A DNA stretch of 59,081 bases from positions 1 through 59,081 of the forward strand of contig CAIWTU010000002.1 in assembly GCA_903915655.1 (NCBI GenBank), written 5' to 3'. Below, in pieces: positions 1 through 59,081 of the stretch (position 1 is its first letter; every line of letters begins with the position of its first letter). The notes under the pieces were generated by a model, which searched no databases, was not told the origin of the DNA, and was given only the letters and a program-made list of their open reading frames with translations. The DNA is from an uncultured Geobacter sp. (lineage in GTDB: Bacteria > Desulfobacterota > Desulfuromonadia > Geobacterales > Geobacteraceae). The position numbers were made by a program, and so were the translations under genes.

Positions 1-2
1 AG

Positions 3-137
3 GGCCTCAACAACAAAGCTAAATTGACTACGAAAAAAGCTTATGGCTTTAAAAGCTTTGATGTAATAAAACTTGCCTTATATCATACACTTGGGGGCCT
101 ACCTGAACCGGAGGTTACCCATGAATTTATCAGGTGA
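3..137 (+). mobile_element. 3' end of an ISL3-like transposase gene, cut by the window edge
   Basis: The plus-strand frame from base 3 reads 44 residues to a TGA at 135-137. It begins GLNNKAKLTTKKAYGF, contains ALYHTLGGLPEPEVTHEF and ends FIR. This is the C-terminal pattern I associate with ISL3-family DDE transposases (the xGLNNKxK block followed by YGF and ALYHTLG..PEP..TH). The start and catalytic residues lie outside the window. The stop codon overlaps the end of the minus-strand ATPase gene, whose protein similarity appears to end at about base 141. The element therefore probably truncated that gene. No clear terminal inverted repeat is visible between the transposase stop and the ATPase sequence, so the element end may itself be eroded. 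Confidence 0.65.
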
Positions 138-3027
138 AGCGGTCGTAAAGCCCCATGGCATCGAGCGGTCGGGAATCTATTCTTGCCAGTTCAGCCGCTG
201 CCAGCAGGTATTTGTGTCCGAAGTTGTCAGGGGAGTTCTCTGACCAGATGCGCAGTCGGGACATGATCCGCTCAACTTCCAGGTGCCAGACTTTTTGCTG
301 GGCTTCATTTCCCTTCGGATAGAGCGCCGTGAGAATCAGGAGACGCACAAAGCAGTGCTCGGGCCAGGGTAGGAGACCTTGGGTTCCAACAGTGTAGATC
401 AGAGGTTCCGTCTCCCCGGAAAGAGCCAGCGCACCCTCATGATCACCTAAAAACAGGAGTGAAAAGGTCTTGAGGATCTTGTAAATGCAGGAGACCTGTA
501 TATTGCGATGCTCCTCGACACGCTGGAGATACTCCGTTTCTGACCAGCGCCCCTCCGCCGCAGGGGGACCGTCTGACAATACTCTGAAGATCTCCACCCC
601 CCCCTCTAGCAGCTCTATGGCCCATTGGTTAAGTCGTGTCCGGCTGAAGGCAATGGACCGCTCCGACTCCCGCATCAGGGCGTCCAGAGGAACCCCCTGG
701 TAGAAACGGCAATACATGTTATGGCCAAAGGCATATGCTGCGTACTGCATATTGCCAGAATGCAGTCCAATCTCGCAGGCCTCCTTGTAATCCTGGCTGG
801 CGCGCCTGAGGTGCCAGAACCAGTGCCGGATCGAGCTCCCGATCATCAGATAAAAGACGCTCTGGTCAGTCGGCGAATGGAACGTGTCGCTCATGAGGCG
901 GGTCGCCAGCTCTCCGAACTCCCTTGCGACAGAGTAGTCGTCGTCCACCCACCCAAGCAGCCCGCCAAACGCCGTGTGACTGTAGCCTACCTGGGGAATG
1001 TTCCCGTAATTCAGGGTCAGGTTCACCACTTTCGGCACGATAACGCTCCAAAGCCGCTGGTCTGACCGGTAGCAGGGAGGGCCCATGGCGATCAGAGTTC
1101 TTGCCGCCGTCAGCATCCAGGGATCACTCATGACAGGGAGTTCTGCCAGCGAGGAGACCGAACGTCCTGCCAGCGCATGCCGAACCTGTGCAATCTCATC
1201 ATTACGGGCCACCTCGTACCGGTCCCCAGGGAGAGCAATACCGAGCACGGCCAGAGCCTGCCGACCAGCCGCAATGGCCTCCGGATACTTGGCCAGCAGG
1301 GTGTATTGTACGATTAGGATATTAAGGGCATCCGCCTTTTCAATAGCTGTGCGCGCATGTGCAGCTGCCTCCTGAACGCAGTTTTCAGCCTCGGCGCGAT
1401 CACCCTCGAGAAATTCACACTCCGCCCGCTCCTTGAAAAAGCGCATGGCAAGCTCGTGACGATCGCGCCAGAGTTGCCCACCCAATCCCGGCCTTTCCAG
1501 CAAGGATGCAGCGGCCCGATAAAACTGAAGCGCAGCTCGATAGGCACAGGCGACGTAGGCCTTGCGCGCTGCGGTTACGTTCAGTTCCAGGATCTTGATC
1601 TGCTCGAAAACATCCTCAACGAGAGCAGCCCCGGCGTTCAGGTTTCGTACTACCTCGAACAATCTTTCAGCCGGCTGTTCAGGTTGAAGTCTCGCGACCA
1701 TCAGTCTGCCGATTCTCAGCAGAAGAGAGGGGAGTTCCGCAGGCTCTATAAGCGTATAAGCTGCCTGCTGCACCGAATCATGCAGGAACCGGCATATTCC
1801 GGAATCTTCGGGATCTGCGCCGCTGACACCCGGCGGCAGGAGCAGACCTTTTGCCTGATCGGAGAAAAGGAGCGTATGGCACTCCACCTCCGTTCGTCCG
1901 CTGACGATCCCCAGGGTTTCGAGATCAAAGCGATTGCCGAGGCAGGCGGCCAGAGAGAAAAGATTCCGGCTCTCTCTGTCAAGGCTGCGAAGTTTATGGA
2001 GAAAGAGCTCGACCAGATTGCCTGGGAGCTCCGCTCCGCTGATGCTCTCTAGCTGCCAGTCCCACATGTTTCGGGAGAAGTTAAACCCGATCATATTCAT
2101 ACCCAGGAGCAGGGTGAGAATCGACCGCACAAAAAATGGATTCCCCCCGGTCCTGCCGTAGATGACTGTCGCCAACCCCTCAATGTTTGCCGCTGCCGGC
2201 TTCAGAGTGTCAGACAGAAACAGCCGCACATCATTGACTTTTAGATTTCTGACCGGAAGCACTTCAACTGGAACGCCCACTCCCCGCAGATCCTCCACCA
2301 TGGTGAAGAGAGGGTGGGAGGGGTCTACTTCGTTGTCGCGATAGGAAACTATCACGAGAAGGTAGCGCAGGAGAGTCCCGATTTCCAACCGCCGCAGCAG
2401 TTCAAAGGATGCGGCGTCCGCCCATTGCCAGTCATCAATGAACAGTACCACTGGATGTTCGGGGCGGCAGACTGCCTTGAGAAAGTTTTGAAAGAGACCG
2501 GCAAAGCGGTGCCTGGCCTCCTGCGGGGTGATATCGGTCAGGGAGTGCTGCTGCCCGAGGAGGGTCTCGAATTCCGGAACCAGTTCGAGCAGCAGCTGAC
2601 CCAGGTTACCGACGGCATCAAGAATATCGACCTGGGACCGTCTGCGTTGCTCCTCGTTGCCAGATTGGAGCTGACCGCAAAGGTCCAACAACGCATCCCG
2701 AACCCCGGAATAGGGAATACTCTGCTGGTATTGATCAAATTTGCCCTGGATAAAAAAGCCGTTCCTCTCCTGCACCGGAATCCGTAGCCATTGCACCAGA
2801 GTCGTCTTACCCACCCCGGAATACCCCGGCACCAGCAAAACTCCGCCATGCCCGCGCCCTATCCACTCGAACAATCTGAGCAAAGAGGCAATCTCGCTGT
2901 CACGGCCGTAAAGCCTCTTCGGAATCATCAGCATATCCATGACGCCCACCTTATTTCCGCTACCCGCAAGAACCTCTCCAGCCCGCCGGTGGAGTTCGAA
3001 CGCTTGTTCTGGCCATCCGTCCTCCAC
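130..3027 (-). CDS. AAA-type ATPase with helical repeats, missing kinase and output domains; probably IS-truncated
   Basis: A 965-residue protein of the large signalling ATPase family (PknK/multi-domain kinase type). The lead-in PKRLYGRDSEI precedes a P-loop GYSGVGKT (residues about 68-75), the family block GKFDQYQQSIPYSGVRDAL (about 95-113) and a Walker B-like VVLFIDDWQWAD (about 193-204). The remaining 600 residues are helical, TPR-like and Ala/Leu-rich. Family members usually carry an N-terminal Ser/Thr kinase and continue into GAF and histidine-kinase domains. Here there is no kinase, and the protein stops at LYDRFT beside the transposase tail, just before the point where the output domains normally begin. 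A GTG start at 3027 is used here; ATG codons at residues 30 and 32 (about 2940 and 2934) are alternatives. It could still make an ATPase, but loss of signalling output is likely. Confidence 0.75.
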   Translation of the reverse strand: MEDGWPEQAFELHRRAGEVLAGSGNKVGVMDMLMIPKRLYGRDSEIASLLRLFEWIGRGHGGVLLVPGYSGVGKTTLVQWLRIPVQERNGFFIQGKFDQYQQSIPYSGVRDALLDLCGQLQSGNEEQRRRSQVDILDAVGNLGQLLLELVPEFETLLGQQHSLTDITPQEARHRFAGLFQNFLKAVCRPEHPVVLFIDDWQWADAASFELLRRLEIGTLLRYLLVIVSYRDNEVDPSHPLFTMVEDLRGVGVPVEVLPVRNLKVNDVRLFLSDTLKPAAANIEGLATVIYGRTGGNPFFVRSILTLLLGMNMIGFNFSRNMWDWQLESISGAELPGNLVELFLHKLRSLDRESRNLFSLAACLGNRFDLETLGIVSGRTEVECHTLLFSDQAKGLLLPPGVSGADPEDSGICRFLHDSVQQAAYTLIEPAELPSLLLRIGRLMVARLQPEQPAERLFEVVRNLNAGAALVEDVFEQIKILELNVTAARKAYVACAYRAALQFYRAAASLLERPGLGGQLWRDRHELAMRFFKERAECEFLEGDRAEAENCVQEAAAHARTAIEKADALNILIVQYTLLAKYPEAIAAGRQALAVLGIALPGDRYEVARNDEIAQVRHALAGRSVSSLAELPVMSDPWMLTAARTLIAMGPPCYRSDQRLWSVIVPKVVNLTLNYGNIPQVGYSHTAFGGLLGWVDDDYSVAREFGELATRLMSDTFHSPTDQSVFYLMIGSSIRHWFWHLRRASQDYKEACEIGLHSGNMQYAAYAFGHNMYCRFYQGVPLDALMRESERSIAFSRTRLNQWAIELLEGGVEIFRVLSDGPPAAEGRWSETEYLQRVEEHRNIQVSCIYKILKTFSLLFLGDHEGALALSGETEPLIYTVGTQGLLPWPEHCFVRLLILTALYPKGNEAQQKVWHLEVERIMSRLRIWSENSPDNFGHKYLLAAAELARIDSRPLDAMGLYDRFT

Positions 3028-3506
3028 CCCCCCACACCCCGATTGCCCTGGCAGGACCCGCTACTTTCGACGCAGTTGACCCCCCCTTTTTTGCTTCCCG
3101 TCATACCGCCTCTCGCATACTGGTGGGCTGAACGAATCATGTAATTTTACTATCCCTCAAAGCAGATGTCAACGTGACCCCTCAACAGTAAGGGGAGATG
3201 GGAATATGTCGGGCAATGTCATGACCCACTACCAGCTTCAACCACCCACTGATACTTATAAGAGAGTCTGTATCCCCGGCAGTGCGAAAAAAATCGTTAT
3301 TACAAAAGAGCCTCAAAGTATTATACGCTTTTCAACTTCCCCGGACAAATAATTGTTGCGGGAATAAATAAGTAGTTTAAGATTCCTGGAGAGGGTCGTC
3401 GTTTCACGGATAGAGGATGGCCCCTCTCTGAACAGGATAATCAGGCAGCCAAACGGGATTGAAGCTGACTACCGGATAAATTGACAAGACGAAGGAGGAA
3501 AGCATT
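3028..3506. other. 479-bp divergent intergenic region
   Basis: Lies between the ATPase gene (minus) and elbB (plus). It holds the minus-strand promoter at 3144-3172. Short reading frames here have no recognisable protein character. The elbB side carries a strong Shine-Dalgarno (AAGGAGGAAAG) just before base 3507, but I see no convincing -35/-10 pair for elbB. Confidence 0.6.
3144..3172 (-). promoter_or_regulatory. Sigma-70-type promoter for the AAA ATPase gene
   Basis: On the minus strand TTGACA (3172-3167) and TAAAAT (3149-3144) are separated by exactly 17 bp. Predicted transcription would start near 3137, giving an untranslated leader of about 110 nt before the GTG at 3027. A perfect -35 box and a 5/6 -10 box with ideal spacing make this a strong sequence call. 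Confidence 0.6.
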
Positions 3507-4160
3507 ATGAAGAAAATCGGCGTGGTTTTATCTGGATGTGGCGTTCGCGATGGGAGTGAAATACACGAGGCAGTCTTTACCTTGCTTGCAATTGACAAAA
3601 ATGGCGCCGAATCGGTCTGCATGGCTCCTGATCTGGAGTTTAAGGAAGTTAACCACCTTACCATGCAGGAAACCGGCGCAAAGCGAAACGTGTTGCTGGA
3701 AGCAGCAAGGATTGCCCGCGGCAAGATCAAAGACATCAAAGTAGTCAAGGGGAGCGAACTGGACGCTTTAATATTTCCGGGTGGCTTTGGAGCGGCAAAA
3801 AACCTCTGCACCTGCGCGGAAAAGGGGGCTGATGCAACGGTTCACCCGGAAGTTGCGAGGCTGCTGAAAGAAATGGTCTCCGCCGGAAAGCCGATCGGGG
3901 CCATCTGCATAGCGCCCGCCCTGGTTGCGGTGGTTCTGGGCAAAGACTTTGCGCCGGAATTGACCATAGGAAATGACGCGGCAACCGCTGCGGAAATCTC
4001 CCGGACCGGCAGTCGCCATATCGACTGCCCGGCAACTGATTTTGTAGTAGATAAAAAAAACAGGATTGTGTCAACTCCGGCTTACATGCTGGCAGAAAGG
4101 ATTTCCGAAACCGCCGAAGGGATAGAAAAGCTGGTCAGGGAAGTTATCACCATGATCTGA
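3507..4160 (+). CDS. elbB: Isoprenoid biosynthesis glyoxalase ElbB
   Basis: A 217-residue DJ-1/PfpI-superfamily protein matching ElbB in length and pattern. The N-terminus is KKIGVVLSGCGVRDGSEIHEA, followed by the LIFPGGFGAAKNL loop (about 88-100) and the nucleophile elbow GAICIAPAL with Cys134. ElbB enzymes are glyoxalase-like and affect early isoprenoid synthesis; the physiological substrate is not settled. The start is fixed by the upstream AAGGAGG. The gene stands alone: it is divergent from the ATPase gene, followed by a clear terminator at 4271-4293, and convergent with dksA. Confidence 0.92.
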   Translation: MKKIGVVLSGCGVRDGSEIHEAVFTLLAIDKNGAESVCMAPDLEFKEVNHLTMQETGAKRNVLLEAARIARGKIKDIKVVKGSELDALIFPGGFGAAKNLCTCAEKGADATVHPEVARLLKEMVSAGKPIGAICIAPALVAVVLGKDFAPELTIGNDAATAAEISRTGSRHIDCPATDFVVDKKNRIVSTPAYMLAERISETAEGIEKLVREVITMI

Positions 4161-4270
4161 GACAGTTTTCGAATTCGAGACCGATATCTGTTGATGCGAT
4201 GGTTGCCAGCTGTCCACAACCCGCCACGCAGCCTGAAACAGGGGTAACCCTCTATGTTATCTCCCTCTTT

Positions 4271-4293
4271 GCGACCTTCGGGTCGCTTTTTTT
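4271..4293 (+). terminator. Intrinsic terminator of elbB
   Basis: GCGACC (4271-4276), a TTCG tetraloop and GGTCGC (4281-4286) form a perfect 6-bp hairpin, followed by seven T residues (4287-4293). It lies 110 bp after the elbB stop. Confidence 0.85.
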
Positions 4294-4331
4294 GGAAGGA
4301 TACCATCCTTATCCCCTCCATGAAAAACAGG

Positions 4332-4365
4332 AAAAGGGGCGCAGCCCGATGGCTACCCCCCTTTT
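4332..4365 (-). terminator. Imperfect hairpin downstream of dksA
   Basis: Outer arms AAAAGGGG (4332-4339) and CCCCTTTT (4358-4365) enclose an inner AGCC/GGCT pairing. It sits 22 bp past the dksA stop on the minus strand. Read on the minus strand, the T-run is inside the far arm and a second short T-run follows CCTG. This is a plausible but weak terminator. Confidence 0.4.
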
Positions 4366-4386
4366 GACAGGAACATAAAATTTGAC

Positions 4387-4806
4387 TCAGACCTCGTCTT
4401 CATCTCCAAAGGAGATCTCATTATAGACTCTTTCGTCATCCATGCGTTTGGTTTGTGCCTGCATTTTTTCTATATCGGATTTGCATTTTACACATTGTCG
4501 CGCGAAAGGGACCACCTTCAGCCTGCCGATCGGTATATCACACCCACACTCATCGCAAACCCCGTAATCCCCTTCTTCAAAGCGAAGCAGAGCCTCCTCG
4601 ATATTACGCAGCTTTTCCCTGTCACGATCACCGAGAAGGAGCCCAAGCTCACGATCACGCTCGCTGGAAGCCTGATCATATATATCACCGCTCGGTTCAC
4701 TGGCAGGTAGCTCGGAAGTGGATTTCAGCGACTTGTTGATCTCCTTGAGTGTCTCAGCTTTCATCTTGAGAAGGATGTTTTTTATTTCGTCTACCCGCTC
4801 TATCAT
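4387..4806 (-). CDS. dksA: RNA polymerase-binding transcription factor DksA
   Basis: A TraR/DksA-family protein of 139 residues starting MIERVDEIKN. DksA binds the RNA polymerase secondary channel and acts with ppGpp in the stringent response. The coiled-coil tip motif DxxDxA is present as DIYDQA. The C-terminal zinc finger has all four cysteines (CDECG and CVKC). An ATG at 4839 gives 11 more residues but lies only a few bases after the predicted transcription start and has no ribosome site. The ATG at 4806 follows CGGAG and is preferred. The gene is monocistronic, with its own promoter at 4853-4880. Confidence 0.93.
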   Translation of the reverse strand: MIERVDEIKNILLKMKAETLKEINKSLKSTSELPASEPSGDIYDQASSERDRELGLLLGDRDREKLRNIEEALLRFEEGDYGVCDECGCDIPIGRLKVVPFARQCVKCKSDIEKMQAQTKRMDDERVYNEISFGDEDEV

Positions 4807-4852
4807 CAAGTTAACTCCGTATTTTCTTGTATCTGGCATTTTGAGTTTCGAA

Positions 4853-4880
4853 ATAATATCGTAATCTGAATATTTGTCAA
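4853..4880 (-). promoter_or_regulatory. Sigma-70-type promoter of dksA
   Basis: Minus strand TTGACA (4880-4875), 16 bp, TATTAT (4858-4853). Transcription would start near 4846. This separates dksA from rimO although both are on the minus strand. Confidence 0.6.
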
Positions 4881-4903
4881 GAAAAAAGCCCGGCTCCTCC
4901 CCC

Positions 4904-6286
4904 CTACTGCAGCTCCGATAGTGGAACTATTTCACCAATCAGGTCGTAATCGGACGAGTCGGTAATCTTCAAGGTGACGATGTCACCTACCAGGGCATTT
5001 CCATCCGTGATATATACCTGACCATCAATGTCCGGGGCCTGCCGCGACGAACGACCTTTGAGGAGCAAATCCGTTTCATCACTTAAGCCTTCGACGATAA
5101 CCTGTTCAAGACTATTGATAAGGCGACGGTTTCGCTTGAACGATACGCGCGCCTGGACCTTCATGATCTTCTTGCCCCGCTCCCTCTTGATCCGTTCGGA
5201 TATCTGGTCGGGCAGCCCGGCAGCCGGCGTCCCATCCTCCCGGGAGTAGCCGAAGATACCAAGTCTGTCGAACTGGGCTTCTTCTACAAAATGAAGGAGT
5301 TTGCTGAAATCTTCTTCGGTTTCTCCGGGAAAGCCGACAATCAGGGAAGTGCGCAAAGCGATATCCGGAATCTCCGTTCGGAGCTTTGCAAGCAATTTAT
5401 GTATCTCCGAAGAAGTCCCTCGGCGCTTCATTGCGCAAAGGACCGGATCGCTGATGTGCTGCAACGGGATATCAAGGTATTTACATATCTTTTCCTCGGT
5501 CTTGATGAGCTGTATCAGGGGGTCGGTAATTCCATCCGGATAAACATAGAGGAGCCGAATCCACTGCAACCCCTCGATCTTGACCAGCTCCCGCAACAGA
5601 AGTTCCAGTGAAGTCTCCTCCGGGAGGTCCTTGCCGTAACTGGTTACATCCTGGGCCACGATATTGAGTTCTTTGACTCCTCCCGCAACCAGTCCACGAG
5701 CTTCCTCCATCAAGCGGGCCATGGGGCGGGAATGGTAAGGGCCTCGCAGGCTCGGTATCAGACAGTAGGAACAACAGTTCGAACACCCTTCGGCAATCTT
5801 CAGGTATGCCGAGTAGAGGGGCGTCGATTTCAGCCTAGGAAAGTTTTCATCATAGTCAAGATAAGGGTTGCCTATACAGTTCAGCTGCCCTGCAGTCTTC
5901 CGTTTTTCCTCAATAATTTCGGAAATCCGGGGGTAATCGCCGGTGCCGATGAATATGTCGACCTCCGGCAACTCCCTGCTCAGTTCATCCTTATATCGCT
6001 GCGGGAGACAACCGGTAACGATGAGCATGTTACAGCGGCCATCATGTTTCCTGTCGGCAAGATCCAGAATAGTATCAACACTTTCCTGTTTGGCCTCTTT
6101 GATGAAGGAGCAGGTATTTACGATAATAATATCCGCTTCTTTTTCATCAGTGGTAACTTCGTATCCGCTACGATCCAGAAAACCGAGCATCACTTCGGCA
6201 TCCACCAGATTTTTCGGACAGCCAAGACTTACCATGCTGACTTTTTCCCGTACTTTAACGTCCTCCAATTCCTTTCTCCTTTTCAC
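4904..6286 (-). CDS. rimO: Ribosomal protein S12 methylthiotransferase RimO
   Basis: A 460-residue radical SAM methylthiotransferase that adds a methylthio group to the conserved Asp of ribosomal protein S12. The N-terminal MTTase domain has its three Cys ligands in SLGCPKN, VNTCSF and VTGCLPQR. The radical SAM core carries [10 protein letters not shown] (CxxxCxxC). A C-terminal TRAM-like segment follows (roughly the last 65 residues). [10 protein letters not shown] and the overall length fit RimO rather than MiaB. It lies 41 bp downstream of the YajQ-family gene and is probably the last gene of the lolA-yajQ-rimO transcript. Confidence 0.94.
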
Positions 6287-6327
6287 TTCCCATGCGGCTA
6301 CTCAAACAAGCTGACAGCTGACTTCAG

Positions 6328-6813
6328 TTATTGCCTGAAATTTTCGAATTGCATCTCTACAGCAAGATCCTTATTTTTCAGGAGCGCAATGATTTCCTGC
6401 AGATCATCAATATTCTTGCCGGTTACCCGCACCTGGTCCTCCTGAATCTGAGCCTGGACTTTAAGCTTGCTCTCTTTGATAAGGGCAATAATATCCTTCG
6501 CCTTTTCCTTCGCAATACCCTGCTGGATGGTTATGATCTGCCGAACCAATCCACCGGACGCCGGCTCAACCTTCCCATACTGCAGAGACTTCACAGGGAT
6601 CTTGCGTTTGATGAACTTTGACTGCAGAATCTCGATGATAGCTTTAAGCTTGTAATCGTCGTCTGCCAGAATTTTTATGCTCTCCTTCTCCTGGGTAATC
6701 TCACTTTTGGTTTTCTTGAAGTCGTAACGCTGGGCAATCTCTTTTATTGTCTGATTGACAGCATTGTCTACCTCCTGCATCTCTACCACTGAAACGATAT
6801 CAAATGACGGCAT
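6328..6813 (-). CDS. YajQ-family cyclic di-GMP/nucleotide-binding protein
   Basis: A 161-residue protein starting [15 protein letters not shown], with the family signatures [14 protein letters not shown] and [16 protein letters not shown]. YajQ proteins have two ferredoxin-like folds; members in other bacteria bind c-di-GMP or nucleic acid. An in-frame codon at 6858 would add 15 residues, but the ATG at 6813 has a good Shine-Dalgarno (AAAGGAG) and matches the family start. It sits between lolA and rimO with gaps of 49 and 41 bp. Confidence 0.92.
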
Positions 6814-6862
6814 CAGAAACTCCTTTCCCTGAGCAATAGATGAACAAGTTAATTGCACTTTT

Positions 6863-7582
6863 TTATCTTTTTATGACATCGACTCCCGAAGGAATTTTGA
6901 AATTGAACAGGGCGCCGCTTATCCCCCGGTTTGTCTTTGCCCGGCTGAATTCGATTGCTGTCCTGTTGCCAAAAGGATCATAGACAACCGAGGAAATGAC
7001 GGGAAAGGGGTCCTCTACGCGGCCATCTTTGATAAATTGCTCGACGGCGCTGGCTGCAACCGTTATCTGAAGTTTGGCGATAACACGGTTTTGCTTCTTT
7101 GGTATCAATTCCAGGACAAAGTTGCCCTTTTTGTCCCGGCCAGTACCTGCAAAGCCGGCGGTGAAATCTTTACTGACATGATCCAGTCCTGTCAGGTAGT
7201 TGAGAGTAATTCCGTTTTGTGCATCGAACAGATTAGCAGCATCACTCACCAGGACCTGCCTGTTCTCCGGCATGTAGAACCATACCGCCTTGCCGTTGGA
7301 AACAATCTGCTGCCTCGGTTTTTCATAATTGAACCGGAACATGGCTGCCGCCCCGGACGGTTTTTTTATAAAGAGTGTCCCGGAACCGCGCTGCTCTTTT
7401 TTTATGGAGGCAATGGCGGTCCGTTGTGAAAAATCAGCTTGCAGATCATCCAGCAAAAGGTACCCCTGTTCGAGTGCAGTAACAACGTCCTTCAATCCTG
7501 CCTCGGCCCGGACTAACCCCGGCGCGACAGTGGTAAAAAGTAAGGCCCCGAAAAGGACCAATCTATATCCAACCCGTTTCAT
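6863..7582 (-). CDS. lolA: Outer-membrane lipoprotein carrier protein LolA
   Basis: A 239-residue periplasmic chaperone that takes lipoproteins from LolCDE to the outer membrane. The start [16 protein letters not shown] opens a signal peptide ending near LVRAEA. The LolA core is visible in [41 protein letters not shown] and YMPENRQV. The frame is open for 60 more codons upstream, but that stretch has no protein character, so the ATG at 7582 is used. It is probably the first gene of lolA-yajQ-rimO. Confidence 0.9.
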
Positions 7583-7833
7583 ACGTATTCGTCCTTTCCC
7601 ATGAAGGCAACTCATGGCGACTTTCAGTAAAGAGCATGTTGACTTGCTATCCCCCGGCGTTAACCTACGCCAACTGCAGTGAGTTGGAAAGACCCCATTT
7701 AGAAAAGGGGGAAGAGCGGTGATAGTGCCACAACTCTTTCCGGCAGGCAAACATTTTTCCAATTCTTTTCTATCTGGAAACCCCGGATAAAAAAACCGTC
7801 CCCGTACAAAACCCGGTTGGACCGTACCAGTTG

Positions 7834-9477
7834 CTACATTCCCAATGTATCCAGAATCATCACGACACTGCCATCGCCCAGGATGGCAAATCCGGCCACA
7901 ACTCTCAATTTTCCCAAGGGCCTCCCCAACGGTTTAATGAAGAGTTCCTGTTGACCAACAAAACGATCAACAATAATTCCAACTTTTTTCCCCCTCACCT
8001 CGGTAACCAGAACAGGAATGGTTTTGCCCGTAAAAGGCATGAACGGTTCGCCAACGATACGATTCAGACTTAAAAGGGGTATCTCTTCGTCCGCAAGGGA
8101 GAAAACCTTTTGTCTGCCGCAATTAGTTATGAGAAGGCGATCAAGCTCAAGGGTCCGATGAATCCTCATCACCGGGATTCCAACCGTCAGAGAAGAGCAG
8201 CCTACCAACAGGACGTGGATTATAGCAACCATCAGGGGAAGCCTGACAGTTATCCTGGTTCCCTTTCCAACCACCGAGTCAATCGACAGGTTCCCCCCCA
8301 GCGAGAGGACCGAAGACCTGACGATATCCATCCCGACGCCGCGTCCGGAAATATCCGTAACCTGCTTCGCCGTGGAAAACCCCGGTATGCAAGTCAACAT
8401 GAAAGCCTGCCGGGGGGAAATCGAGCCGCGCTCTTCCGGCTTGACGAGCTTTCTCGCAATGGCCGACTCAATCAACGCTGCCGGGTCCATCCCCCTGCCA
8501 TCGTCTTCTATCGCCAGGGCTACCTGATCCTTTTCCCTCCGGAGCTGCAGGGTAACCGTTCCAGCGGCAGGCTTACCCGAGGAAACCCTTGCCGATGCAG
8601 TCTCCAACCCGTGATCGACGGCGTTCCTCAGCAAATGGATCAGGGGGTCGGCAAGCGCTTCAAGTATCCCCCGGTCGAGTTCAATTTCGGTCCCCTCGAC
8701 AACAAAGAGCACTTCTTTGCCGCTTTTTTTTGCCAGGTCCCTGACCATCCTGGGGAAGCACTCTGCAATTGCCGCAAACGGCATAAGGCGAACCTTCATT
8801 ACCTCGCCATGCAGAATTTGCAGCAGACGGGAAAGTTGGGTAACCGATTCGGTAAGAGCGGCAGACCCGAGCCCACGCTCCAGCATGACAAGCCGGTGTT
8901 TATTGGTAATCAGCTCGCCGGTAACATTGATAAGACGATCGAGCAACTCCGTTTTAACCCTGACGGTCTGTCGAAATTCTCTCCGCTCCAGCATGACTCC
9001 GGAGTTGATCTTGTCAACAGAGTTCTCCTCCGATTCAACGTTTAGAGGGGTGTTCGAGAGCTGAGACCGAGCGGCGTAAAGATCACCCACCCTCTCTTTT
9101 GGCGCCACAAAACGGGAAAGCCTCCCAAGAATATCCTGGACGTCATAACTCCCCTCTCCATCCTTCTCCAGATCACGCAGCATCTCCTGGAGAATGTCTA
9201 CCCCTTCCAGCAGCAGATCAGCCACCTCTCCAGCAAATGTTACATCTCCCCTGCGAACCCCTTCCATCAGATCTTCCATCTTATGGGCAAGCTCCGACAT
9301 ATCGCTATAACCCATGGATGCAGCCATTCCTTTAATGGAATGGGCATAGCGAAAAAGGGAATCGACTTTCTCCTTATCTTCGGCGTTTATCTCAAGGGCA
9401 ACGATATGTTCATTCATACCGCGGACATGTTCCGTGGCTTCCGAGAGAAACAGCTCTTTGTATTGGGACATATCCAT
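7834..9477 (-). CDS. cheA: CheA-type chemotaxis histidine kinase lacking a P2 domain
   Basis: A 547-residue CheA. The Hpt (P1) domain has the phosphorylated His46 in HSIKG. The dimerisation helices include LLDRLINVTGELITNKHRL. The ATPase domain has HLLRNAVDHGLE (N box), DDGRGMD (G1) and GFSTAKQVTDISGRGVGMD (F/G2). A CheW-like P5 domain makes up about the last 140 residues. It is shorter than E. coli CheA because the CheY/CheB-docking P2 domain between Hpt and dimerisation helices is reduced to a linker of about 70 residues. It is the last gene of the cheR-mcp-cheW-cheA set. No cheY or cheB is present here. Confidence 0.92.
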   Translation of the reverse strand: MDMSQYKELFLSEATEHVRGMNEHIVALEINAEDKEKVDSLFRYAHSIKGMAASMGYSDMSELAHKMEDLMEGVRRGDVTFAGEVADLLLEGVDILQEMLRDLEKDGEGSYDVQDILGRLSRFVAPKERVGDLYAARSQLSNTPLNVESEENSVDKINSGVMLERREFRQTVRVKTELLDRLINVTGELITNKHRLVMLERGLGSAALTESVTQLSRLLQILHGEVMKVRLMPFAAIAECFPRMVRDLAKKSGKEVLFVVEGTEIELDRGILEALADPLIHLLRNAVDHGLETASARVSSGKPAAGTVTLQLRREKDQVALAIEDDGRGMDPAALIESAIARKLVKPEERGSISPRQAFMLTCIPGFSTAKQVTDISGRGVGMDIVRSSVLSLGGNLSIDSVVGKGTRITVRLPLMVAIIHVLLVGCSSLTVGIPVMRIHRTLELDRLLITNCGRQKVFSLADEEIPLLSLNRIVGEPFMPFTGKTIPVLVTEVRGKKVGIIVDRFVGQQELFIKPLGRPLGKLRVVAGFAILGDGSVVMILDTLGM

Positions 9478-9582
9478 AAATTATAACACTGGTCCATATA
9501 TGGGCCGGTTCCGCTTCGACCGATCTAGCAGGACGTTATTCCGTTTTTTTCTTTGCCGTATTTCAACAGAGGGAACGGCCCG

Positions 9583-10011
9583 TCACCGGCTGTTCACCCC
9601 TTCCTCGAGCAGGAGCAGCAGTTTTTCTATTTCCAGCACGGCTATCTTGCTGCCACACACAACAACTGAATTCTCCACGCCATCGATGCCACCGGCGCCC
9701 GGGGCAGAATCAACCACGCCGGAAACGATCCCAAAGACAGAATGTACCCTGAGGGCAAGATTAGCTATCTTCCTGTCTAAAACAAGAACCTTGTTTCCGT
9801 CGTTCAATGACGCTTTTTTATAAAAAGCCGCGAGGTCAAGAATCGGCACGGGAGTGCCGTGCCAATTCATCACTCCGGAATAGTACGAGGGAGCTATTGG
9901 CAACGGGTAGATGTCTTGAAATTCCACGATTTCCTCAACATCCTGCAGAGGCAGGGCATACTTTTCTTCGTCCAGTGCAAAAATAAGGAAGCGGGACTCA
10001 GTATAAGTCAT
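9583..10011 (-). CDS. cheW: CheW chemotaxis coupling protein
   Basis: A 142-residue single-domain CheW that links the receptor to CheA. Family features are [23 protein letters not shown] at the start and [17 protein letters not shown] in the middle. The start overlaps the stop of the upstream receptor gene by 4 bp, so the two are translationally coupled. The cheA start is 105 bp downstream. Confidence 0.92.
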
Positions 10012-11288
10012 GGCAGAGGCGGCTCTCCATTCGAAATGCTAAAGCACTCCACGCTGCGAAGCAGGTCCTCCGAGAGCGCGGCGAGTTCCTGGGCAGCATG
10101 GGTCATCTCCTGCATGGCAACGGTCTGCTCTTCCGTAGCGGCGGCGACCTGTTCTATTGCTGCGGCATTGTCCTCTGCCACTCTTGAGATTTCGTCCACG
10201 GATTTCACCATCTTCGCTGCGCCGTCTGTCTGCATCTGGGAGAGATCAGCAATGCTGTTGGCCTTACTCTCGGCCTGAAAGACCGTTTCCACTATCTCCT
10301 GGAATGAAGAGGAGGTAATATCTATATTTTTCTTTCCTTCACTGACCAGTTTCGCGCTTTCCCGAATGGTTTCCTGCAACAGCCTGCTTTCCTCCCTGAT
10401 TGCAGCAATCAGTTCGTTAATGTCTTCCGCCGACTTCCCCGTCCCATCGGCCAATTTTCTTACTTCCTCCGCAACGACAGCAAATCCCTTGCCGTACTCT
10501 CCCGCCCGCGCTGCTTCAATGGATGCATTCAGAGCAAGCATATTGGTCTGGCGTGCAATATCGCTGATAAAATCAGCAATCTTCCCGACCCTCTGCAACT
10601 TCGAATTGAATTCCGTGAACTGCTGTCCCGTCACCTCTACAGTTTCAAAAAAACTTTTCATCCTTTGCAGCGAATCGCTGGCAAGATATCCCCCTCGTCG
10701 GGCGGTCAGGCTCGTTTCGCGGGCGGCGCCAGCAGCTTCCCTGGCCCTCCTGGCAACCAGTTCAATGGAGATCGCCATATCATGAATGGTTATTGAACTT
10801 TTCCCCGCCATTTCCGCCTGGCTCTCGGCCCCGTGCGATATCTGTTCCATGGCATGGGCAACCTCTTCGGTAGAAGCATTGATTTCCAGCGCCGAAGATG
10901 AGAGGGTTCTAGCAGATTCTGATACTTTTTCAGCGATTTCCCTTATATACCTGACAAGCTCCCTCAGGTTTTCAACCATCTTGTTTATGGAGGAGCTGAT
11001 ATCATAGGTTTCGTCAGGGAAACGGGTCGATCCGAGTGCAGCGGTTCTGGTCAGATCGCCCCTGCTTATACAATCAGCAGACTCCGTCAGCGACAAAATG
11101 TTTCGGGTAAAGCTTTTGGAAAAAATCCAGCCTAGAATCAGTCCTATGGTCAGTGCTATAAGATAAGAAATAAGATTCGAAATTTCCGCAGAATAGCCAA
11201 GAAGCCTGATCCCTTCCGGGGTAAAGGCGACAACCGCCACGACTATCAGAAACCCCAGAATGAACTTATGACCGATCTGTACTCTCAT
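10008..11288 (-). CDS. Methyl-accepting chemotaxis protein without a periplasmic sensor domain
   Basis: A 426-residue receptor. Two hydrophobic segments (about residues 9-23 and 38-58) are separated by only about 15 residues, so there is no room for a ligand-binding domain outside the membrane. A HAMP region follows ([17 protein letters not shown]). The signalling hairpin tip is present ([24 protein letters not shown], then [15 protein letters not shown]). No C-terminal CheR-tethering pentapeptide is seen; the protein ends NGEPPLP. Its input could be the membrane, a partner protein or an internal signal. It overlaps cheW by 4 bp and lies 73 bp after cheR. Confidence 0.9.
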
Positions 11289-11361
11289 ACGACTCTCCTT
11301 TCCGGATCAAAACCTGGAACCAGAACAGCTCCCTCATGGAGAGGAAGCTTTAATTATTTAA

Positions 11362-12222
11362 TCAGATTTTTCTGTAAATCTTCTCTACAGGGCAGACAGT
11401 TCTGAATGGTTTACGTGTCTCCCCCAAAAGGCTCTCCGATTTTCCAAGCACCAGAATGCCGCCGTCCGGCAAGGCATCGGCAAACCCTTTGAGGATTCTT
11501 TCCTGGTGTTTGCGTTCAAAATAGATCAGAACATTACGGCACATGATCAGATCGCTTTCCGGAAAGGAATCTGCATCGGAGATGTCCCGTTGCTCAAAAG
11601 ATACCATTTCCCTGATTGACGGAAGCAATTTAAAATTGTCGCCGCAAGATGAAAAATAACGCAATTTCAGCTCTGGAGGGATCGCTTTCAGACGCTCTCC
11701 AGCGTAAATCCCCTTTGCCGCAATTTCCAGGACGGCGGAACTGACGTCGGTTGCATGGATGGAACAGGGGAGTTGCTCCATTTCCGCAGCAAACGATTCC
11801 TTCATGACGAGCGCAAGGGAGTACGGCTCTTCGCCGGACGAACACCCCGCGCTCCAGAGCTTCAGGCTCTTTTTCCCCTCTTTTACGCAAAGGTCGAACA
11901 AATGGGGGAATATTTCGTCTCTCAGTTTGAAATATGTTCCCGGATTCCGAAAAAACTCGCTTACATGGATGGTAAGCGCCTTCAATAATATTTCAAGCTC
12001 CCCATCACCGCTCAAGAGAAGATTAGCATAGGCCTCGGCTGAGTCGCTTTGCGTAGTTCTGATCCTGGTGGCAATACGGCGCATTATGCATTTATCTTTG
12101 TAGGGGGAGAGGTTGAACCCCTTACGGTCATTGAGGATATCCTGGATAAACCGCATTACTTCTTCAGATATTTCGAAAACTCTTTCATTGCTTAAAATCG
12201 GTTTGTAGGAATAGGGGTTCAT
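11362..12222 (-). CDS. cheR: CheR-type protein-glutamate methyltransferase
   Basis: A 286-residue SAM-dependent methyltransferase that methylates receptor glutamates. The N-terminal helical domain includes LNDRKGFNLSPYKDKCIMRRI. The catalytic domain includes VSEFFRNP, LWSAGCSSGEEPYSLA (SAM site), HATDVSSAVLEIA and LIMCRNVLIYFE. No TPR tail is fused. It is the first gene of the chemosensory set, 45 bp after thiL. No CheB demethylase is encoded in the window. Confidence 0.92.
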   Translation of the reverse strand: MNPYSYKPILSNERVFEISEEVMRFIQDILNDRKGFNLSPYKDKCIMRRIATRIRTTQSDSAEAYANLLLSGDGELEILLKALTIHVSEFFRNPGTYFKLRDEIFPHLFDLCVKEGKKSLKLWSAGCSSGEEPYSLALVMKESFAAEMEQLPCSIHATDVSSAVLEIAAKGIYAGERLKAIPPELKLRYFSSCGDNFKLLPSIREMVSFEQRDISDADSFPESDLIMCRNVLIYFERKHQERILKGFADALPDGGILVLGKSESLLGETRKPFRTVCPVEKIYRKI

Positions 12223-12267
12223 ATATGATAACCCGTCACCAGGCAGTGATCTGATTCCGACAGGGTG

Positions 12268-13257
12268 CTAGGAGCGTCTAAAGTGATCAAACCCTGTTTC
12301 CGGTAAATCCCAGTTCACACCTCGTTCAGAAATGATGGTAAGTCCCGAGCCTGCTGTTATCTCGCCTATAACCGTCACTGCAGTACCAAATGGGGCGAAG
12401 AGCGAAAAAACGTCCTCCGCCTTGGCGGATGGCGCGGTAAAGAGAAGCTCGTAATCTTCTCCACCGGCAAGGGCAAGGGCAAGAGCTCCATCGGATAACG
12501 GTTTGCATTTATTACGAAAGAACGGAGAAAGGGGGATTTTATGCAGGTACAGAGAACCCCCGACCAGGGAGTTGTCGAGGATATGCCCCAGGTCCGCTGT
12601 CACTCCATCACTCACGTCAATCATAGCTGTCGGAAGCCGGGCTGCTGCCAGGGCCAATCCTTCCCGGACGCGAGGATGGGGGTCAAGGTGCCTTTCCGTC
12701 GCCGAACCGCCCCGTTCGCCGGCTCTAAGCATCTCAAGACCCAGTGCAGAATCACCAAGGGCTCCGGTAACAAATATTAGATCTCCAGGGGTGGCGCCGC
12801 TACGCTTTATAATCCTGTCCGGCTGTTGCTCCCCGATAAGGGTGATCGAGAGAATCAGGCCTCCCTTTGAGGAAGAGGTATCACCGCCAATGAGAGCAAC
12901 ATCGAATTCACCTGCCAGTTCAAGCATCCCCTTCGTAAAACGATCGAGAAACGTAATCGAACAAGATGGGGGAATTGCCATGGAGAGAAGAAAATAGCGG
13001 GGTTCTCCACCCATGGCGGCAATATCCGAAAGGTTGACGGCAAGCGACTTCCGGCCTAACGTAAAAGGCTCGCACGTTGACAGGTCAAAGTGCACACCCT
13101 CCACCAGCATATCGGTTGTAATCAGGGTGAGTCGACCGGAAGTCGGCCTGATCACTGCGGCATCATCGCCGATACCGACCTCAACCCCCGGAGCAGGCGA
13201 CACCTGTTCGGCTATCCGGGCAATCAGACCAAATTCACCGAGGTCTTTCAGCTTCAC
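12268..13257 (-). CDS. thiL: Thiamine-monophosphate kinase ThiL
   Basis: A 329-residue AIR-synthase-fold kinase making thiamine diphosphate from thiamine monophosphate. Motifs are GIGDDAAVI (about 27-35), [46 protein letters not shown] and the C-terminal [11 protein letters not shown]. It overlaps the lon stop by 4 bp (13254-13257), so the two are probably translated together. Confidence 0.94.
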
Positions 13258-15704
13258 CCCTTTGCTCCGGCGGCATAGCCCTTGGGAGGCCCCAGCACGC
13301 GGCGCGGCGCGACCTTCCCCTTGGGCGTCACGTTCTTTGCGGCTTCAGGTGGAGACGGGGGATATTTTTCCAAAGCCGCCTTCAGCACATCGTCAATGGT
13401 TTCGGCAGTGACAATCGTAACTTTTTTCAGGATGTGTCTGGGGACCTCTTCCAGGTCCTTCTCGTTCTGTTTGGGGATAATGATGCACGTTATCCCTGCC
13501 CTGATCGCAGCCAGTATCTTTTCCTTCAGCCCCCCAATGGGAAGAACCTTGCCTCGCAGGGTTATCTCTCCGGTCATGGCCACATCCCGCTTGATTGGAA
13601 CCCTGGTAAGCGCCGAAACAAGAGCCGTGGTCATCGTTACTCCGGCCGAAGGTCCATCCTTGGGGATAGCCCCTGCAGGAACATGAACATGAATATCCTG
13701 GTTGGCATAGAAATCCTCGGCAAGATGAAACTCCGGAGCCTTCGAGCGAATATAGGAAAGAGCGGCCTGCGCCGATTCTTTCATTACATCCCCCAACTGA
13801 CCCGTCAGTGTCAGCCCGCCTTTCCCCTTCATGACGGTGGCTTCCACGAAAAGAACCTCGCCACCGACCGGCGTCCAGGCAAGCCCTGTCGCGACCCCCG
13901 TTTCATTCTTTTCCATCTCGGCTTCACGCAGAAATTTGGTCGGCCCGAGATATTTCGCGACTGCTGTTGTGTTTATCATGAAATGGTTATTCTTTCCTTC
14001 GGCAATCTTGCGGGCAACCTTCCGGCAAACTGAGCCAATTTCCCGCTCCAGGTTGCGTAACCCTGCTTCACGGGTATATTTGCTTATGATCGTATTTATA
14101 GATTCATCTGAGAAAGTAATGATTTTTTCTGTAATCCCGTTATTCTGAACCTGTCGCGGGACGAGGTAACGTTTAGCTATTTGAAGTTTTTCCTCTTCCG
14201 TATACCCTGAAAGATTGATAACCTCCATCCTGTCGCGCAAGGCGCTCGGCACCGGATCTATCTGGTTGGCTGTAGCAATGAACATGACATTGGAAAGGTT
14301 GTATGGAAGATTTATATAGTGGTCCGAGAAAGCATGGTTCTGCTCGGGATCCAGTATCTCAAGGAGGGCAGCCGAGGGGTCCCCGCGGAAATCCGCGCCT
14401 ATCTTGTCAATCTCGTCCAGCATGAAAACCGGATTGTTTGTCCCCGCTTGCTTTAATCCCTGAATGATACGGCCGGGCAATGCCCCCACATAAGTGCGGC
14501 GGTGCCCTCGAATCTCAGCTTCATCCCTTACGCCCCCTAGAGATATCCGAACAAATTTACGCCCCATTGCACGGGCAATGGATTTGCCCAGAGAGGTCTT
14601 GCCGACACCCGGGGGGCCCACAAAGCAGAGAATGGGCCCCTTCATCTTCTTTTTCAGCTTGCGGACCGCAAGGAATTCAAGAATCCTATCCTTGATTTTT
14701 TCCAGGTAATAATGGTCCTCATCAAGAATTTCCTTGGCCCGTTTTATATCAAGGGAGTCCTTCGTCGATTTACTCCAGGGAAGCTCTACCATCCAGTCGA
14801 GGTAAGTCCGTATCATGTTCGCTTCTGCTGCGTCAGGGTGCATCTGCTCAAGCCTGCCTAACTGTTTCAGCGCCTCCTTTTCAACAGGTGCAGGCATTTT
14901 GGAATCTTCGATACCTTTTTTCAATTCGGCCATCTCTTCGCTGCGGGCATCCGTCTCCCCCAATTCCTGTTGAATTGCCCGTAACTGTTCACGCAGGTAA
15001 TACTCACGCTGGGTTTTGCCCATTTCCTCCTTGGCCGCCGACTGAATCCGGGCCTGCATTGCAAGGAGTTCATGTTCCTTGCTCAGATATTCGTTAACCT
15101 TTTTCAGACGATCAATCGGATCAACCGTTTCAAGGAGGCGCTGTGCCTCCTCAACCTTCAGTCCAATATTGCTGGCAATGAGGTCGGCAAGGCTGCCCGG
15201 ATCCTGCATATTCTCGACAATTACAGTAACTTCCGAAGAAATCATCTTCCCCATAGAGATTATTTTGGAAAGCTGCTCTTTGATCGTCCGCATCAAAGCC
15301 TCCGTTTCCAAGGCCTCTTCCACGACTACAGGCTCGAAGATTCTTTCTATATGGACGGAAAAGAACGGCTTTGTATCTACAAACTCCGTAATTCTCCCCT
15401 TTGCAAGTCCCTGGACAAGAATTTTTACCCGGCCATCGGGAAGCTTCAGCATACGCATGATCATTGCCACTGTGCCAACGGTATAGATGGAATCGGCAGC
15501 AGGTTCTTCGTCAGCGATATCCTTCTGCGTCGCAAGAAAAATCAGCCTGTCTTTTGAGAGAGCCCAATCTACGGCACTGATTGAAATCTCCCTCCCAACA
15601 AATAGCGGGATTATCATATAGGGATAAACCACTACATCCCTTACAGGAAGCAAAGGCAATATTTCAGGTATCTTCAGCTCTTCCTTTTCCTGATTGTTTT
15701 CCAT
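13254..15704 (-). CDS. lon: ATP-dependent protease Lon
   Basis: An 816-residue LonA protease that degrades misfolded and regulatory proteins in the cytoplasm. The N-terminal substrate domain begins [26 protein letters not shown]. The AAA+ domain has Walker [13 protein letters not shown] and Walker [13 protein letters not shown]. The protease domain has the catalytic Ser in [15 protein letters not shown] and the catalytic Lys in LPIGGLKEK. An Ala/Gly/Lys-rich tail of about 40 residues is present. It is sandwiched between hsp20 (10 bp upstream) and thiL (4-bp overlap). Confidence 0.96.
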
Positions 15705-15714
15705 TTTTCTCTCC

Positions 15715-16158
15715 TTATTCTATCGGTATAACCTTCATAATCACCCCGGCCTCAGATATTTTGCGAAAAGAAACAGAGAGTATCCCTTTCTCGTAACGGG
15801 CCTTGACCCCGCAAAAATCTACGATGAGCGGAATTTCCAAAGTCCTGCTGAAACGTCCGAATTCCCTCTCCAGACAGATGTAATTTACTGTTTTCTTTTT
15901 TTCTTCCTCAAGCTTGAGACCATCAATGATCAGTAAATTCTGAAAAATAGTTAGGTTCAAATCTTCACGGCAAAAGCCGGGCAATTCGATTTCAACAATA
16001 TAGTGTTCAACCGTTTCAAAACAGTCAATCAGCGGCAGGTACTCCCTCTCACCATAATTCCCTTTCTTTTCTGCAGGGAAAAACCTTTCAAAGAGTTCAT
16101 CCATCTGTTGTTGAAAAGAGTAAAACAGATCAGGCAAGTCTTTGGGAAGCAAAGCCAT
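15715..16158 (-). CDS. Small heat-shock protein (Hsp20/alpha-crystallin family)
   Basis: A 147-residue holdase chaperone starting [16 protein letters not shown]. The alpha-crystallin domain spans about residues 40-140: [34 protein letters not shown] and the beta-9 motif [10 protein letters not shown]. The frame is open upstream to 16269, but the ATG at 16158 is preceded by AGAGGGAG and gives a typical length. It directly precedes lon (10-bp gap), a sensible pairing of holdase and protease. The promoter is at 16289-16317. Confidence 0.88.
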
Positions 16159-16288
16159 ATCTCCCTCTTGGGCGCAAATCGCTCCGGCAAAAAATTTAAG
16201 TGAAATGGGTTTCAGCCATTTCACCGGAAAAAAACTGTTGCGGCAACTCTCCTTCACACTCCGTGCCATTACGAAATCTACCTGTCAC

Positions 16289-16317
16289 AATGTAAGCCAT
16301 ATCCTTTACGGCGTCAA
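16289..16317 (-). promoter_or_regulatory. Promoter for hsp20-lon-thiL
   Basis: Minus strand TTGACG (16317-16312), 17 bp, TACATT (16294-16289), about 125 bp before the hsp20 start. It resembles a housekeeping promoter. I do not see a sigma-32 pattern or a CIRCE inverted repeat. Confidence 0.45.
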
Positions 16318-16469
16318 CTCCAAAGTAGATGACTCTGGAGCAATTCCCGACCAATCAGCCTTAGGTTGCAGTCTACTCAGCCAAAGGGAAGAGAGAAGCC
16401 TCTCCTCCTCCCCAAACCAACCCGATTACAATTAAATCAAATCTAATTTGACTTCAACACGGATAAAAT

Positions 16470-16498
16470 TTGAATTTAAAAAGCAAGATGTGTATAAT
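16470..16498 (+). promoter_or_regulatory. Promoter for the TPR protein gene
   Basis: TTGAAT (16470-16475), 17 bp, perfect TATAAT (16493-16498). The leader to the ATG at 16702 would be about 200 nt. The 543-bp gap between hsp20 and the TPR gene holds this promoter and the divergent hsp20 promoter; I see nothing else there except AT-rich sequence. Confidence 0.6.
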
Positions 16499-16701
16499 CC
16501 GCTGGTTATCGAATTCCGTCTTATATCAGGACGGTTTCTGATGCGGGAATGCTTTTTGACCTGGGACGCACGACATAGGACGCCAATGCTCGGACGACTT
16601 TCCGTCAAATAACCGGGCAATAATGCCTATCCGCAGGTCAAACCGGAAAGCGCTCTTCCCGGACAGAAACATAATTCAAGAACAGGAAAAAGAGGACTGC
16701 T

Positions 16702-18627
16702 ATGAAAAAATATATTGTCGTACCAGCACTAATTCTCTCCGCACTCCTAACCTGCGGTTTTGACTGGTCTTTAGGACTAATAAAAGACAAATGCATCCAA
16801 GCCAAGAAAGTTGCCGGCAGCCTGGCAGCAACAAAGGACGATCTGCAAAGAAGCCAGGCCGAGAAAAAGATTCTCGAACTCTGCCCTGCGGGTGCAGCAG
16901 GCCATTATGTAAAGGGGCTGAGCAAGGAGCGGGAGGGCAATCTGGATGGAGCCATATCAGAGTACAAGGAAAGCCTGAAGGATGACCCCCAGTTCCCCGA
17001 AGCAGACGGCAAGCTTGGTCTGGCTTATCTCCAAAAAGGGGAGCAGGATGAAGCAGCCGTTGAGCTCACCAAGGCGGTAGCCGCAATTGCGGACCCACGC
17101 TACCACAAGGCTCTGGCGAAAATATTCAACGAAAAGAAGCTCTACCCACTTGCCTTTTACCACTACAATGAAGCATTGAAAGGCTTGCCGGGCGACGCGT
17201 CCCTCCATGTCGGGCTCGCCGAAATTTACAGCAATCAGAAACGTTCGGACAAGGCGGAAGAGGAATACAAACAGGCAATCGCACTGGAGCCCGGAAGCGA
17301 AAGCGCACGACTCGGGCTGGCCAAACTCTACCTGCATACAGAGAAGTCGGACAAGGCGATTGAAGAACTCAAGAAAGCAGAGGGGTTAAACCCTCAAAAC
17401 AAGGAAACCCACCGACTGCTGGGGGAGGCCTTCGAGAAAACGGGAGATCTCAGGACAGCTGAAAATGAATATCAGCTGGCAGGGGTAAACCGTTCGGAAG
17501 GGCTGATGCAACAGTTGCGTCAGGGAAACGAATATCTGAAGTTGGGTGACTATGATAAAGCGGTCACGGAACTTCGCCTGGCACTCAGGGAAAAACCTAA
17601 GGAGCACTATACCCTGCTGAAACTTGGTGACACATACACAGCTGCAGGACGTGATGAAGAAGCATTTGCCGCCTATAAAGAGGCTATACACCTCACCGAC
17701 GACAACAGCGCTGTCCATATGAACCTCGGCGCATTATACGAGAAGAAGGGGCTATTTGACGAGGCGGTGGTCGAATACCGGGAAGCCCTGAAAAAATCTC
17801 AGGTGAAAGCCCCTATTCGTCAGCGACTGGCTGAAATCTATACAATGCGAGGTAGTTATCCTCAAGCTATAGAACAGTACAAGGAACTGATAAAAGAAAA
17901 AAATGATAATCCACTTTTACATTTCAAGCTCGCCAAGGTATACACGGGAAGCAAGAATTTTAAAGAAGCAATTAGCGAATACCGAGAAACATTGAAACTT
18001 GACCCCAACAACCTGGAAGCACACAGGGAACTGGCCAACCTCTACCGGAAAAACCTTCAGGATGATGAGGCCGAACCGCATTACAAAGAAGTGCTGCGCC
18101 TGAAAAGGGATGACGCTGAAGCAAGTAACTCGCTTGTTGCAATCTACGTGAAAAAGAAAAAATATGATGAAATAATATTTCTCCTGAAAGAAAATGTCGA
18201 ACTCGCTCCCAGCAACCCTAACAGCCATTACAAACTCGGCCTCATTTACGAATTCAAGAAGGATTACGACTCTGCCACGGCTGAATATAAAAAATCAGTA
18301 GCGCTTAAAAGTGACCACGCCAAGGCTCTTAACGCAATGGGAAGGGTATACCTGAAGACCGGTCGCTTTGCCGAAGCCAGGGAAGCGCTGGAAAGCGCCA
18401 AGAAGGCTGATCCCGGACTTGAGGAAACTTCCGTACTGCTGAGCAACATCAAAGACGAGCTTTCACCGGAGCTGCAACTATCTCGCAGAAAATATCGTGG
18501 AAAATCGGCTAAATCGGCTAAGTCGAAACATGCTAAAGCGAATAGCAAAGTGAGCAAGACAAAAAAGAGCGGCAAGACGAAAAAAAAGACGGCCCCTGCC
18601 GGCAAGAAAAAACGGACTCAGTCGTAA
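16702..18627 (+). CDS. Exported TPR-repeat protein with a lysine-rich tail
   Basis: A 641-residue protein with an N-terminal signal sequence (MKKYIVVPALILSALLTCG; the Cys could be a lipid site, but Thr at -1 is unusual). About 14 tetratricopeptide repeats fill residues 60-590, with repeated patterns such as YKEAIHLTDDNSAVHMNLG and YRETLKLDPNNLEAHRELA. The last 55 residues are a basic low-complexity tail rich in Lys, Ser, Thr and Ala (KSAKSAKSKHAK and similar). It is probably a periplasmic or membrane-anchored scaffold. The specific role is not recognisable. It stands alone, with its own promoter and terminator. Confidence 0.85.
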   Translation: MKKYIVVPALILSALLTCGFDWSLGLIKDKCIQAKKVAGSLAATKDDLQRSQAEKKILELCPAGAAGHYVKGLSKEREGNLDGAISEYKESLKDDPQFPEADGKLGLAYLQKGEQDEAAVELTKAVAAIADPRYHKALAKIFNEKKLYPLAFYHYNEALKGLPGDASLHVGLAEIYSNQKRSDKAEEEYKQAIALEPGSESARLGLAKLYLHTEKSDKAIEELKKAEGLNPQNKETHRLLGEAFEKTGDLRTAENEYQLAGVNRSEGLMQQLRQGNEYLKLGDYDKAVTELRLALREKPKEHYTLLKLGDTYTAAGRDEEAFAAYKEAIHLTDDNSAVHMNLGALYEKKGLFDEAVVEYREALKKSQVKAPIRQRLAEIYTMRGSYPQAIEQYKELIKEKNDNPLLHFKLAKVYTGSKNFKEAISEYRETLKLDPNNLEAHRELANLYRKNLQDDEAEPHYKEVLRLKRDDAEASNSLVAIYVKKKKYDEIIFLLKENVELAPSNPNSHYKLGLIYEFKKDYDSATAEYKKSVALKSDHAKALNAMGRVYLKTGRFAEAREALESAKKADPGLEETSVLLSNIKDELSPELQLSRRKYRGKSAKSAKSKHAKANSKVSKTKKSGKTKKKTAPAGKKKRTQS

Positions 18628-18644
18628 AATAGTTTCCATTTGAC

Positions 18645-18689
18645 AAAAAAGGAGGCCGGGTCAATCAATCGACCCGGCCTCCCTTTTTT
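18645..18689. terminator. Strong bidirectional terminator between the TPR and rlpA-like genes
   Basis: A perfect 12-bp stem, GGAGGCCGGGTC (18651-18662) with GACCCGGCCTCC (18671-18682), has an 8-nt loop. It is flanked by six A on the left and a T-run on the right. It serves the plus-strand TPR gene and the convergent minus-strand rlpA-like gene. Confidence 0.9.
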
Positions 18690-18736
18690 GTTCGCCCAAT
18701 TCATTTTTTTGTCAACAAGAGGTCATTCATCTCTTG

Positions 18737-19198
18737 TCAAGAGGGTTCATCTCTCAGGGGAATTATACGCACTCTTGCCAACCCCCTCCCTAAAAACCCG
18801 AGTTTTTTGGCCGCCGCCCTGGAAAGGTCAACATTCGGACACTTTCTTTTTCGACAGCGATCGTTAATCCTTACTGACACTTCATGCTGGTTCTCAAGAT
18901 TTACTACCTTGATTTTTGTCCCCATGGGGAAAGTGGGATGAGCGGCTGTCAGCCTTTCAGGCCTGTACCTCTCTCCCGTTTTTGTTTTTCTTCCGTTATA
19001 ACGTTTAGCGTAATAGGTCGCTACTCCTTTTACGCCGGCGGCCTCTTTTGCTGATGCAAGGTCACGGCCACCCTGTCCCTCTTCTACAACTGGTGCGATT
19101 TCTTCTGCTTGCAAGGGAAGTGTCTGTATCAGAAGAAGCGGCATTTGGCACAAAAACAGAAGCAGTGCCAAAATACAGCTACGGTTCAGCGATGCCAC
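18737..19198 (-). CDS. RlpA-like septal ring/double-psi beta-barrel protein
   Basis: About 153 residues. The GTG start at 19198 follows AAAGGAGGTGCC and opens a signal peptide (LALLLFLCQMPLLLIQ). The double-psi beta-barrel reads GVATYYAKRYNGRKTKTGERY, then LTAAHPTFPMGTKIKVVNLEN, VSVRINDR and VDLSRAAAKKLGF. RlpA proteins act on peptidoglycan, some as lytic transglycosylases on denuded glycan. There is no SPOR domain, so septal targeting is uncertain. An upstream in-frame start at 19258 lies upstream of the promoter and is rejected. Confidence 0.85.
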   Translation of the reverse strand: MASLNRSCILALLLFLCQMPLLLIQTLPLQAEEIAPVVEEGQGGRDLASAKEAAGVKGVATYYAKRYNGRKTKTGERYRPERLTAAHPTFPMGTKIKVVNLENQHEVSVRINDRCRKRKCPNVDLSRAAAKKLGFLGRGLARVRIIPLRDEPS

Positions 19199-19225
19199 CG
19201 GCACCTCCTTTTTGGGCGAGTCGGG

Positions 19226-19254
19226 ACTATACCGGAAAGTTATCCGCATGTCAA
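19226..19254 (-). promoter_or_regulatory. Promoter of the rlpA-like gene
   Basis: Minus strand TTGACA (19254-19249), 17 bp, TATAGT (19231-19226). The predicted start near 19219 gives a leader of about 20 nt to the GTG at 19198, and therefore also supports that start codon. Confidence 0.7.
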
Positions 19255-19343
19255 CCAATCAACCGCAGGGCACCCGAACAAGGCAAGCTAACCACTTATA
19301 ATAATTAGCTATTGTATTGTTTATAAAATGACTCGCACCAAAT

Positions 19344-20183
19344 TCACTCCGGCTGATAGAATATTTTTTTTACAGATTCAGGCGCCAGCCCCTTTGCAGC
19401 GGCCCTCGCCAGAAGAGCAGTAAGCGCGGCCATCCCCTCCGGGCCAAGGTCAAGGGAAAAGTCGTTGACATACAGCCTGATGTGGGCAGCGCAGACCTCG
19501 TCGCTCATCTCATATGCATGCCTCCGTATGTAGGCAAGCGCCTCGTCAGGATCTGAACCGGCATAGGCAACACTCTCCCGGAGAGCCCGGTCAATACCGC
19601 TGAGCAGATTCTCCCCGAGCGAACGTTTGGCAACAATGCATCCCAAAGGGATTGGATAGCCAGTTTCAGACTCCCAGCAAACACCCAGGTCCATAATGTT
19701 TTTCAAGCCGTACGATGCGAATGTGAATCGTGATTCATGGATAATCACTCCGGCATCCGCCTCACCACGCGAGACCGCCCCCATTATCTCATGGAAAGGC
19801 ATAAAGAGCGTTTCCAGGTCGCCGGGTCCATAAATCTGGAACAAAAGTGAAGCCGTTGTATAGCGTCCAGGAAGGGCCACTCTCTTCCCCTTCAGCGAGG
19901 CCATATCTATATGGCCTCGCGAAACCACCAGCGGCCCGCACCCTCTCCCGAAAGCTCCTCCGGAACGCAAGATGCAGTATTCATCGAGAATGAGACCTGC
20001 GGCATGACAGGAGACCTTGCTGACATCCAAGGTTCCCGTCAGTGCGAGCTGATTCAGTGTTTCAACATCCTCCAGACGTTCTCTGAAACGGAGCCCCCTG
20101 CTATCAATTCTTCCATGGATCAGCGGATAAAAGATGTGGGTATCATTGGGACAGGGCGAATAACCGAGGGTCAAAGGTTTCAT
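19344..20183 (-). CDS. mqnD: 1,4-dihydroxy-6-naphthoate synthase MqnD (futalosine menaquinone pathway)
   Basis: A 279-residue periplasmic-binding-protein-fold enzyme that converts cyclic de-hypoxanthine futalosine to 1,4-dihydroxy-6-naphthoate. Family marks are LGYSPCPNDTHIFYPL at the N-terminus, DVSKVSCHAAG, YCILRSGGAFGRGCGPLVVS and VIIHESRFTF. It lies 132 bp downstream of mqnB on the same strand. Together they show that menaquinone is made by the futalosine route. Confidence 0.93.
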   Translation of the reverse strand: MKPLTLGYSPCPNDTHIFYPLIHGRIDSRGLRFRERLEDVETLNQLALTGTLDVSKVSCHAAGLILDEYCILRSGGAFGRGCGPLVVSRGHIDMASLKGKRVALPGRYTTASLLFQIYGPGDLETLFMPFHEIMGAVSRGEADAGVIIHESRFTFASYGLKNIMDLGVCWESETGYPIPLGCIVAKRSLGENLLSGIDRALRESVAYAGSDPDEALAYIRRHAYEMSDEVCAAHIRLYVNDFSLDLGPEGMAALTALLARAAAKGLAPESVKKIFYQPE

Positions 20184-20254
20184 GTTGCATCTCTCCTTTT
20201 CACATCCAGAAGTCGGCAGGGGAAAGCCGGCGCTCTTTCATTCAGGACCTTTTC

Positions 20255-20300
20255 GTTCGCCCCGAGCTTTTCAAAGGGTGGAGAGCTGAGACATCGAGGC
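20255..20300. repeat. Degenerate dispersed intergenic repeat (GAGCTT-to-AAGGGT type)
   Basis: The text TTCGTTCGCCCCGAGC followed by TTTTCAAAGGGT resembles the widespread proteobacterial intergenic element TTCGCCCTGAGCTTGTCGAAGGGT, with substitutions. It occupies the 131-bp gap between mqnB and mqnD. Only this one copy of this type is seen in the window, so the call rests on resemblance to known elements. Confidence 0.35.
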
Positions 20301-20315
20301 TTCGACATCACTCTA

Positions 20316-21044
20316 CTAAAGCGCCCCGATAAAGGCATGAATGAAGCGCTGAGCATTTTCTGCGGCAGTGGCAATATCCCAGCGGGAGAGATCCCTATCC
20401 TCAACCATATTGCTTATGCCGCGGATCTCCATAAATTCAACCCCGTGCATAAGGGCAACGTGTGCTGCTGCCGCCCCCTCCATGTTCTCGCAGATTGCAC
20501 AGAAGCGGCCGGACAACTCCCTCCCCCTCTCCGCAGTCCCGCTGCAGGTGGAAACAGTTACAAACTTACCGCTCAGGAGCGGAATGGCCCCTGCAGCAGC
20601 AAAGCCGATCGCCCTTTCAACAAGGGATGATGAGAGCGGGATCTCGTTAAAATACCCCTTCCCCTGCACTTTCAGAAGCGGGATGCCGATGCAATCCAGG
20701 GGTCTCCACCCCAGAGGGGTCAACACCCCTTCATCCCCATATATTTCTGCAGTAGCAATTGCCAGAGCGCCTACTGCGAGTCGACTGCCGTTATAGGCGC
20801 CAGCACACCCGATGTTTATAAGGCGCCCGGGTGAAAACCTGTCGATCAAGATTGCCAGTAAAGCAGCCGTATTGGCCTTCCCTACCCCCGTAACTGCAAG
20901 AATGACCCGTTTAGATCCGCATTCCCACTCATGCAGATCAGTAAGGCCTCTTGACAGGGCCTCTTTGGCGTTCGTCATTTTTACCAGTAAAGAGATTTCT
21001 CCTGCTGTAGCGGCCGCAACGACTATAGTTTCCAATATCTCCAC
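20316..21044 (-). CDS. mqnB: Futalosine hydrolase MqnB
   Basis: A 242-residue nucleoside-phosphorylase-fold hydrolase that removes the base from futalosine. Features are VVAAATAGEISLLV at the start, VTGVGKANTAALLA, NIGCAGAYNGSRLAVGALAIA, the acidic catalytic stretch ICENMEGAAAAHVA and EIRGISNMVEDRD near the end. This pattern fits MqnB better than MTA/SAH nucleosidase. The GTG at 21044 has a weak ribosome site, and a TTG three codons in is possible. It is divergent from gspC and shares the regulatory region at 21106-21145. Confidence 0.9.
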   Translation of the reverse strand: MEILETIVVAAATAGEISLLVKMTNAKEALSRGLTDLHEWECGSKRVILAVTGVGKANTAALLAILIDRFSPGRLINIGCAGAYNGSRLAVGALAIATAEIYGDEGVLTPLGWRPLDCIGIPLLKVQGKGYFNEIPLSSSLVERAIGFAAAGAIPLLSGKFVTVSTCSGTAERGRELSGRFCAICENMEGAAAAHVALMHGVEFMEIRGISNMVEDRDLSRWDIATAAENAQRFIHAFIGAL

Positions 21045-21105
21045 CAGAATGCCCAGTTATATGAACCTGAGCGAAAATGAAAAGCCTCTTCATATTTTCT
21101 ACCTT

Positions 21106-21134
21106 TTGACTTGTTGTAACCGAGCAACTATATT
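21106..21134 (+). promoter_or_regulatory. Promoter of the gspC-N operon
   Basis: TTGACT (21106-21111), 17 bp, TATATT (21129-21134). The transcript would start near 21141, about 35 nt before the gspC ATG. The -10 lies inside the palindrome at 21121-21145. Confidence 0.65.
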
Positions 21135-21145
21135 ATAGTTGCTCG
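21121..21145. promoter_or_regulatory. 25-bp palindrome over the gspC -10 box (likely operator)
   Basis: Perfect 12-bp arms, CGAGCAACTATA and TATAGTTGCTCG, flank a single central T. The palindrome covers the -10 and the predicted start site. A protein bound here would block RNA polymerase, so repression of type II secretion is the simplest reading. A transcribed hairpin is less likely because no T-run follows. Confidence 0.6.
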
Positions 21146-21174
21146 AATCACCTTATACCACAACAGGCATCTTC

Positions 21175-22041
21175 ATGCATAATAAGATTATTGCGGCAAA
21201 TATCGTATTTTCGGTTTTCATAATCGCGGTGCTTGCCATGATTACCTCAGACCTGATTTCCTCCCGGTTGGCCAGAGCCTTTCCGCGAAAGGAAGTAAAA
21301 ACCGGCGCGATTGCTTCGGATCCCGGTGGTGAAAACCTCCTTGATTATGCATCCATTCTCGAAAAGGGGCTGTTCGGTAAAGCAACACAAGGGAAACTTT
21401 TTCCCATTCTCCAGAGTTCGGCACAAAATCAGGGCACCTCTCCCAACGATCTCCTCCTTCTTGGAACTGCCATCGGTTCGCCCCGTGAGACATATGCAAT
21501 GATCCTTCGATCGAGCACCCATGAAGAGCTGGTATTCAGACTGGGCGACAAGGTTTTTGATCTCGGCAGACTTGTATCCGTCAGACAAGATTCTGCCGAA
21601 ATCCTCTCGGAGGGGAAACGGGTAAAGGTCCTGACACCCACCGCAGTGACCGAAGAGGGGGGAAAGAAGCCGACCCCTGCAGAGCAGACAGCCGGCGGAC
21701 TGAATCCGAAGATGGTGGCTCCTGGAAGCTATGTGATTGACCAGCGGGCACTGAACGCCTCCCTGGACAATATGGGTCAGATTATGACCGATGCCCGGCT
21801 CCTCCCAAGCCTGAAGGACGGCAAAGTTGAGGGGTTTAAAGCGTTGGAGGTAAAGCCTTCCGGGATATTCGGCATGGTAGGGATCAAAAATGGTGATACG
21901 CTGCTCCGCATCAACGACTTCAGCATCGATTCGCCTGACAAGGCGATACAGTCTCTGGTCTCCCTGAAGGGACAGAGCAAAATCAAGCTCGACCTGATAC
22001 GGAACGGCCAACCGACAACATTTAATTATGACATACGATAA
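21175..22041 (+). CDS. gspC: Type II secretion inner-membrane protein GspC
   Basis: A 288-residue protein linking the inner-membrane platform to the secretin. It has one N-terminal membrane segment (IIAANIVFSVFIIAVLAMI), a homology region (about 70-150, LGTAIGSPRETYAMILRS) and a C-terminal PDZ domain (FGMVGIKNGDTLLRINDFSI). The ATG at 21175 is preferred to an upstream alternative at 21139, which would start at or before the predicted transcript start. It is the first gene of the gspC-to-N operon. Confidence 0.9.
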   Translation: MHNKIIAANIVFSVFIIAVLAMITSDLISSRLARAFPRKEVKTGAIASDPGGENLLDYASILEKGLFGKATQGKLFPILQSSAQNQGTSPNDLLLLGTAIGSPRETYAMILRSSTHEELVFRLGDKVFDLGRLVSVRQDSAEILSEGKRVKVLTPTAVTEEGGKKPTPAEQTAGGLNPKMVAPGSYVIDQRALNASLDNMGQIMTDARLLPSLKDGKVEGFKALEVKPSGIFGMVGIKNGDTLLRINDFSIDSPDKAIQSLVSLKGQSKIKLDLIRNGQPTTFNYDIR

Positions 22042-22143
22042 AGGGGGGCGAATGGCAACCTGCGAATCAAGAGAGAGAAATCCGCTCCGGTCTCTTCCCT
22101 TGAACTTTCGCTCCTTGCCCCTGGCCGCTCCTGGAGGGTTATC

Positions 22144-24036
22144 TTGAAAAGAATCTTACCCGTTTTATGGGCTCTTGCCCTGCTCATTTCCCTCTTGGGA
22201 CCGCTCCCGGCCCTGGCCAAGGGGGTTGTGCTCAATTTCACTGATGTGGACATCTCCACAATGGTAAAGTTCATCAGCGAACTGACCGGGAAAAACTTTG
22301 TGATGGACGAACGGGTAAAAGGAAAAATATCTGTTTTTTCCCCTTCCAAGCTTTCCCCCGACGATGCCTTTAATGTCTTCACTTCGGTGCTTGAACTGAA
22401 GGGGTTTACCTCCATCCAGGCAGGCAAAGTCTACAAAATTGTCCCGATATCCTCAGCCAGACAGGCGGGGATGAATATTCTTTCCGGCAAGGAAAAGGGA
22501 CCGGTAAACGATGCCTATGTTGCCAGGGTCATTCCACTGGAAAATATTTCCTCCACGGAGGCTGTGACCTTTCTCCAGCCGGTAGTCTCAAAGGATGGGT
22601 ATATAGCCTCATTCGGCCCTTCCAACATGTTGCTGATGGTCGATTCAGACCTGAACGTGCTAAAAATACAGGGTATTCTCAAGATAATTGACACCAGCCA
22701 GCGCCGCGAGGGAGCGGAACTGGTTTTTCTGAAGAACGCCTCTGCCGAGAATGTTGCCAACCTGGTCCGTGAATGGCAGGGCTCCAGGGATAAAGCGGCC
22801 TCAGCCAGGACCATGGGACAGGGTGTAACTTCCGCATCGGGAGGGTTGATAGTTCCGGATGCCCGACTGAACGCCCTGATCATCTTCGGTAGCGCCAAGG
22901 AAAAGGATGGTATCAAAAACCTGATTGCCATAGTCGACATCGCCTCTCCAAGTTCCAGCTGCAAGATCAATGTCTACAGCTTGGAAAACGCCGACGCCAC
23001 CGAAGCAGCCAAGGTGCTCGAAGCAATAGTCAAGGAATCGGCCGTAACCCCCGGGCAAGCAGGCGCCAATCCGCAACAGTCCGCCTTTGAAGGGGGAAAG
23101 ATAATCATGACTCCTGACAAGGCAACCAATTCGCTGGTCATCCTGGCTTCGCCCGGCGATTACCACAATTTGCTCCAGGTGATACAGAAACTCGACAGGC
23201 GGCGCAGGCAAGTCTTCGTACAGGCGGTGATTGCCGAGATATCTCTCGACAAACTGAAGGAATTAGGCACTCAGATAGGGGTTGCAGGGGGGGGGGTCTT
23301 TGGGGACACTGCCACAGCGGGGGTATTTGACCCGTTCAATATCCTGGGCCAATCGACTCCGCAACAGATTGCAATTGTTAAAGCACTTGGAACCTTGGGC
23401 AATATCCGGATCGGGGCTAATATCAACGCCCTTTTCAGTGATGGAACGGTCAATGTCCTCTCCACACCGACCATCATGACCTCGGACAACAAGGAAGCAG
23501 AGATCTTCGTCGGCGAGAACGTACCCTTTATGACATCAACTACTTCTTACAGTACCGGCGTGGCACAAACGTCCAATATCGAGAGGAAAGATACCGGTAT
23601 TATCCTCCGTATCACTCCCCAGATAACCGAAGGCGACTACCTGAAGCTCGACATTTACCAGGAGATTTCGGCGATCAAGACTGCGCTTAGCTCGGGAGAA
23701 GCCTCGGATATTATCACAACCAAGCGTTCCGCAAAGACCTCGGTAGTTGTAAAAGATAAGGATACTGTGGTAATCGGCGGACTGATCCAGGATCAAGACA
23801 GAAACACGGTCGTCAAGATCCCGATACTCGGTGACATCCCTCTGCTCGGCTGGCTCTTCAAGACCAAGTCGACCCAGCGGACAAAGACCAATCTACTGAT
23901 AATGCTGACGCCGCGCATTATCAAATCCGCACAGGATATGGCTCAGGTCTCCGAAAAGCAGAAGGCCCGATTCGAACAGGAGACGCAGAGCGACAAGCCG
24001 TTCAATCTCGACAGGGAGATGCGACCGGTTCCTTGA
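22144..24036 (+). CDS. gspD: Type II secretion outer-membrane secretin GspD
   Basis: About 630 residues, forming the outer-membrane exit channel. The signal peptide ends near LPALA. The N0 domain (VVLNFTDVDISTMVKFISEL) is followed by N1-N3 repeats (VIPLENISSTEAVTFL, VFLKNASAENVANLV, VYSLENADATEAAKVL). The secretin core has VFVQAVIAEISLDKLKELG, VPFMTSTTSY, VIGGLIQDQD and IPILGDIPLLGWLFK. The start is TTG at 22144, with GGAGGG six bases upstream. There is no clear pilotin-binding S-domain at the C-terminus. It lies 102 bp after gspC. Confidence 0.95.
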   Translation: MKRILPVLWALALLISLLGPLPALAKGVVLNFTDVDISTMVKFISELTGKNFVMDERVKGKISVFSPSKLSPDDAFNVFTSVLELKGFTSIQAGKVYKIVPISSARQAGMNILSGKEKGPVNDAYVARVIPLENISSTEAVTFLQPVVSKDGYIASFGPSNMLLMVDSDLNVLKIQGILKIIDTSQRREGAELVFLKNASAENVANLVREWQGSRDKAASARTMGQGVTSASGGLIVPDARLNALIIFGSAKEKDGIKNLIAIVDIASPSSSCKINVYSLENADATEAAKVLEAIVKESAVTPGQAGANPQQSAFEGGKIIMTPDKATNSLVILASPGDYHNLLQVIQKLDRRRRQVFVQAVIAEISLDKLKELGTQIGVAGGGVFGDTATAGVFDPFNILGQSTPQQIAIVKALGTLGNIRIGANINALFSDGTVNVLSTPTIMTSDNKEAEIFVGENVPFMTSTTSYSTGVAQTSNIERKDTGIILRITPQITEGDYLKLDIYQEISAIKTALSSGEASDIITTKRSAKTSVVVKDKDTVVIGGLIQDQDRNTVVKIPILGDIPLLGWLFKTKSTQRTKTNLLIMLTPRIIKSAQDMAQVSEKQKARFEQETQSDKPFNLDREMRPVP

Positions 24037-24120
24037 TGGTGACACAATATACCATAGCGGAAGGTTGACGCTAATCAGGAAGATTTTGGTTAGAGTGAGG
24101 GGAGCAATCAGTCAGCCGCA

Positions 24121-24175
24121 CCTAAAATCGCCCTTAATCCTCCCTCTGCAAAAGGGGGGCTTTGAGGTTACAGGA
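24121..24175. repeat. Possible degenerate dispersed repeat upstream of gspE
   Basis: The stretch around TCGCCCTTAATCCTCCCTCT and AAAAGGGGGG has the pyrimidine-run/purine-run shape of the dispersed intergenic repeats common in Geobacter-type genomes. It lies in the 146-bp gspD-gspE gap. Similar CCTCC/GGAGG-rich text recurs at about 51666-51706 and weakly at 7692-7715, but the copies are too diverged to align confidently by eye. Confidence 0.25.
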
Positions 24176-24182
24176 AATAATT

Positions 24183-25745
24183 ATGACAGAAGCCTCTTCC
24201 CTGGAGGCCATTGCCACCCGGCTTGGCATCCCGTTCCAGAGCGAAATCATCGATTCAGAGGTGGACACCTCCATCTTGGCGCGGCTACCGCTGGCTTTCG
24301 CCCGCAGCAACCGCCTCCTTCCGCTCCGGGAAGAAAACGGGAAACTCCTCGTTGCCGCCAGTGAACCCGCCAACCTCCTTGCACTTGATGAAGTGGGTGG
24401 TCTTTTCGGGCTGCCGGTGCTGGCCATTGCCGTTCCGCCGCAGGCAACCCTGGAGGCGGTCAACCGCCTTTATACCAGGATGTCAAGCTCCGCACAGGAA
24501 GTTATTGAAGAACTTGAAGGGGAAGATCTCAACACCATCGCTTCCGAACTGAACGAACCTCGTGACCTGCTCGACCTGACCGATGAAGCGCCTGTGATAC
24601 GGCTATTGAATTCCATCCTGTTTCAGGCGGTCAAGGAACGGGCCAGTGATATCCATATAGAACCATATGAACGTGAAGTGGAAGTCCGCTTCAGGATAGA
24701 CGGAATTCTTTACAAGATGCTGGCGCCACCCAAGGTTGTCCAGGAGTCGCTGATCTCAAGGGTGAAGATCATGTCCGGACTCAATATAGCCGAAAAGAGG
24801 CTCCCTCAGGACGGCCGGATCCGGGTGATCGTTGCGGGGAGGAATATCGACATCAGGGTCTCCATTATCCCGACCTTCTTCGGAGAACGGGTCGTCCTCA
24901 GACTTCTGGACAAGAAAAAAGGGGTCCTCTCCCTGGAGGATATCGGAATCTCGGGTGACGGGGTGACCACCATGGAGCGCCTTCTTTGCCGCAACAACGG
25001 GATCATCCTGGTAACAGGTCCAACCGGCAGCGGCAAGTCAACCACCCTGTACGCATCACTCAGCCGCTTGAATTCATCGGAAAAGAACATTATCACCGTC
25101 GAAGACCCGATCGAGTACCAGTTGAAAGGTGTCGGCCAGATACAGGTAAATCCGAAGATAGATTTGACCTTCGCCAACGGGCTTCGATCCATACTCCGAC
25201 AGGACCCGGATATTATCATGGTCGGAGAGATACGGGATACGGAGACGGCAGAGATAGCCATTCAGGCAAGCCTTACCGGTCACCTTGTCCTTTCAACCCT
25301 CCACACGAACGACTCGGCAACTGCCATCACCAGGCTGATCGATATGGGGATCGAGCCGTTCATGATCGCCTCTTCGCTGAGCGCCGTCCTTGCCCAGCGC
25401 CTTGTCCGCCTGATCTGCCCGCACTGCAGGGAGGGGTACCGGCCGGAACAGCTATATCCCGGAATAACCCTCCCCCCGGTTCTCTATCGCGGCACGGGGT
25501 GTGATAAATGCTTCGGCCTGGGAACCATTGGGCGTACCCTGATCCACGAACTCTTGCTGGTCGATGCCGATATCTGCTCAATGATAATCAGGCAGGCCCC
25601 TGCCGGAGAAATCAAAGAATATGCGATATCTAAAGGGATGAAGACCCTGCGTGATGACGGACTGGGAAAAGCAGCTGCCGGCATCACCACCATCCAGGAG
25701 GTAATGCGGGTAACCCAGGAGGATTATGCCGACCTTCCGCTATAG
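24183..25745 (+). CDS. gspE: Type II secretion ATPase GspE
   Basis: A 520-residue cytoplasmic motor that drives pseudopilus assembly. The N-terminal domain is MshEN/N1E-like. The ATPase core has Walker A GPTGSGKSTTLY, the Asp box IITVEDPIEYQ, Walker B DPDIIMVGEIRDTETAEIA and the His box GHLVLSTLHTNDS. A CxxC-x(n)-CxxC zinc element is present (CPHC and CDKC). The ATG at 24183 follows CAGGAAAT and is preferred to a TTG seven codons upstream. Its end overlaps the gspF start by 20 bp. Confidence 0.95.
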   Translation: MTEASSLEAIATRLGIPFQSEIIDSEVDTSILARLPLAFARSNRLLPLREENGKLLVAASEPANLLALDEVGGLFGLPVLAIAVPPQATLEAVNRLYTRMSSSAQEVIEELEGEDLNTIASELNEPRDLLDLTDEAPVIRLLNSILFQAVKERASDIHIEPYEREVEVRFRIDGILYKMLAPPKVVQESLISRVKIMSGLNIAEKRLPQDGRIRVIVAGRNIDIRVSIIPTFFGERVVLRLLDKKKGVLSLEDIGISGDGVTTMERLLCRNNGIILVTGPTGSGKSTTLYASLSRLNSSEKNIITVEDPIEYQLKGVGQIQVNPKIDLTFANGLRSILRQDPDIIMVGEIRDTETAEIAIQASLTGHLVLSTLHTNDSATAITRLIDMGIEPFMIASSLSAVLAQRLVRLICPHCREGYRPEQLYPGITLPPVLYRGTGCDKCFGLGTIGRTLIHELLLVDADICSMIIRQAPAGEIKEYAISKGMKTLRDDGLGKAAAGITTIQEVMRVTQEDYADLPL

Positions 25746-26937
25746 CGCGTATAACGCAGGGGGAAGCCCTATCACCGGGACCATCGAGGCAGACAGTGCC
25801 AGGGAGGCAAGGGCTCGGCTCAAAAAGGACTCTCTCTATCCACGGGAGATTGTCGCTCTTGACGATACCTCGGCAGGAGTTGGATGGCGCCTATTCCGCC
25901 GCCGTATCGGCCTGGCGGAGATTTCCCTGGTTACCAGGCGGCTGGCAACCCTGGCAGGTTCGGCGGTTCCGATCTTTGAGGCGATTTCGACCCTTTACGA
26001 ACAGGAGGCGCCGGGCGAACTCAAGCAGGTCCTCGGCAGGGTGAGGGAAAGACTGGCAGAAGGGTCAACTCTGGCCAAGGCGATGGCTGGAGAACCCCAT
26101 GTCTTCAGTGAAAGTTTTACCAGCATGGTTGCCGCTGGTGAGGCAAGCGGCGCGCTGGAAATTATCCTGGAGCGGCTGGCCGATTTTCTGGAAGATCAGG
26201 AGGAAGTGAGGAGCAGGATAACTACCTCCCTCGCTTATCCGGTGCTGATGGTAATCGTAGGCTCGGGAGTAATGATCTTCCTCCTCGCAGTCGTAGTTCC
26301 GAAAATCGTCGTCATCTTCGAACAGAACAAGGCCACTTTGCCACTCATCACCCTTCTCCTCATCAAAACGAGTAATCTGATCCGCACAGGGTGGTGGGCA
26401 CTGCTGCTGTTCGGCGCAGTCGGCGTCCTGGCATGGAAAAAGGCGTCAAAACAGGAGTCGATGCGCCGCAAGATTGATGCTCTGCAACTCAAAATCCCAT
26501 TACTCGGTCCCCTCTTTCGCAGGCTTATCCTTGCCAGATTTGCCAAGATACTCGGTCTGCTCCTCACAAGCGGAGTGCCTATCATGAAAGCCCTTGAAAT
26601 AACAGGTGAAGTTGTCGTAAACAGAAGCTACCGCCTTTTTTTCAAGACTGCCAGAGAGGACCTTGCAGAGGGGGGAAGTCTCTCCTCCTCACTCAGAGCC
26701 AGCACCCTCTTCCCCCCCCTCCTGGTCCATATGGTGGCAGTCGGTGAACAGGGGGGGAAACTGGAGGAGATGCTGCTCAAGGCGGCAAAAGCCTACGAAA
26801 AAGAATTCACCTCGTCGGTCGCCCGGTTCATGGCCCTGCTGGAACCGCTCATGGTCCTGGCGATGGGTGTGGCTGTCGGTATTGTCGTCCTGGCAGTTCT
26901 CCTCCCGATATTCCAGTTAAACGAATTGATCAAGTGA
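25726..26937 (+). CDS. gspF: Type II secretion inner-membrane platform protein GspF
   Basis: A 403-residue polytopic protein with two repeated GspF domains (about 70-195 and 270-395). Each is followed by membrane helices: LMVIVGSGVMIFLLAVVVP, WWALLLFGAVGVLAW and, at the C-terminus, MVLAMGVAVGIVVLAVLLPIF. Conserved blocks are TRRLATLAGSAVPIFEAI, MVAAGEASGALEIILERLA and the repeat copy MVAVGEQGGKLEEMLLK. The start lies inside gspE, so translation is coupled. Confidence 0.95.
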   Translation: MPTFRYSAYNAGGSPITGTIEADSAREARARLKKDSLYPREIVALDDTSAGVGWRLFRRRIGLAEISLVTRRLATLAGSAVPIFEAISTLYEQEAPGELKQVLGRVRERLAEGSTLAKAMAGEPHVFSESFTSMVAAGEASGALEIILERLADFLEDQEEVRSRITTSLAYPVLMVIVGSGVMIFLLAVVVPKIVVIFEQNKATLPLITLLLIKTSNLIRTGWWALLLFGAVGVLAWKKASKQESMRRKIDALQLKIPLLGPLFRRLILARFAKILGLLLTSGVPIMKALEITGEVVVNRSYRLFFKTAREDLAEGGSLSSSLRASTLFPPLLVHMVAVGEQGGKLEEMLLKAAKAYEKEFTSSVARFMALLEPLMVLAMGVAVGIVVLAVLLPIFQLNELIK

Positions 26938-26976
26938 GAACGTCAAGGTTCAGCTTAACTCCGGAGGTTATTGAAT

Positions 26977-27420
26977 ATGAAGTCACCTGTTCACGCTAAC
27001 AGCGGTTTTACCCTTATTGAAATTATGGTTGTCATAGTGATCCTGAGCCTGCTGGCAATACTGGTCGGTCCGAAAATTATCGGGCGGACCGATGACGCCA
27101 AAATTGCAGACGCCAAGGTCCAGATACGTAATCTGGAGAGCGCTTTGAAACTGTACAAGCTGGACAACGGAGTCTTCCCCTCCACCGAACAGGGGTTGAC
27201 GGCGCTTATCACCAAACCGACCACTGGTGTTATCCCCAAAAATTTCCGCGAGGGGGGATACCTGGAGGCCAGTACCGCGCCTAAAGATCCATGGGGCAAT
27301 GAATATCTCTACCTTTCACCCGGTGAACATGGCGACTACGACCTCCATTCCTTCGGCACCGACGGCGTCAAGGGAGGGGAAGGTAAGAATGCAGACATCG
27401 AAAGCTGGGACCTCCGCTAG
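26977..27420 (+). CDS. gspG: Major pseudopilin GspG
   Basis: A 147-residue major pseudopilin. The prepilin peptidase site lies between G and F in NSGFTLIEIMVVIVIL, with Glu at +5. The C-terminal globular domain has the GspG marks LDNGVFPSTEQGLTAL, APKDPWGNEYLYLSPG and the calcium-site region FGTDGVKGGEGKNADI. The ATG at 26977 lies 9 bp after GGAGG; a TTG six bases earlier is too close to the ribosome site. Confidence 0.95.
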   Translation: MKSPVHANSGFTLIEIMVVIVILSLLAILVGPKIIGRTDDAKIADAKVQIRNLESALKLYKLDNGVFPSTEQGLTALITKPTTGVIPKNFREGGYLEASTAPKDPWGNEYLYLSPGEHGDYDLHSFGTDGVKGGEGKNADIESWDLR

Positions 27421-27922
27421 CCTTAACGGTGGCTTTACCTTGATCGAGATGCTGGTGGTCATCTTCATCCTCTCCATCATCGCACTACTGGTATACCCAA
27501 AGCTTCCTTCAGCGGGTGACAGGGGGGAGTTGCGTTCCTCGGCAAGGTCCATTGCCGCAACCATCCGGTACCTGGAAAATCTGGCCATCACCAGCAAAGG
27601 TTCCTACAGAATCTGGATCAACCTGGATGATTCCACTCTGGCGATAAAAAAGATCGGCGCCGATGGGAGCGAGGAAACAGCCCCAGACCTTCTCCTGAGC
27701 AGGAAATTGCTGGCAGGTGAAATCAGGATCGCCGATGTCATTTCTTCACGCATCGGAAAAATCACCAGTGGGAAATTCCCGCTTGATTTCGGGCCGATGG
27801 GCCTCCGTGAATTTGTCACTATTCATCTCCTTTCGACAAAAGGGCATTACTATGCCGTGCAGGCGTATCCGCGCAGCGGCCGGGTAAAGGTGTTCGATAA
27901 CTACAGCGGAGGCGTGACATGA
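27389..27922 (+). CDS. gspH: Minor pseudopilin GspH
   Basis: A 177-residue minor pseudopilin with the cleavage motif NGGFTLIEMLVVIFIL and Glu at +5. The globular part (RSIAATIRYLENLAITSKGSYRIWINLDD) fits the GspH family. The ATG at 27389 follows AGGGGAAGG and overlaps gspG by 32 bp. Reading frames further upstream in the same phase are only the shadow of gspG. Confidence 0.9.
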   Translation: MQTSKAGTSASLNGGFTLIEMLVVIFILSIIALLVYPKLPSAGDRGELRSSARSIAATIRYLENLAITSKGSYRIWINLDDSTLAIKKIGADGSEETAPDLLLSRKLLAGEIRIADVISSRIGKITSGKFPLDFGPMGLREFVTIHLLSTKGHYYAVQAYPRSGRVKVFDNYSGGVT

Positions 27923-28266
27923 AGGGTTTCACTCTCCTGGAAATCATGATAGCGCTGGCCATCATGACAGGAGTTATTCTCACGGTAATTTCCGCTTTCA
28001 ACTACCATCTCTCCATTGTTGCGCGAGACAGGGAGGAGACCACTCTCCTCCTCCTCGCCAGGGCAAAGCTCGAAGAACTGGAACTGGTAAAAAAAGCTGC
28101 GTCTCCGGGGGTCGAGGAGGGAACCTTCGGTCCGGACCGGCCGGATATTTCCTGGAAGATGGAGACTGCCGGCACTGCGATTGCTTTATTCAAAAAACTG
28201 ACCCTTACGGCAACATGGGGAAAGGCGAGGAGGTCACTCTCTCTTGTCCATTATGTGGCAAAATAA
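27919..28266 (+). CDS. gspI: Minor pseudopilin GspI
   Basis: A 115-residue minor pseudopilin starting MKGFTLLEIMIALAIM, with almost no leader peptide before the G/F cleavage site. Length and the pattern RAKLEELELVK fit GspI, which nucleates the tip complex with GspJ and GspK. It overlaps gspH by 4 bp. Confidence 0.92.
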   Translation: MKGFTLLEIMIALAIMTGVILTVISAFNYHLSIVARDREETTLLLLARAKLEELELVKKAASPGVEEGTFGPDRPDISWKMETAGTAIALFKKLTLTATWGKARRSLSLVHYVAK

Positions 28267-28855
28267 AGGCTTCACGCTACTGGAACTTCTTATCGCCATC
28301 GCCCTCCTGGTCTTACTGAGCGGTACTCTGTACGGGACCTTTTTTGCCGTAATGAAAGGTCGTGACAGCGCCTCCGCCCGCATGGAAAACATTCGTGAAG
28401 TACGGACGACGCTTGACATGCTGAGGAGAGAACTCGCCTCAACATTCTATAAAAAGGATAACAAGAGGCTTCATTTTGTTGTCGAAGACCGGGACACCTT
28501 CGGCAAACCGGCCTCCTCGCTCGATTTTACGACTGTCACCATTTCGCTGGCGGGAACCGTCCCTACTTCCGACATTGCTACTCTCCGCTACAATACTGTT
28601 GAAAAAGATGGAAAGATTCAGCTGACGCGGGAGGAGACGGATCCCTATCTCCATAACAGACCGGTCACATATCCGCAGATGGAAGCTTTACAGGGTTTCC
28701 TGGTAGAATGCTACAACGGGAACGACTGGGTGAAAAGTTGGGATACTGCCTTGAACAACGGCCTTCCCAAGGCAGTGAGGGTGACCCTTACAGTTCAGGA
28801 TGGAGAACAAAAGCAGGATTTTTCTGCCGTGACTAACCTGAGAGTGGCGCAATGA
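28253..28855 (+). CDS. gspJ: Minor pseudopilin GspJ
   Basis: A 200-residue minor pseudopilin with NKGFTLLELLIAIALL and Glu at +5. VRTTLDMLRRELASTFYKKD is a typical GspJ segment. The ATG at 28253 lies inside the gspI end; a TTG three codons earlier is possible. Confidence 0.92.
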   Translation: MWQNKGFTLLELLIAIALLVLLSGTLYGTFFAVMKGRDSASARMENIREVRTTLDMLRRELASTFYKKDNKRLHFVVEDRDTFGKPASSLDFTTVTISLAGTVPTSDIATLRYNTVEKDGKIQLTREETDPYLHNRPVTYPQMEALQGFLVECYNGNDWVKSWDTALNNGLPKAVRVTLTVQDGEQKQDFSAVTNLRVAQ

Positions 28856-29763
28856 CAGGGGAAAGAGGGTTTGCCCTGGTTATTACCCTGATAATTTCCG
28901 CCCTCCTGGTGGCACTGGCTACGGAGTTCATCCACGAGGTGTATGTAGAAACCACTCTTAACAGGAGTTTTGCTGATGCCCAGCAGGCGAGCCTCCTGGC
29001 CGATTCCGGAGTTACGGGAGGCACCAGGTTGCTGCAGACACTTTTGGCGGGCCAGGAATATTCTTCCCTCCTAGACCAATGGGCCAGACCACTGGAACTG
29101 CCGGATGAAAAAGGTACGCTCAGTGTGAAAATAGCCGAGGAGGACGGTAAGATAAACCTCAACTCTCTGGTCTTTCCCAACGGCACCCTGACCAATAGTC
29201 AGCCGATGCTCCTCAGGCTCTTTACATCTCTCAAAGTTCCCACCGACCTTTGTGATGCCGTTATAGACTGGACAGACAATAATGACTCGCCTCGCCCGGG
29301 CGGCGCCGAGACATCATATTATAAATCGCTGCAGAACCCGTACGAGGCAAAGAACGCGGCGCTGGAGACCCTCGATGAGTTGCGGCTCATCAAGGGTTTC
29401 GACGAAAAGACAGTGGAAAAAGTGGCCCCTTTTGTCACAATATATGGCGATGCAGCTGCAGGAATCTCTTCCGGCAAGGTAAACATCAACACTGCGCCGC
29501 TCGAGGTACTTGCCGCCCTTGAAGGAATGAACATTGACCTGGCTAGGCGGGTTCTTGAGTATCGCAAAACCACCCCGATAAAGAGTGGCGAGATAACCAG
29601 AATCCCCGGTCTTGAAGGGATCGGCATCGGCCTCCAGAACAAGGTGACGGTAAAGGGAACTACCTTTCGTATCCTCTCGCAGGCCCGGGTGAACGAAACC
29701 ACCCGGAGCGTTGAAGCAGTTGTAACCTTAGACGGCAAGGTTCTTTATTGGAGAGAATTGTAA
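28852..29763 (+). CDS. gspK: Minor pseudopilin GspK
   Basis: A 303-residue large minor pseudopilin capping the pseudopilus. The leader is very short (MTGERG/FALVITLIISALLVALA). Position +5 is Ile, not Glu, as is usual for GspK. The helical alpha domain contains DEKGTLSVKIAEEDGKINLN and DAVIDWTDNNDSPRPGGAE. SAM-like helix-hairpin segments follow (VNINTAPLEVLAAL). It overlaps gspJ by 4 bp. Confidence 0.94.
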   Translation: MTGERGFALVITLIISALLVALATEFIHEVYVETTLNRSFADAQQASLLADSGVTGGTRLLQTLLAGQEYSSLLDQWARPLELPDEKGTLSVKIAEEDGKINLNSLVFPNGTLTNSQPMLLRLFTSLKVPTDLCDAVIDWTDNNDSPRPGGAETSYYKSLQNPYEAKNAALETLDELRLIKGFDEKTVEKVAPFVTIYGDAAAGISSGKVNINTAPLEVLAALEGMNIDLARRVLEYRKTTPIKSGEITRIPGLEGIGIGLQNKVTVKGTTFRILSQARVNETTRSVEAVVTLDGKVLYWREL

Positions 29764-31097
29764 TGGATTTACTGATTATAGAGGTCTGCAGGGATAGTGC
29801 TACTGCCACCCGGTTCCGCCGCAAGGGGAATCTCCTTACCTTCACAGCGGCGCTAACCCGCCCAATGGAAAACGAAGCCTCTTTCCAACTCCTACTACAG
29901 GAGCATGCGGCGCCTCTGGAGGGGAATACAAGGGTCGTTCTTTGTCTCGATCCGTCATCATTTTATTCTCGCGAGCTGGAAATACCTATTTCCGACCGTA
30001 AAAAGCTGAGGGAGATACTCCCTCTGGAATTAAAGGGTGAAACTGCGGTTGACAGCGATGAACTGATATTTGACACCCTGTCTTTAAAGGGGGCCGCACT
30101 CCTCGCGATCTGGACGAGACGTTCAGATGTCGCTGCAATGACAAAAATCATGCTCGACGCCGGACTGGAACCACAGATAGTGACCTCCGCACCTTTTCAG
30201 TGGCAATCGCTTCTTCCGGAAAACGCATATGGGACCGTGGCCCTTTCCGACGGTTCGGCCCTGGTCGTCTACCATGACCGGGAACCTTTCTACTTTCGTT
30301 CGCTAGGAAGAGATGCGTCGACCCGGGAAATCGAAAAGACCCTGGCCGCGCTTGAACTGGGCAAAGGGGTGACGGTCAGGCAGCTTTTCCTGATTGGCAA
30401 CGCAGCCGCTCTGAAGGATCTTCCCATTTCCACGGGGGGAGAAGAACTCCTCTCCCTCTCAAGGCTTCCGGTCACCGCTGAACTGGCTGAGGCGTTCGGC
30501 GAGAACAGTGCGGTGGCGGTGGAATTAGCTAGTGCCTGGGCCACGGCTCGCGCGGCTTTTTCCCCTGGCATTGTCAACTTCAGGTACGGAGATCTGGCCT
30601 ACACGGCCGGCTTCGAAAGGGTAAGGAATAAATTAAGGTTTACGGCAGCTCTCGCCGCCTTGTTCGTACTCCTTCTCTTTGTCGAGACGGCTGTCCGCTA
30701 TTACCTGGTAAATAAAGATCTCGATTCGATCAACAGTTCGATCCGGGGAATGTACAAGGAAATATTTCCGAACCGGAAAAAGCCGGTCGATGAAGTAGCT
30801 GAAATCAAGTCGGAAATCAAACGAATGGGTGGTGGAGCCGCCACAGAGGATCCGCTCGGAACACTGAAAAAGCTCGCCGCACTGAAAGGCGACGGGATCA
30901 ACGGTTTTTTCGAGACGGAGATTGAAGAAAACCAGGTACGTCTCAAGGGGGAAGCTGTCTCATTCCAGGCGGTAAACGACTTCAAAGCTCGAACTGGCAA
31001 CATGTTCACCAAAGGCGATGTCGGTGAAATAAAGCCAAGGGCAGACGGGAACGTCACCTTCACATTCCATGGAACGCTGCAGGAGGGGAGCAAATGA
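29763..31097 (+). CDS. gspL: Type II secretion protein GspL
   Basis: A 444-residue bitopic protein that recruits GspE. It has a cytoplasmic actin-like domain (about 1-290: VVLCLDPSSFYSRELEIPISD, LREILPLELKG), one membrane helix (FTAALAALFVLLLFVETAV) and a periplasmic ferredoxin-like domain. The ATG at 29763 overlaps the gspK TAA (TAATG). A start 15 bp upstream is unlikely. Confidence 0.88.
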   Translation: MDLLIIEVCRDSATATRFRRKGNLLTFTAALTRPMENEASFQLLLQEHAAPLEGNTRVVLCLDPSSFYSRELEIPISDRKKLREILPLELKGETAVDSDELIFDTLSLKGAALLAIWTRRSDVAAMTKIMLDAGLEPQIVTSAPFQWQSLLPENAYGTVALSDGSALVVYHDREPFYFRSLGRDASTREIEKTLAALELGKGVTVRQLFLIGNAAALKDLPISTGGEELLSLSRLPVTAELAEAFGENSAVAVELASAWATARAAFSPGIVNFRYGDLAYTAGFERVRNKLRFTAALAALFVLLLFVETAVRYYLVNKDLDSINSSIRGMYKEIFPNRKKPVDEVAEIKSEIKRMGGGAATEDPLGTLKKLAALKGDGINGFFETEIEENQVRLKGEAVSFQAVNDFKARTGNMFTKGDVGEIKPRADGNVTFTFHGTLQEGSK

Positions 31098-31645
31098 GAA
31101 ATTACCTTGGCTTCCTGGTCGAACGGTTCAAAAACCTTGAAAGCAGAACCCGGTTGCATTTAGGAGCGGGAGTATCGCTCTTCCTCCTTCTGGTAATTAT
31201 ACTCTCGCACACCAACGAAAGGATCACGCTCCTTGTAAAAAAACGGAGCTCACGCGAGAGCGACCTCGTGCAGATGATGACCCTGAAACAGCGTTATCTC
31301 TCCGCCCGGACGCAGTCCTCACGTTTCCAGAACCGCATCACCTCAACCCGCGCCGATGACTCGCCAGCAAAGATCATCGAGGAGGCAGGTTTCAAGGGAA
31401 AGATCCGCTTGATCACACCGATCAAAGGGGAAGATCGTGGAGAGTTTCTGGAGGATGCAGCCGAGGTCAAACTCGAGGGACTTACGGCCAATGATACAGT
31501 AAATCTTCTTTATCGTCTGCAAAAAGGGACCCGACCGGTTTCCATCAAAAAGGTCCATCTAAAGGTCCGCTTCGATGATCCGGCCAAACTGGACATGACT
31601 CTTGCAATGGCCTTGCTCAAAACCTCACAGCAGGGGCGAAGATGA
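31094..31645 (+). CDS. gspM: Type II secretion protein GspM
   Basis: A 183-residue GspM-type protein. After a short cytoplasmic part comes one membrane segment (LGAGVSLFLLLVIILS), then a coiled-coil and periplasmic domain ending in the GspM-like stretch LRLQKG-type/VSIKKVHLKV. Identification rests on position between gspL and gspN, length and topology more than on motifs. It overlaps gspL by 4 bp. Confidence 0.85.
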   Translation: MRNYLGFLVERFKNLESRTRLHLGAGVSLFLLLVIILSHTNERITLLVKKRSSRESDLVQMMTLKQRYLSARTQSSRFQNRITSTRADDSPAKIIEEAGFKGKIRLITPIKGEDRGEFLEDAAEVKLEGLTANDTVNLLYRLQKGTRPVSIKKVHLKVRFDDPAKLDMTLAMALLKTSQQGRR

Positions 31646-32484
31646 AACCGGGGCAACCGCTGCTCATCTCTGCCGGGATAGTCGGGGCGCTGCTGCTGTT
31701 CACCATTCTCACTATCCTTTTCATACCGACGCGGGAAATCCTCGCAGTAATTACCAGCGGGCTGGAGCGCCAGGGCTATACGATGCGGGCAGGCCATTTC
31801 GGCAAGGCTTTCCCGATCGGAGTTCAGGCCCGGAACCTGGAAATCAGTGATCCCCGCGGCGGCCTGATAAGGCTGGACAAGGTCTCCTTCCGCGTCAGCC
31901 TCCCCCCCCTCTGTCTCGGCAGGGTTGTGATAAACTACCGTGGGGAAATAGGAAAGGGAACCATCGAAGGAGACTTTTCACCGCAAAAGAGGCGTAGTTT
32001 TTCGCTAAGGATGGCCGACGTAGCGCTGGGGGATATTCCGTTTTTCCGTACGGTCACCGAGGCGGAGGTAAAGGGAGCGCTCAACGCCAGCGCCATTATT
32101 CAGGGAAAAGAGGGTAACTACCGGGGAGAATTGCGCTTGTGGGTTAAAGGGGCAGTTCTTAGAGGGATAAAACTGAGCGGGATGCCGCTGCCGGACGCCT
32201 CCTATGAAACGATCCAGGGGATCTGCAGGGTGAACGGAGGAAAGGTCTCCCTGGAAAGTTTCACCCTGCAGGGAAAAGGTCTTTACGTGCGTCTCAAGGG
32301 CGACATGCCAGTCGCCTCGCCCCCAGGTTCAGCGCCACTCAACATGACCTTCGAACTTATGCCCAAACCGGAATTTCTGGAAGGACAGAAGTTTATCTTT
32401 ATCCTCCTCAGCAAATACCTCAGCAGTCCCGGTCATTATCAGATTCCGATCCGCGGGACCCTGGCGAAACCAGCAATTCAGTAA
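31642..32484 (+). CDS. gspN: Type II secretion protein GspN
   Basis: A 280-residue protein with an N-terminal membrane anchor (LLISAGIVGALLLFTILTILF). A beta-rich periplasmic region reminiscent of AsmA/GspN proteins follows (NLEISDPRGGLIRLDKVSFRV, TIEGDFSPQ, LRLWVKGAVLRGIKLSGMPL). GspN is found in a subset of type II systems and its exact role is unclear. It is the last gsp gene, overlapping gspM by 4 bp; the cluster has no gspO/pilD or gspS. Confidence 0.85.
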   Translation: MKPGQPLLISAGIVGALLLFTILTILFIPTREILAVITSGLERQGYTMRAGHFGKAFPIGVQARNLEISDPRGGLIRLDKVSFRVSLPPLCLGRVVINYRGEIGKGTIEGDFSPQKRRSFSLRMADVALGDIPFFRTVTEAEVKGALNASAIIQGKEGNYRGELRLWVKGAVLRGIKLSGMPLPDASYETIQGICRVNGGKVSLESFTLQGKGLYVRLKGDMPVASPPGSAPLNMTFELMPKPEFLEGQKFIFILLSKYLSSPGHYQIPIRGTLAKPAIQ

Positions 32485-32573
32485 CGGTAGCCCTGCTCAG
32501 TATCGGACAGGCAGGTTGGTGCTTGCTGCCTAGGATGTACTGGAACGACAAGAAGTAAAGTAAGGAGTCAATT

Positions 32574-33567
32574 ATGCTTACATCGCTACGTATTCAGAAT
32601 TTCAAGGCCTGGCAAGATACAGGCCCGGTGAGGCTTGCTCCGCTAACCGTCATCTTTGGCGCCAACAGCGCCGGCAAGAGCAGCCTCGGCCATCTGTTGC
32701 TGGCGTTGAAGCAGACAGCTCTTTCAACTGACCGACGCAGGGCGCTGCATCTGTGAGATACCAATTCGCTGATTGATCTCGGTAGCTACAATGACTGCAT
32801 ATTTGAACATGATCTTACAAAACCACTAAACTTCCGCCTGGAATGGCGGTTGCCGCATGTTTTTCAGGTCAAGGACCCGTTGCAGCTTGCCCGTTATCGT
32901 GGTGATCAACTAGCGCTCGATGTTACTCTCCGGGCAGGCAAAAGACCGGCAGCTTACCCGAGGTCCGCGGCGACGTCAGCAGCCGTTTTCAGAGTTTATT
33001 GCATCCTGGCTTAAAGATCTTGGTATTATTCATGATTTTACCGTCAAACAGGTGGCTGCTGGCCGCAAGGAATACGAGGTGATGGTAAGAACACACGCTG
33101 GAGCAACTGCGGTCAAGATCACAGATGTCGGGTTTGCTGTTTCCCAGGTGTTGCCGGCTTTAGTACAGGCTTTTTATTGTCCACCAGAGTCGGTTGTCTG
33201 GATGGAACAACCGGAAATCCATCTGCACCCACAGGTTCAGGCAGAGCTGGCGAATTTGTTTATTTCCGCCATCAAAGCTCGTGAAGATGGTACCAACCGG
33301 AACGTACAACTCATAATCGAAAGCCATTCCGAACATTTCCTCAACCGTTTACAGCGGCGTATCGCTGAGGGAGAACTTACACCTGATGACGTGGCAATCT
33401 ACTTTTGCAATCGTAATGGAAAAGCTGCCGAGCTGGAACCGCTCCAGCTTAATCTTTACGGTGATATTGAAAACTGGCCGGAGAACTTTTTCGGCGACGA
33501 AATGGCTGACCTGACAGCTCGTACGGTTGCCGCCATGAAACGCTGTGCGGGAGAAAAGCAGCAGTGA
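32574..33567 (+). pseudogene. Broken AAA ATPase gene of the DUF3696/OLD-like type
   Basis: The start MLTSLRIQNFKAWQDTGPVRLAPLTV carries an ABC/OLD-type P-loop, FGANSAGKSS. An in-frame TGA at 32754-32756 interrupts it, after which the same frame stays protein-like to about 32940. The reading then shifts frame and continues (LLSGQAKDRQLTRGPRRRQQ) to ABC-type signatures: TDVGFAVSQVLPALVQAFY, VVWMEQPEIHLHPQVQAELA (Walker B) and VQLIIESHSEHFLNRLQRRI. The middle part, around 150-200 codons in intact relatives, appears deleted at the shift. Two lesions make the gene non-functional. Good ribosome site TAAGGAG. Such ATPases are often paired with nuclease-like effectors, as here. Confidence 0.8.
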
Positions 33568-34091
33568 CAACTCCTGTTACCAGCATTGTTGATACCAACC
33601 TCGTTCTCGTTGCCAACGGTCAACACCAGGGAGTGTCACTCTGTTGCGTCGCAGTATGTTCACTCAGGTTGCAGGCAATCATGCAGCAGGAACGCATTGC
33701 TCTGGACGACAGTTTTCGCATTCTGAACGAATATCAGCATAAGACGCAGCCAAAACGGGGCAATCGGCCAGGCGATGCCTTCGTGTGGGCATTACGTAAC
33801 AATGCAAATTCTGCAAAGTGCGATCTTGTGCCTTTGCAGGAACAGCCTGATCGTAGGTTTAAAAGTTTTCCGGATGATAGCGATCTCGTAAATTTTGATG
33901 CACCGGACAGAATGTTTGTCGCAGTAGCGGCAGTGCATCCTGCTCATCCGCCCCATGCCACGTTCAGCCGTATAAAGATCCCGAATATCCTTCAGCACGT
34001 TATTGTACGAGGGATCAAGAAGCGCGGCATATTCGCCGGCGACGATCACCGAGATGATTTCGTTGCCGGGTCAGGGGTAACAGTTGCGTAA
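33564..34091 (+). CDS. PIN-like protein, 3' end replaced; partner of the broken ATPase
   Basis: The GTG start overlaps the ATPase stop by 4 bp. The first 125 residues look like a PIN-fold nuclease: SIVDTNLVLVANG (Asp of the active site), IALDDSFRILNEYQHKTQP, GDAFVWALRNN and FDAPDRMFVAVAAVHP (acidic residues near the C-terminal active site). After HPAHPP the sequence loses protein character. From about 33955 the opposite strand is coding-like, so the true C-terminus appears to have been lost to an insertion or rearrangement. The reading frame ends by chance at 34091. Function as RNase or toxin effector is inference. Confidence 0.55.
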   Translation: MTTPVTSIVDTNLVLVANGQHQGVSLCCVAVCSLRLQAIMQQERIALDDSFRILNEYQHKTQPKRGNRPGDAFVWALRNNANSAKCDLVPLQEQPDRRFKSFPDDSDLVNFDAPDRMFVAVAAVHPAHPPHATFSRIKIPNILQHVIVRGIKKRGIFAGDDHRDDFVAGSGVTVA

Positions 34092-34170
34092 ATGCGGGGA
34101 AGAGAGCTTATCAAAAGCCATCCGGAGCTTGCTCCCATCGTCAGCCAAAAGGTTGGTTAATGAATTAAGA
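33955..34170 (-). pseudogene. Antisense gene fragment of unknown family with an internal stop
   Basis: Read on the minus strand from about 34170, the sequence gives VLNSLTNLLADDGSKL, then RMAFDKLSSPHLRNCYP, a TGA (34073-34071), and PGNEIISVIVAGEYAALL then DPSYNNVLKDIRDLYTAERG. This reads as one coherent protein segment broken by one stop. It begins at the 9-bp tandem repeat and ends where the PIN-like gene resumes. I do not recognise the family. It marks the foreign segment that truncated the PIN gene. Confidence 0.4.
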
Positions 34171-34173
34171 ACG

Positions 34174-34335
34174 TCCACTTAGTCCACTTAGTCCACTTAG
34201 TCCACTTAGTCCACTTAGTCCACTTAGTCCACTTAGTCCACTTAGTCCACTTAGTCCACTTAGTCCACTTAGACCACTTAGACCACTTAGTCCACTTAGA
34301 CCACTTAGACCACTTAGACCACTTAGACCACTTAG
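34174..34335. repeat. Eighteen tandem copies of a 9-bp repeat (WCCACTTAG)
   Basis: Eighteen contiguous 9-bp units run from 34174 to 34335, followed by a partial ACCAC. Units 1-11 and 14 are TCCACTTAG; units 12, 13 and 15-18 are ACCACTTAG. There are no spacers, so this is a microsatellite or VNTR, not a CRISPR. It lies outside genes, between the decayed ATPase-PIN patch and the PAS gene. Confidence 0.97.
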
Positions 34336-34597
34336 ACCACCCGGAATCTCTCCCCGTTTACCCCTTTTATCGAGACAAAACTATGCTACACTCTAGGTAA
34401 AACCTGCCGAAGAGGTGAGTGAAAGCAAGACCCTAATGGATAAAATATGAATGGTATCCGATCTGATGGTGATGTTTTCAACCTGAATAATCCATACAAG
34501 GTCGCGAAGGGACTTATCGATCTCATGAGAACATACGCTCGACCCAGCGGTGCCCTTTCTGCTGAGGTTCCCTTAGCATGACTGAGAGGAGATAACT
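34336..34597. other. Gap before the PAS gene, with a possible 44-codon ORF
   Basis: After the repeat, an ATG at 34447 opens a 44-codon frame to a TGA at 34579-34581 (MNGIRSDGDVFNLNNPYKV and onwards). It has no clear Shine-Dalgarno and no recognised family. The following ATG at 34598 has a strong AGAGGAGAT ribosome site. The small frame may be a remnant; support is weak. Confidence 0.25.
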
Positions 34598-35194
34598 ATG
34601 ACCTACTCCACGCTCTCGTTACCAGAATATCAAGCCTTGGTTGAACAGGCTCCTATATTAATATGGAGAGCCAATACAGCTGCCCTCTGCGATTACTTTA
34701 ACTCCCGCTGGCTCGAATTCAGGGGTCGAACAGTTGAACAAGAGTACGGCAACGGATGGGCGGAAGGTGTACACCCTGACGACCTGGACCGTTGCATCAA
34801 GATTTTTATAGATAATTTTAACAAAAGAAATGTTTTCGAAATGGAGTATCGTCTAAAGCGACATGATGGGGTCTACCGTTGGATATTTGATCGCGGAGTG
34901 CCTTTTAATAACGATAACAGTGAATTTGCGGGATATATTGGCAGTTGCGTTGATGTGACTGAGCGAGTTGAAGCACAAGATGCCTTGCGTCTTAAATTAG
35001 AAAACGACATAAAGGTATTGAAAGGGATCCTCCCGATCTGTAGTTATTGCAAGAAAATAAGAAATGACAAGGAAAGTTGGCAGCAGTTAGAAGCGTATAT
35101 AACAGAACATTCGGAAGCGTTCTTTAGCCATGGAATTTGTCCAAGCTGCTACGAAAAACAGATGGGACTGCTTAAAAATCCGAAAAACCCTTGA
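34598..35194 (+). CDS. PAS-domain protein with a C-terminal cysteine-rich tail
   Basis: A 198-residue soluble protein. A PAS fold covers about residues 8-128: APILIWRANTAALCDYFNSRWLEFRGR, HPDDLDRCIKIF, YRLKRHDGVYRWIFDRG and the PAC end FAGYIGSCVDVTER. A short helix leads into the tail ILPICSYCKKIRNDKESW, ending SHGICPSCYEKQ (CxxC and CxxC). This tail is often found at the ends of PAS signalling proteins in delta-proteobacteria and looks like a metal or redox site. There is no kinase or GGDEF output, so it probably acts through a partner. Confidence 0.85.
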   Translation: MTYSTLSLPEYQALVEQAPILIWRANTAALCDYFNSRWLEFRGRTVEQEYGNGWAEGVHPDDLDRCIKIFIDNFNKRNVFEMEYRLKRHDGVYRWIFDRGVPFNNDNSEFAGYIGSCVDVTERVEAQDALRLKLENDIKVLKGILPICSYCKKIRNDKESWQQLEAYITEHSEAFFSHGICPSCYEKQMGLLKNPKNP

Positions 35195-35374
35195 TGATGC
35201 CTAAGTGCATTGGAGGTAGAGTAGAGACCAGATCACCCTTCCTCATCTACACCTTTGCGTCCGGCTAGACCCTTACAACCATTTACGGCGAAAAAACAGG
35301 TTCCAACCAGAGCAAAAAAACAACCGACGAACTCTTCATTACCCCTCCTCCCATGCACCAACGACAGACAGAAC

Positions 35375-36091
35375 TCAAATAGCCCGGGCAACGGTAACCA
35401 CATGCACCTCTTCGGCCCCGGCCTTTCTCAGAACCTTTGCACATTCGGTTACCGTGCTGCCGGTGGTGTATACATCGTCCACCAGGAGTAAACGTCTCCC
35501 TTCAAACTCTGCCGGATCTTTAACAGAAAAGGCACCCCGAACGTTTTTTACCCGATCTGTCATGGAAAGGTGGATCTGTGGCTCGGTCCAGTGGAGACGT
35601 TGCAGATTGTTTCTGGAGAGGGGAAGCTGCCAGGACTTTGCAAGACTCCGAGCCAGGAGGAGCGACTGATTGAAACCACGGTCACGCAGTCTCTTCCGGT
35701 GCAGGGGGACAGGGAGAAGGAGCTCGGCGCCAGATCCTGCAACATAAGGGGCAAGAGTTTTTGCAGTCAATAGCGCCAGAGGAGCCGATAAATGAACCTT
35801 TTTACCATATTTCAGGCGGTGAATAAGCTCCCGAATCGGGCCATCAAAACGAAAAGCTCCCCTTGCCGAGGTGAAAGGAGGGGGATCCATCACACATCCA
35901 CCGCAGCTATGGTCCATTCCCATCAGAGTAAGGAAAGGGAGGCCGCATCTGGTACAGAATGGCGACTCGACGGCAATTATCTTTTCCCGGCATACGTTGC
36001 ACAAGAGGATCTCGGCTGCATCGGCCACAAAAGATCTGCAGGCAAGGCAGAGCGGGGGAAAGAGTATGTCAAGCAGCGCCCTGAAAAGCAA
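35375..36091 (-). CDS. ComF-family phosphoribosyltransferase-like protein
   Basis: A 238-residue protein. The N-terminal zinc-binding region has CLAC, CNVC, CTRCG and CGGC. The phosphoribosyltransferase-type fold has LLPVPLHRKRLRDRGFNQ and the PRPP-loop motif RLLLVDDVYTTGSTVTEC. ComF is linked to DNA uptake in competent bacteria, but it is widespread in non-competent ones and its activity is not firmly known. It is 3 bp downstream of the LUD gene, so they are likely co-transcribed. Confidence 0.9.
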   Translation of the reverse strand: MLFRALLDILFPPLCLACRSFVADAAEILLCNVCREKIIAVESPFCTRCGLPFLTLMGMDHSCGGCVMDPPPFTSARGAFRFDGPIRELIHRLKYGKKVHLSAPLALLTAKTLAPYVAGSGAELLLPVPLHRKRLRDRGFNQSLLLARSLAKSWQLPLSRNNLQRLHWTEPQIHLSMTDRVKNVRGAFSVKDPAEFEGRRLLLVDDVYTTGSTVTECAKVLRKAGAEEVHVVTVARAI

Positions 36092-36094
36092 GGA

Positions 36095-36748
36095 TCAAAG
36101 CCCCATCTCTTCATTCACCACCAGAACCCTGATGTCGGTATACAACGGTTTCCGGTCTATTATCGTTGTTACCCGGCAGATTCTTTCGGGGGAGTTGCAG
36201 TCACAACAGAACCCGGTCTCTGCACAAGGAGTTTTGTATTTGAGCCGTTTGGCGTTGGGGGGTGATGCCGACTCCTTCACCCGCCTGATGGCAGCGGAGA
36301 TATCGCCATCTACCAGTTTGTTGCGCCCTGCAACTACGATCACCTGTTTCGGGCCGAAAACCATTGAACCGACCCTGTTACCTATCCCATCGATATTAAC
36401 CAGGAATCCCGAGAGAGTCAGGGCGTTGGTACCGGTCAGAAACAGGTCACAAACGAGCTGGCGGCGCATGATCTCCCGTCGCTCTTCCATCGACAGCCCG
36501 GGTTGGCCATGGTTAAGGAGCTCTTTCCCCATCTCTCCAAGCCTTGCGGCAACCTGCAGCCCGGCTACCGACAGCGAACCGCCAAAACCGACCGTCTGCG
36601 CATTGACAGCCTCCTTGACAATATAGTCGAAGGCTTTCCGCGCCGTGTCGCAATAGATGGAGATAAACCCGTTCTTCTCCAGAGACTCCACCGCTTTTTT
36701 GCATTTTTGTTCAAAGTTCCAATCCACTAGTGCTCTTGTCATAACCAT
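36095..36748 (-). CDS. LUD-domain (lactate-utilisation LutC-like) protein
   Basis: A 217-residue LUD-domain protein: AVESLEKNGFISIYC, NAQTVGFGGSLSVAGLQVAARLGE, CDLFLTGTNALTLSG, LVNIDGIGNRVGSMVFGP and VIVVAGRNKLVDGDISAAIRRV. The C-terminus carries four close cysteines in CAETGFCCDC and ICR, perhaps a metal site. LUD proteins occur in lactate oxidation complexes (LutBC), but here there is no lutA or lutB neighbour, so the substrate is unknown. ATG at 36748 follows ACGGAG. Confidence 0.88.
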   Translation of the reverse strand: MVMTRALVDWNFEQKCKKAVESLEKNGFISIYCDTARKAFDYIVKEAVNAQTVGFGGSLSVAGLQVAARLGEMGKELLNHGQPGLSMEERREIMRRQLVCDLFLTGTNALTLSGFLVNIDGIGNRVGSMVFGPKQVIVVAGRNKLVDGDISAAIRRVKESASPPNAKRLKYKTPCAETGFCCDCNSPERICRVTTIIDRKPLYTDIRVLVVNEEMGL

Positions 36749-36775
36749 GGTTTTCTCCGTCAGGGGTTTTCTCGC

Positions 36776-36784
36776 ATTATATCA
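36776..36784 (-). promoter_or_regulatory. Extended -10 promoter for the LUD-comF pair
   Basis: Minus strand TGA followed by a perfect TATAAT (36784-36776), i.e. a TGN-extended -10, 27 bp before the LUD start codon. No good -35 is visible. Confidence 0.45.
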
Positions 36785-36914
36785 TAAAAAAACCCGGTTA
36801 CTACAGGGATTGGAAGTGAAGGGGTGAAGATTTCAGGAAGTTAGTTATCCTTGACGAGCTTTCTCGGGGAGGATTTTCAGTGGCCACTGCAAAAAATTCG
36901 GGGTTGCCAACCTG

Positions 36915-38447
36915 CTAGCCGATAAGGCTCTTCCCGGTCATCTCCAGAGGCTGCGGGATACCAAGTAGTACGAGCGCCGTCGGAGCTATGTCAGCAAGGA
37001 TACCTGACCGCAGTCTGACATTTTTTCTAGTTTCGTCAACCAGGATAACGGGGACCGGATTGGTAGTATGGGCCGTGTGGGGAGCGCCGTTTTCGTCAAC
37101 CATGCTTTCGGCGTTACCGTGATCGGCAGTAATGATGACAGAACCTTTTTTTGCGAGAACCCTGGCTACTATTTTCCCCACACATTCGTCTACCGTTTCT
37201 ATCGCCCTGACAGCAGCCTCCATGATGCCGGTATGACCTACCATGTCGGCATTGGCAAAATTCAGCACGATAAAGTCATATTTGTTTTCGTCGAGCTGTC
37301 GCAGCAGTTCATCGCAGACGAGAGGAGCGCTCATTTCCGGTTTTTTATCATAGGTTGAGACCTCCCTGGGAGAGGGAATCAGGATACGATCCTCACCCCG
37401 GAAAGGGACCTCGTTACCACCATTGAAAAAGAAGGTAACATGGGCGTATTTCTCGGTTTCGGCAATCCGGAGCTGTTTAAGGCCTCCCCTGCCGACCACC
37501 TCGCCAAGGATGTTTTTAAGCTCTTCAGGAGCGAATGCTACAGGGAGGTTGAATGTTTCATCATAGAGTGTCAGGCAGACGTAAGAAGAAAGTCTGGGAC
37601 TCCGTTCGCGTACAAATTCCGTGAAATCGGGGGCGGAAATTGCGCTGGTGATCTCCCTCGCACGATCCGAGCGGAAATTGAAGAAGATGAGACCGTCTCC
37701 ATCCTTGAGTCTGCCAACCGGTTCACCATTCTCGACAATTACCGCAGGGGTGACAAATTCGTCGGTAACACCCTCAAGATAGCTCCGCTCGATAGCCTGT
37801 CGGGCCGAACCAAAGGGGTTACCTGAGCCGAGGACAATCGCTGCAAAGGCTTTTTCGACCCTGTCCCAGCGTTTATCCCGATCCATGGCGTAGTAGCGAC
37901 CGATAACCGTTGCAATCCTGCCTGCGCCGATCTTTACCATCTCGTCTTCCAGTTGCTTCAGGTATCCGGCGCCGCTTTTCGGCGGTGTATCGCGACCGTC
38001 CATGATACAGTGGACAAAAATGGTTGCAATCCCTTCTTTTTTGGCGAGTTCCAGCAGAGCATAAAGATGGGTAATATGGGAGTGGACCCCCCCATCGGAA
38101 AGAAGTCCTGCCAGGTGGAGACTGCCACCCGACGCTTTTGTCCTGGCCATGCAGTCGAGCAGGAGGGGGTTGACAAAGAAAGAACCGTCCTCGATAGCCT
38201 TGCTGATACGAGTCAGCTCCTGGTATACGACACGCCCCGCGCCGATATTCAGATGTCCGACCTCGGAGTTTCCCATCTGCCCGGCAGGGAGGCCTACCGC
38301 GAGACCGGAAGCCTCCAGCTCCGCAGAGGGGTACTCCCGCAGCAACCGGTCCATGTTAGGGGTTCGCGCCTGGGCAACTGCATTATTTTCGCGATGGGGA
38401 TTTAACCCCCATCCATCAAGAATCATGAGCAGCAAAGGTTGCAGCAT
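36915..38447 (-). CDS. gpmI: 2,3-bisphosphoglycerate-independent phosphoglycerate mutase
   Basis: A 510-residue manganese-dependent mutase of glycolysis and gluconeogenesis (3-PG to 2-PG). It has the alkaline-phosphatase fold with [13 protein letters not shown] at the start, the catalytic Ser in [27 protein letters not shown] and the metal-site segments [12 protein letters not shown] and ITADHGNAE. The GTG at 38453 is only 1 bp from the GGAG. The ATG at 38447, seven bases from it, is the better start and gives MLQPLLL. Confidence 0.95.
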
Positions 38448-38513
38448 TTTCACTCCATAAATGAACGGCAGGCCCGGCGCGCACGGTATTTTGTCAGTGG
38501 CAAACGGTCGGTT

Positions 38514-38975
38514 TCAATGATGATACGGCTCATTGTTAAGTATTGTAAAACCCCGATAAAGCTGCTCCAGTAAAAAGATCCGCGCCATCTGATGGGTAAA
38601 TGTCATCGCCGAAAGGGAAATAACCTTGTCTGCTTCTCTCCTGAATCCATCTGAGAAGCCATAAGCGCCACCGATGATGAAAGCTATCTCGGGAGTCGCA
38701 GCATCACGGCATCCGGAAATGAAGGAAGCAAACCGCAGGGAGTCCATCGTTTCTCCTTTTTCATCCAAAAGGAGAACCTTGGCATTCTTAGGGAGGGACT
38801 TTCTCAGACGGTCGCATTCCCGCGAACGCATGGTTTCGGAACCTGCCCCCTTTTCCTCCTTGACCTCAATAATCTCCAGAGGCGCATATCGCTTGATTCG
38901 GGCAGCATATTCCCCGATAGCTTCCCGCACCCACTCCTGTTGGGTTTTACCGACCCAGAGGATGCGGAGCCTCAA
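38514..38975 (-). CDS. rlmH: 23S rRNA pseudouridine-1915 N3-methyltransferase RlmH
   Basis: A 153-residue SPOUT-class methyltransferase. It starts LRILWVGKTQQEWVREAIGEYAARI and has the knot motifs FIIGGAYGFSDGFRREAD and LSAMTFTHQMARIFLLEQLYR, with the usual NNEPYHH end. The TTG start overlaps the TGA of rsfS, so translation is coupled. Confidence 0.95.
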   Translation of the reverse strand: MRLRILWVGKTQQEWVREAIGEYAARIKRYAPLEIIEVKEEKGAGSETMRSRECDRLRKSLPKNAKVLLLDEKGETMDSLRFASFISGCRDAATPEIAFIIGGAYGFSDGFRREADKVISLSAMTFTHQMARIFLLEQLYRGFTILNNEPYHH

Positions 38976-39358
38976 CCCTTTTTAGCTTCCAGTACCGGCT
39001 CTGCAGGAACCTCCAGGAGAGGGGCGTGGGACCAGAGCGAATCCAGATCGTAATAGTAGCGGATATCTTCCTTGAAAACATGAACTATCACGTCTCCATA
39101 ATCGATAACTACCCAGTTACCTTCCTTCAACCCCTCAATATCGATAGCCTTGCCGAATTTCTTCAGCCCCTGCTTGACTGAATCGGCTATGGCCTGGGTC
39201 TGCTTGTCGGACTGACCGGAGGCAAGCACGAGATAATCGGCAATCGATGATATACCGCTGATTTTCAGAATTTTTACATCAAGGGCTTTTTTGTCCAGGG
39301 CACGCTCGGCACACTTTATGGCTCTATCTTGGGAAGACAATCTTATTTCAGGTGGCAT
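38972..39358 (-). CDS. rsfS: Ribosome silencing factor RsfS
   Basis: A 128-residue RsfS/Iojap protein that binds L14 and blocks subunit joining in starvation. Family blocks are ALDKKALDVKILKISG, ADYLVLASGQSDKQTQAIAD and EGLKEGNWVVIDYGDVIVHVF. The gene overlaps nadD by 11 bp and rlmH by 4 bp, the common nadD-rsfS-rlmH arrangement. Confidence 0.95.
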   Translation of the reverse strand: MPPEIRLSSQDRAIKCAERALDKKALDVKILKISGISSIADYLVLASGQSDKQTQAIADSVKQGLKKFGKAIDIEGLKEGNWVVIDYGDVIVHVFKEDIRYYYDLDSLWSHAPLLEVPAEPVLEAKKG

Positions 39359-39998
39359 TTACATAAATCCTTTGTTTGTGTATGTATTGTTCAACCGGGT
39401 CCGGCACCAGATATTTTATGGAACGGCCCTTATTTGTAATTTCACGGATTGAGGTGGAAGAAATATCGAGTTGCGTCCCAACAATATAATAAACGGAATG
39501 GCCCGATTTATGGGCAAGCCGTTTCTCTGTTTCATGGTAACAGAACTCGTTGCGAATATCAACCGGGAGGGCATCTTTAAGGCTTGTCACGGCGGCGCCC
39601 GGCCGCATTATGGCCACAATGTTGCAGCAGGTGAAGATCGATGAGTATTCTTTCCAGGTACTGAAATCGGCGAACGAATCACTTCCCATGATAAGATAAA
39701 ATTCATCTTCGGGATAGAGTTCGCGAAACAGCTGCAGAGTATCTATCGAATATGACTTCCCCTCCCGTTTCCCCTCAATGTCGGAAAAAGTAAAACAGGG
39801 GTTTCCGGCGATCGCCATCTTTACCATTGCAAGACGTTTCTCAAATGAAAGATTTTCGGCAAGCGGCTTGTGGGGCGGGGTGGCAACCGGCACGAAAACA
39901 ACTTTGAAAAGCTCGAACGAATCGCGGATTTCCTCTGCGATGCGCAAATGGGCCATATGTATTGGATTGAAGGTCCCGCCAAATATTCCAATTTTCAT
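39348..39998 (-). CDS. nadD: Nicotinate-mononucleotide adenylyltransferase NadD
   Basis: A 216-residue enzyme of NAD synthesis. The N-terminal nucleotidyltransferase motif is GIFGGTFNPIHMAHLRIAEEI, followed by PPHKPL, FYLIMGSDSFADFSTW, the ISSTSIRE motif and the family C-terminus YLVPDPVEQYI. It sits between proA (82 bp upstream) and rsfS. Confidence 0.95.
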   Translation of the reverse strand: MKIGIFGGTFNPIHMAHLRIAEEIRDSFELFKVVFVPVATPPHKPLAENLSFEKRLAMVKMAIAGNPCFTFSDIEGKREGKSYSIDTLQLFRELYPEDEFYLIMGSDSFADFSTWKEYSSIFTCCNIVAIMRPGAAVTSLKDALPVDIRNEFCYHETEKRLAHKSGHSVYYIVGTQLDISSTSIREITNKGRSIKYLVPDPVEQYIHKQRIYVNAT

Positions 39999-40080
39999 AT
40001 AATTTCCGAATTTCCGCCTTTCTTCTTACAACTTGGCAGGTTCTTGACTTTTCCAGAGGTTATCTGGAATTCTGACAGGA

Positions 40081-41337
40081 TCATTCCCTTATCTGCCCGT
40101 CTCCATAAACTATGAACTTGGTGGTAGTTAAATCCTCAAGCCCCATCGGACCGAACGAGTGAAGCTTGGTGGTGGAGATGCCGATCTCCGCGCCGAGGCC
40201 CAACTGGTTACCGTCGGCAAAACGGGTAGAGGCATTGACCAGAACCACCCCCGAGTTCACTTCACGGATAAAACGGTGGGCATTGCTGTAGTTGGCGGTG
40301 ACAATAGCCTCGGTATGGAGCGATCCGTATTTGTTGATATGGGAAATTGCCTGGTCAAGATCATCCACAACCCGTACCGCGAGGATAAGATCCAGAAATT
40401 CAGCGTACCAGTCGTCCTCTGTTGCCGCCTTGGCGCCTGGCGCAAACACCCTGAAACAGGGATCACCTCGCAGTTCAACGTCTAACCTGGATAGGGTCTC
40501 GTAAATACGCGGGCCAAAAGTCGCTGCCACGTCCTTGTGGATAAGGAGAGTTTCCAGTGCATTGCAGACTGCTGGACGCTGGGTCTTGGCGTTTATGATT
40601 ATCTTTTCTGCCGAGTCAAGGTCGGCTTCGGCATCAACAAACAGGTGACAGACCCCCTTGTAATGCTTGATAACCGGGATCTTCGAATGTTCGACGACGA
40701 AGCGGATAAGCCCTTCTCCGCCACGGGGGATGATAATATCAATGCTTTCTTCCTGCTTCAACATTTCCAGAACCCCTTCTCGATCCACAAAAGGTATTAC
40801 GGAGAGCGCAGCTTCGGGGATACCCGCTGCAGTCATCACATCGCGCAGGACGCGGGAAATGGCCATATTCGAATTTATTGCCTCTGAACCACCCCTGAGG
40901 ATAACCGCATTACCGGCCTTGAGGCAGAGTGCGGCAGCATCTGCTGTAACATTGGGGCGCGCCTCGTAGATAATTCCGATCACGCCGAGCGGTATCCGCA
41001 TCTTCCCCACCATCAGGTCATTGGGGCGCCTCCACATCCCGGTAACCTCTCCCACCGGATCGGGAAGTGCTGCCACCTCGTTGAGGCCATCCGCCATTGC
41101 CTTGATGCGCCCCTCATCGAGCATCAGCCGATCAAGCATGGCGGCAGAAAGCCCTTTCCCCTCTCCTGAAGCAAGGTCCTTTCCGTTCGCCTCAATAAGA
41201 ATGCCGGTATTCTCAACCAGGGCCAGGGCCATTTTTTCGAGCAGAGCGTTCTTTACCCCCGATGAGAGTCTGGCGATGGCAAAAGAGGCCTGACGCGCCT
41301 CTCTGGCTATTTTCCTGATTTGCTGAGCTATGGTCAT
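40081..41337 (-). CDS. proA: Glutamate-5-semialdehyde dehydrogenase ProA
   Basis: A 418-residue NADPH-dependent reductase, second step of proline synthesis. Motifs are MRIPLGVIGIIYEARPNVTADAAALCLK, AVILRGGSEAINSN, the catalytic Cys in TQRPAVCNALETLLIH and FADGNQLGLGAEIGISTTKLH. A TTG at 41349 gives four extra residues, but GGAG lies correctly before the ATG at 41337. It follows proB by 58 bp. Confidence 0.96.
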   Translation of the reverse strand: MTIAQQIRKIAREARQASFAIARLSSGVKNALLEKMALALVENTGILIEANGKDLASGEGKGLSAAMLDRLMLDEGRIKAMADGLNEVAALPDPVGEVTGMWRRPNDLMVGKMRIPLGVIGIIYEARPNVTADAAALCLKAGNAVILRGGSEAINSNMAISRVLRDVMTAAGIPEAALSVIPFVDREGVLEMLKQEESIDIIIPRGGEGLIRFVVEHSKIPVIKHYKGVCHLFVDAEADLDSAEKIIINAKTQRPAVCNALETLLIHKDVAATFGPRIYETLSRLDVELRGDPCFRVFAPGAKAATEDDWYAEFLDLILAVRVVDDLDQAISHINKYGSLHTEAIVTANYSNAHRFIREVNSGVVLVNASTRFADGNQLGLGAEIGISTTKLHSFGPMGLEDLTTTKFIVYGDGQIRE

Positions 41338-41407
41338 CTTATTCTCCAACAGTCTGCAGAAATAAACTCCGGGACCTTATTCTATACGGTTATTCCTTTT
41401 GGAACGA

Positions 41408-42529
41408 TTACAGCATAACCAGGTTATCCCGGTGAATAATCTCGTCCCCATAACGGTAACCGAGTATGGCTTCTATCTCTCGGCTCTTGTGACCGAGAAT
41501 TTTCTCGATCTCCAGGTGGGAGTAGTCAACGATTCCACGGGCAAATTCCATCCCGTCCGGTCCGCAGAGCCGCACGGAGGCCCCACGTTCAAACCCCCCC
41601 TCCACCCTGGAAACACCGGAAGGGAGAAGGCTCCTTCCCTCGGTCGAAAGCACTGCCACCGCCCCTTTGTCAACAAAAATCTTTCCGTTGGGGCGGAGAG
41701 TATAAGCTATCCAGTGCTTGCGCCGGTTCAGAGTCCCCTTGACCGGCAGAAAGAAGGTGCCTACTTCCAGACCTGCCAGTGCCTGAGTAAGGGTTCCAGG
41801 GGTACAGCCATTTATAATGATGCTGGGCACACCATACTGGCTTGCCTTTTTAGCCGCCGCCAGCTTGGTAGCCATTCCACCGGTACCAACGGAAGAAACT
41901 GCGGAGCCAGCGGCCAGTTCGATCTCCCTTGTTACGGATTTAACCAATGGAATAAGCCTGGCATGGGGGTTGAGTCGGGGATCCGAATCATAAAAACCGT
42001 CAATATCAGTCATGATTACAAGGAGATTGGCTTCGATGAGATTGGTCACAAGGGCCGAGAGATTATCGTTATCCCCAAACTTGATTTCCTCCACCACGAC
42101 TGTGTCGTTCTCATTGATGATCGGAATGACCTCGCAGGAGAGGAGCATATCCATGGTGGCACGGGCATTCAGGAAGCGTTGTCGGTTTGCCAGATCATCT
42201 CTGGTAAGTAAAATCTGCGCCACCTTGAGGCGGTGCTGCGAGAATGCGGCTTCGTACGACTGCATCAGACGGGACTGACCGATGGCAGCAGCAGCCTGTT
42301 TCTGCGGTATGCTCCCGGGCCTGCCGACAAGCCCCAACTCTTTGCTTCCGGCCGCCACAGCTCCGGAAGTTACGATGACTATCTCCAGGCCGTCTCTTCT
42401 GAACTGCGCCACATCCAGAGCCAGAGACCGGATAAAATCATGGTCTATAACGTCCTTACCGCCAGTAAGAACACGGCTGCCGATTTTTATAACGACACGT
42501 TTTACTGTTTTGAGGGTTTCTTTACGCAT
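41408..42529 (-). CDS. proB: Glutamate 5-kinase ProB with PUA domain
   Basis: A 373-residue kinase for the first step of proline synthesis. The amino-acid-kinase domain has [55 protein letters not shown]-like [26 protein letters not shown] and [18 protein letters not shown]-terminal PUA domain (about 280-373) starts at [13 protein letters not shown]. It is downstream of obgE (95-bp gap) and upstream of proA. Confidence 0.96.
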
Positions 42530-42624
42530 GGTACCGATCCAGCCAGGTAATTTTATATGAAAACGGGGACAAAAATGGTATCACGCCCCCCTGTTAATGG
42601 CAAATCATGCAGCTGCCAAACGGG

Positions 42625-43938
<1,314 letters not shown>

Positions 43939-44196
43939 TTAATTAGCCGGGTAAACCGATACCTTCTTCCTATCTTTTCCCATGCGCTCAAACTGAACAA
44001 CCCCATCAATCAGCGCAAAGAGGGTGTAATCCCTGCCGCAACCGACATTATTTCCGGGGTGAATTGACGTCCCATGCTGACGATAAATTATATTGCCGGC
44101 CCTGACCGGCTCCCCGCCGAACTTCTTGCAACCAAGTCGCTGACCTGATGAGTCGCGACCGTTTCTACTGCTTCCGCCTGCTTTCTTATGTGCCAT
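43939..44196 (-). CDS. rpmA: 50S ribosomal protein L27
   Basis: An 85-residue L27, starting [20 protein letters not shown] and containing [15 protein letters not shown]. The N-terminal tail reaches the peptidyl-transferase centre. There is no cleavable N-terminal extension of the Firmicutes type. It lies 35 bp after rplU, same operon. Confidence 0.98.
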
Positions 44197-44231
44197 ATCT
44201 ATTAAGCCTCCTGAATCAAAGAAAAAACTCC

Positions 44232-44540
44232 TTAAGCGTTTATCTTTTCAATCTTTAAAACGGTTCTGAATTGGCGGTGCCCGTTCAGCTTCCTGGAGTT
44301 TTTCCTCCGTTTCGACTTGAAAACGAGTATCTTTTTGTCTTTCCCCTGCTGAATGATCTTGCCGACAACAGAGGCGCTGGGCACTAAAGGTGTTCCGATT
44401 GCTACCTTGTCGCCGCCAACCATCAGGACTTCATTGAGTTCAACGGTATCGCCTACCGCACCCTCCAGTTTTTCGACCTTTAGCAGGTCTCCCTCGGAAA
44501 CTTTGTACTGCTTCCCTCCGGTTTTCACTACTGCGTACAT
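44232..44540 (-). CDS. rplU: 50S ribosomal protein L21
   Basis: A 102-residue L21, starting [18 protein letters not shown] and ending in the basic [17 protein letters not shown] region. The frame is open for 21 more codons upstream, but those residues are not L21-like and cover the palindrome and promoter. Transcription starts at a strong promoter (44582-44610). Confidence 0.97.
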
Positions 44541-44563
44541 GAACTTCACCACCTTCTGTAATG

Positions 44564-44585
44564 TTTTTAGTTGAGCAACTAAAAA
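44564..44585. promoter_or_regulatory. 22-bp palindrome at the rplU transcription start
   Basis: TTTTTAGTTG and CAACTAAAAA are perfect 10-bp arms around a central AG. It overlaps the -10 box of the rplU promoter and the likely start site. It could be an operator, or a hairpin at the 5' end of the mRNA. Confidence 0.5.
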
Positions 44586-44610
44586 TAAACAAATAGTGCC
44601 CATGTGTCAA
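44582..44610 (-). promoter_or_regulatory. Promoter of rplU-rpmA
   Basis: Minus strand TTGACA (44610-44605), 17 bp, TATTTT (44587-44582). The leader before the L21 ATG is about 35 nt. Confidence 0.7.
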
Positions 44611-44673
44611 GTTTTTTTCTGCAGTCGTTGCCATACAAAACTGCGGGAATTGTATTAACTCGTCACTAACTCA

Positions 44674-45852
44674 TTAAACCGAGCGTATTATTACGGAATG
44701 GGCCGCCTGTTCAGCCCGCTCTCTCGCCTCAACGGTATCTCTGCCGCTTGAGAGGGCCACACCCATCCGCCTGCCGGGACGAGCCTCCGGTTTCCCGAAC
44801 AGGCGCACCTTGGTTTCGGGAACCAGGAGGGCCTCGGCAAGACCGTCAAATACCACCTCATGAGAGGCTTCAGCTGCCAGAATGACGTGCGAAGCAGAAC
44901 AGGCCAGAGATGTAATCTCAGGCACGGGGAGGCCGAGGATTGCCCTGACGTGCAATTCGAACTCGGAAAGATTCTGGGAGACCATGGTGACCATCCCGGT
45001 GTCATGGGGGCGCGGCGAGACCTCGCTGAAATATACCTGGTCCCCTTTGATAAACAGCTCTACTCCGAATATGCCATAGCCGCCAAGGGCATCCGTAACC
45101 GTCTTCGCCTGTCGCTTCGCTTCTTCAATGACCAGAGGAGCCATCAACATCGGCTGCCACGATTCGTGGTAGTCACCCTTGATCTGGATATGCCCGATAG
45201 GAGGACAAAACCGGGTCCCCCCTGCATAGCGCACTGTCAACAGGGTAATTTCATAATCGAAATGAATAAACTCCTCGATAATAACCGAATCCGAAGCCCC
45301 CCGTGCCCCTTCCACAGCGTAAACCCAGGCCCTTTCGATGTCAGCCGACTCGCGGACGAGGCTCTGTCCCTTCCCGGAAGAACTCATGGTCGGCTTGACC
45401 ACGCAAGGTAGTCCGATCTCCTCTATCCCACGCCTGAATTCATCCAGAGTCGATGCGAATTTGTATTTTGCCGTCGGTAAAGCCAGCTCTTCGGCCGCCA
45501 ACCGTCTTATCCCTTCCCGGTTCATGGTAAGATTGGTTGCGCGAGCCGTAGGGATTACCGTAAAGCCTTCCTCTTCAAGCTCCAGCAGAAAGGGAGTATT
45601 GATTGCCTCGATCTCCGGTACTATGTAGTCCGGTTTCTCAAGCCTTATAACCCGGCTGAGCTCTTCCTTGTCGAGCATGTTCACAACATAACTCCGGTGA
45701 GCTACCTGCATGGCCGGCGCATTGGCATACCTGTCCAGAGCAATCACCTCTACTCCGAACCGTTGAGCCTCGATGACCAACTCCTTCCCCAACTCACCCG
45801 AGCCGAGTATCAGAAGTTTAGTTGCACTTTTTTTTAATGGCGTTCCGATCAT
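44674..45852 (-). CDS. purT: Formate-dependent phosphoribosylglycinamide formyltransferase PurT
   Basis: A 392-residue ATP-grasp enzyme that forms formyl-GAR from GAR, formate and ATP in purine synthesis. Motifs are [66 protein letters not shown] and [20 protein letters not shown] at 45852 follows GAGGAGGG. It sits between rng (83 bp upstream) and rplU, an uncommon insertion into this housekeeping run. Confidence 0.95.
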
Positions 45853-45935
45853 GGGACAACCCTCCTCTTTTCAATAACTTACATAAAATATTCTACTCGC
45901 AATCCAGCGACTCCCCCCTGAAACTCCGGGGGAAT

Positions 45936-47447
45936 CTATGTCAGGCTGATCTCGAACTGCTCCTGATGGAAGCCAGGCTTTGCCCGGACCGTTATCCTTT
46001 TTTTGAAACGCTTCTCCAAGTCTTCCAGTCCGCGCCTTTCCTCGTCATAGAGGAGATCCGCTACCTGCGGGTGAACGGTAAGCATAGCCTTGGTGCCACG
46101 CTGCCCAAGCATTTCCCTGCGCAACTCACGGAAAATTTCCTGGCAGACGGTCGTCTTTGACTTCACATAGCCAAGCCCTTCGCAGTACGGGCAGGGTTCG
46201 CACATCAACCGGCCGATGCTTTCCCGTACCCTTTTCCGGGTCATCTCCAGCAGGCCGAGGTCCGACATCTTCAGGATGTTGGTTTTAGACTTGTCCGCTT
46301 TGAGCGCATCTTCCAGGGCCGTAAAAACTTTTTCGCGATTCACCTCTTTTTCCATATCGATAAAGTCGATTATGATGATACCACCAATGTTGCGCAAGCG
46401 AAGCTGATAGGCAATCTCTTTCACCGCCTCCAGATTGGTCTTGAGAATGGTGTCTTCAAGGTTATGTTTCCCCACATAACGGCCGGTGTTCACATCAATA
46501 GCCGTCAGGGCCTCAGTCTGCTCGAGGATGATATAACCGCCTGATTTCAGCCAGACTTTTCTCCCCAGCGCCCTGCTGATCTCCACTTCCAGACCAAAAT
46601 GGTCAAAAATCGGCTCATTCTCCTCGTACAACTCGATGGAGTACCTGATCTTCGGCATGAAAGTGCTGATAAACTGAATGATCTTGTCATACTCGGGTCT
46701 CGAATCGACAACGATCCGGTCGACGTCCTCGGTCAGGATATCACGCACCACCTTCTGGGTCACATCCAGGTCGGAGTGTGTGAGAAACGGAGCGTTCACC
46801 TTTTCATTCTTTCTGACTATCTCCTCCCAGAGCATCGTCAGATACTGCATGTCGGTCAGGAGATCTTCTTCACTTTTCCCTTCGGAGACGGTCCGGACAA
46901 TGAATCCACCTGATGCAGGTTTAACCCTTTCTATAATCTCCTTTAGCCGTTCCCGCTCAACTTCGTTCTCAATCCTGCGGGAGACGCCAATATGGTCGAC
47001 GGTGGGCATGTAGACGAGATGCCTTCCCGGGAGCGATACGTGCGCAGTTATCCTTGCTCCTTTTGTGCCAATAGGTTCCTTGGAAACCTGGACAAGGATT
47101 TCCTGCCCCTCCTGGAGCAGTTCCTCTATTGGATGCATCGGATTGATGGCGTTTCCAGCCCCATCCATTGCCCCCTCCTTCTTGTCGGCGCCGTCCATAA
47201 AAGATTCATAATCCTCAATCGCCTCAAATACATCCGCAACGTAAAGGAAGGCTGCCTTTTCCAGCCCGATATCGACAAAGGCCGCCTGCATTCCGGGGAG
47301 GACCCGGATAACCCTTCCTTTGTAAATATTGCCCACGATCCCCTTGACCCTGCTCCGTTCCAGGTAAAGTTCGGCAATTGTGCCGTTCTCTATCAGGGCG
47401 ATGCGTGTCTCGTGGGGAGTGGTATTAATTACCAGTTCGTTTGCCAT
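45936..47447 (-). CDS. rng: Ribonuclease G (RNase E/G family)
   Basis: A 503-residue single-strand endoribonuclease for rRNA maturation and mRNA decay. The N-terminus is ELVINTTPHETRIALIENG. An S1 RNA-binding domain follows (GNIYKGRVIRVLPGMQAAFVDIG). The catalytic DNase I-like part has TEALTAIDVNTGRYVG and GIIIIDFIDME. The zinc link is CEPCPYCEGLGYV. Length and the absence of a long C-terminal scaffold indicate RNase G rather than RNase E. A G/C hairpin at about 45914-45932, with no T-run, follows the stop. Confidence 0.93.
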   Translation of the reverse strand: MANELVINTTPHETRIALIENGTIAELYLERSRVKGIVGNIYKGRVIRVLPGMQAAFVDIGLEKAAFLYVADVFEAIEDYESFMDGADKKEGAMDGAGNAINPMHPIEELLQEGQEILVQVSKEPIGTKGARITAHVSLPGRHLVYMPTVDHIGVSRRIENEVERERLKEIIERVKPASGGFIVRTVSEGKSEEDLLTDMQYLTMLWEEIVRKNEKVNAPFLTHSDLDVTQKVVRDILTEDVDRIVVDSRPEYDKIIQFISTFMPKIRYSIELYEENEPIFDHFGLEVEISRALGRKVWLKSGGYIILEQTEALTAIDVNTGRYVGKHNLEDTILKTNLEAVKEIAYQLRLRNIGGIIIIDFIDMEKEVNREKVFTALEDALKADKSKTNILKMSDLGLLEMTRKRVRESIGRLMCEPCPYCEGLGYVKSKTTVCQEIFRELRREMLGQRGTKAMLTVHPQVADLLYDEERRGLEDLEKRFKKRITVRAKPGFHQEQFEISLT

Positions 47448-47618
47448 ACGCTCCTCTTAACGGCTCTGCAAATAAATCCCGGTATCCGGAAATCACCCTC
47501 TGTACGGCCGTCCATTCGACCCGAACAGCGCCTGCAGGGTTGATTCCCCGAGTTTTAAAAGATGAACTTATTGCATTGCCATTTAATTATGGATTAATTC
47601 CGCCTTGCTTTTACAGAA

Positions 47619-50138
47619 TTATAAAAGAGCCGCCCCTCTTTTGAAAATAACCTCGAGTTTTTCGATTTTTACCCCGGTCAACACCGTTACAGACAGACCG
47701 GTAATGGCTGAGACAAATTCCAGCGGTTTTCCCCTCCCGATCACCATCTCAATAGTGGCGTCGGCTATCCTGAGCTCATGCAACTCCTGCCGCAAATCAA
47801 TTTCTATCCTTTTACCCTGCTTTTCCCGGCAAAAAACAAATTCCTTCAATGCGAGAAAATTTTTCACCAGAACCGGCAAATCATCTATCGGCTTGGACGG
47901 CAGGGTGACCCGGTAACGGACCTTCTCCATGATAGTAGAAAGGGATTCACTCCGCAAAGGGATTTCCTCTGCTTCCAAAATTTCCATCCCTTCCGGCAGG
48001 GCTGCATTGAGATCCGCACGTACGCGCGCCACACCATACCCTGGGGCAATCTCCATATCCAGATATTCCGCCACCGATTCTACACCCACGGAGAGGGCAG
48101 TGGCAAATGAGAATTTGGGATGAGGGTGAAAACCTTGGGAATAGCGAATCGGTATGCCAGCCCGTCTGACGGCCCTGGTAAAGAGGTTGAGCATTTCGAG
48201 ATGCCCCAGCAAACGCATCTTTCCGACTTTGGTAAACCGGAGACGGACTCTTTCGCTCCCTCCCGGATGAGTTGATTCATCGCCAGGTGTACCGAAGGGG
48301 ATCGGACCTTCGCTCTTCGGCTCATGCGTCTCGGCCAGCCTCATTTTCACCAGATAGAAATCGCACACTCCGCAGCCGGAGCAAATACCTTTACGGCAAT
48401 CTGCGGTACTTCCGCCGACCAATGATTTTTCCCATTCCTTGAGCAGGAACTCCTTTGTTATGCCACAATCCAGGTGGTCCCACGGTAAAATTTCATCAAA
48501 ATCGCGCCGACGATGATAAAAAAGAGGGTCAATCCCCGTGGCGGCAAAGGCATCCTGCCACTTCCGGAAATCGAAATGCTCTCCCCAGCCGTCAAACCGG
48601 CAACCAAGCTCCCGGGCTTTAAGCAGCAGTGCGCCAAGACGCCTGTCGCCCCGGGCAAAGACCCCCTCCAGAACCGTTAATGGAGCATCTTGCCACTTGA
48701 AATTCAGCTTTCTTTTTTTCAATTCACGACGGATAAACTGCTGCTTTTCAACTGTCTCCTCATAACTTATCTGCTTCTCCCATTGAAAAGGAGTATGGGC
48801 CTTCGGAACAAAACTGCCCACCGATACATTTACATCACCGCCGCCCCCGGCTTTTTTACCTTCTGTTTTAACCTTTTTGCCCAGTTCCGCTATGCCGAGG
48901 AGATCATCCATAGTTTCGCCTGGCAGCCCAATCATGAAATAAAGCTTGATCATCCGCCAACCGGCGCTGTATATAGAGAAGGCATCCAGCAGGAGGTCTT
49001 CCTCAGTTATCCCTTTGTTTATCGCCTGTCGGAGCCTATCGCTACCCGCCTCCGGCGCCAGGGTAAAACCAGTCTTCCTTACTTTCTTTATCTCATTCAC
49101 CAATTCCCCTGTCAGGGTCCCGACACGGAGGGAAGGAAAAGATACTGCCACCTTTTTATCTGAGTACCTCTCCATCAGGCTCCTCATCAGCGGCGAAATG
49201 CAACTGTAATCTGCGGTTGAGAGCGATAGAAGCGATATTTCCTCATAGCCGGAATTTTTCAGTGTCGCTTCGATTACTTCCAGGATTGTCTCCTCTCTCC
49301 TTTCACGAACCGGGCGATAGATATAGCCGGCCTGACAGAAACGGCAACCGGCAGTGCAGCCGCGGGCAATTTCCATACTGACGCGATCATGGACTGTCTT
49401 CAGGAATGGGATAACCGGTGAAACCGGGCAGGGGACTCGTTCAAGGTCGGCGACAATGCGCCTTTTTACCCTTTCATACCCCTGCATGAGGGGGTCTATC
49501 CCGGCAATTTTGCCGCTTTCTGCGTATCTGACATTAAAAAAGGAAGGGACGTAGACACCATCGATCGCGGAAAGGAGCTGCAACAGTCCGTCCTTCGAGG
49601 TGCTCCCCCCCCTCCAGACCCTGTAAGCTTCGGCGATCTCCAGAACAGCTTCCTCGCCGTCTCCAAGGAGGAACGCATCGAAGAAATCCGCCAGTGGCTC
49701 AGGATTCAGCGCACAGGGACCGCCGCCTAAAATGAGCGGATACGCAGCATCGCGATCGGATGCCAGCGGGGGGATTCCTGACAGTTCGAGCATATTCAGA
49801 ATATTTGTATAGGAAAGTTCATGCTGCAGGGTAAAGCCTATAATACCGGCCGAACCGAGCGGGGTCGAGCTTTCCAGAGTTGACAGAGGATGTTGCATGC
49901 TACGCAGCATCTTCTCCATATCCGGCCAGGGTGAGTAAACCCTCTCAGCGGCAATCCATTCAACCTGATTCAGTATATTATAGAGGATCTTAAAACCAAG
50001 ATGACTCATCCCGACTTCATATACATCCGGAAAGGCAAGAACAAAGCGTACCTCAGCATGCTCTTTTTTCACGGCGCCTATTTCACCGCCCATGTATCGG
50101 GCCGGCTTTTCTGTTAAGAGCAAATCGCAATCTGGCAA
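47619..50138 (-). CDS. Radical SAM protein (TIGR03960-type) fused to a DUF2344 domain
   Basis: An 839-residue fusion. The N-terminal region (about 1-210) has the cobalamin-binding-like pattern VRFVLAFPDVYEVGMSHLGFKILY. The radical SAM core has EIARGCTAGCRFCQAGYIYRP (CxxxCxxC). A second Cys cluster, CRKGICSGCGVC, follows at about 600. The C-terminal DUF2344 part begins RVRLRFTKVGKMRLLGHLEML and includes RYSQGFHPHPKFSFATALSVG. The two halves are separate genes in some bacteria. The substrate is unknown; repeated placement beside rng, rplU and rpmA hints at RNA or ribosome work. TTG start with GGAGG four bases upstream; an unusual leader is described separately. Confidence 0.9.
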   Translation of the reverse strand: MPDCDLLLTEKPARYMGGEIGAVKKEHAEVRFVLAFPDVYEVGMSHLGFKILYNILNQVEWIAAERVYSPWPDMEKMLRSMQHPLSTLESSTPLGSAGIIGFTLQHELSYTNILNMLELSGIPPLASDRDAAYPLILGGGPCALNPEPLADFFDAFLLGDGEEAVLEIAEAYRVWRGGSTSKDGLLQLLSAIDGVYVPSFFNVRYAESGKIAGIDPLMQGYERVKRRIVADLERVPCPVSPVIPFLKTVHDRVSMEIARGCTAGCRFCQAGYIYRPVRERREETILEVIEATLKNSGYEEISLLSLSTADYSCISPLMRSLMERYSDKKVAVSFPSLRVGTLTGELVNEIKKVRKTGFTLAPEAGSDRLRQAINKGITEEDLLLDAFSIYSAGWRMIKLYFMIGLPGETMDDLLGIAELGKKVKTEGKKAGGGGDVNVSVGSFVPKAHTPFQWEKQISYEETVEKQQFIRRELKKRKLNFKWQDAPLTVLEGVFARGDRRLGALLLKARELGCRFDGWGEHFDFRKWQDAFAATGIDPLFYHRRRDFDEILPWDHLDCGITKEFLLKEWEKSLVGGSTADCRKGICSGCGVCDFYLVKMRLAETHEPKSEGPIPFGTPGDESTHPGGSERVRLRFTKVGKMRLLGHLEMLNLFTRAVRRAGIPIRYSQGFHPHPKFSFATALSVGVESVAEYLDMEIAPGYGVARVRADLNAALPEGMEILEAEEIPLRSESLSTIMEKVRYRVTLPSKPIDDLPVLVKNFLALKEFVFCREKQGKRIEIDLRQELHELRIADATIEMVIGRGKPLEFVSAITGLSVTVLTGVKIEKLEVIFKRGAALL

Positions 50139-50150
50139 ATGACCTCCAAT

Positions 50151-50172
50151 AAAAAAAGCCCCAACGGGGGCT
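50151..50172 (-). terminator. Terminator hairpin in the radical SAM gene leader (possible attenuator)
   Basis: Minus strand AGCCCC (50172-50167), loop CGTT, GGGGCT (50162-50157), then a run of T (50157-50151). It ends 13 nt before the TTG start and just ahead of the GGAGG. It lies about 20 nt after a predicted transcription start, so transcripts must read through it to express the gene. Confidence 0.7.
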
Positions 50173-50197
50173 ATCCGCCACGGCCTGATTTACCTGT

Positions 50198-50226
50198 AAC
50201 ATAGTATATATCCTGCTCTTTTGCAA
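50198..50226 (-). promoter_or_regulatory. Promoter upstream of the radical SAM-rng-purT genes
   Basis: Minus strand TTGCAA (50226-50221), 17 bp, TATGTT (50203-50198). Start predicted near 50191, giving a leader of about 50 nt that contains the terminator hairpin. Confidence 0.5.
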
Positions 50227-50424
50227 GCAGTAAAGTGTGTCTCGGAACTACTCCGGTCGGCAGAGCGGCGCCGCACTGCCCAGGCCTAAAACAGTCTTAT
50301 CAAGAATTTCGCATACCCCATTTAAGGTATGCTCTGGATTATTTGCGGCCGACATAAAAGAGCTTTCCCTTGGGGTGGGAATAAAATGCCTTTATTTATC
50401 GGGCTGATAAAAATATTCCGTCAT

Positions 50425-50440
50425 TGGCACACTCCCTGCT
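50425..50440 (+). promoter_or_regulatory. Sigma-54 promoter of the Ala/Lys/Pro-rich protein gene
   Basis: TGGCAC (50425-50430), five bases, CTGCT (50436-50440): the -24 box is perfect, the -12 box matches TTGCW except the first base, and spacing is exact. Start predicted near 50450, 30 nt before the ATG and just ahead of AGGAGG. No -35/-10 of sigma-70 type competes at this place. The gap 50227-50424 shows nothing else I can name. Confidence 0.7.
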
Positions 50441-50479
50441 ATATAGACCACAAATACCCAATTTTCAGGAGGATGTAAA

Positions 50480-50722
50480 ATGAAAAAAGTTCTGTCTACT
50501 CTCGTTGCTGCAATCGTTGCTGTTGCTTTCGCCGGTGTTGTTTTCGCTGCTGAGCCTGCTGCTGCTCCTGCCCCTGCTGCTCCTGCTGCTGCTGACGTGA
50601 AAAAAGAAGAGAAAGCCCCTGCAAAGAAAAAAGTTGCAAAGAAAAAAGTTGTAAAGAAAAAAGCTGCAAAAAAACCTGCTGAAGCTGCTCCTGCTGCTCC
50701 TGCCGCTCCTGCTGCCAAGTAA
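50480..50722 (+). CDS. Small exported Ala/Lys/Pro-rich low-complexity protein
   Basis: An 80-residue protein. A signal peptide (MKKVLSTLVAAIVAVAFAG, cleavage probably after VVFA) precedes a mature part of about 57 residues. That part is made of an Ala/Pro segment (EPAAAPAPAAPAAADV), a basic segment of KKKVAKK/KKKVVKK-like heptads, and a second Ala/Pro segment ending PAAK. It has a strong ribosome site (AGGAGG), a sigma-54 promoter and a strong terminator, so it is a real, probably abundant transcript. The function is not recognisable; a polycationic periplasmic or surface peptide is an inference from composition. The long minus-strand frame over it is its shadow. Confidence 0.75.
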   Translation: MKKVLSTLVAAIVAVAFAGVVFAAEPAAAPAPAAPAAADVKKEEKAPAKKKVAKKKVVKKKAAKKPAEAAPAAPAAPAAK

Positions 50723-50740
50723 TTCAAGTAAGCGCAAAAC

Positions 50741-50774
50741 AAAAAAGCCGCATCGATTTCGATGCGGCTTTTTT
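50741..50774. terminator. Bidirectional terminator after the small exported protein gene
   Basis: GCCGCATCG (50747-50755), loop ATTT, CGATGCGGC (50760-50768), with six A before and six T after. It also lies 72 bp beyond the minus-strand ferredoxin gene and can end that transcript. Confidence 0.92.
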
Positions 50775-50845
50775 GTTTATGATACCCCTTACCTGCAGAA
50801 TTCATTTTGCGACCTCTATTCAAAGCCTGTCAACGTAATTTGATT

Positions 50846-51571
50846 CTATTTGATATCACCACTAATGCCAATCGTCACTACTTTCAGTGGAATCTCCTTG
50901 CCGCACCCCGCCAGAGCCTCTTTTGCCGCTGCAACGATGCCACCGCAGCAGGGCACTTCCATCCGGAGAACGGTAACACTTTTAATCGTCGATCTCCGGA
51001 ATACGTCCGTTAGTTTCCTTACGTAATCTCCGGCATCCGGCTGTTTCGGGCAACCGATGGCCACCGCCTTGCCAGCAAGAAAATCCCTATGGTAATCCGG
51101 GTAAGCAAGCGGTACACAGTCGGCGGTAATCAACAGATCGGCATCCTGGAAATAGGGGGCGCCAGCAGGAACCAGGGTTAGTTGGACCGGCCATTGACCC
51201 AGCTGACTCTTCCGCCGAGAGTGATCCTCTCCAACCGGCGCTGCCGGGGCAAGCGTTATGCTCTTCGCACCTGGACAGCCACGATTTTCATGCGCGTGCG
51301 GCCGCAGGTTCTGACCCCCTGCAGCTTGACCGCTCTCCTTGAGAGCCTTCGCCGTTACAGTCTCGTGAAATGGCTCCGCATCGCGTTGAATGATGGTTAT
51401 GGCATTCTGCGGGCAGTTGCCGAGGCAGGCGCCCAGTCCGTCACAAAGATTATCGGCAGAAAGAACTGCCTTGCCGTTAATTATCTGAATAGCGCCTTCT
51501 GCACAGGAGGGAACGCATTCACCGCAACCGTTACATTTCACCTGATCAATCAAAACTATTTTTCTCTTCAT
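50846..51571 (-). CDS. 4Fe-4S ferredoxin-type protein with a C-terminal redox domain
   Basis: A 241-residue cytoplasmic iron-sulfur protein. Cluster one has all four Cys (CNGCGECVPSC). The second motif is CDGLGACLGNCP, where Leu replaces the second Cys; this DGLGAC variant recurs in the family. The rest has single Cys blocks: NRGCPGAK, LLITADCVPLAYPDYHRDFLAGKAVAIGCPK and EVPCCGG. Family members are often annotated as ferredoxins in anaerobes; partner and substrate are unknown. Start ATG follows AAAAGGAG. Confidence 0.85.
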   Translation of the reverse strand: MKRKIVLIDQVKCNGCGECVPSCAEGAIQIINGKAVLSADNLCDGLGACLGNCPQNAITIIQRDAEPFHETVTAKALKESGQAAGGQNLRPHAHENRGCPGAKSITLAPAAPVGEDHSRRKSQLGQWPVQLTLVPAGAPYFQDADLLITADCVPLAYPDYHRDFLAGKAVAIGCPKQPDAGDYVRKLTDVFRRSTIKSVTVLRMEVPCCGGIVAAAKEALAGCGKEIPLKVVTIGISGDIK

Positions 51572-51915
51572 GCCAAGCTCCTTTTACCTGTCCAATTAAT
51601 TCCACGCCGACATTACAATCTTTACTAAGCCAGCACACTCCCCCCCTCATGGAAAGAGCTGTTTCTGCGGTGAATCCTCCTCTTACGAGAGGGAGGTCAG
51701 GAGGGGGACCGAGTTATATGAAGAAAAGCTATCAATTGAGGGTTTTGACGGAATTACTTATACGATGAAGCGAGCGTAGCACTTTAGCCATTGATCCGTT
51801 ATGACTCAGGTCAAAAAACGTGGACATTATTGGCATAAGTTGGCATAATTAAGACCCGTAAGGAGCTTTATTTACAACTCTTCATATCTGTTGATATCCA
51901 GCCTTAGGGACAAAC
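51572..51915. other. 344-bp divergent gap before the HEAT gene
   Basis: Holds a CCTCC/GGAGG-rich stretch (about 51666-51706) resembling the dispersed repeat type also seen near 24121, and the sigma-54-like site at 51830-51845. No gene is visible. Confidence 0.4.
51830..51845 (+). promoter_or_regulatory. Candidate sigma-54 promoter for the HEAT/HD-GYP pair
   Basis: TTGGCATAAG directly followed by TTGGCATAA. The GG of the first (51832-51833) and the GC of the second (51843-51844) have the exact -24/-12 offset of 11 bp. The -12 box is TGGC rather than TTGC, so the match is weaker than the one at 50425. Predicted start near 51856, about 60 nt before the ATG. Confidence 0.4.
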
Positions 51916-54150
51916 ATGCATTCACCTTCATCAGAAACCATGCCACCAAAATGTGACAACAAAATATCCGCTGAACCACTCGACGGGAAGATTCTCTCTT
52001 TATTTTTTTACGATCTGAATATTTTTCTCAAAAACCTCTCCGCATACCCCAAGCTACACCCCATGATCAATTATTCAAAACTAAAGGTTCTCTCCAGACT
52101 CGACAGGCTCCTGTCGTCAAGGGAGGAACTTTGCGTAATTATTTCGAGGAACTCACTCCTTGTTGACAAGAACAACATTGACCCTGAAAACCCGGTTTTT
52201 CGTAATCTTGCCGAGAACCTGTTTGCCAAGGGGATTGCCGCCGTAGTTTTCAAGAGGGGTCTGGAGGGGGAAGAGCTTGATCTCTTACATGAAATACTGA
52301 GCCTCGACCGTGAGCTTACCTGGCAGGAAGGGGTTATAGAGAAGAGGCTTGTTGAACGCGGTGCAGGCCATCTCCTTATCGAACGGGTCGACTATGCTTC
52401 ATTTTATTCCACGGAAGGCAACGAATTTTACCCCCGGCAAAAGGAAGCCATTGAGGCCGAAGCAACCCTTTTCTGGCAACACTTTATTCAGAGGATCCTG
52501 AATGAAAAAGAGACGATGCCAAAAAAACAAACCAGCTCCAGCAAAAAATTCCAGCCGGAAGGCCTTGCAACAACCATGAACAGCCGCTCAAAAGAAGCCT
52601 CCCCAACCGCCGGAGATGAGTATGAAGACGCTGTCGACTATTTCATATCACACCTGAAGGAGGAAGTCAGACCCAAAGATCGAGCCGATTTAATAAAAAA
52701 CCTTGATACCCTTGTCCGCACATTGAACCCCGAGCTGCGAAGCCGGTTCGTAAGATGCCTGTGCAATTCGGTTAACGGAAGTGAAGATTTGGCAGGAGAA
52801 ATTTTTGATACTTTTCCTAAGGAAATCATCCAGGAAACGCTGGCGGGTATCGGTCCGAATCGCGATAATGTCCCATATACCATTCTGCAACTGCTTGAAA
52901 AACTTTACGAAAAAAAACTATCGACAGGAGCCGCTTCCCCGACATCCGTATCCACAACTGTAACCGGGGCGGAACTCGATACGCTGAAGATAATTTCCCG
53001 TGAGGAGAGTTCCGGATATTTTATTCCCGCCGGATACCGGGAACAACTCAGCAACACCATCTCGACCAGAGGGATTCCGGAACATTTACGACAGACAGTT
53101 GAAGATATGAAAGGCACGCTATCAGTCAACTTTATAGAAAACAGCATAGGGATGATAATTCTTGAACTATTCGATATCGCCCCTGACGAGGAACAAACCG
53201 AGCAATTAACGAAAACTTTGCTTGACCTCTCCTCTTATCTCCTGGAAACAGGCGACTTTGTTGCTTTGACGACGATATACGACCGGTTCAAGAGGATCAG
53301 ACCATCTTCGGCCCCCGGCATGCAATCAGCTTATGAAAAAATAACCGGCACATTCACTGATCCGACCTTTCTGGCCGAGGTTCTGAACGGCCTCGACTTC
53401 TGGGGAAAAACGAAATTTGAAGGAATAGGGGGACTGATTAAACAGATCGGAGCGCCGTTTGTTACGCCGCTGCTGAATCGCCTCGCCGACGAGCCAAACA
53501 TTTCGACACGGCGTTACTACATGGAAAGGCTCACGGAACTGGGTGATGCAACATGCGAAGCAGTACTGACCCGACTGGATGATAGCCGTTGGTACTTCGT
53601 CAGAAACATGGTGATTCTCCTGCGGGGGACGGGCGGCCCCTCGATTCTCCCGACTATTCGCATGCTGGCATTGCATCCCCGTATCAAAGTACGTCAGGAG
53701 GCATTGAAGACCTTACTCCATTACTGCGATCCGGAAGCAGACCGGCTGCTGCAACTGGACATGCTCAGCAAAGACAAGGGAATATGCTTAAGCGCCATAA
53801 GGCTTGCAGAAAAGAGCCGGAACCCGGAAACCTGTAGAATATTGTTCTGGTTTATCGGAAAAACCGGTTTCACCAACTTTGAACTGGAGCGTAAACGAGC
53901 TGCGGTTCAGGCTCTGGCCGTGACAGGAAACCCTGAAGCACTCCCCATACTTCTGAAACTGTTCCAGACTAAAAATTTTTTGCACCCGAAAAAACAGTAT
54001 CAGCTGAGATTGGAGATAGTCCGTTCGCTCGGCAGGTATCCTGTCGCATCAGTGACCAAGGTCCTGGAGGATATTGTCGACTCTTCTCCCCGTGAGCTGT
54101 CGGAGTTGGCGAGGGATCTACTGGACAATATCGGGGGGAATGGGGCATGA
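51916..54150 (+). CDS. HEAT-repeat protein with an N-terminal domain shared with its HD-GYP neighbour
   Basis: A 744-residue cytoplasmic protein with no signal peptide. Residues about 28-160 form a domain (LSAYPKLHP, NSLLVDKNN, GIAAVVFKRGLEGEEL, GHLLIERVDY) that aligns with the N-terminus of the next protein. A linker rich in Lys and Ser follows (about 195-240), then a helical middle. Residues about 490-740 have HEAT-type repeats (FVTPLLNRLADEPNISTRRYYMERL, LHPRIKVRQEALKTLLHY, PEALPILLKLFQ). HEAT repeats usually bind proteins, so a regulator or scaffold for the HD-GYP protein is likely. It overlaps that gene by 4 bp. Confidence 0.75.
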   Translation: MHSPSSETMPPKCDNKISAEPLDGKILSLFFYDLNIFLKNLSAYPKLHPMINYSKLKVLSRLDRLLSSREELCVIISRNSLLVDKNNIDPENPVFRNLAENLFAKGIAAVVFKRGLEGEELDLLHEILSLDRELTWQEGVIEKRLVERGAGHLLIERVDYASFYSTEGNEFYPRQKEAIEAEATLFWQHFIQRILNEKETMPKKQTSSSKKFQPEGLATTMNSRSKEASPTAGDEYEDAVDYFISHLKEEVRPKDRADLIKNLDTLVRTLNPELRSRFVRCLCNSVNGSEDLAGEIFDTFPKEIIQETLAGIGPNRDNVPYTILQLLEKLYEKKLSTGAASPTSVSTTVTGAELDTLKIISREESSGYFIPAGYREQLSNTISTRGIPEHLRQTVEDMKGTLSVNFIENSIGMIILELFDIAPDEEQTEQLTKTLLDLSSYLLETGDFVALTTIYDRFKRIRPSSAPGMQSAYEKITGTFTDPTFLAEVLNGLDFWGKTKFEGIGGLIKQIGAPFVTPLLNRLADEPNISTRRYYMERLTELGDATCEAVLTRLDDSRWYFVRNMVILLRGTGGPSILPTIRMLALHPRIKVRQEALKTLLHYCDPEADRLLQLDMLSKDKGICLSAIRLAEKSRNPETCRILFWFIGKTGFTNFELERKRAAVQALAVTGNPEALPILLKLFQTKNFLHPKKQYQLRLEIVRSLGRYPVASVTKVLEDIVDSSPRELSELARDLLDNIGGNGA

Positions 54151-55322
54151 AAAAGGAGCAGACAATAGAGCTTACAAACTTCATCCGGAACATGGTAACC
54201 GCCATTGCAAATGTCTCCCTCTATTCCTGCGAGCATCCACAAGTGCTGCGACTTTGTGCAGTGGCGCACAAAACTCTTGACCTGGCGATAGGCTCCGATC
54301 CCTCGATTTCATTGATGCGGTTTGAATCCCAGCTTGTCGTCGACGGGGTGCCACTGGTAACCGACATATACATAACCCGGTTCAGTCAGGCGCTCGAGCA
54401 GTATGGCATAAGCCATGTTAAATTCATGCATGGAATCAGGCAGCAGGAATTACACTCCCTCATCTGCAGCCTGTCAAAACAGAAAGATTACCGAAAAAAG
54501 ATCAGCCCCACCGATAATATCCGCTTCGGCAATATCGAGGAACGAACGCCGGAAGGGGGAGTGGACTTATCTGACTCGGGAAATGGCATAAAAGCAAGAA
54601 CCATAGAAGATATCCATAAGGAAACGATCACCCTTTTCAAGGAAATTCATGCCGGGATAAACAAAAAACGGCCGATCGACATTCGAGCTATTATCAATCT
54701 GGTGAACGGGTTCGTCGTAGAGTGTAAAAAAATGACTTCCCCCTTACAGGCTCTTGCCACTTTGCGCGACCAGGATGAGTATACCTTTGTGCATTCCGCC
54801 AACGTCTGCATACTTAACCTCGCCCAGGCAAAATCCATTGGTATTAACGGGTCCCATCTCTATGATATCGGCATTGCTGCCTTGCTCCATGATATCGGCA
54901 AACTATTCGTGCCGCAGGAGGTATTGAACAAGCCAGGGAGCCTGGACGAAGCAGAAATGGAGCTAATAAGGCAACATCCAGTGAAAGGGGGTCGATACCT
55001 TCTTAATTCACCGGATGTCCCGCGGCTGGCTGTCATAACAACATTTGAACATCATATGAAGTTCGACCTTACCGGCTATCCTCAGGTCACACCAGGCTGG
55101 AAGCTGAATATCTGCAGCGAGATTACGATGATCTCCGATTTCTTTGACGGCATGAGAACCGGCCGAGTCTACAGTGACCCCCTGGATTATGACGGAATCG
55201 CCTCCAGAATGTTGAGCCTGGCCGGGACTGCATTTAATCCTGCCTTGACCGAGAATTTCCTGCAGTTGACATCTGCAGCGCAAACCAGCCCGCTTGTAAA
55301 ATCACCAGGAGAGAGCGGATAG
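54147..55322 (+). CDS. HD-GYP domain protein with an altered GYP motif
   Basis: A 391-residue protein. Residues about 8-131 form the shared N-terminal domain (LYSCEHPQV, LVVDGVPL, GISHVKFMHGIRQQEL, IRFGNIE). The HD-GYP domain (about 185-375) has His216 in YTFVHSANV, HDIGK (248-252), RQHPVKGG and HHMKFDLTGYP (302-312), where most enzymes read HHExxDGxGYP. The metal-binding HD residues are kept, but the Glu and Gly changes make c-di-GMP hydrolysis uncertain. The last block, ISDFFDGMRTGRVYSDP, is typical. The downstream gene is convergent, 41 bp away. Confidence 0.88.
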   Translation: MKKEQTIELTNFIRNMVTAIANVSLYSCEHPQVLRLCAVAHKTLDLAIGSDPSISLMRFESQLVVDGVPLVTDIYITRFSQALEQYGISHVKFMHGIRQQELHSLICSLSKQKDYRKKISPTDNIRFGNIEERTPEGGVDLSDSGNGIKARTIEDIHKETITLFKEIHAGINKKRPIDIRAIINLVNGFVVECKKMTSPLQALATLRDQDEYTFVHSANVCILNLAQAKSIGINGSHLYDIGIAALLHDIGKLFVPQEVLNKPGSLDEAEMELIRQHPVKGGRYLLNSPDVPRLAVITTFEHHMKFDLTGYPQVTPGWKLNICSEITMISDFFDGMRTGRVYSDPLDYDGIASRMLSLAGTAFNPALTENFLQLTSAAQTSPLVKSPGESG

Positions 55323-55363
55323 TCAGAAGCTCCTCGACTCCGACGAATCTCCGGAAACCGGTT

Positions 55364-57934
55364 TTAACGGGTGAAAAACTTCTTATTCTCACCTCCAATG
55401 TAGTTGTTGCCCACCACCAGGGGGAGAAACGCCGGCAGCGAGACCAGGGCAAAGAGAACCGTAGCGCCGACGCCGTAATTGGTAGCCCAACCGATAGAGG
55501 ACATGGCGCCATAATCGGCAAATGCCAGGGAACCAAACCCGGCAATAGTTGTCAGAGCCGAGAGCAGGACGGCGCGCCCGGCCTGAACGAATTCGATCCG
55601 CCGTTCTTTCTGCAATCTCCCGGAGACCCTGTGCATGATATGCAGACCATAGTCGCTCCCCATACCGAGGATCGTTACCAGGACCATGGAGTTCATGAAA
55701 TTGAGGCGCATTCCGGTGAGCGCCATAACGCCAAGCATCGCGATGACCCCGGCAAGGACCGGAAAGAGCGTGCAGACAATGCCTGCAAGGGACGCGAAAT
55801 GGGTCAGAAGCAGCAAGAGTACCAGCGCGCCGCCAAGGATACCCCCCCAGAGAAAACTTTTCTTCACTGACCCTGCCAACTGGTTGCTGACAAGATCGAC
55901 GCTGGTTGCCCGAATGGTCGGATCCAGCGCCGTCAGTTCCCGGAGAAATGCCGTCTGATCGAATTCCGTCCCGGAGTAATAGAGGTAGATGAGGTAATGG
56001 AATTCTCCGGCGCCCCGCACCAGATGCCTATCCACCACGCCTCGCAGCGGCGAAGCCAAAAGCCGTTCTACCGCCTCTGCAGTGCCGACAGGGGCACCGC
56101 TTCTCAACCGCGAGAGCCCTTCAACTGCGGCCTGGAACGGTTCAGCGGCAAAACCATTTCTTTCCAGGGAGGCGCGGAGTCTGCGCCCCTGGTCACCCCC
56201 CCCCGAAGCAGTGACCAGGCGCCCCAGAATTTCCCTTTGCACAGGTTCGGCATTGAGCGCCTGGTCGAGGGAAGAATAGGCAGAGATATGCCTGCTCCCC
56301 TTGTATTTTTCAGCAAGGGTGGCGACGCGCCTGCCACGTGCCGTAACATCGTCCAGACTCTTCCCATCCACGACAAGCAACATCTGTTTTTCGCTCAGGC
56401 TCAGATGTTTTTCCATCTTCTCCTGAGTCAGGAACGCCTCAGAGTGGCGTGGCTGCAGGTTTTTCAACTCCCCTTCGAAGGAGATGTAAAATGAAGCAGC
56501 CAGAAGGACGGCAATCAACAGCAGCGTACCCAGGCCCAGTGGTCGAAAATAGCGTCCGGCAAAATCCCATACGGCACCTAGTCCAAACCCGGGCAGAGGT
56601 TTGTAGTCGGCACGCGGAAATTTGCGCTCAGTAAAAAAAAGTAGCGGCGGCAGAAAGAAAAAGGTGGCGTAGAGGGAAAAGATCACCCCTAGTCCGACCA
56701 GAAGCCCAAGTTCGGACAGGGCACGCACATCGGAAAGGGTCAGGGCGAGGAAAGGGAGCGCCGTGGTAGCTGCCGCAGTGAAGACCCCATGGCCGGTATC
56801 GATAACGGCCAGCCTGAGGGCTTCTTCCGTATCCCTGCCGATACTTCGCTCATGATAGAAACGGTCATAAAGATGGATGGAGTAATCGGTACCAAGTCCG
56901 ATAATCAAGGTGGTGAAGGCAAGGGATATGATGTTTATGGAGGTGAGAAAGAGTCCCGCACTGCCGAGCGCCAGCGCCGTTCCGAAAAAAAGTATCCATG
57001 GTATCAGGAGCGTGGGAAGAACGCGCCGGTAGGTGAAGTAAAAGAGCCCGAGCACCACGAACAGGGACGATACCACGCAGGAGATGATGTTTCGCTTCAT
57101 CACCGATTCATCGATCACTGCGCTCAGATGGGCGCCGGCACAGGTAATCTTCACGGTGAAACCTTTGCGGGCGCCATTGATCCCGGCGACCAGCTTTCGT
57201 GCGAACGGCATGTCATTTACCGGCTGCGCCGGCTCTGCAATCATGATGAGCAGACGGCCGTCCCGGGAGAGAAAATAGGGTGACGTGCTGTCCAGGGCAA
57301 AAGCCTGGGTGGCCGCCTTCAGACGGGGGAGAAGGAGGTCGCGCAAGGAGAGAGGGTCTGCTCTGATAATGTCGCGCATCCCCATACCAGCCTGGCTGGC
57401 AAGCTCCGTGCCGACTCGCCGGAGTGAGCAATCCATGGCCCGTGGATTCAGCTTTTCGGCAAGGAGACCGGCATCCTCCGGGGGGAGAAAGAGCTGGGGA
57501 TGAGCTGCTGCGTACCCGACAAAAGCTGCAAAGGCCCCCGCTTCAGCCGGGTCATAAACCTGGTATACAACTTTGTTGAAGGCGGGCTTCCCCTCCACCT
57601 GCAGAGCTTTCAGTCGAGAGGCAAAGAGCTCCGCATCGGCGATGAGAGCCGGACTCTCCCCTTCCAGAAGGAAGTAGGCATCCCTGGCGCCGCCGCTCCA
57701 CTCCATCGATTCAAGGAAGAGCCGGAGCGGTCCCTTCTGGGTGGGAAAGAGTTTGAAGATATCCGATTCAAACCGGATATTACCGATGGAGAGAAAGGCC
57801 AGGCCGAGGAGAAGAAATGCTGCGCAGAGCACCGGCAGCGGCCTGGTCCGGGTAATCCGGCAGATCCATTCCAGATGGGCCTTTATTAGATTTCGGGCAA
57901 ACGCGGTTGCATGACCGGTCAGATTACGCAGCAT
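55364..57934 (-). CDS. MMPL/RND-family exporter (lipid type)
   Basis: An 856-residue inner-membrane transporter with two similar halves. Each half has one leading membrane segment, a large periplasmic domain and a bundle of five helices. The proton-relay motif occurs twice: LIIGLGTDYSIHLYDRF and ILGMGSDYGLHIMHRV. Members of this family move hopanoids, mycolate-like or aryl-polyene lipids across the envelope. It lies 6 bp downstream of the LolB-like gene, and the pairing of exporter with outer-membrane lipoprotein supports lipid traffic. The substrate cannot be named from the sequence. Confidence 0.9.
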   Translation of the reverse strand: MLRNLTGHATAFARNLIKAHLEWICRITRTRPLPVLCAAFLLLGLAFLSIGNIRFESDIFKLFPTQKGPLRLFLESMEWSGGARDAYFLLEGESPALIADAELFASRLKALQVEGKPAFNKVVYQVYDPAEAGAFAAFVGYAAAHPQLFLPPEDAGLLAEKLNPRAMDCSLRRVGTELASQAGMGMRDIIRADPLSLRDLLLPRLKAATQAFALDSTSPYFLSRDGRLLIMIAEPAQPVNDMPFARKLVAGINGARKGFTVKITCAGAHLSAVIDESVMKRNIISCVVSSLFVVLGLFYFTYRRVLPTLLIPWILFFGTALALGSAGLFLTSINIISLAFTTLIIGLGTDYSIHLYDRFYHERSIGRDTEEALRLAVIDTGHGVFTAAATTALPFLALTLSDVRALSELGLLVGLGVIFSLYATFFFLPPLLFFTERKFPRADYKPLPGFGLGAVWDFAGRYFRPLGLGTLLLIAVLLAASFYISFEGELKNLQPRHSEAFLTQEKMEKHLSLSEKQMLLVVDGKSLDDVTARGRRVATLAEKYKGSRHISAYSSLDQALNAEPVQREILGRLVTASGGGDQGRRLRASLERNGFAAEPFQAAVEGLSRLRSGAPVGTAEAVERLLASPLRGVVDRHLVRGAGEFHYLIYLYYSGTEFDQTAFLRELTALDPTIRATSVDLVSNQLAGSVKKSFLWGGILGGALVLLLLLTHFASLAGIVCTLFPVLAGVIAMLGVMALTGMRLNFMNSMVLVTILGMGSDYGLHIMHRVSGRLQKERRIEFVQAGRAVLLSALTTIAGFGSLAFADYGAMSSIGWATNYGVGATVLFALVSLPAFLPLVVGNNYIGGENKKFFTR

Positions 57935-57940
57935 GACGAG

Positions 57941-58657
57941 CTACACCCCACTGAAGTCGGTAATGGGACGCAGGTCAAGACCATCCAGGAGCGGAACCAG
58001 CGCTCCCTCCTCCACCGGCTGGTTTATTTCCGGCTCATCGAAGGAGACTTTCACCGTATTGCCCCGCCTGTCGCGCATTTTTATGACTGCAGGGAAGGCA
58101 ACCCCATTAATTTCCTGGTAGTTGTCATAAAAGATCTGCTCACCATCTTCGTTTATTTTCCGCTGCAGAAGCCCCCTTGCATCAAACAGCAGAAATTCTT
58201 TCCTCCCATCCTGCCGCACCTGCTCCTGTTCGCCCCCCGCAGAGCCGTTTGCCGCCGGCGGGGTCTCCACCACCCAGCGCATCAGGCTCCACCCTTTGAG
58301 GGGATTTCCCTCGGGGAGTTCGGAAAAAGTGCCGGTGTAGGCAATCTGCTTTGAGGGGATAATGCAGGTCACGCTCTCACCGTTGACGAAAACCTCCATC
58401 ACAGTAACGCCAAACGGCGCAAGCAGGACAAGATGAAACCGTCCGGGACGTTTGAAGATGAGGTAGCCGTTCCCCCCTATGCTACCGGTGGAGCTCTCTA
58501 CCGCCAGGGAAACAACCGACTGCAGGGTTTCCACTTCCTTGCCGGGCTTCATGGGTAGAGGCGGCTTCGCCATTGTAGCGCAAGACGATAGCGCCAGAAT
58601 CAGCAGTGACGCCAGAATGATTTGCCTGATAATCAAGGGGGTTTTTGTCAAGGACAT
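57941..58657 (-). CDS. LolB-like outer-membrane lipoprotein
   Basis: A 238-residue lipoprotein: signal peptide MSLTKTPLIIRQIILASLLI with lipobox ALSSC (Cys26, Ala at +2, compatible with the outer membrane). A LolA/LolB-type beta-sheet domain follows: GNGYLIFKRPGRFHLVLLAPFGVTVMEVFVNGESVTCII, then NYQEINGVAFPAVIKM. The frame is open 36 codons further upstream, but ATG 58657 has AGGAG five bases before it and a correct signal peptide. It precedes the MMPL exporter. Confidence 0.82.
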   Translation of the reverse strand: MSLTKTPLIIRQIILASLLILALSSCATMAKPPLPMKPGKEVETLQSVVSLAVESSTGSIGGNGYLIFKRPGRFHLVLLAPFGVTVMEVFVNGESVTCIIPSKQIAYTGTFSELPEGNPLKGWSLMRWVVETPPAANGSAGGEQEQVRQDGRKEFLLFDARGLLQRKINEDGEQIFYDNYQEINGVAFPAVIKMRDRRGNTVKVSFDEPEINQPVEEGALVPLLDGLDLRPITDFSGV

Positions 58658-59081
58658 CACAACTCCTGTTTCGTTTTTCCAACCGTTATTTTCGTGGTTG
58701 TTCATCATAGCACAACCACCCGGAGAGATGCCACCCATCTCAATAGTTTCCGAATTGGAAACCAAATAAATCCCGGCGACATGACAGGTTATTGTGGCTT
58801 GAAAAATAACGACAAGCTGTGTATTGTTTCATCATGCAAAAAGTTGTCGCATAAATTGACCCTCGGGATGCTGTACAGCACCCCCAATTAATACAGTTCT
58901 CTTGTCTCGCTCTGCCGGAAGATTAGTCCCTTGAAACTTATGGCTCACTTGAAGTATTTGTGGGTAGATTTCAGGGAATGGAGGCCTGAACAGCTACCCG
59001 GTTAATGAAAATAGAGCATCCCGTCTTCAAATCAGGCATTATGGGTTTCGACCAAGAAAACCAGTGCTGGAAAAGGAGAAC
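58658..59081. other. 424-bp region at the window end without a recognisable gene
   Basis: No protein-like frame or RNA gene is visible. The last bases contain AAAAGGAG, which may be the ribosome site of a plus-strand gene beginning just past the window. Confidence 0.4.

Follow-up and report, generated by a model that had tools for sequence, protein, structure and literature searches.

A candidate two-gene c-di-GMP unit in Geobacteraceae: a HEAT-repeat protein and an HD-GYP protein variant with related N-terminal modules

Described relatives of the locus

HD-GYP domains bind metal through a ligand pattern of the form H...HD...H...HH...D (PMC8177086), and HD-GYP proteins are able to dimerise, as in the homodimer PmGH of Persephonella marina (PMC4159591). 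PmGH (GAF + HD-GYP; 4mcw, 4mdz, 4me4) has the same catalytic domain as an HD-GYP protein encoded in a 59,081-nt stretch of DNA from an uncultured Geobacter sp. (contig CAIWTU010000002.1, assembly GCA_903915655.1), referred to here as the window (phmmer to 4mcw, E=3.5e-21). Seven of the eight PmGH metal ligands are present in the window protein, as are the GYP triad and the equivalents of PmGH D183, K225, D308 and R314, with roles described in PMC4159591. The N-terminus of PmGH is a GAF domain, whereas that of the window protein is a new module. PmGH E185 is replaced by Y212, as in the Y/F subfamily set apart in PMC4159591, and, unlike PmGH, the window protein has M in place of the E of HHE.

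Other described HD-GYP proteins differ in their ligands, N-termini or partners. Structurally, the catalytic region is best matched by Bd1817 of Bdellovibrio (3tm8, 3tmb-d; Z 22.0, rmsd 3.1, 219 residues aligned); its VIA alignment begins at model residue 148, outside the module, and its Foldseek alignment covers ~330 columns. The ligands of Bd1817 depart from the consensus, and the protein shows no activity on c-di-GMP (PMC3774798), whereas the window protein has all seven ligands. PA4108 and PA4781 (4r8z) of Pseudomonas aeruginosa are HD-GYP phosphodiesterases with other N-terminal domains; that of PA4108 is termed uncharacterised in PMC3774798, the available part of which mentions no HEAT partner for either protein. 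RpfG-type HD-GYP proteins, which bind GGDEF partners, are likewise phosphodiesterases with a proposed protein partner (PMC4159591, PMC3774798). The RpfG-type contact is the GYP loop, whereas the contact proposed below is a shared N-terminal module and the partner a HEAT protein. RpfG presumably has a receiver domain; unlike the RpfG type, the window protein has none according to Pfam.

On the scaffold side, the PP2A subunit A is a HEAT alpha-solenoid that carries a phospho-enzyme, and offers a works-like analogy only, with no evidence of kinship to the window HEAT protein past the generic HEAT fold. PP2A-A chains occur among the listed Foldseek matches of the HEAT model, a set whose TM-scores span 0.17-0.32 by query length. 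PP2A-A is not known to share an N-terminal module with its enzyme. Among the matches listed in a literature search whose scope excludes preprints and most subscription journals, no title or abstract opening describes a HEAT/HD-GYP pair.

Locus layout and conservation of the pair

The locus consists of a HEAT-repeat protein gene followed by an HD-GYP protein gene (Table 1). The coordinates and reading frames that an earlier note on this DNA assigned to both genes are confirmed from the sequence, as is its 4-bp overlap, which is an ATGA shared between stop and start. The gap that separates the HEAT gene from a divergent ferredoxin-like gene is the presumed site of the pair's promoter. An upstream c-di-GMP riboswitch was considered and dropped, as the whole window has no Rfam match at the gathering threshold.

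Table 1. Features of the HEAT/HD-GYP locus in window coordinates. Profile A1 has 27 rows and both window sequences are among them, hence its E values are self-included.
Feature	Coordinates	Strand	Basis
Gap, divergent ferredoxin-like gene to HEAT gene	51572..51915		344 bp
HEAT-repeat protein gene	51916..54150	+	Open frame, 744 aa
Shared module in HEAT protein, residues ~24-177	51985..52446	+	Profile A1 match, E=1.1e-45 (self-included)
Predicted alpha-solenoid, HEAT protein residues ~175-744	52438..54147	+	DSSP of AlphaFold2 model; HEAT repeats nearer C-terminus
Gene overlap, ATGA (start/stop)	54147..54150	+	Read from sequence
HD-GYP protein gene	54147..55322	+	Open frame, 391 aa
Shared module in HD-GYP protein, residues ~3-145	54153..54581	+	Profile A1 match, E=2.7e-41 (self-included)
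HD-GYP catalytic domain, residues ~194-380	54726..55286	+	NF053512 stretch 194-380 (sub-cut-off), phmmer to PmGH, ligand census

Adjacency and order of the two genes are conserved across the genomes compared, and extend far beyond the genus when followed up as the earlier note had proposed. In the window's GTDB family, 20/48 genomes contain both genes, adjacent in each; the other 28 have no window-type HD-GYP match, and this gene was never found without the HEAT gene. In a phylum sample the module occurs in 53/118 genomes, 42 of which hold a HEAT-then-HD-GYP pair, and the HEAT gene comes first and the HD-GYP gene second in 39/39 coordinate-defined pairs. A local scan yields 15 additional pairs, and the pair is present in 57 of 60 further regions chosen among listed HEAT-type matches. 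The HEAT frame is split in two at two loci (L112 and L137), and at another (L193) the pair is duplicated as a unit, in the order HEAT-HD-HEAT-HD.

The gene overlap is less general than the pairing. Among 20 window-type pairs, 17 have a -4 ATG overlap, the window's own pair being one of them, and this overlap is frequent in the long-HEAT type only (46/72 pairs); its rarity in the shorter-HEAT type (9/56 pairs) counts against a two-gene unit. A GGDEF gene adjoins the pair in 4/17 neighbourhoods, which belong to four different GTDB families, in a tally where some HD-GYP frames are masked by longer antisense frames. A third obligatory neighbour was dropped as a candidate because no other neighbour cluster occurs in more than 4/17 neighbourhoods.

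Related N-terminal modules

By sequence and profile comparison, the modules of the HEAT and HD-GYP proteins are homologous. The earlier note had aligned HEAT residues 101-129 with HD-GYP residues 82-110 without gaps, at 11 identities in 29; the match is borne out, with 60 shuffled controls reaching 10 at best. Local alignment of the N-termini gives a score of 62, where shuffled sequences average 28.4 (sd 4.9) and 1/1000 of them gets that high, and BLASTP between them gives E=1e-4 across 134 columns. When the N-termini are aligned in this way, two of the flanking matches that the note listed (AYPKLHP with LYSCEHP, SLLVD with QLVVD) line up in register. The profile-profile comparison suggested in the same note is significant: hhalign of orthologue profiles (18 HEAT rows, 20 HD-GYP rows) returns a probability of 98.4 and a score of 90.6 over 107 columns, while the best of 200 column-shuffled profile controls scores 20.96. 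The remaining parts of both proteins match either module with an hhalign probability of at most 1.62. The match is longer than first stated, running from about HEAT 25-132 with HD-GYP 7-113, and the module comprises ~110 residues.

Predicted structures agree with this kinship in the order of their elements, a likeness of order and not of superposition. AlphaFold2 models of the full-length proteins, built from two separate alignments with no row in common, give alpha-alpha-beta-beta-beta-alpha-beta-alpha in both modules; structure prediction was among the checks that the earlier note proposed. The predicted elements include H24-43, H49-65, E71-76, E81-83, H93-104, E107-113 and H118-129 in the HEAT protein and H3-25, H31-48, E53-59, E62-65, H74-85, E90-94 and H99-109 in the HD-GYP protein; VIA rows for the HD-GYP model lie chiefly within residues 148-386. 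Searching PDB sequences with the module profile gave 11 hits at E values of 1 or below, each short and partial. The top hit is a cytochrome c555 trimer of engineered origin (7e-08, with no individual stretch passing by itself), and Octarellin V.1 reaches 4e-04; these hits were taken as spurious.

The HD-GYP and HEAT proteins

The HD-GYP protein scores 46.6 bits against Pfam HD_5 (cut-off 27.2) and 69.0 bits against the NosR-family response-regulator c-di-GMP phosphodiesterase model NF053512, below its curated cut-off of 400. Its metal ligands are H216, H248, D249, H277, H302, H303 and D331, and its motif reads HHMKFDLTGYP. Among 128 collected pairs, the seven ligands are intact in 126/126 readable HD-GYP domains, and the GYP triad (G310, Y311 and P312 in the window protein) is equally constant (126/126). 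The printed signature HHExxDGxGYP is incomplete, for which reason the protein is termed an HD-GYP variant: M304 replaces E, and E occurs in 0/126 readable domains. The D position of the signature is D in 85/128 and N in 37/128, and the G position is G in 19/128. Four other HD-GYP copies checked in the genome of the window retain HHE. At the E185 position, the carboxylate that defines the trinuclear E/D-T-G subfamily is replaced by Y212 (Y in 126/128), which matches the Y/F subfamily (PMC4159591). From these sequence features, the protein is likely an enzyme that degrades c-di-GMP. Loss of the HHE glutamate was counted against the c-di-GMP two-gene reading. In a tblastn search of plasmid records, 540 had matches to the HD-GYP region, 0 of them spanning 80% of the query.

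The HEAT protein scores 52.5 bits against Pfam HEAT_2 (cut-off 27.7), which matches in four stretches, the best at residues 660-727. Residues ~175-740 are mainly helical by DSSP of an AlphaFold2 model in which several stretches have pLDDT <50, the longest being 338-405. Foldseek matches of this model, among those listed, are HEAT and other solenoid proteins. Against the NblB / phycobilin lyase HEAT family the protein reaches 16.8 bits, with a curated NblB cut-off of 300. The HEAT motif WYxVRN was dropped as a marker of HEAT partners, being present in 18/69 module-HEAT frames.

A possible joint function and its alternatives

We place somewhat more belief than doubt in a conserved two-gene c-di-GMP unit, in which an HD-GYP phosphodiesterase variant is held on a HEAT scaffold through paired modules and degrades c-di-GMP locally. 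The sequences themselves show that the modules are homologous, that the genes keep their adjacency and order, that the metal site is intact and that the module recurs together with c-di-GMP domains. The first gene would supply the alpha-solenoid scaffold and the second a dinuclear-type HD-GYP phosphodiesterase variant, and the gene overlap may couple their synthesis at near-stoichiometric levels. The two modules would pair and thereby anchor the enzyme on the scaffold, which might dock other proteins or sense their state, and c-di-GMP would be broken down locally rather than cell-wide. The two products probably work as one signalling unit, with hetero-association the likeliest role of the module. 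Several observations count against such a unit: the window's own pair has no GGDEF gene next to it, the window genome carries its second copies of the HEAT and HD-GYP genes on separate contigs, 9/80 regions hold a module-HEAT gene without an HD-GYP gene in the stretch examined, and no HEAT/HD-GYP fusion was seen in 80 regions.

The module also heads or sits within GGDEF-AAA-HEAT, HEAT-cNMP-PilZ, GGDEF-like and histidine-kinase proteins, and in other genomes module-HEAT is fused to GGDEF-AAA or cNMP-PilZ. By domain composition the module is thus recurrently associated with c-di-GMP domains, and its presence outside the pair means that sensing or self-association may also be its role. Each module might separately sense one common signal, either a small molecule or some third protein; the two proteins would then react side by side without need of contact, and joint encoding would ensure that both are produced together. 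Input domains usually stand where this module does, at the beginning of a protein or close to it, here in HD-GYP, HEAT, GGDEF-like and histidine-kinase proteins, and the 27-row module alignment contains one invariant tyrosine and one nearly invariant histidine. We nevertheless consider a common sensor unlikely: sequence-level searches turned up neither a ligand nor a known sensor fold, Pfam names no domain for the module (no family matches more than two of the 27 members scanned, and the best E is 0.003 in one member), and parallel sensing leaves the specific pairing of HEAT with HD-GYP unexplained.

Tandem modules within a single chain (loci L141 and L155) would be expected of modules that bind one another. 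They also fit like-like pairing, in which the module homodimerises the HD-GYP protein and, separately, the HEAT protein, much as PmGH forms a homodimer (PMC4159591); such self-association says nothing about mutual contact. This alternative seems less likely still, as homodimers need neither the adjacency of the HEAT and HD-GYP genes nor their joint duplication.

Partner histories are matched. Across 69 pairs, the similarity matrices of the HEAT and HD-GYP proteins show a correlation of r=0.81, which drops to a mean of 0.64 when partners are swapped within multi-pair genomes, although linked inheritance by itself should also yield matching trees. Descent alone, with a duplicated module whose interface may have diverged (~22% identity over 107 columns) and an adjacency left by co-regulation or history and no shared mechanism, would suffice for such trees and is nonetheless improbable, since adjacency persists across many families of the phylum and module copy numbers are even in 115/133 class genomes. 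Even copy number is much less marked in the phylum sample (31/53), which is counted against the two-gene unit.

Residue covariation was analysed with a reduced alphabet in 123 pairs (effective number 78); 131 pairs had been collected, of which 128 were distinct after duplicate removal and 5 gappy ones were dropped. The 128-pair set includes the window and G006, G010, G038 and G046 and is without loci L017-L059, which removes the majority of the window-type pairs from the family of the window. The ten strongest inter-module couplings have a mean above 100/100 near-relative swaps and 100/100 full shuffles, and the single best coupling is reached by 5/100 near-relative swaps and 0/100 full shuffles, both in a setting where the coupling maps inside the two modules disagree between the proteins (correlation 0.01, 0/30 top couplings shared). 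Because of this disagreement, contacts are not readable from the 123-pair data and the test is without power.

Beyond the two-gene unit, we hold more tentatively that an undescribed, phylum-wide module might assemble c-di-GMP machinery, acting in trans through HEAT/HD-GYP pairing and in cis, as tandem copies or fusions, with GGDEF, PilZ and histidine-kinase proteins, as an unnamed local hub.

Significance for c-di-GMP signalling

How signals are kept separate in cells with many c-di-GMP enzymes is a central question, and complex formation belongs to one of three proposed answers (PMC8844925). An HD-GYP subgroup is marked by a glutamate of HHE that is consistently lost while all seven ligands are kept. 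The presence of one module in synthesising, degrading and receiving proteins, together with the conserved HEAT/HD-GYP pair, provides a concrete candidate for a c-di-GMP complex.

The shared N-terminal module

The earlier note had counted 11 identities in 29 positions of an ungapped alignment between the N-termini of the HEAT-repeat and HD-GYP proteins, and that match is real. As single sequences, the two N-termini give a BLASTP E-value of 1e-4 and a local alignment score matched by 1/1000 shuffles. Profile-profile comparison of orthologues is significant: hhalign aligns 107 columns at a probability of 98.4 and a score of 90.6, against no more than 20.96 in 200 column-shuffled controls, and the remaining parts of the proteins reach a probability of at most 1.62. 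AlphaFold2 models from two alignments of 4 sequences each, sharing no row (mean pLDDT 77.0 and 68.7), predict helices and strands in matching order along the aligned positions, compared by order rather than superposition: H24-43, H49-65, E71-76, E81-83, H93-104, E107-113 and H118-129 for HEAT, and H3-25, H31-48, E53-59, E62-65, H74-85, E90-94 and H99-109 for HD-GYP. A Pfam scan of 27 module members found no family common to them.

The 4-bp overlap read by the earlier note is present as ATGA, and the two genes form a separate unit because both flanking genes lie on the other strand. Further along, the RND transporter and lipoprotein-like genes are perhaps an outer-membrane lipid transport pair, and a longer Phe/Ala-rich frame opposite the 80-aa ORF is probably an antisense shadow.

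Coordinates of the gene pair, its surroundings and features of related loci (L numbers)
Feature	Sequence	Positions	Strand	Details
HEAT-repeat gene	window	51916-54150	+	744 aa; Pfam HEAT_2 52.5 bits, cut-off 27.7
HD-GYP gene	window	54147-55322	+	391 aa; HD_5 46.6 bits, cut-off 27.2
Ferredoxin-like gene	window	50846-51571	opposite to pair	upstream neighbour
RND-transporter-like gene	window	55364-57934	opposite to pair	downstream neighbour
RND transporter region	window	55364-58765	-	HpnN and HAE3 relatives, sub-cut-off (180/752 and 178/352 bits), then lipoprotein-like gene weakly matching LolB/LolA
Fused B12-binding radical SAM protein	window	47619-50138	-	TIGR03960 and TIGR03936 both above cut-offs
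80-aa ORF	window	50480-50722	+	signal-peptide-like start; body rich in lysine/alanine/proline (KKKVAKKKVVKKKAAKK)
GGDEF-AAA-module-HEAT	L141	500-4774		two tandem modules
GGDEF-AAA-module-HEAT	L155	313-4611		two tandem modules
GGDEF-AAA-module-HEAT	L147	68-3613		
Module-HEAT-cNMP-PilZ	L161	1315-4176		
Module-HEAT-cNMP-PilZ	L169	1484-6556		
Module-HEAT-cNMP-PilZ	L176	1010-5422	-	
Tandem duplication of whole pair	L193	7766-14427		HEAT-HD-HEAT-HD
Small HEAT protein	L014	7878-8504	-	beside shorter-type pair

Conservation of the gene pair

The adjacency of the two genes recurs in the window's GTDB family, where window-type HEAT and HD-GYP genes occur in the same 20 of 48 genomes and are adjacent in 20/20. 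One HEAT gene has two in-frame stops (genome G042), and another spans two contigs, the piece bearing the gene end abutting HD-GYP (G044); G039 has two pairs and G004 an additional partial HEAT. HD-GYP is matched in a 21st genome as well, G037, which carries a second, shorter pair type; this type is also present in G007 and, alongside the window-type pair, in G034, G042 and G046. HEAT fragments and no HD-GYP match were found in G043 (69% completeness). The junction of 20 window-type pairs, the G039 pair on contig C66 being left aside, is a -4 ATG overlap in 17, a 2-bp gap in one, -8 in one and unmeasurable in one. The window's own genome has four module copies: the window pair plus a second HEAT (contig C56) and a second HD-GYP (C160), unlinked to each other.

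Profile A1 (27 rows) finds the module in 133/146 class genomes, with an even copy number in 115 of the 133. Adjacency was counted in the phylum sample rather than the class set: 53 of its 118 genomes hold 124 copies, 31 of the 53 have an even number, and coordinates give 40 pairs in 31 genomes. Local profiles applied to 80 retrieved regions (79 from the phylum sample, one from genome G060) place HEAT directly before HD-GYP in 55, namely all 39 retrieved coordinate pairs, that of G060 and 15 others with one module below the first-search threshold, undetected or cut off. The pair is thereby present in 42 of the 53 module-bearing genomes, window's own pair included; nine regions have HEAT without HD-GYP in the retrieved stretch and one is cut by a contig end. 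Another 57 of 60 regions, chosen from HEAT-type class matches among those listed, contain the pair, and 128 distinct pairs were gathered in total. The -4 ATG overlap joins 46/72 long-HEAT pairs versus 9/56 shorter ones. The nearest named relative found is a Desulfuromonadaceae MAG (L011; 29% identity in the best HEAT segment), and the shorter pair occurs in two MAGs of Deltaproteobacteria (L012, L013); the class and phylum sampled are accordingly presumed to be Desulfuromonadia and Desulfobacterota.

A small HEAT protein (~190-240 aa) adjoins shorter-type pairs on the opposite strand (L014, L100, L102, L104, L113, L114, L115, L122, L123, L131, L134) and, in the window's own genome, also neighbours the second HEAT copy. 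Around the window's pair and in 16 long-HEAT neighbourhoods no such protein was flagged; it is a possible third component at shorter-type loci.

The HD-GYP site

By sequence, the closest relative with a solved structure is PmGH of Persephonella marina. In PmGH, PMC4159591 reports, alanine changes at the metal ligands, D183, D308 and K225 strongly reduce or abolish activity. The window protein keeps all these residues except E185, replaced by Y212, which marks the Y/F subfamily in that paper. Among the 128 paired HD-GYP proteins, the seven metal ligands and GYP are intact in 126/126 readable, the K225 equivalent in 128/128 and the R314 equivalent in 123/128. Since these features are conserved across the 128 proteins, the site is, as judged from sequence, under selection and probably active; its substrate would be c-di-GMP. 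The glutamate of HHE is missing in 126/126 readable proteins of the 128, mostly replaced by L, M or I (78/78 readable of 80 in an earlier count), and HHE is present in four other HD-GYP copies of the window's genome.

Other architectures and c-di-GMP context

The 80 regions also include six proteins joining the module to a GGDEF-like domain (L144, L146, L148, L149, L153, L163), five GGDEF-AAA-module-HEAT (L140, L141, L147, L155, L156), three HEAT-cNMP-PilZ (L161, L169, L176) and one histidine kinase with the module at its head (L177). The domain assignments of L141, L161, L169, L177 and, with AAA below cut-off, L147 are borne out by Pfam. GGDEF is above cut-off in L149 and below it in L153; the sole match of L163 is a sub-threshold one to PelD_GGDEF, and L148 has no Pfam match for GGDEF. 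Sequence reading assigned L140, L144, L146, L155, L156 and L176. The GGDEF-like group measures 740-761 aa, with a long middle and the GGDEF-like part C-terminal; GGDEF-AAA-module-HEAT proteins reach ~1430 residues and the PilZ group ~950 to 1690.

Across 17 neighbourhoods (16 retrieved plus the window; L194 shortened by its contig), a same-strand GGDEF gene adjoins the pair in four, each from a different GTDB family (f1, f3, f15, f20); it lies downstream in three of them and upstream in the fourth. Two of these genes encode a Tll0287-like sensor, one a receiver and GAF, and one no clear second domain. Another neighbour cluster at 4/17 is a frame antisense to the HD-GYP gene. A same-strand ABC-type ATPase gene lies downstream of the pair in L184, L192, L193 and L194 (4/17; all family f5).

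Proposed mechanism

The sequences show module homology, gene order, conservation, an intact site and c-di-GMP company, which several mechanisms might explain. The modules might both detect the same cue, a common-sensor reading that we hold to be somewhat unlikely. That the module joins like with like, as a homodimer, seems unlikely. Over 69 pairs, the similarity matrices of the two proteins correlate at 0.81, and at 0.64 on average when partners are swapped inside multi-pair genomes only, and 1/1000 such swaps equals the real correlation (the identity arrangement being one possible swap); linked inheritance would produce the same result, as expected of shared descent without shared mechanism, which is nonetheless quite improbable. 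The module may act by pairing, with which its tandem copies in L141 and L155 agree. We favour a two-protein unit in which translation of the HEAT and HD-GYP genes would be coupled, the module of one protein would contact that of the other, and c-di-GMP may be degraded locally on the HEAT scaffold.
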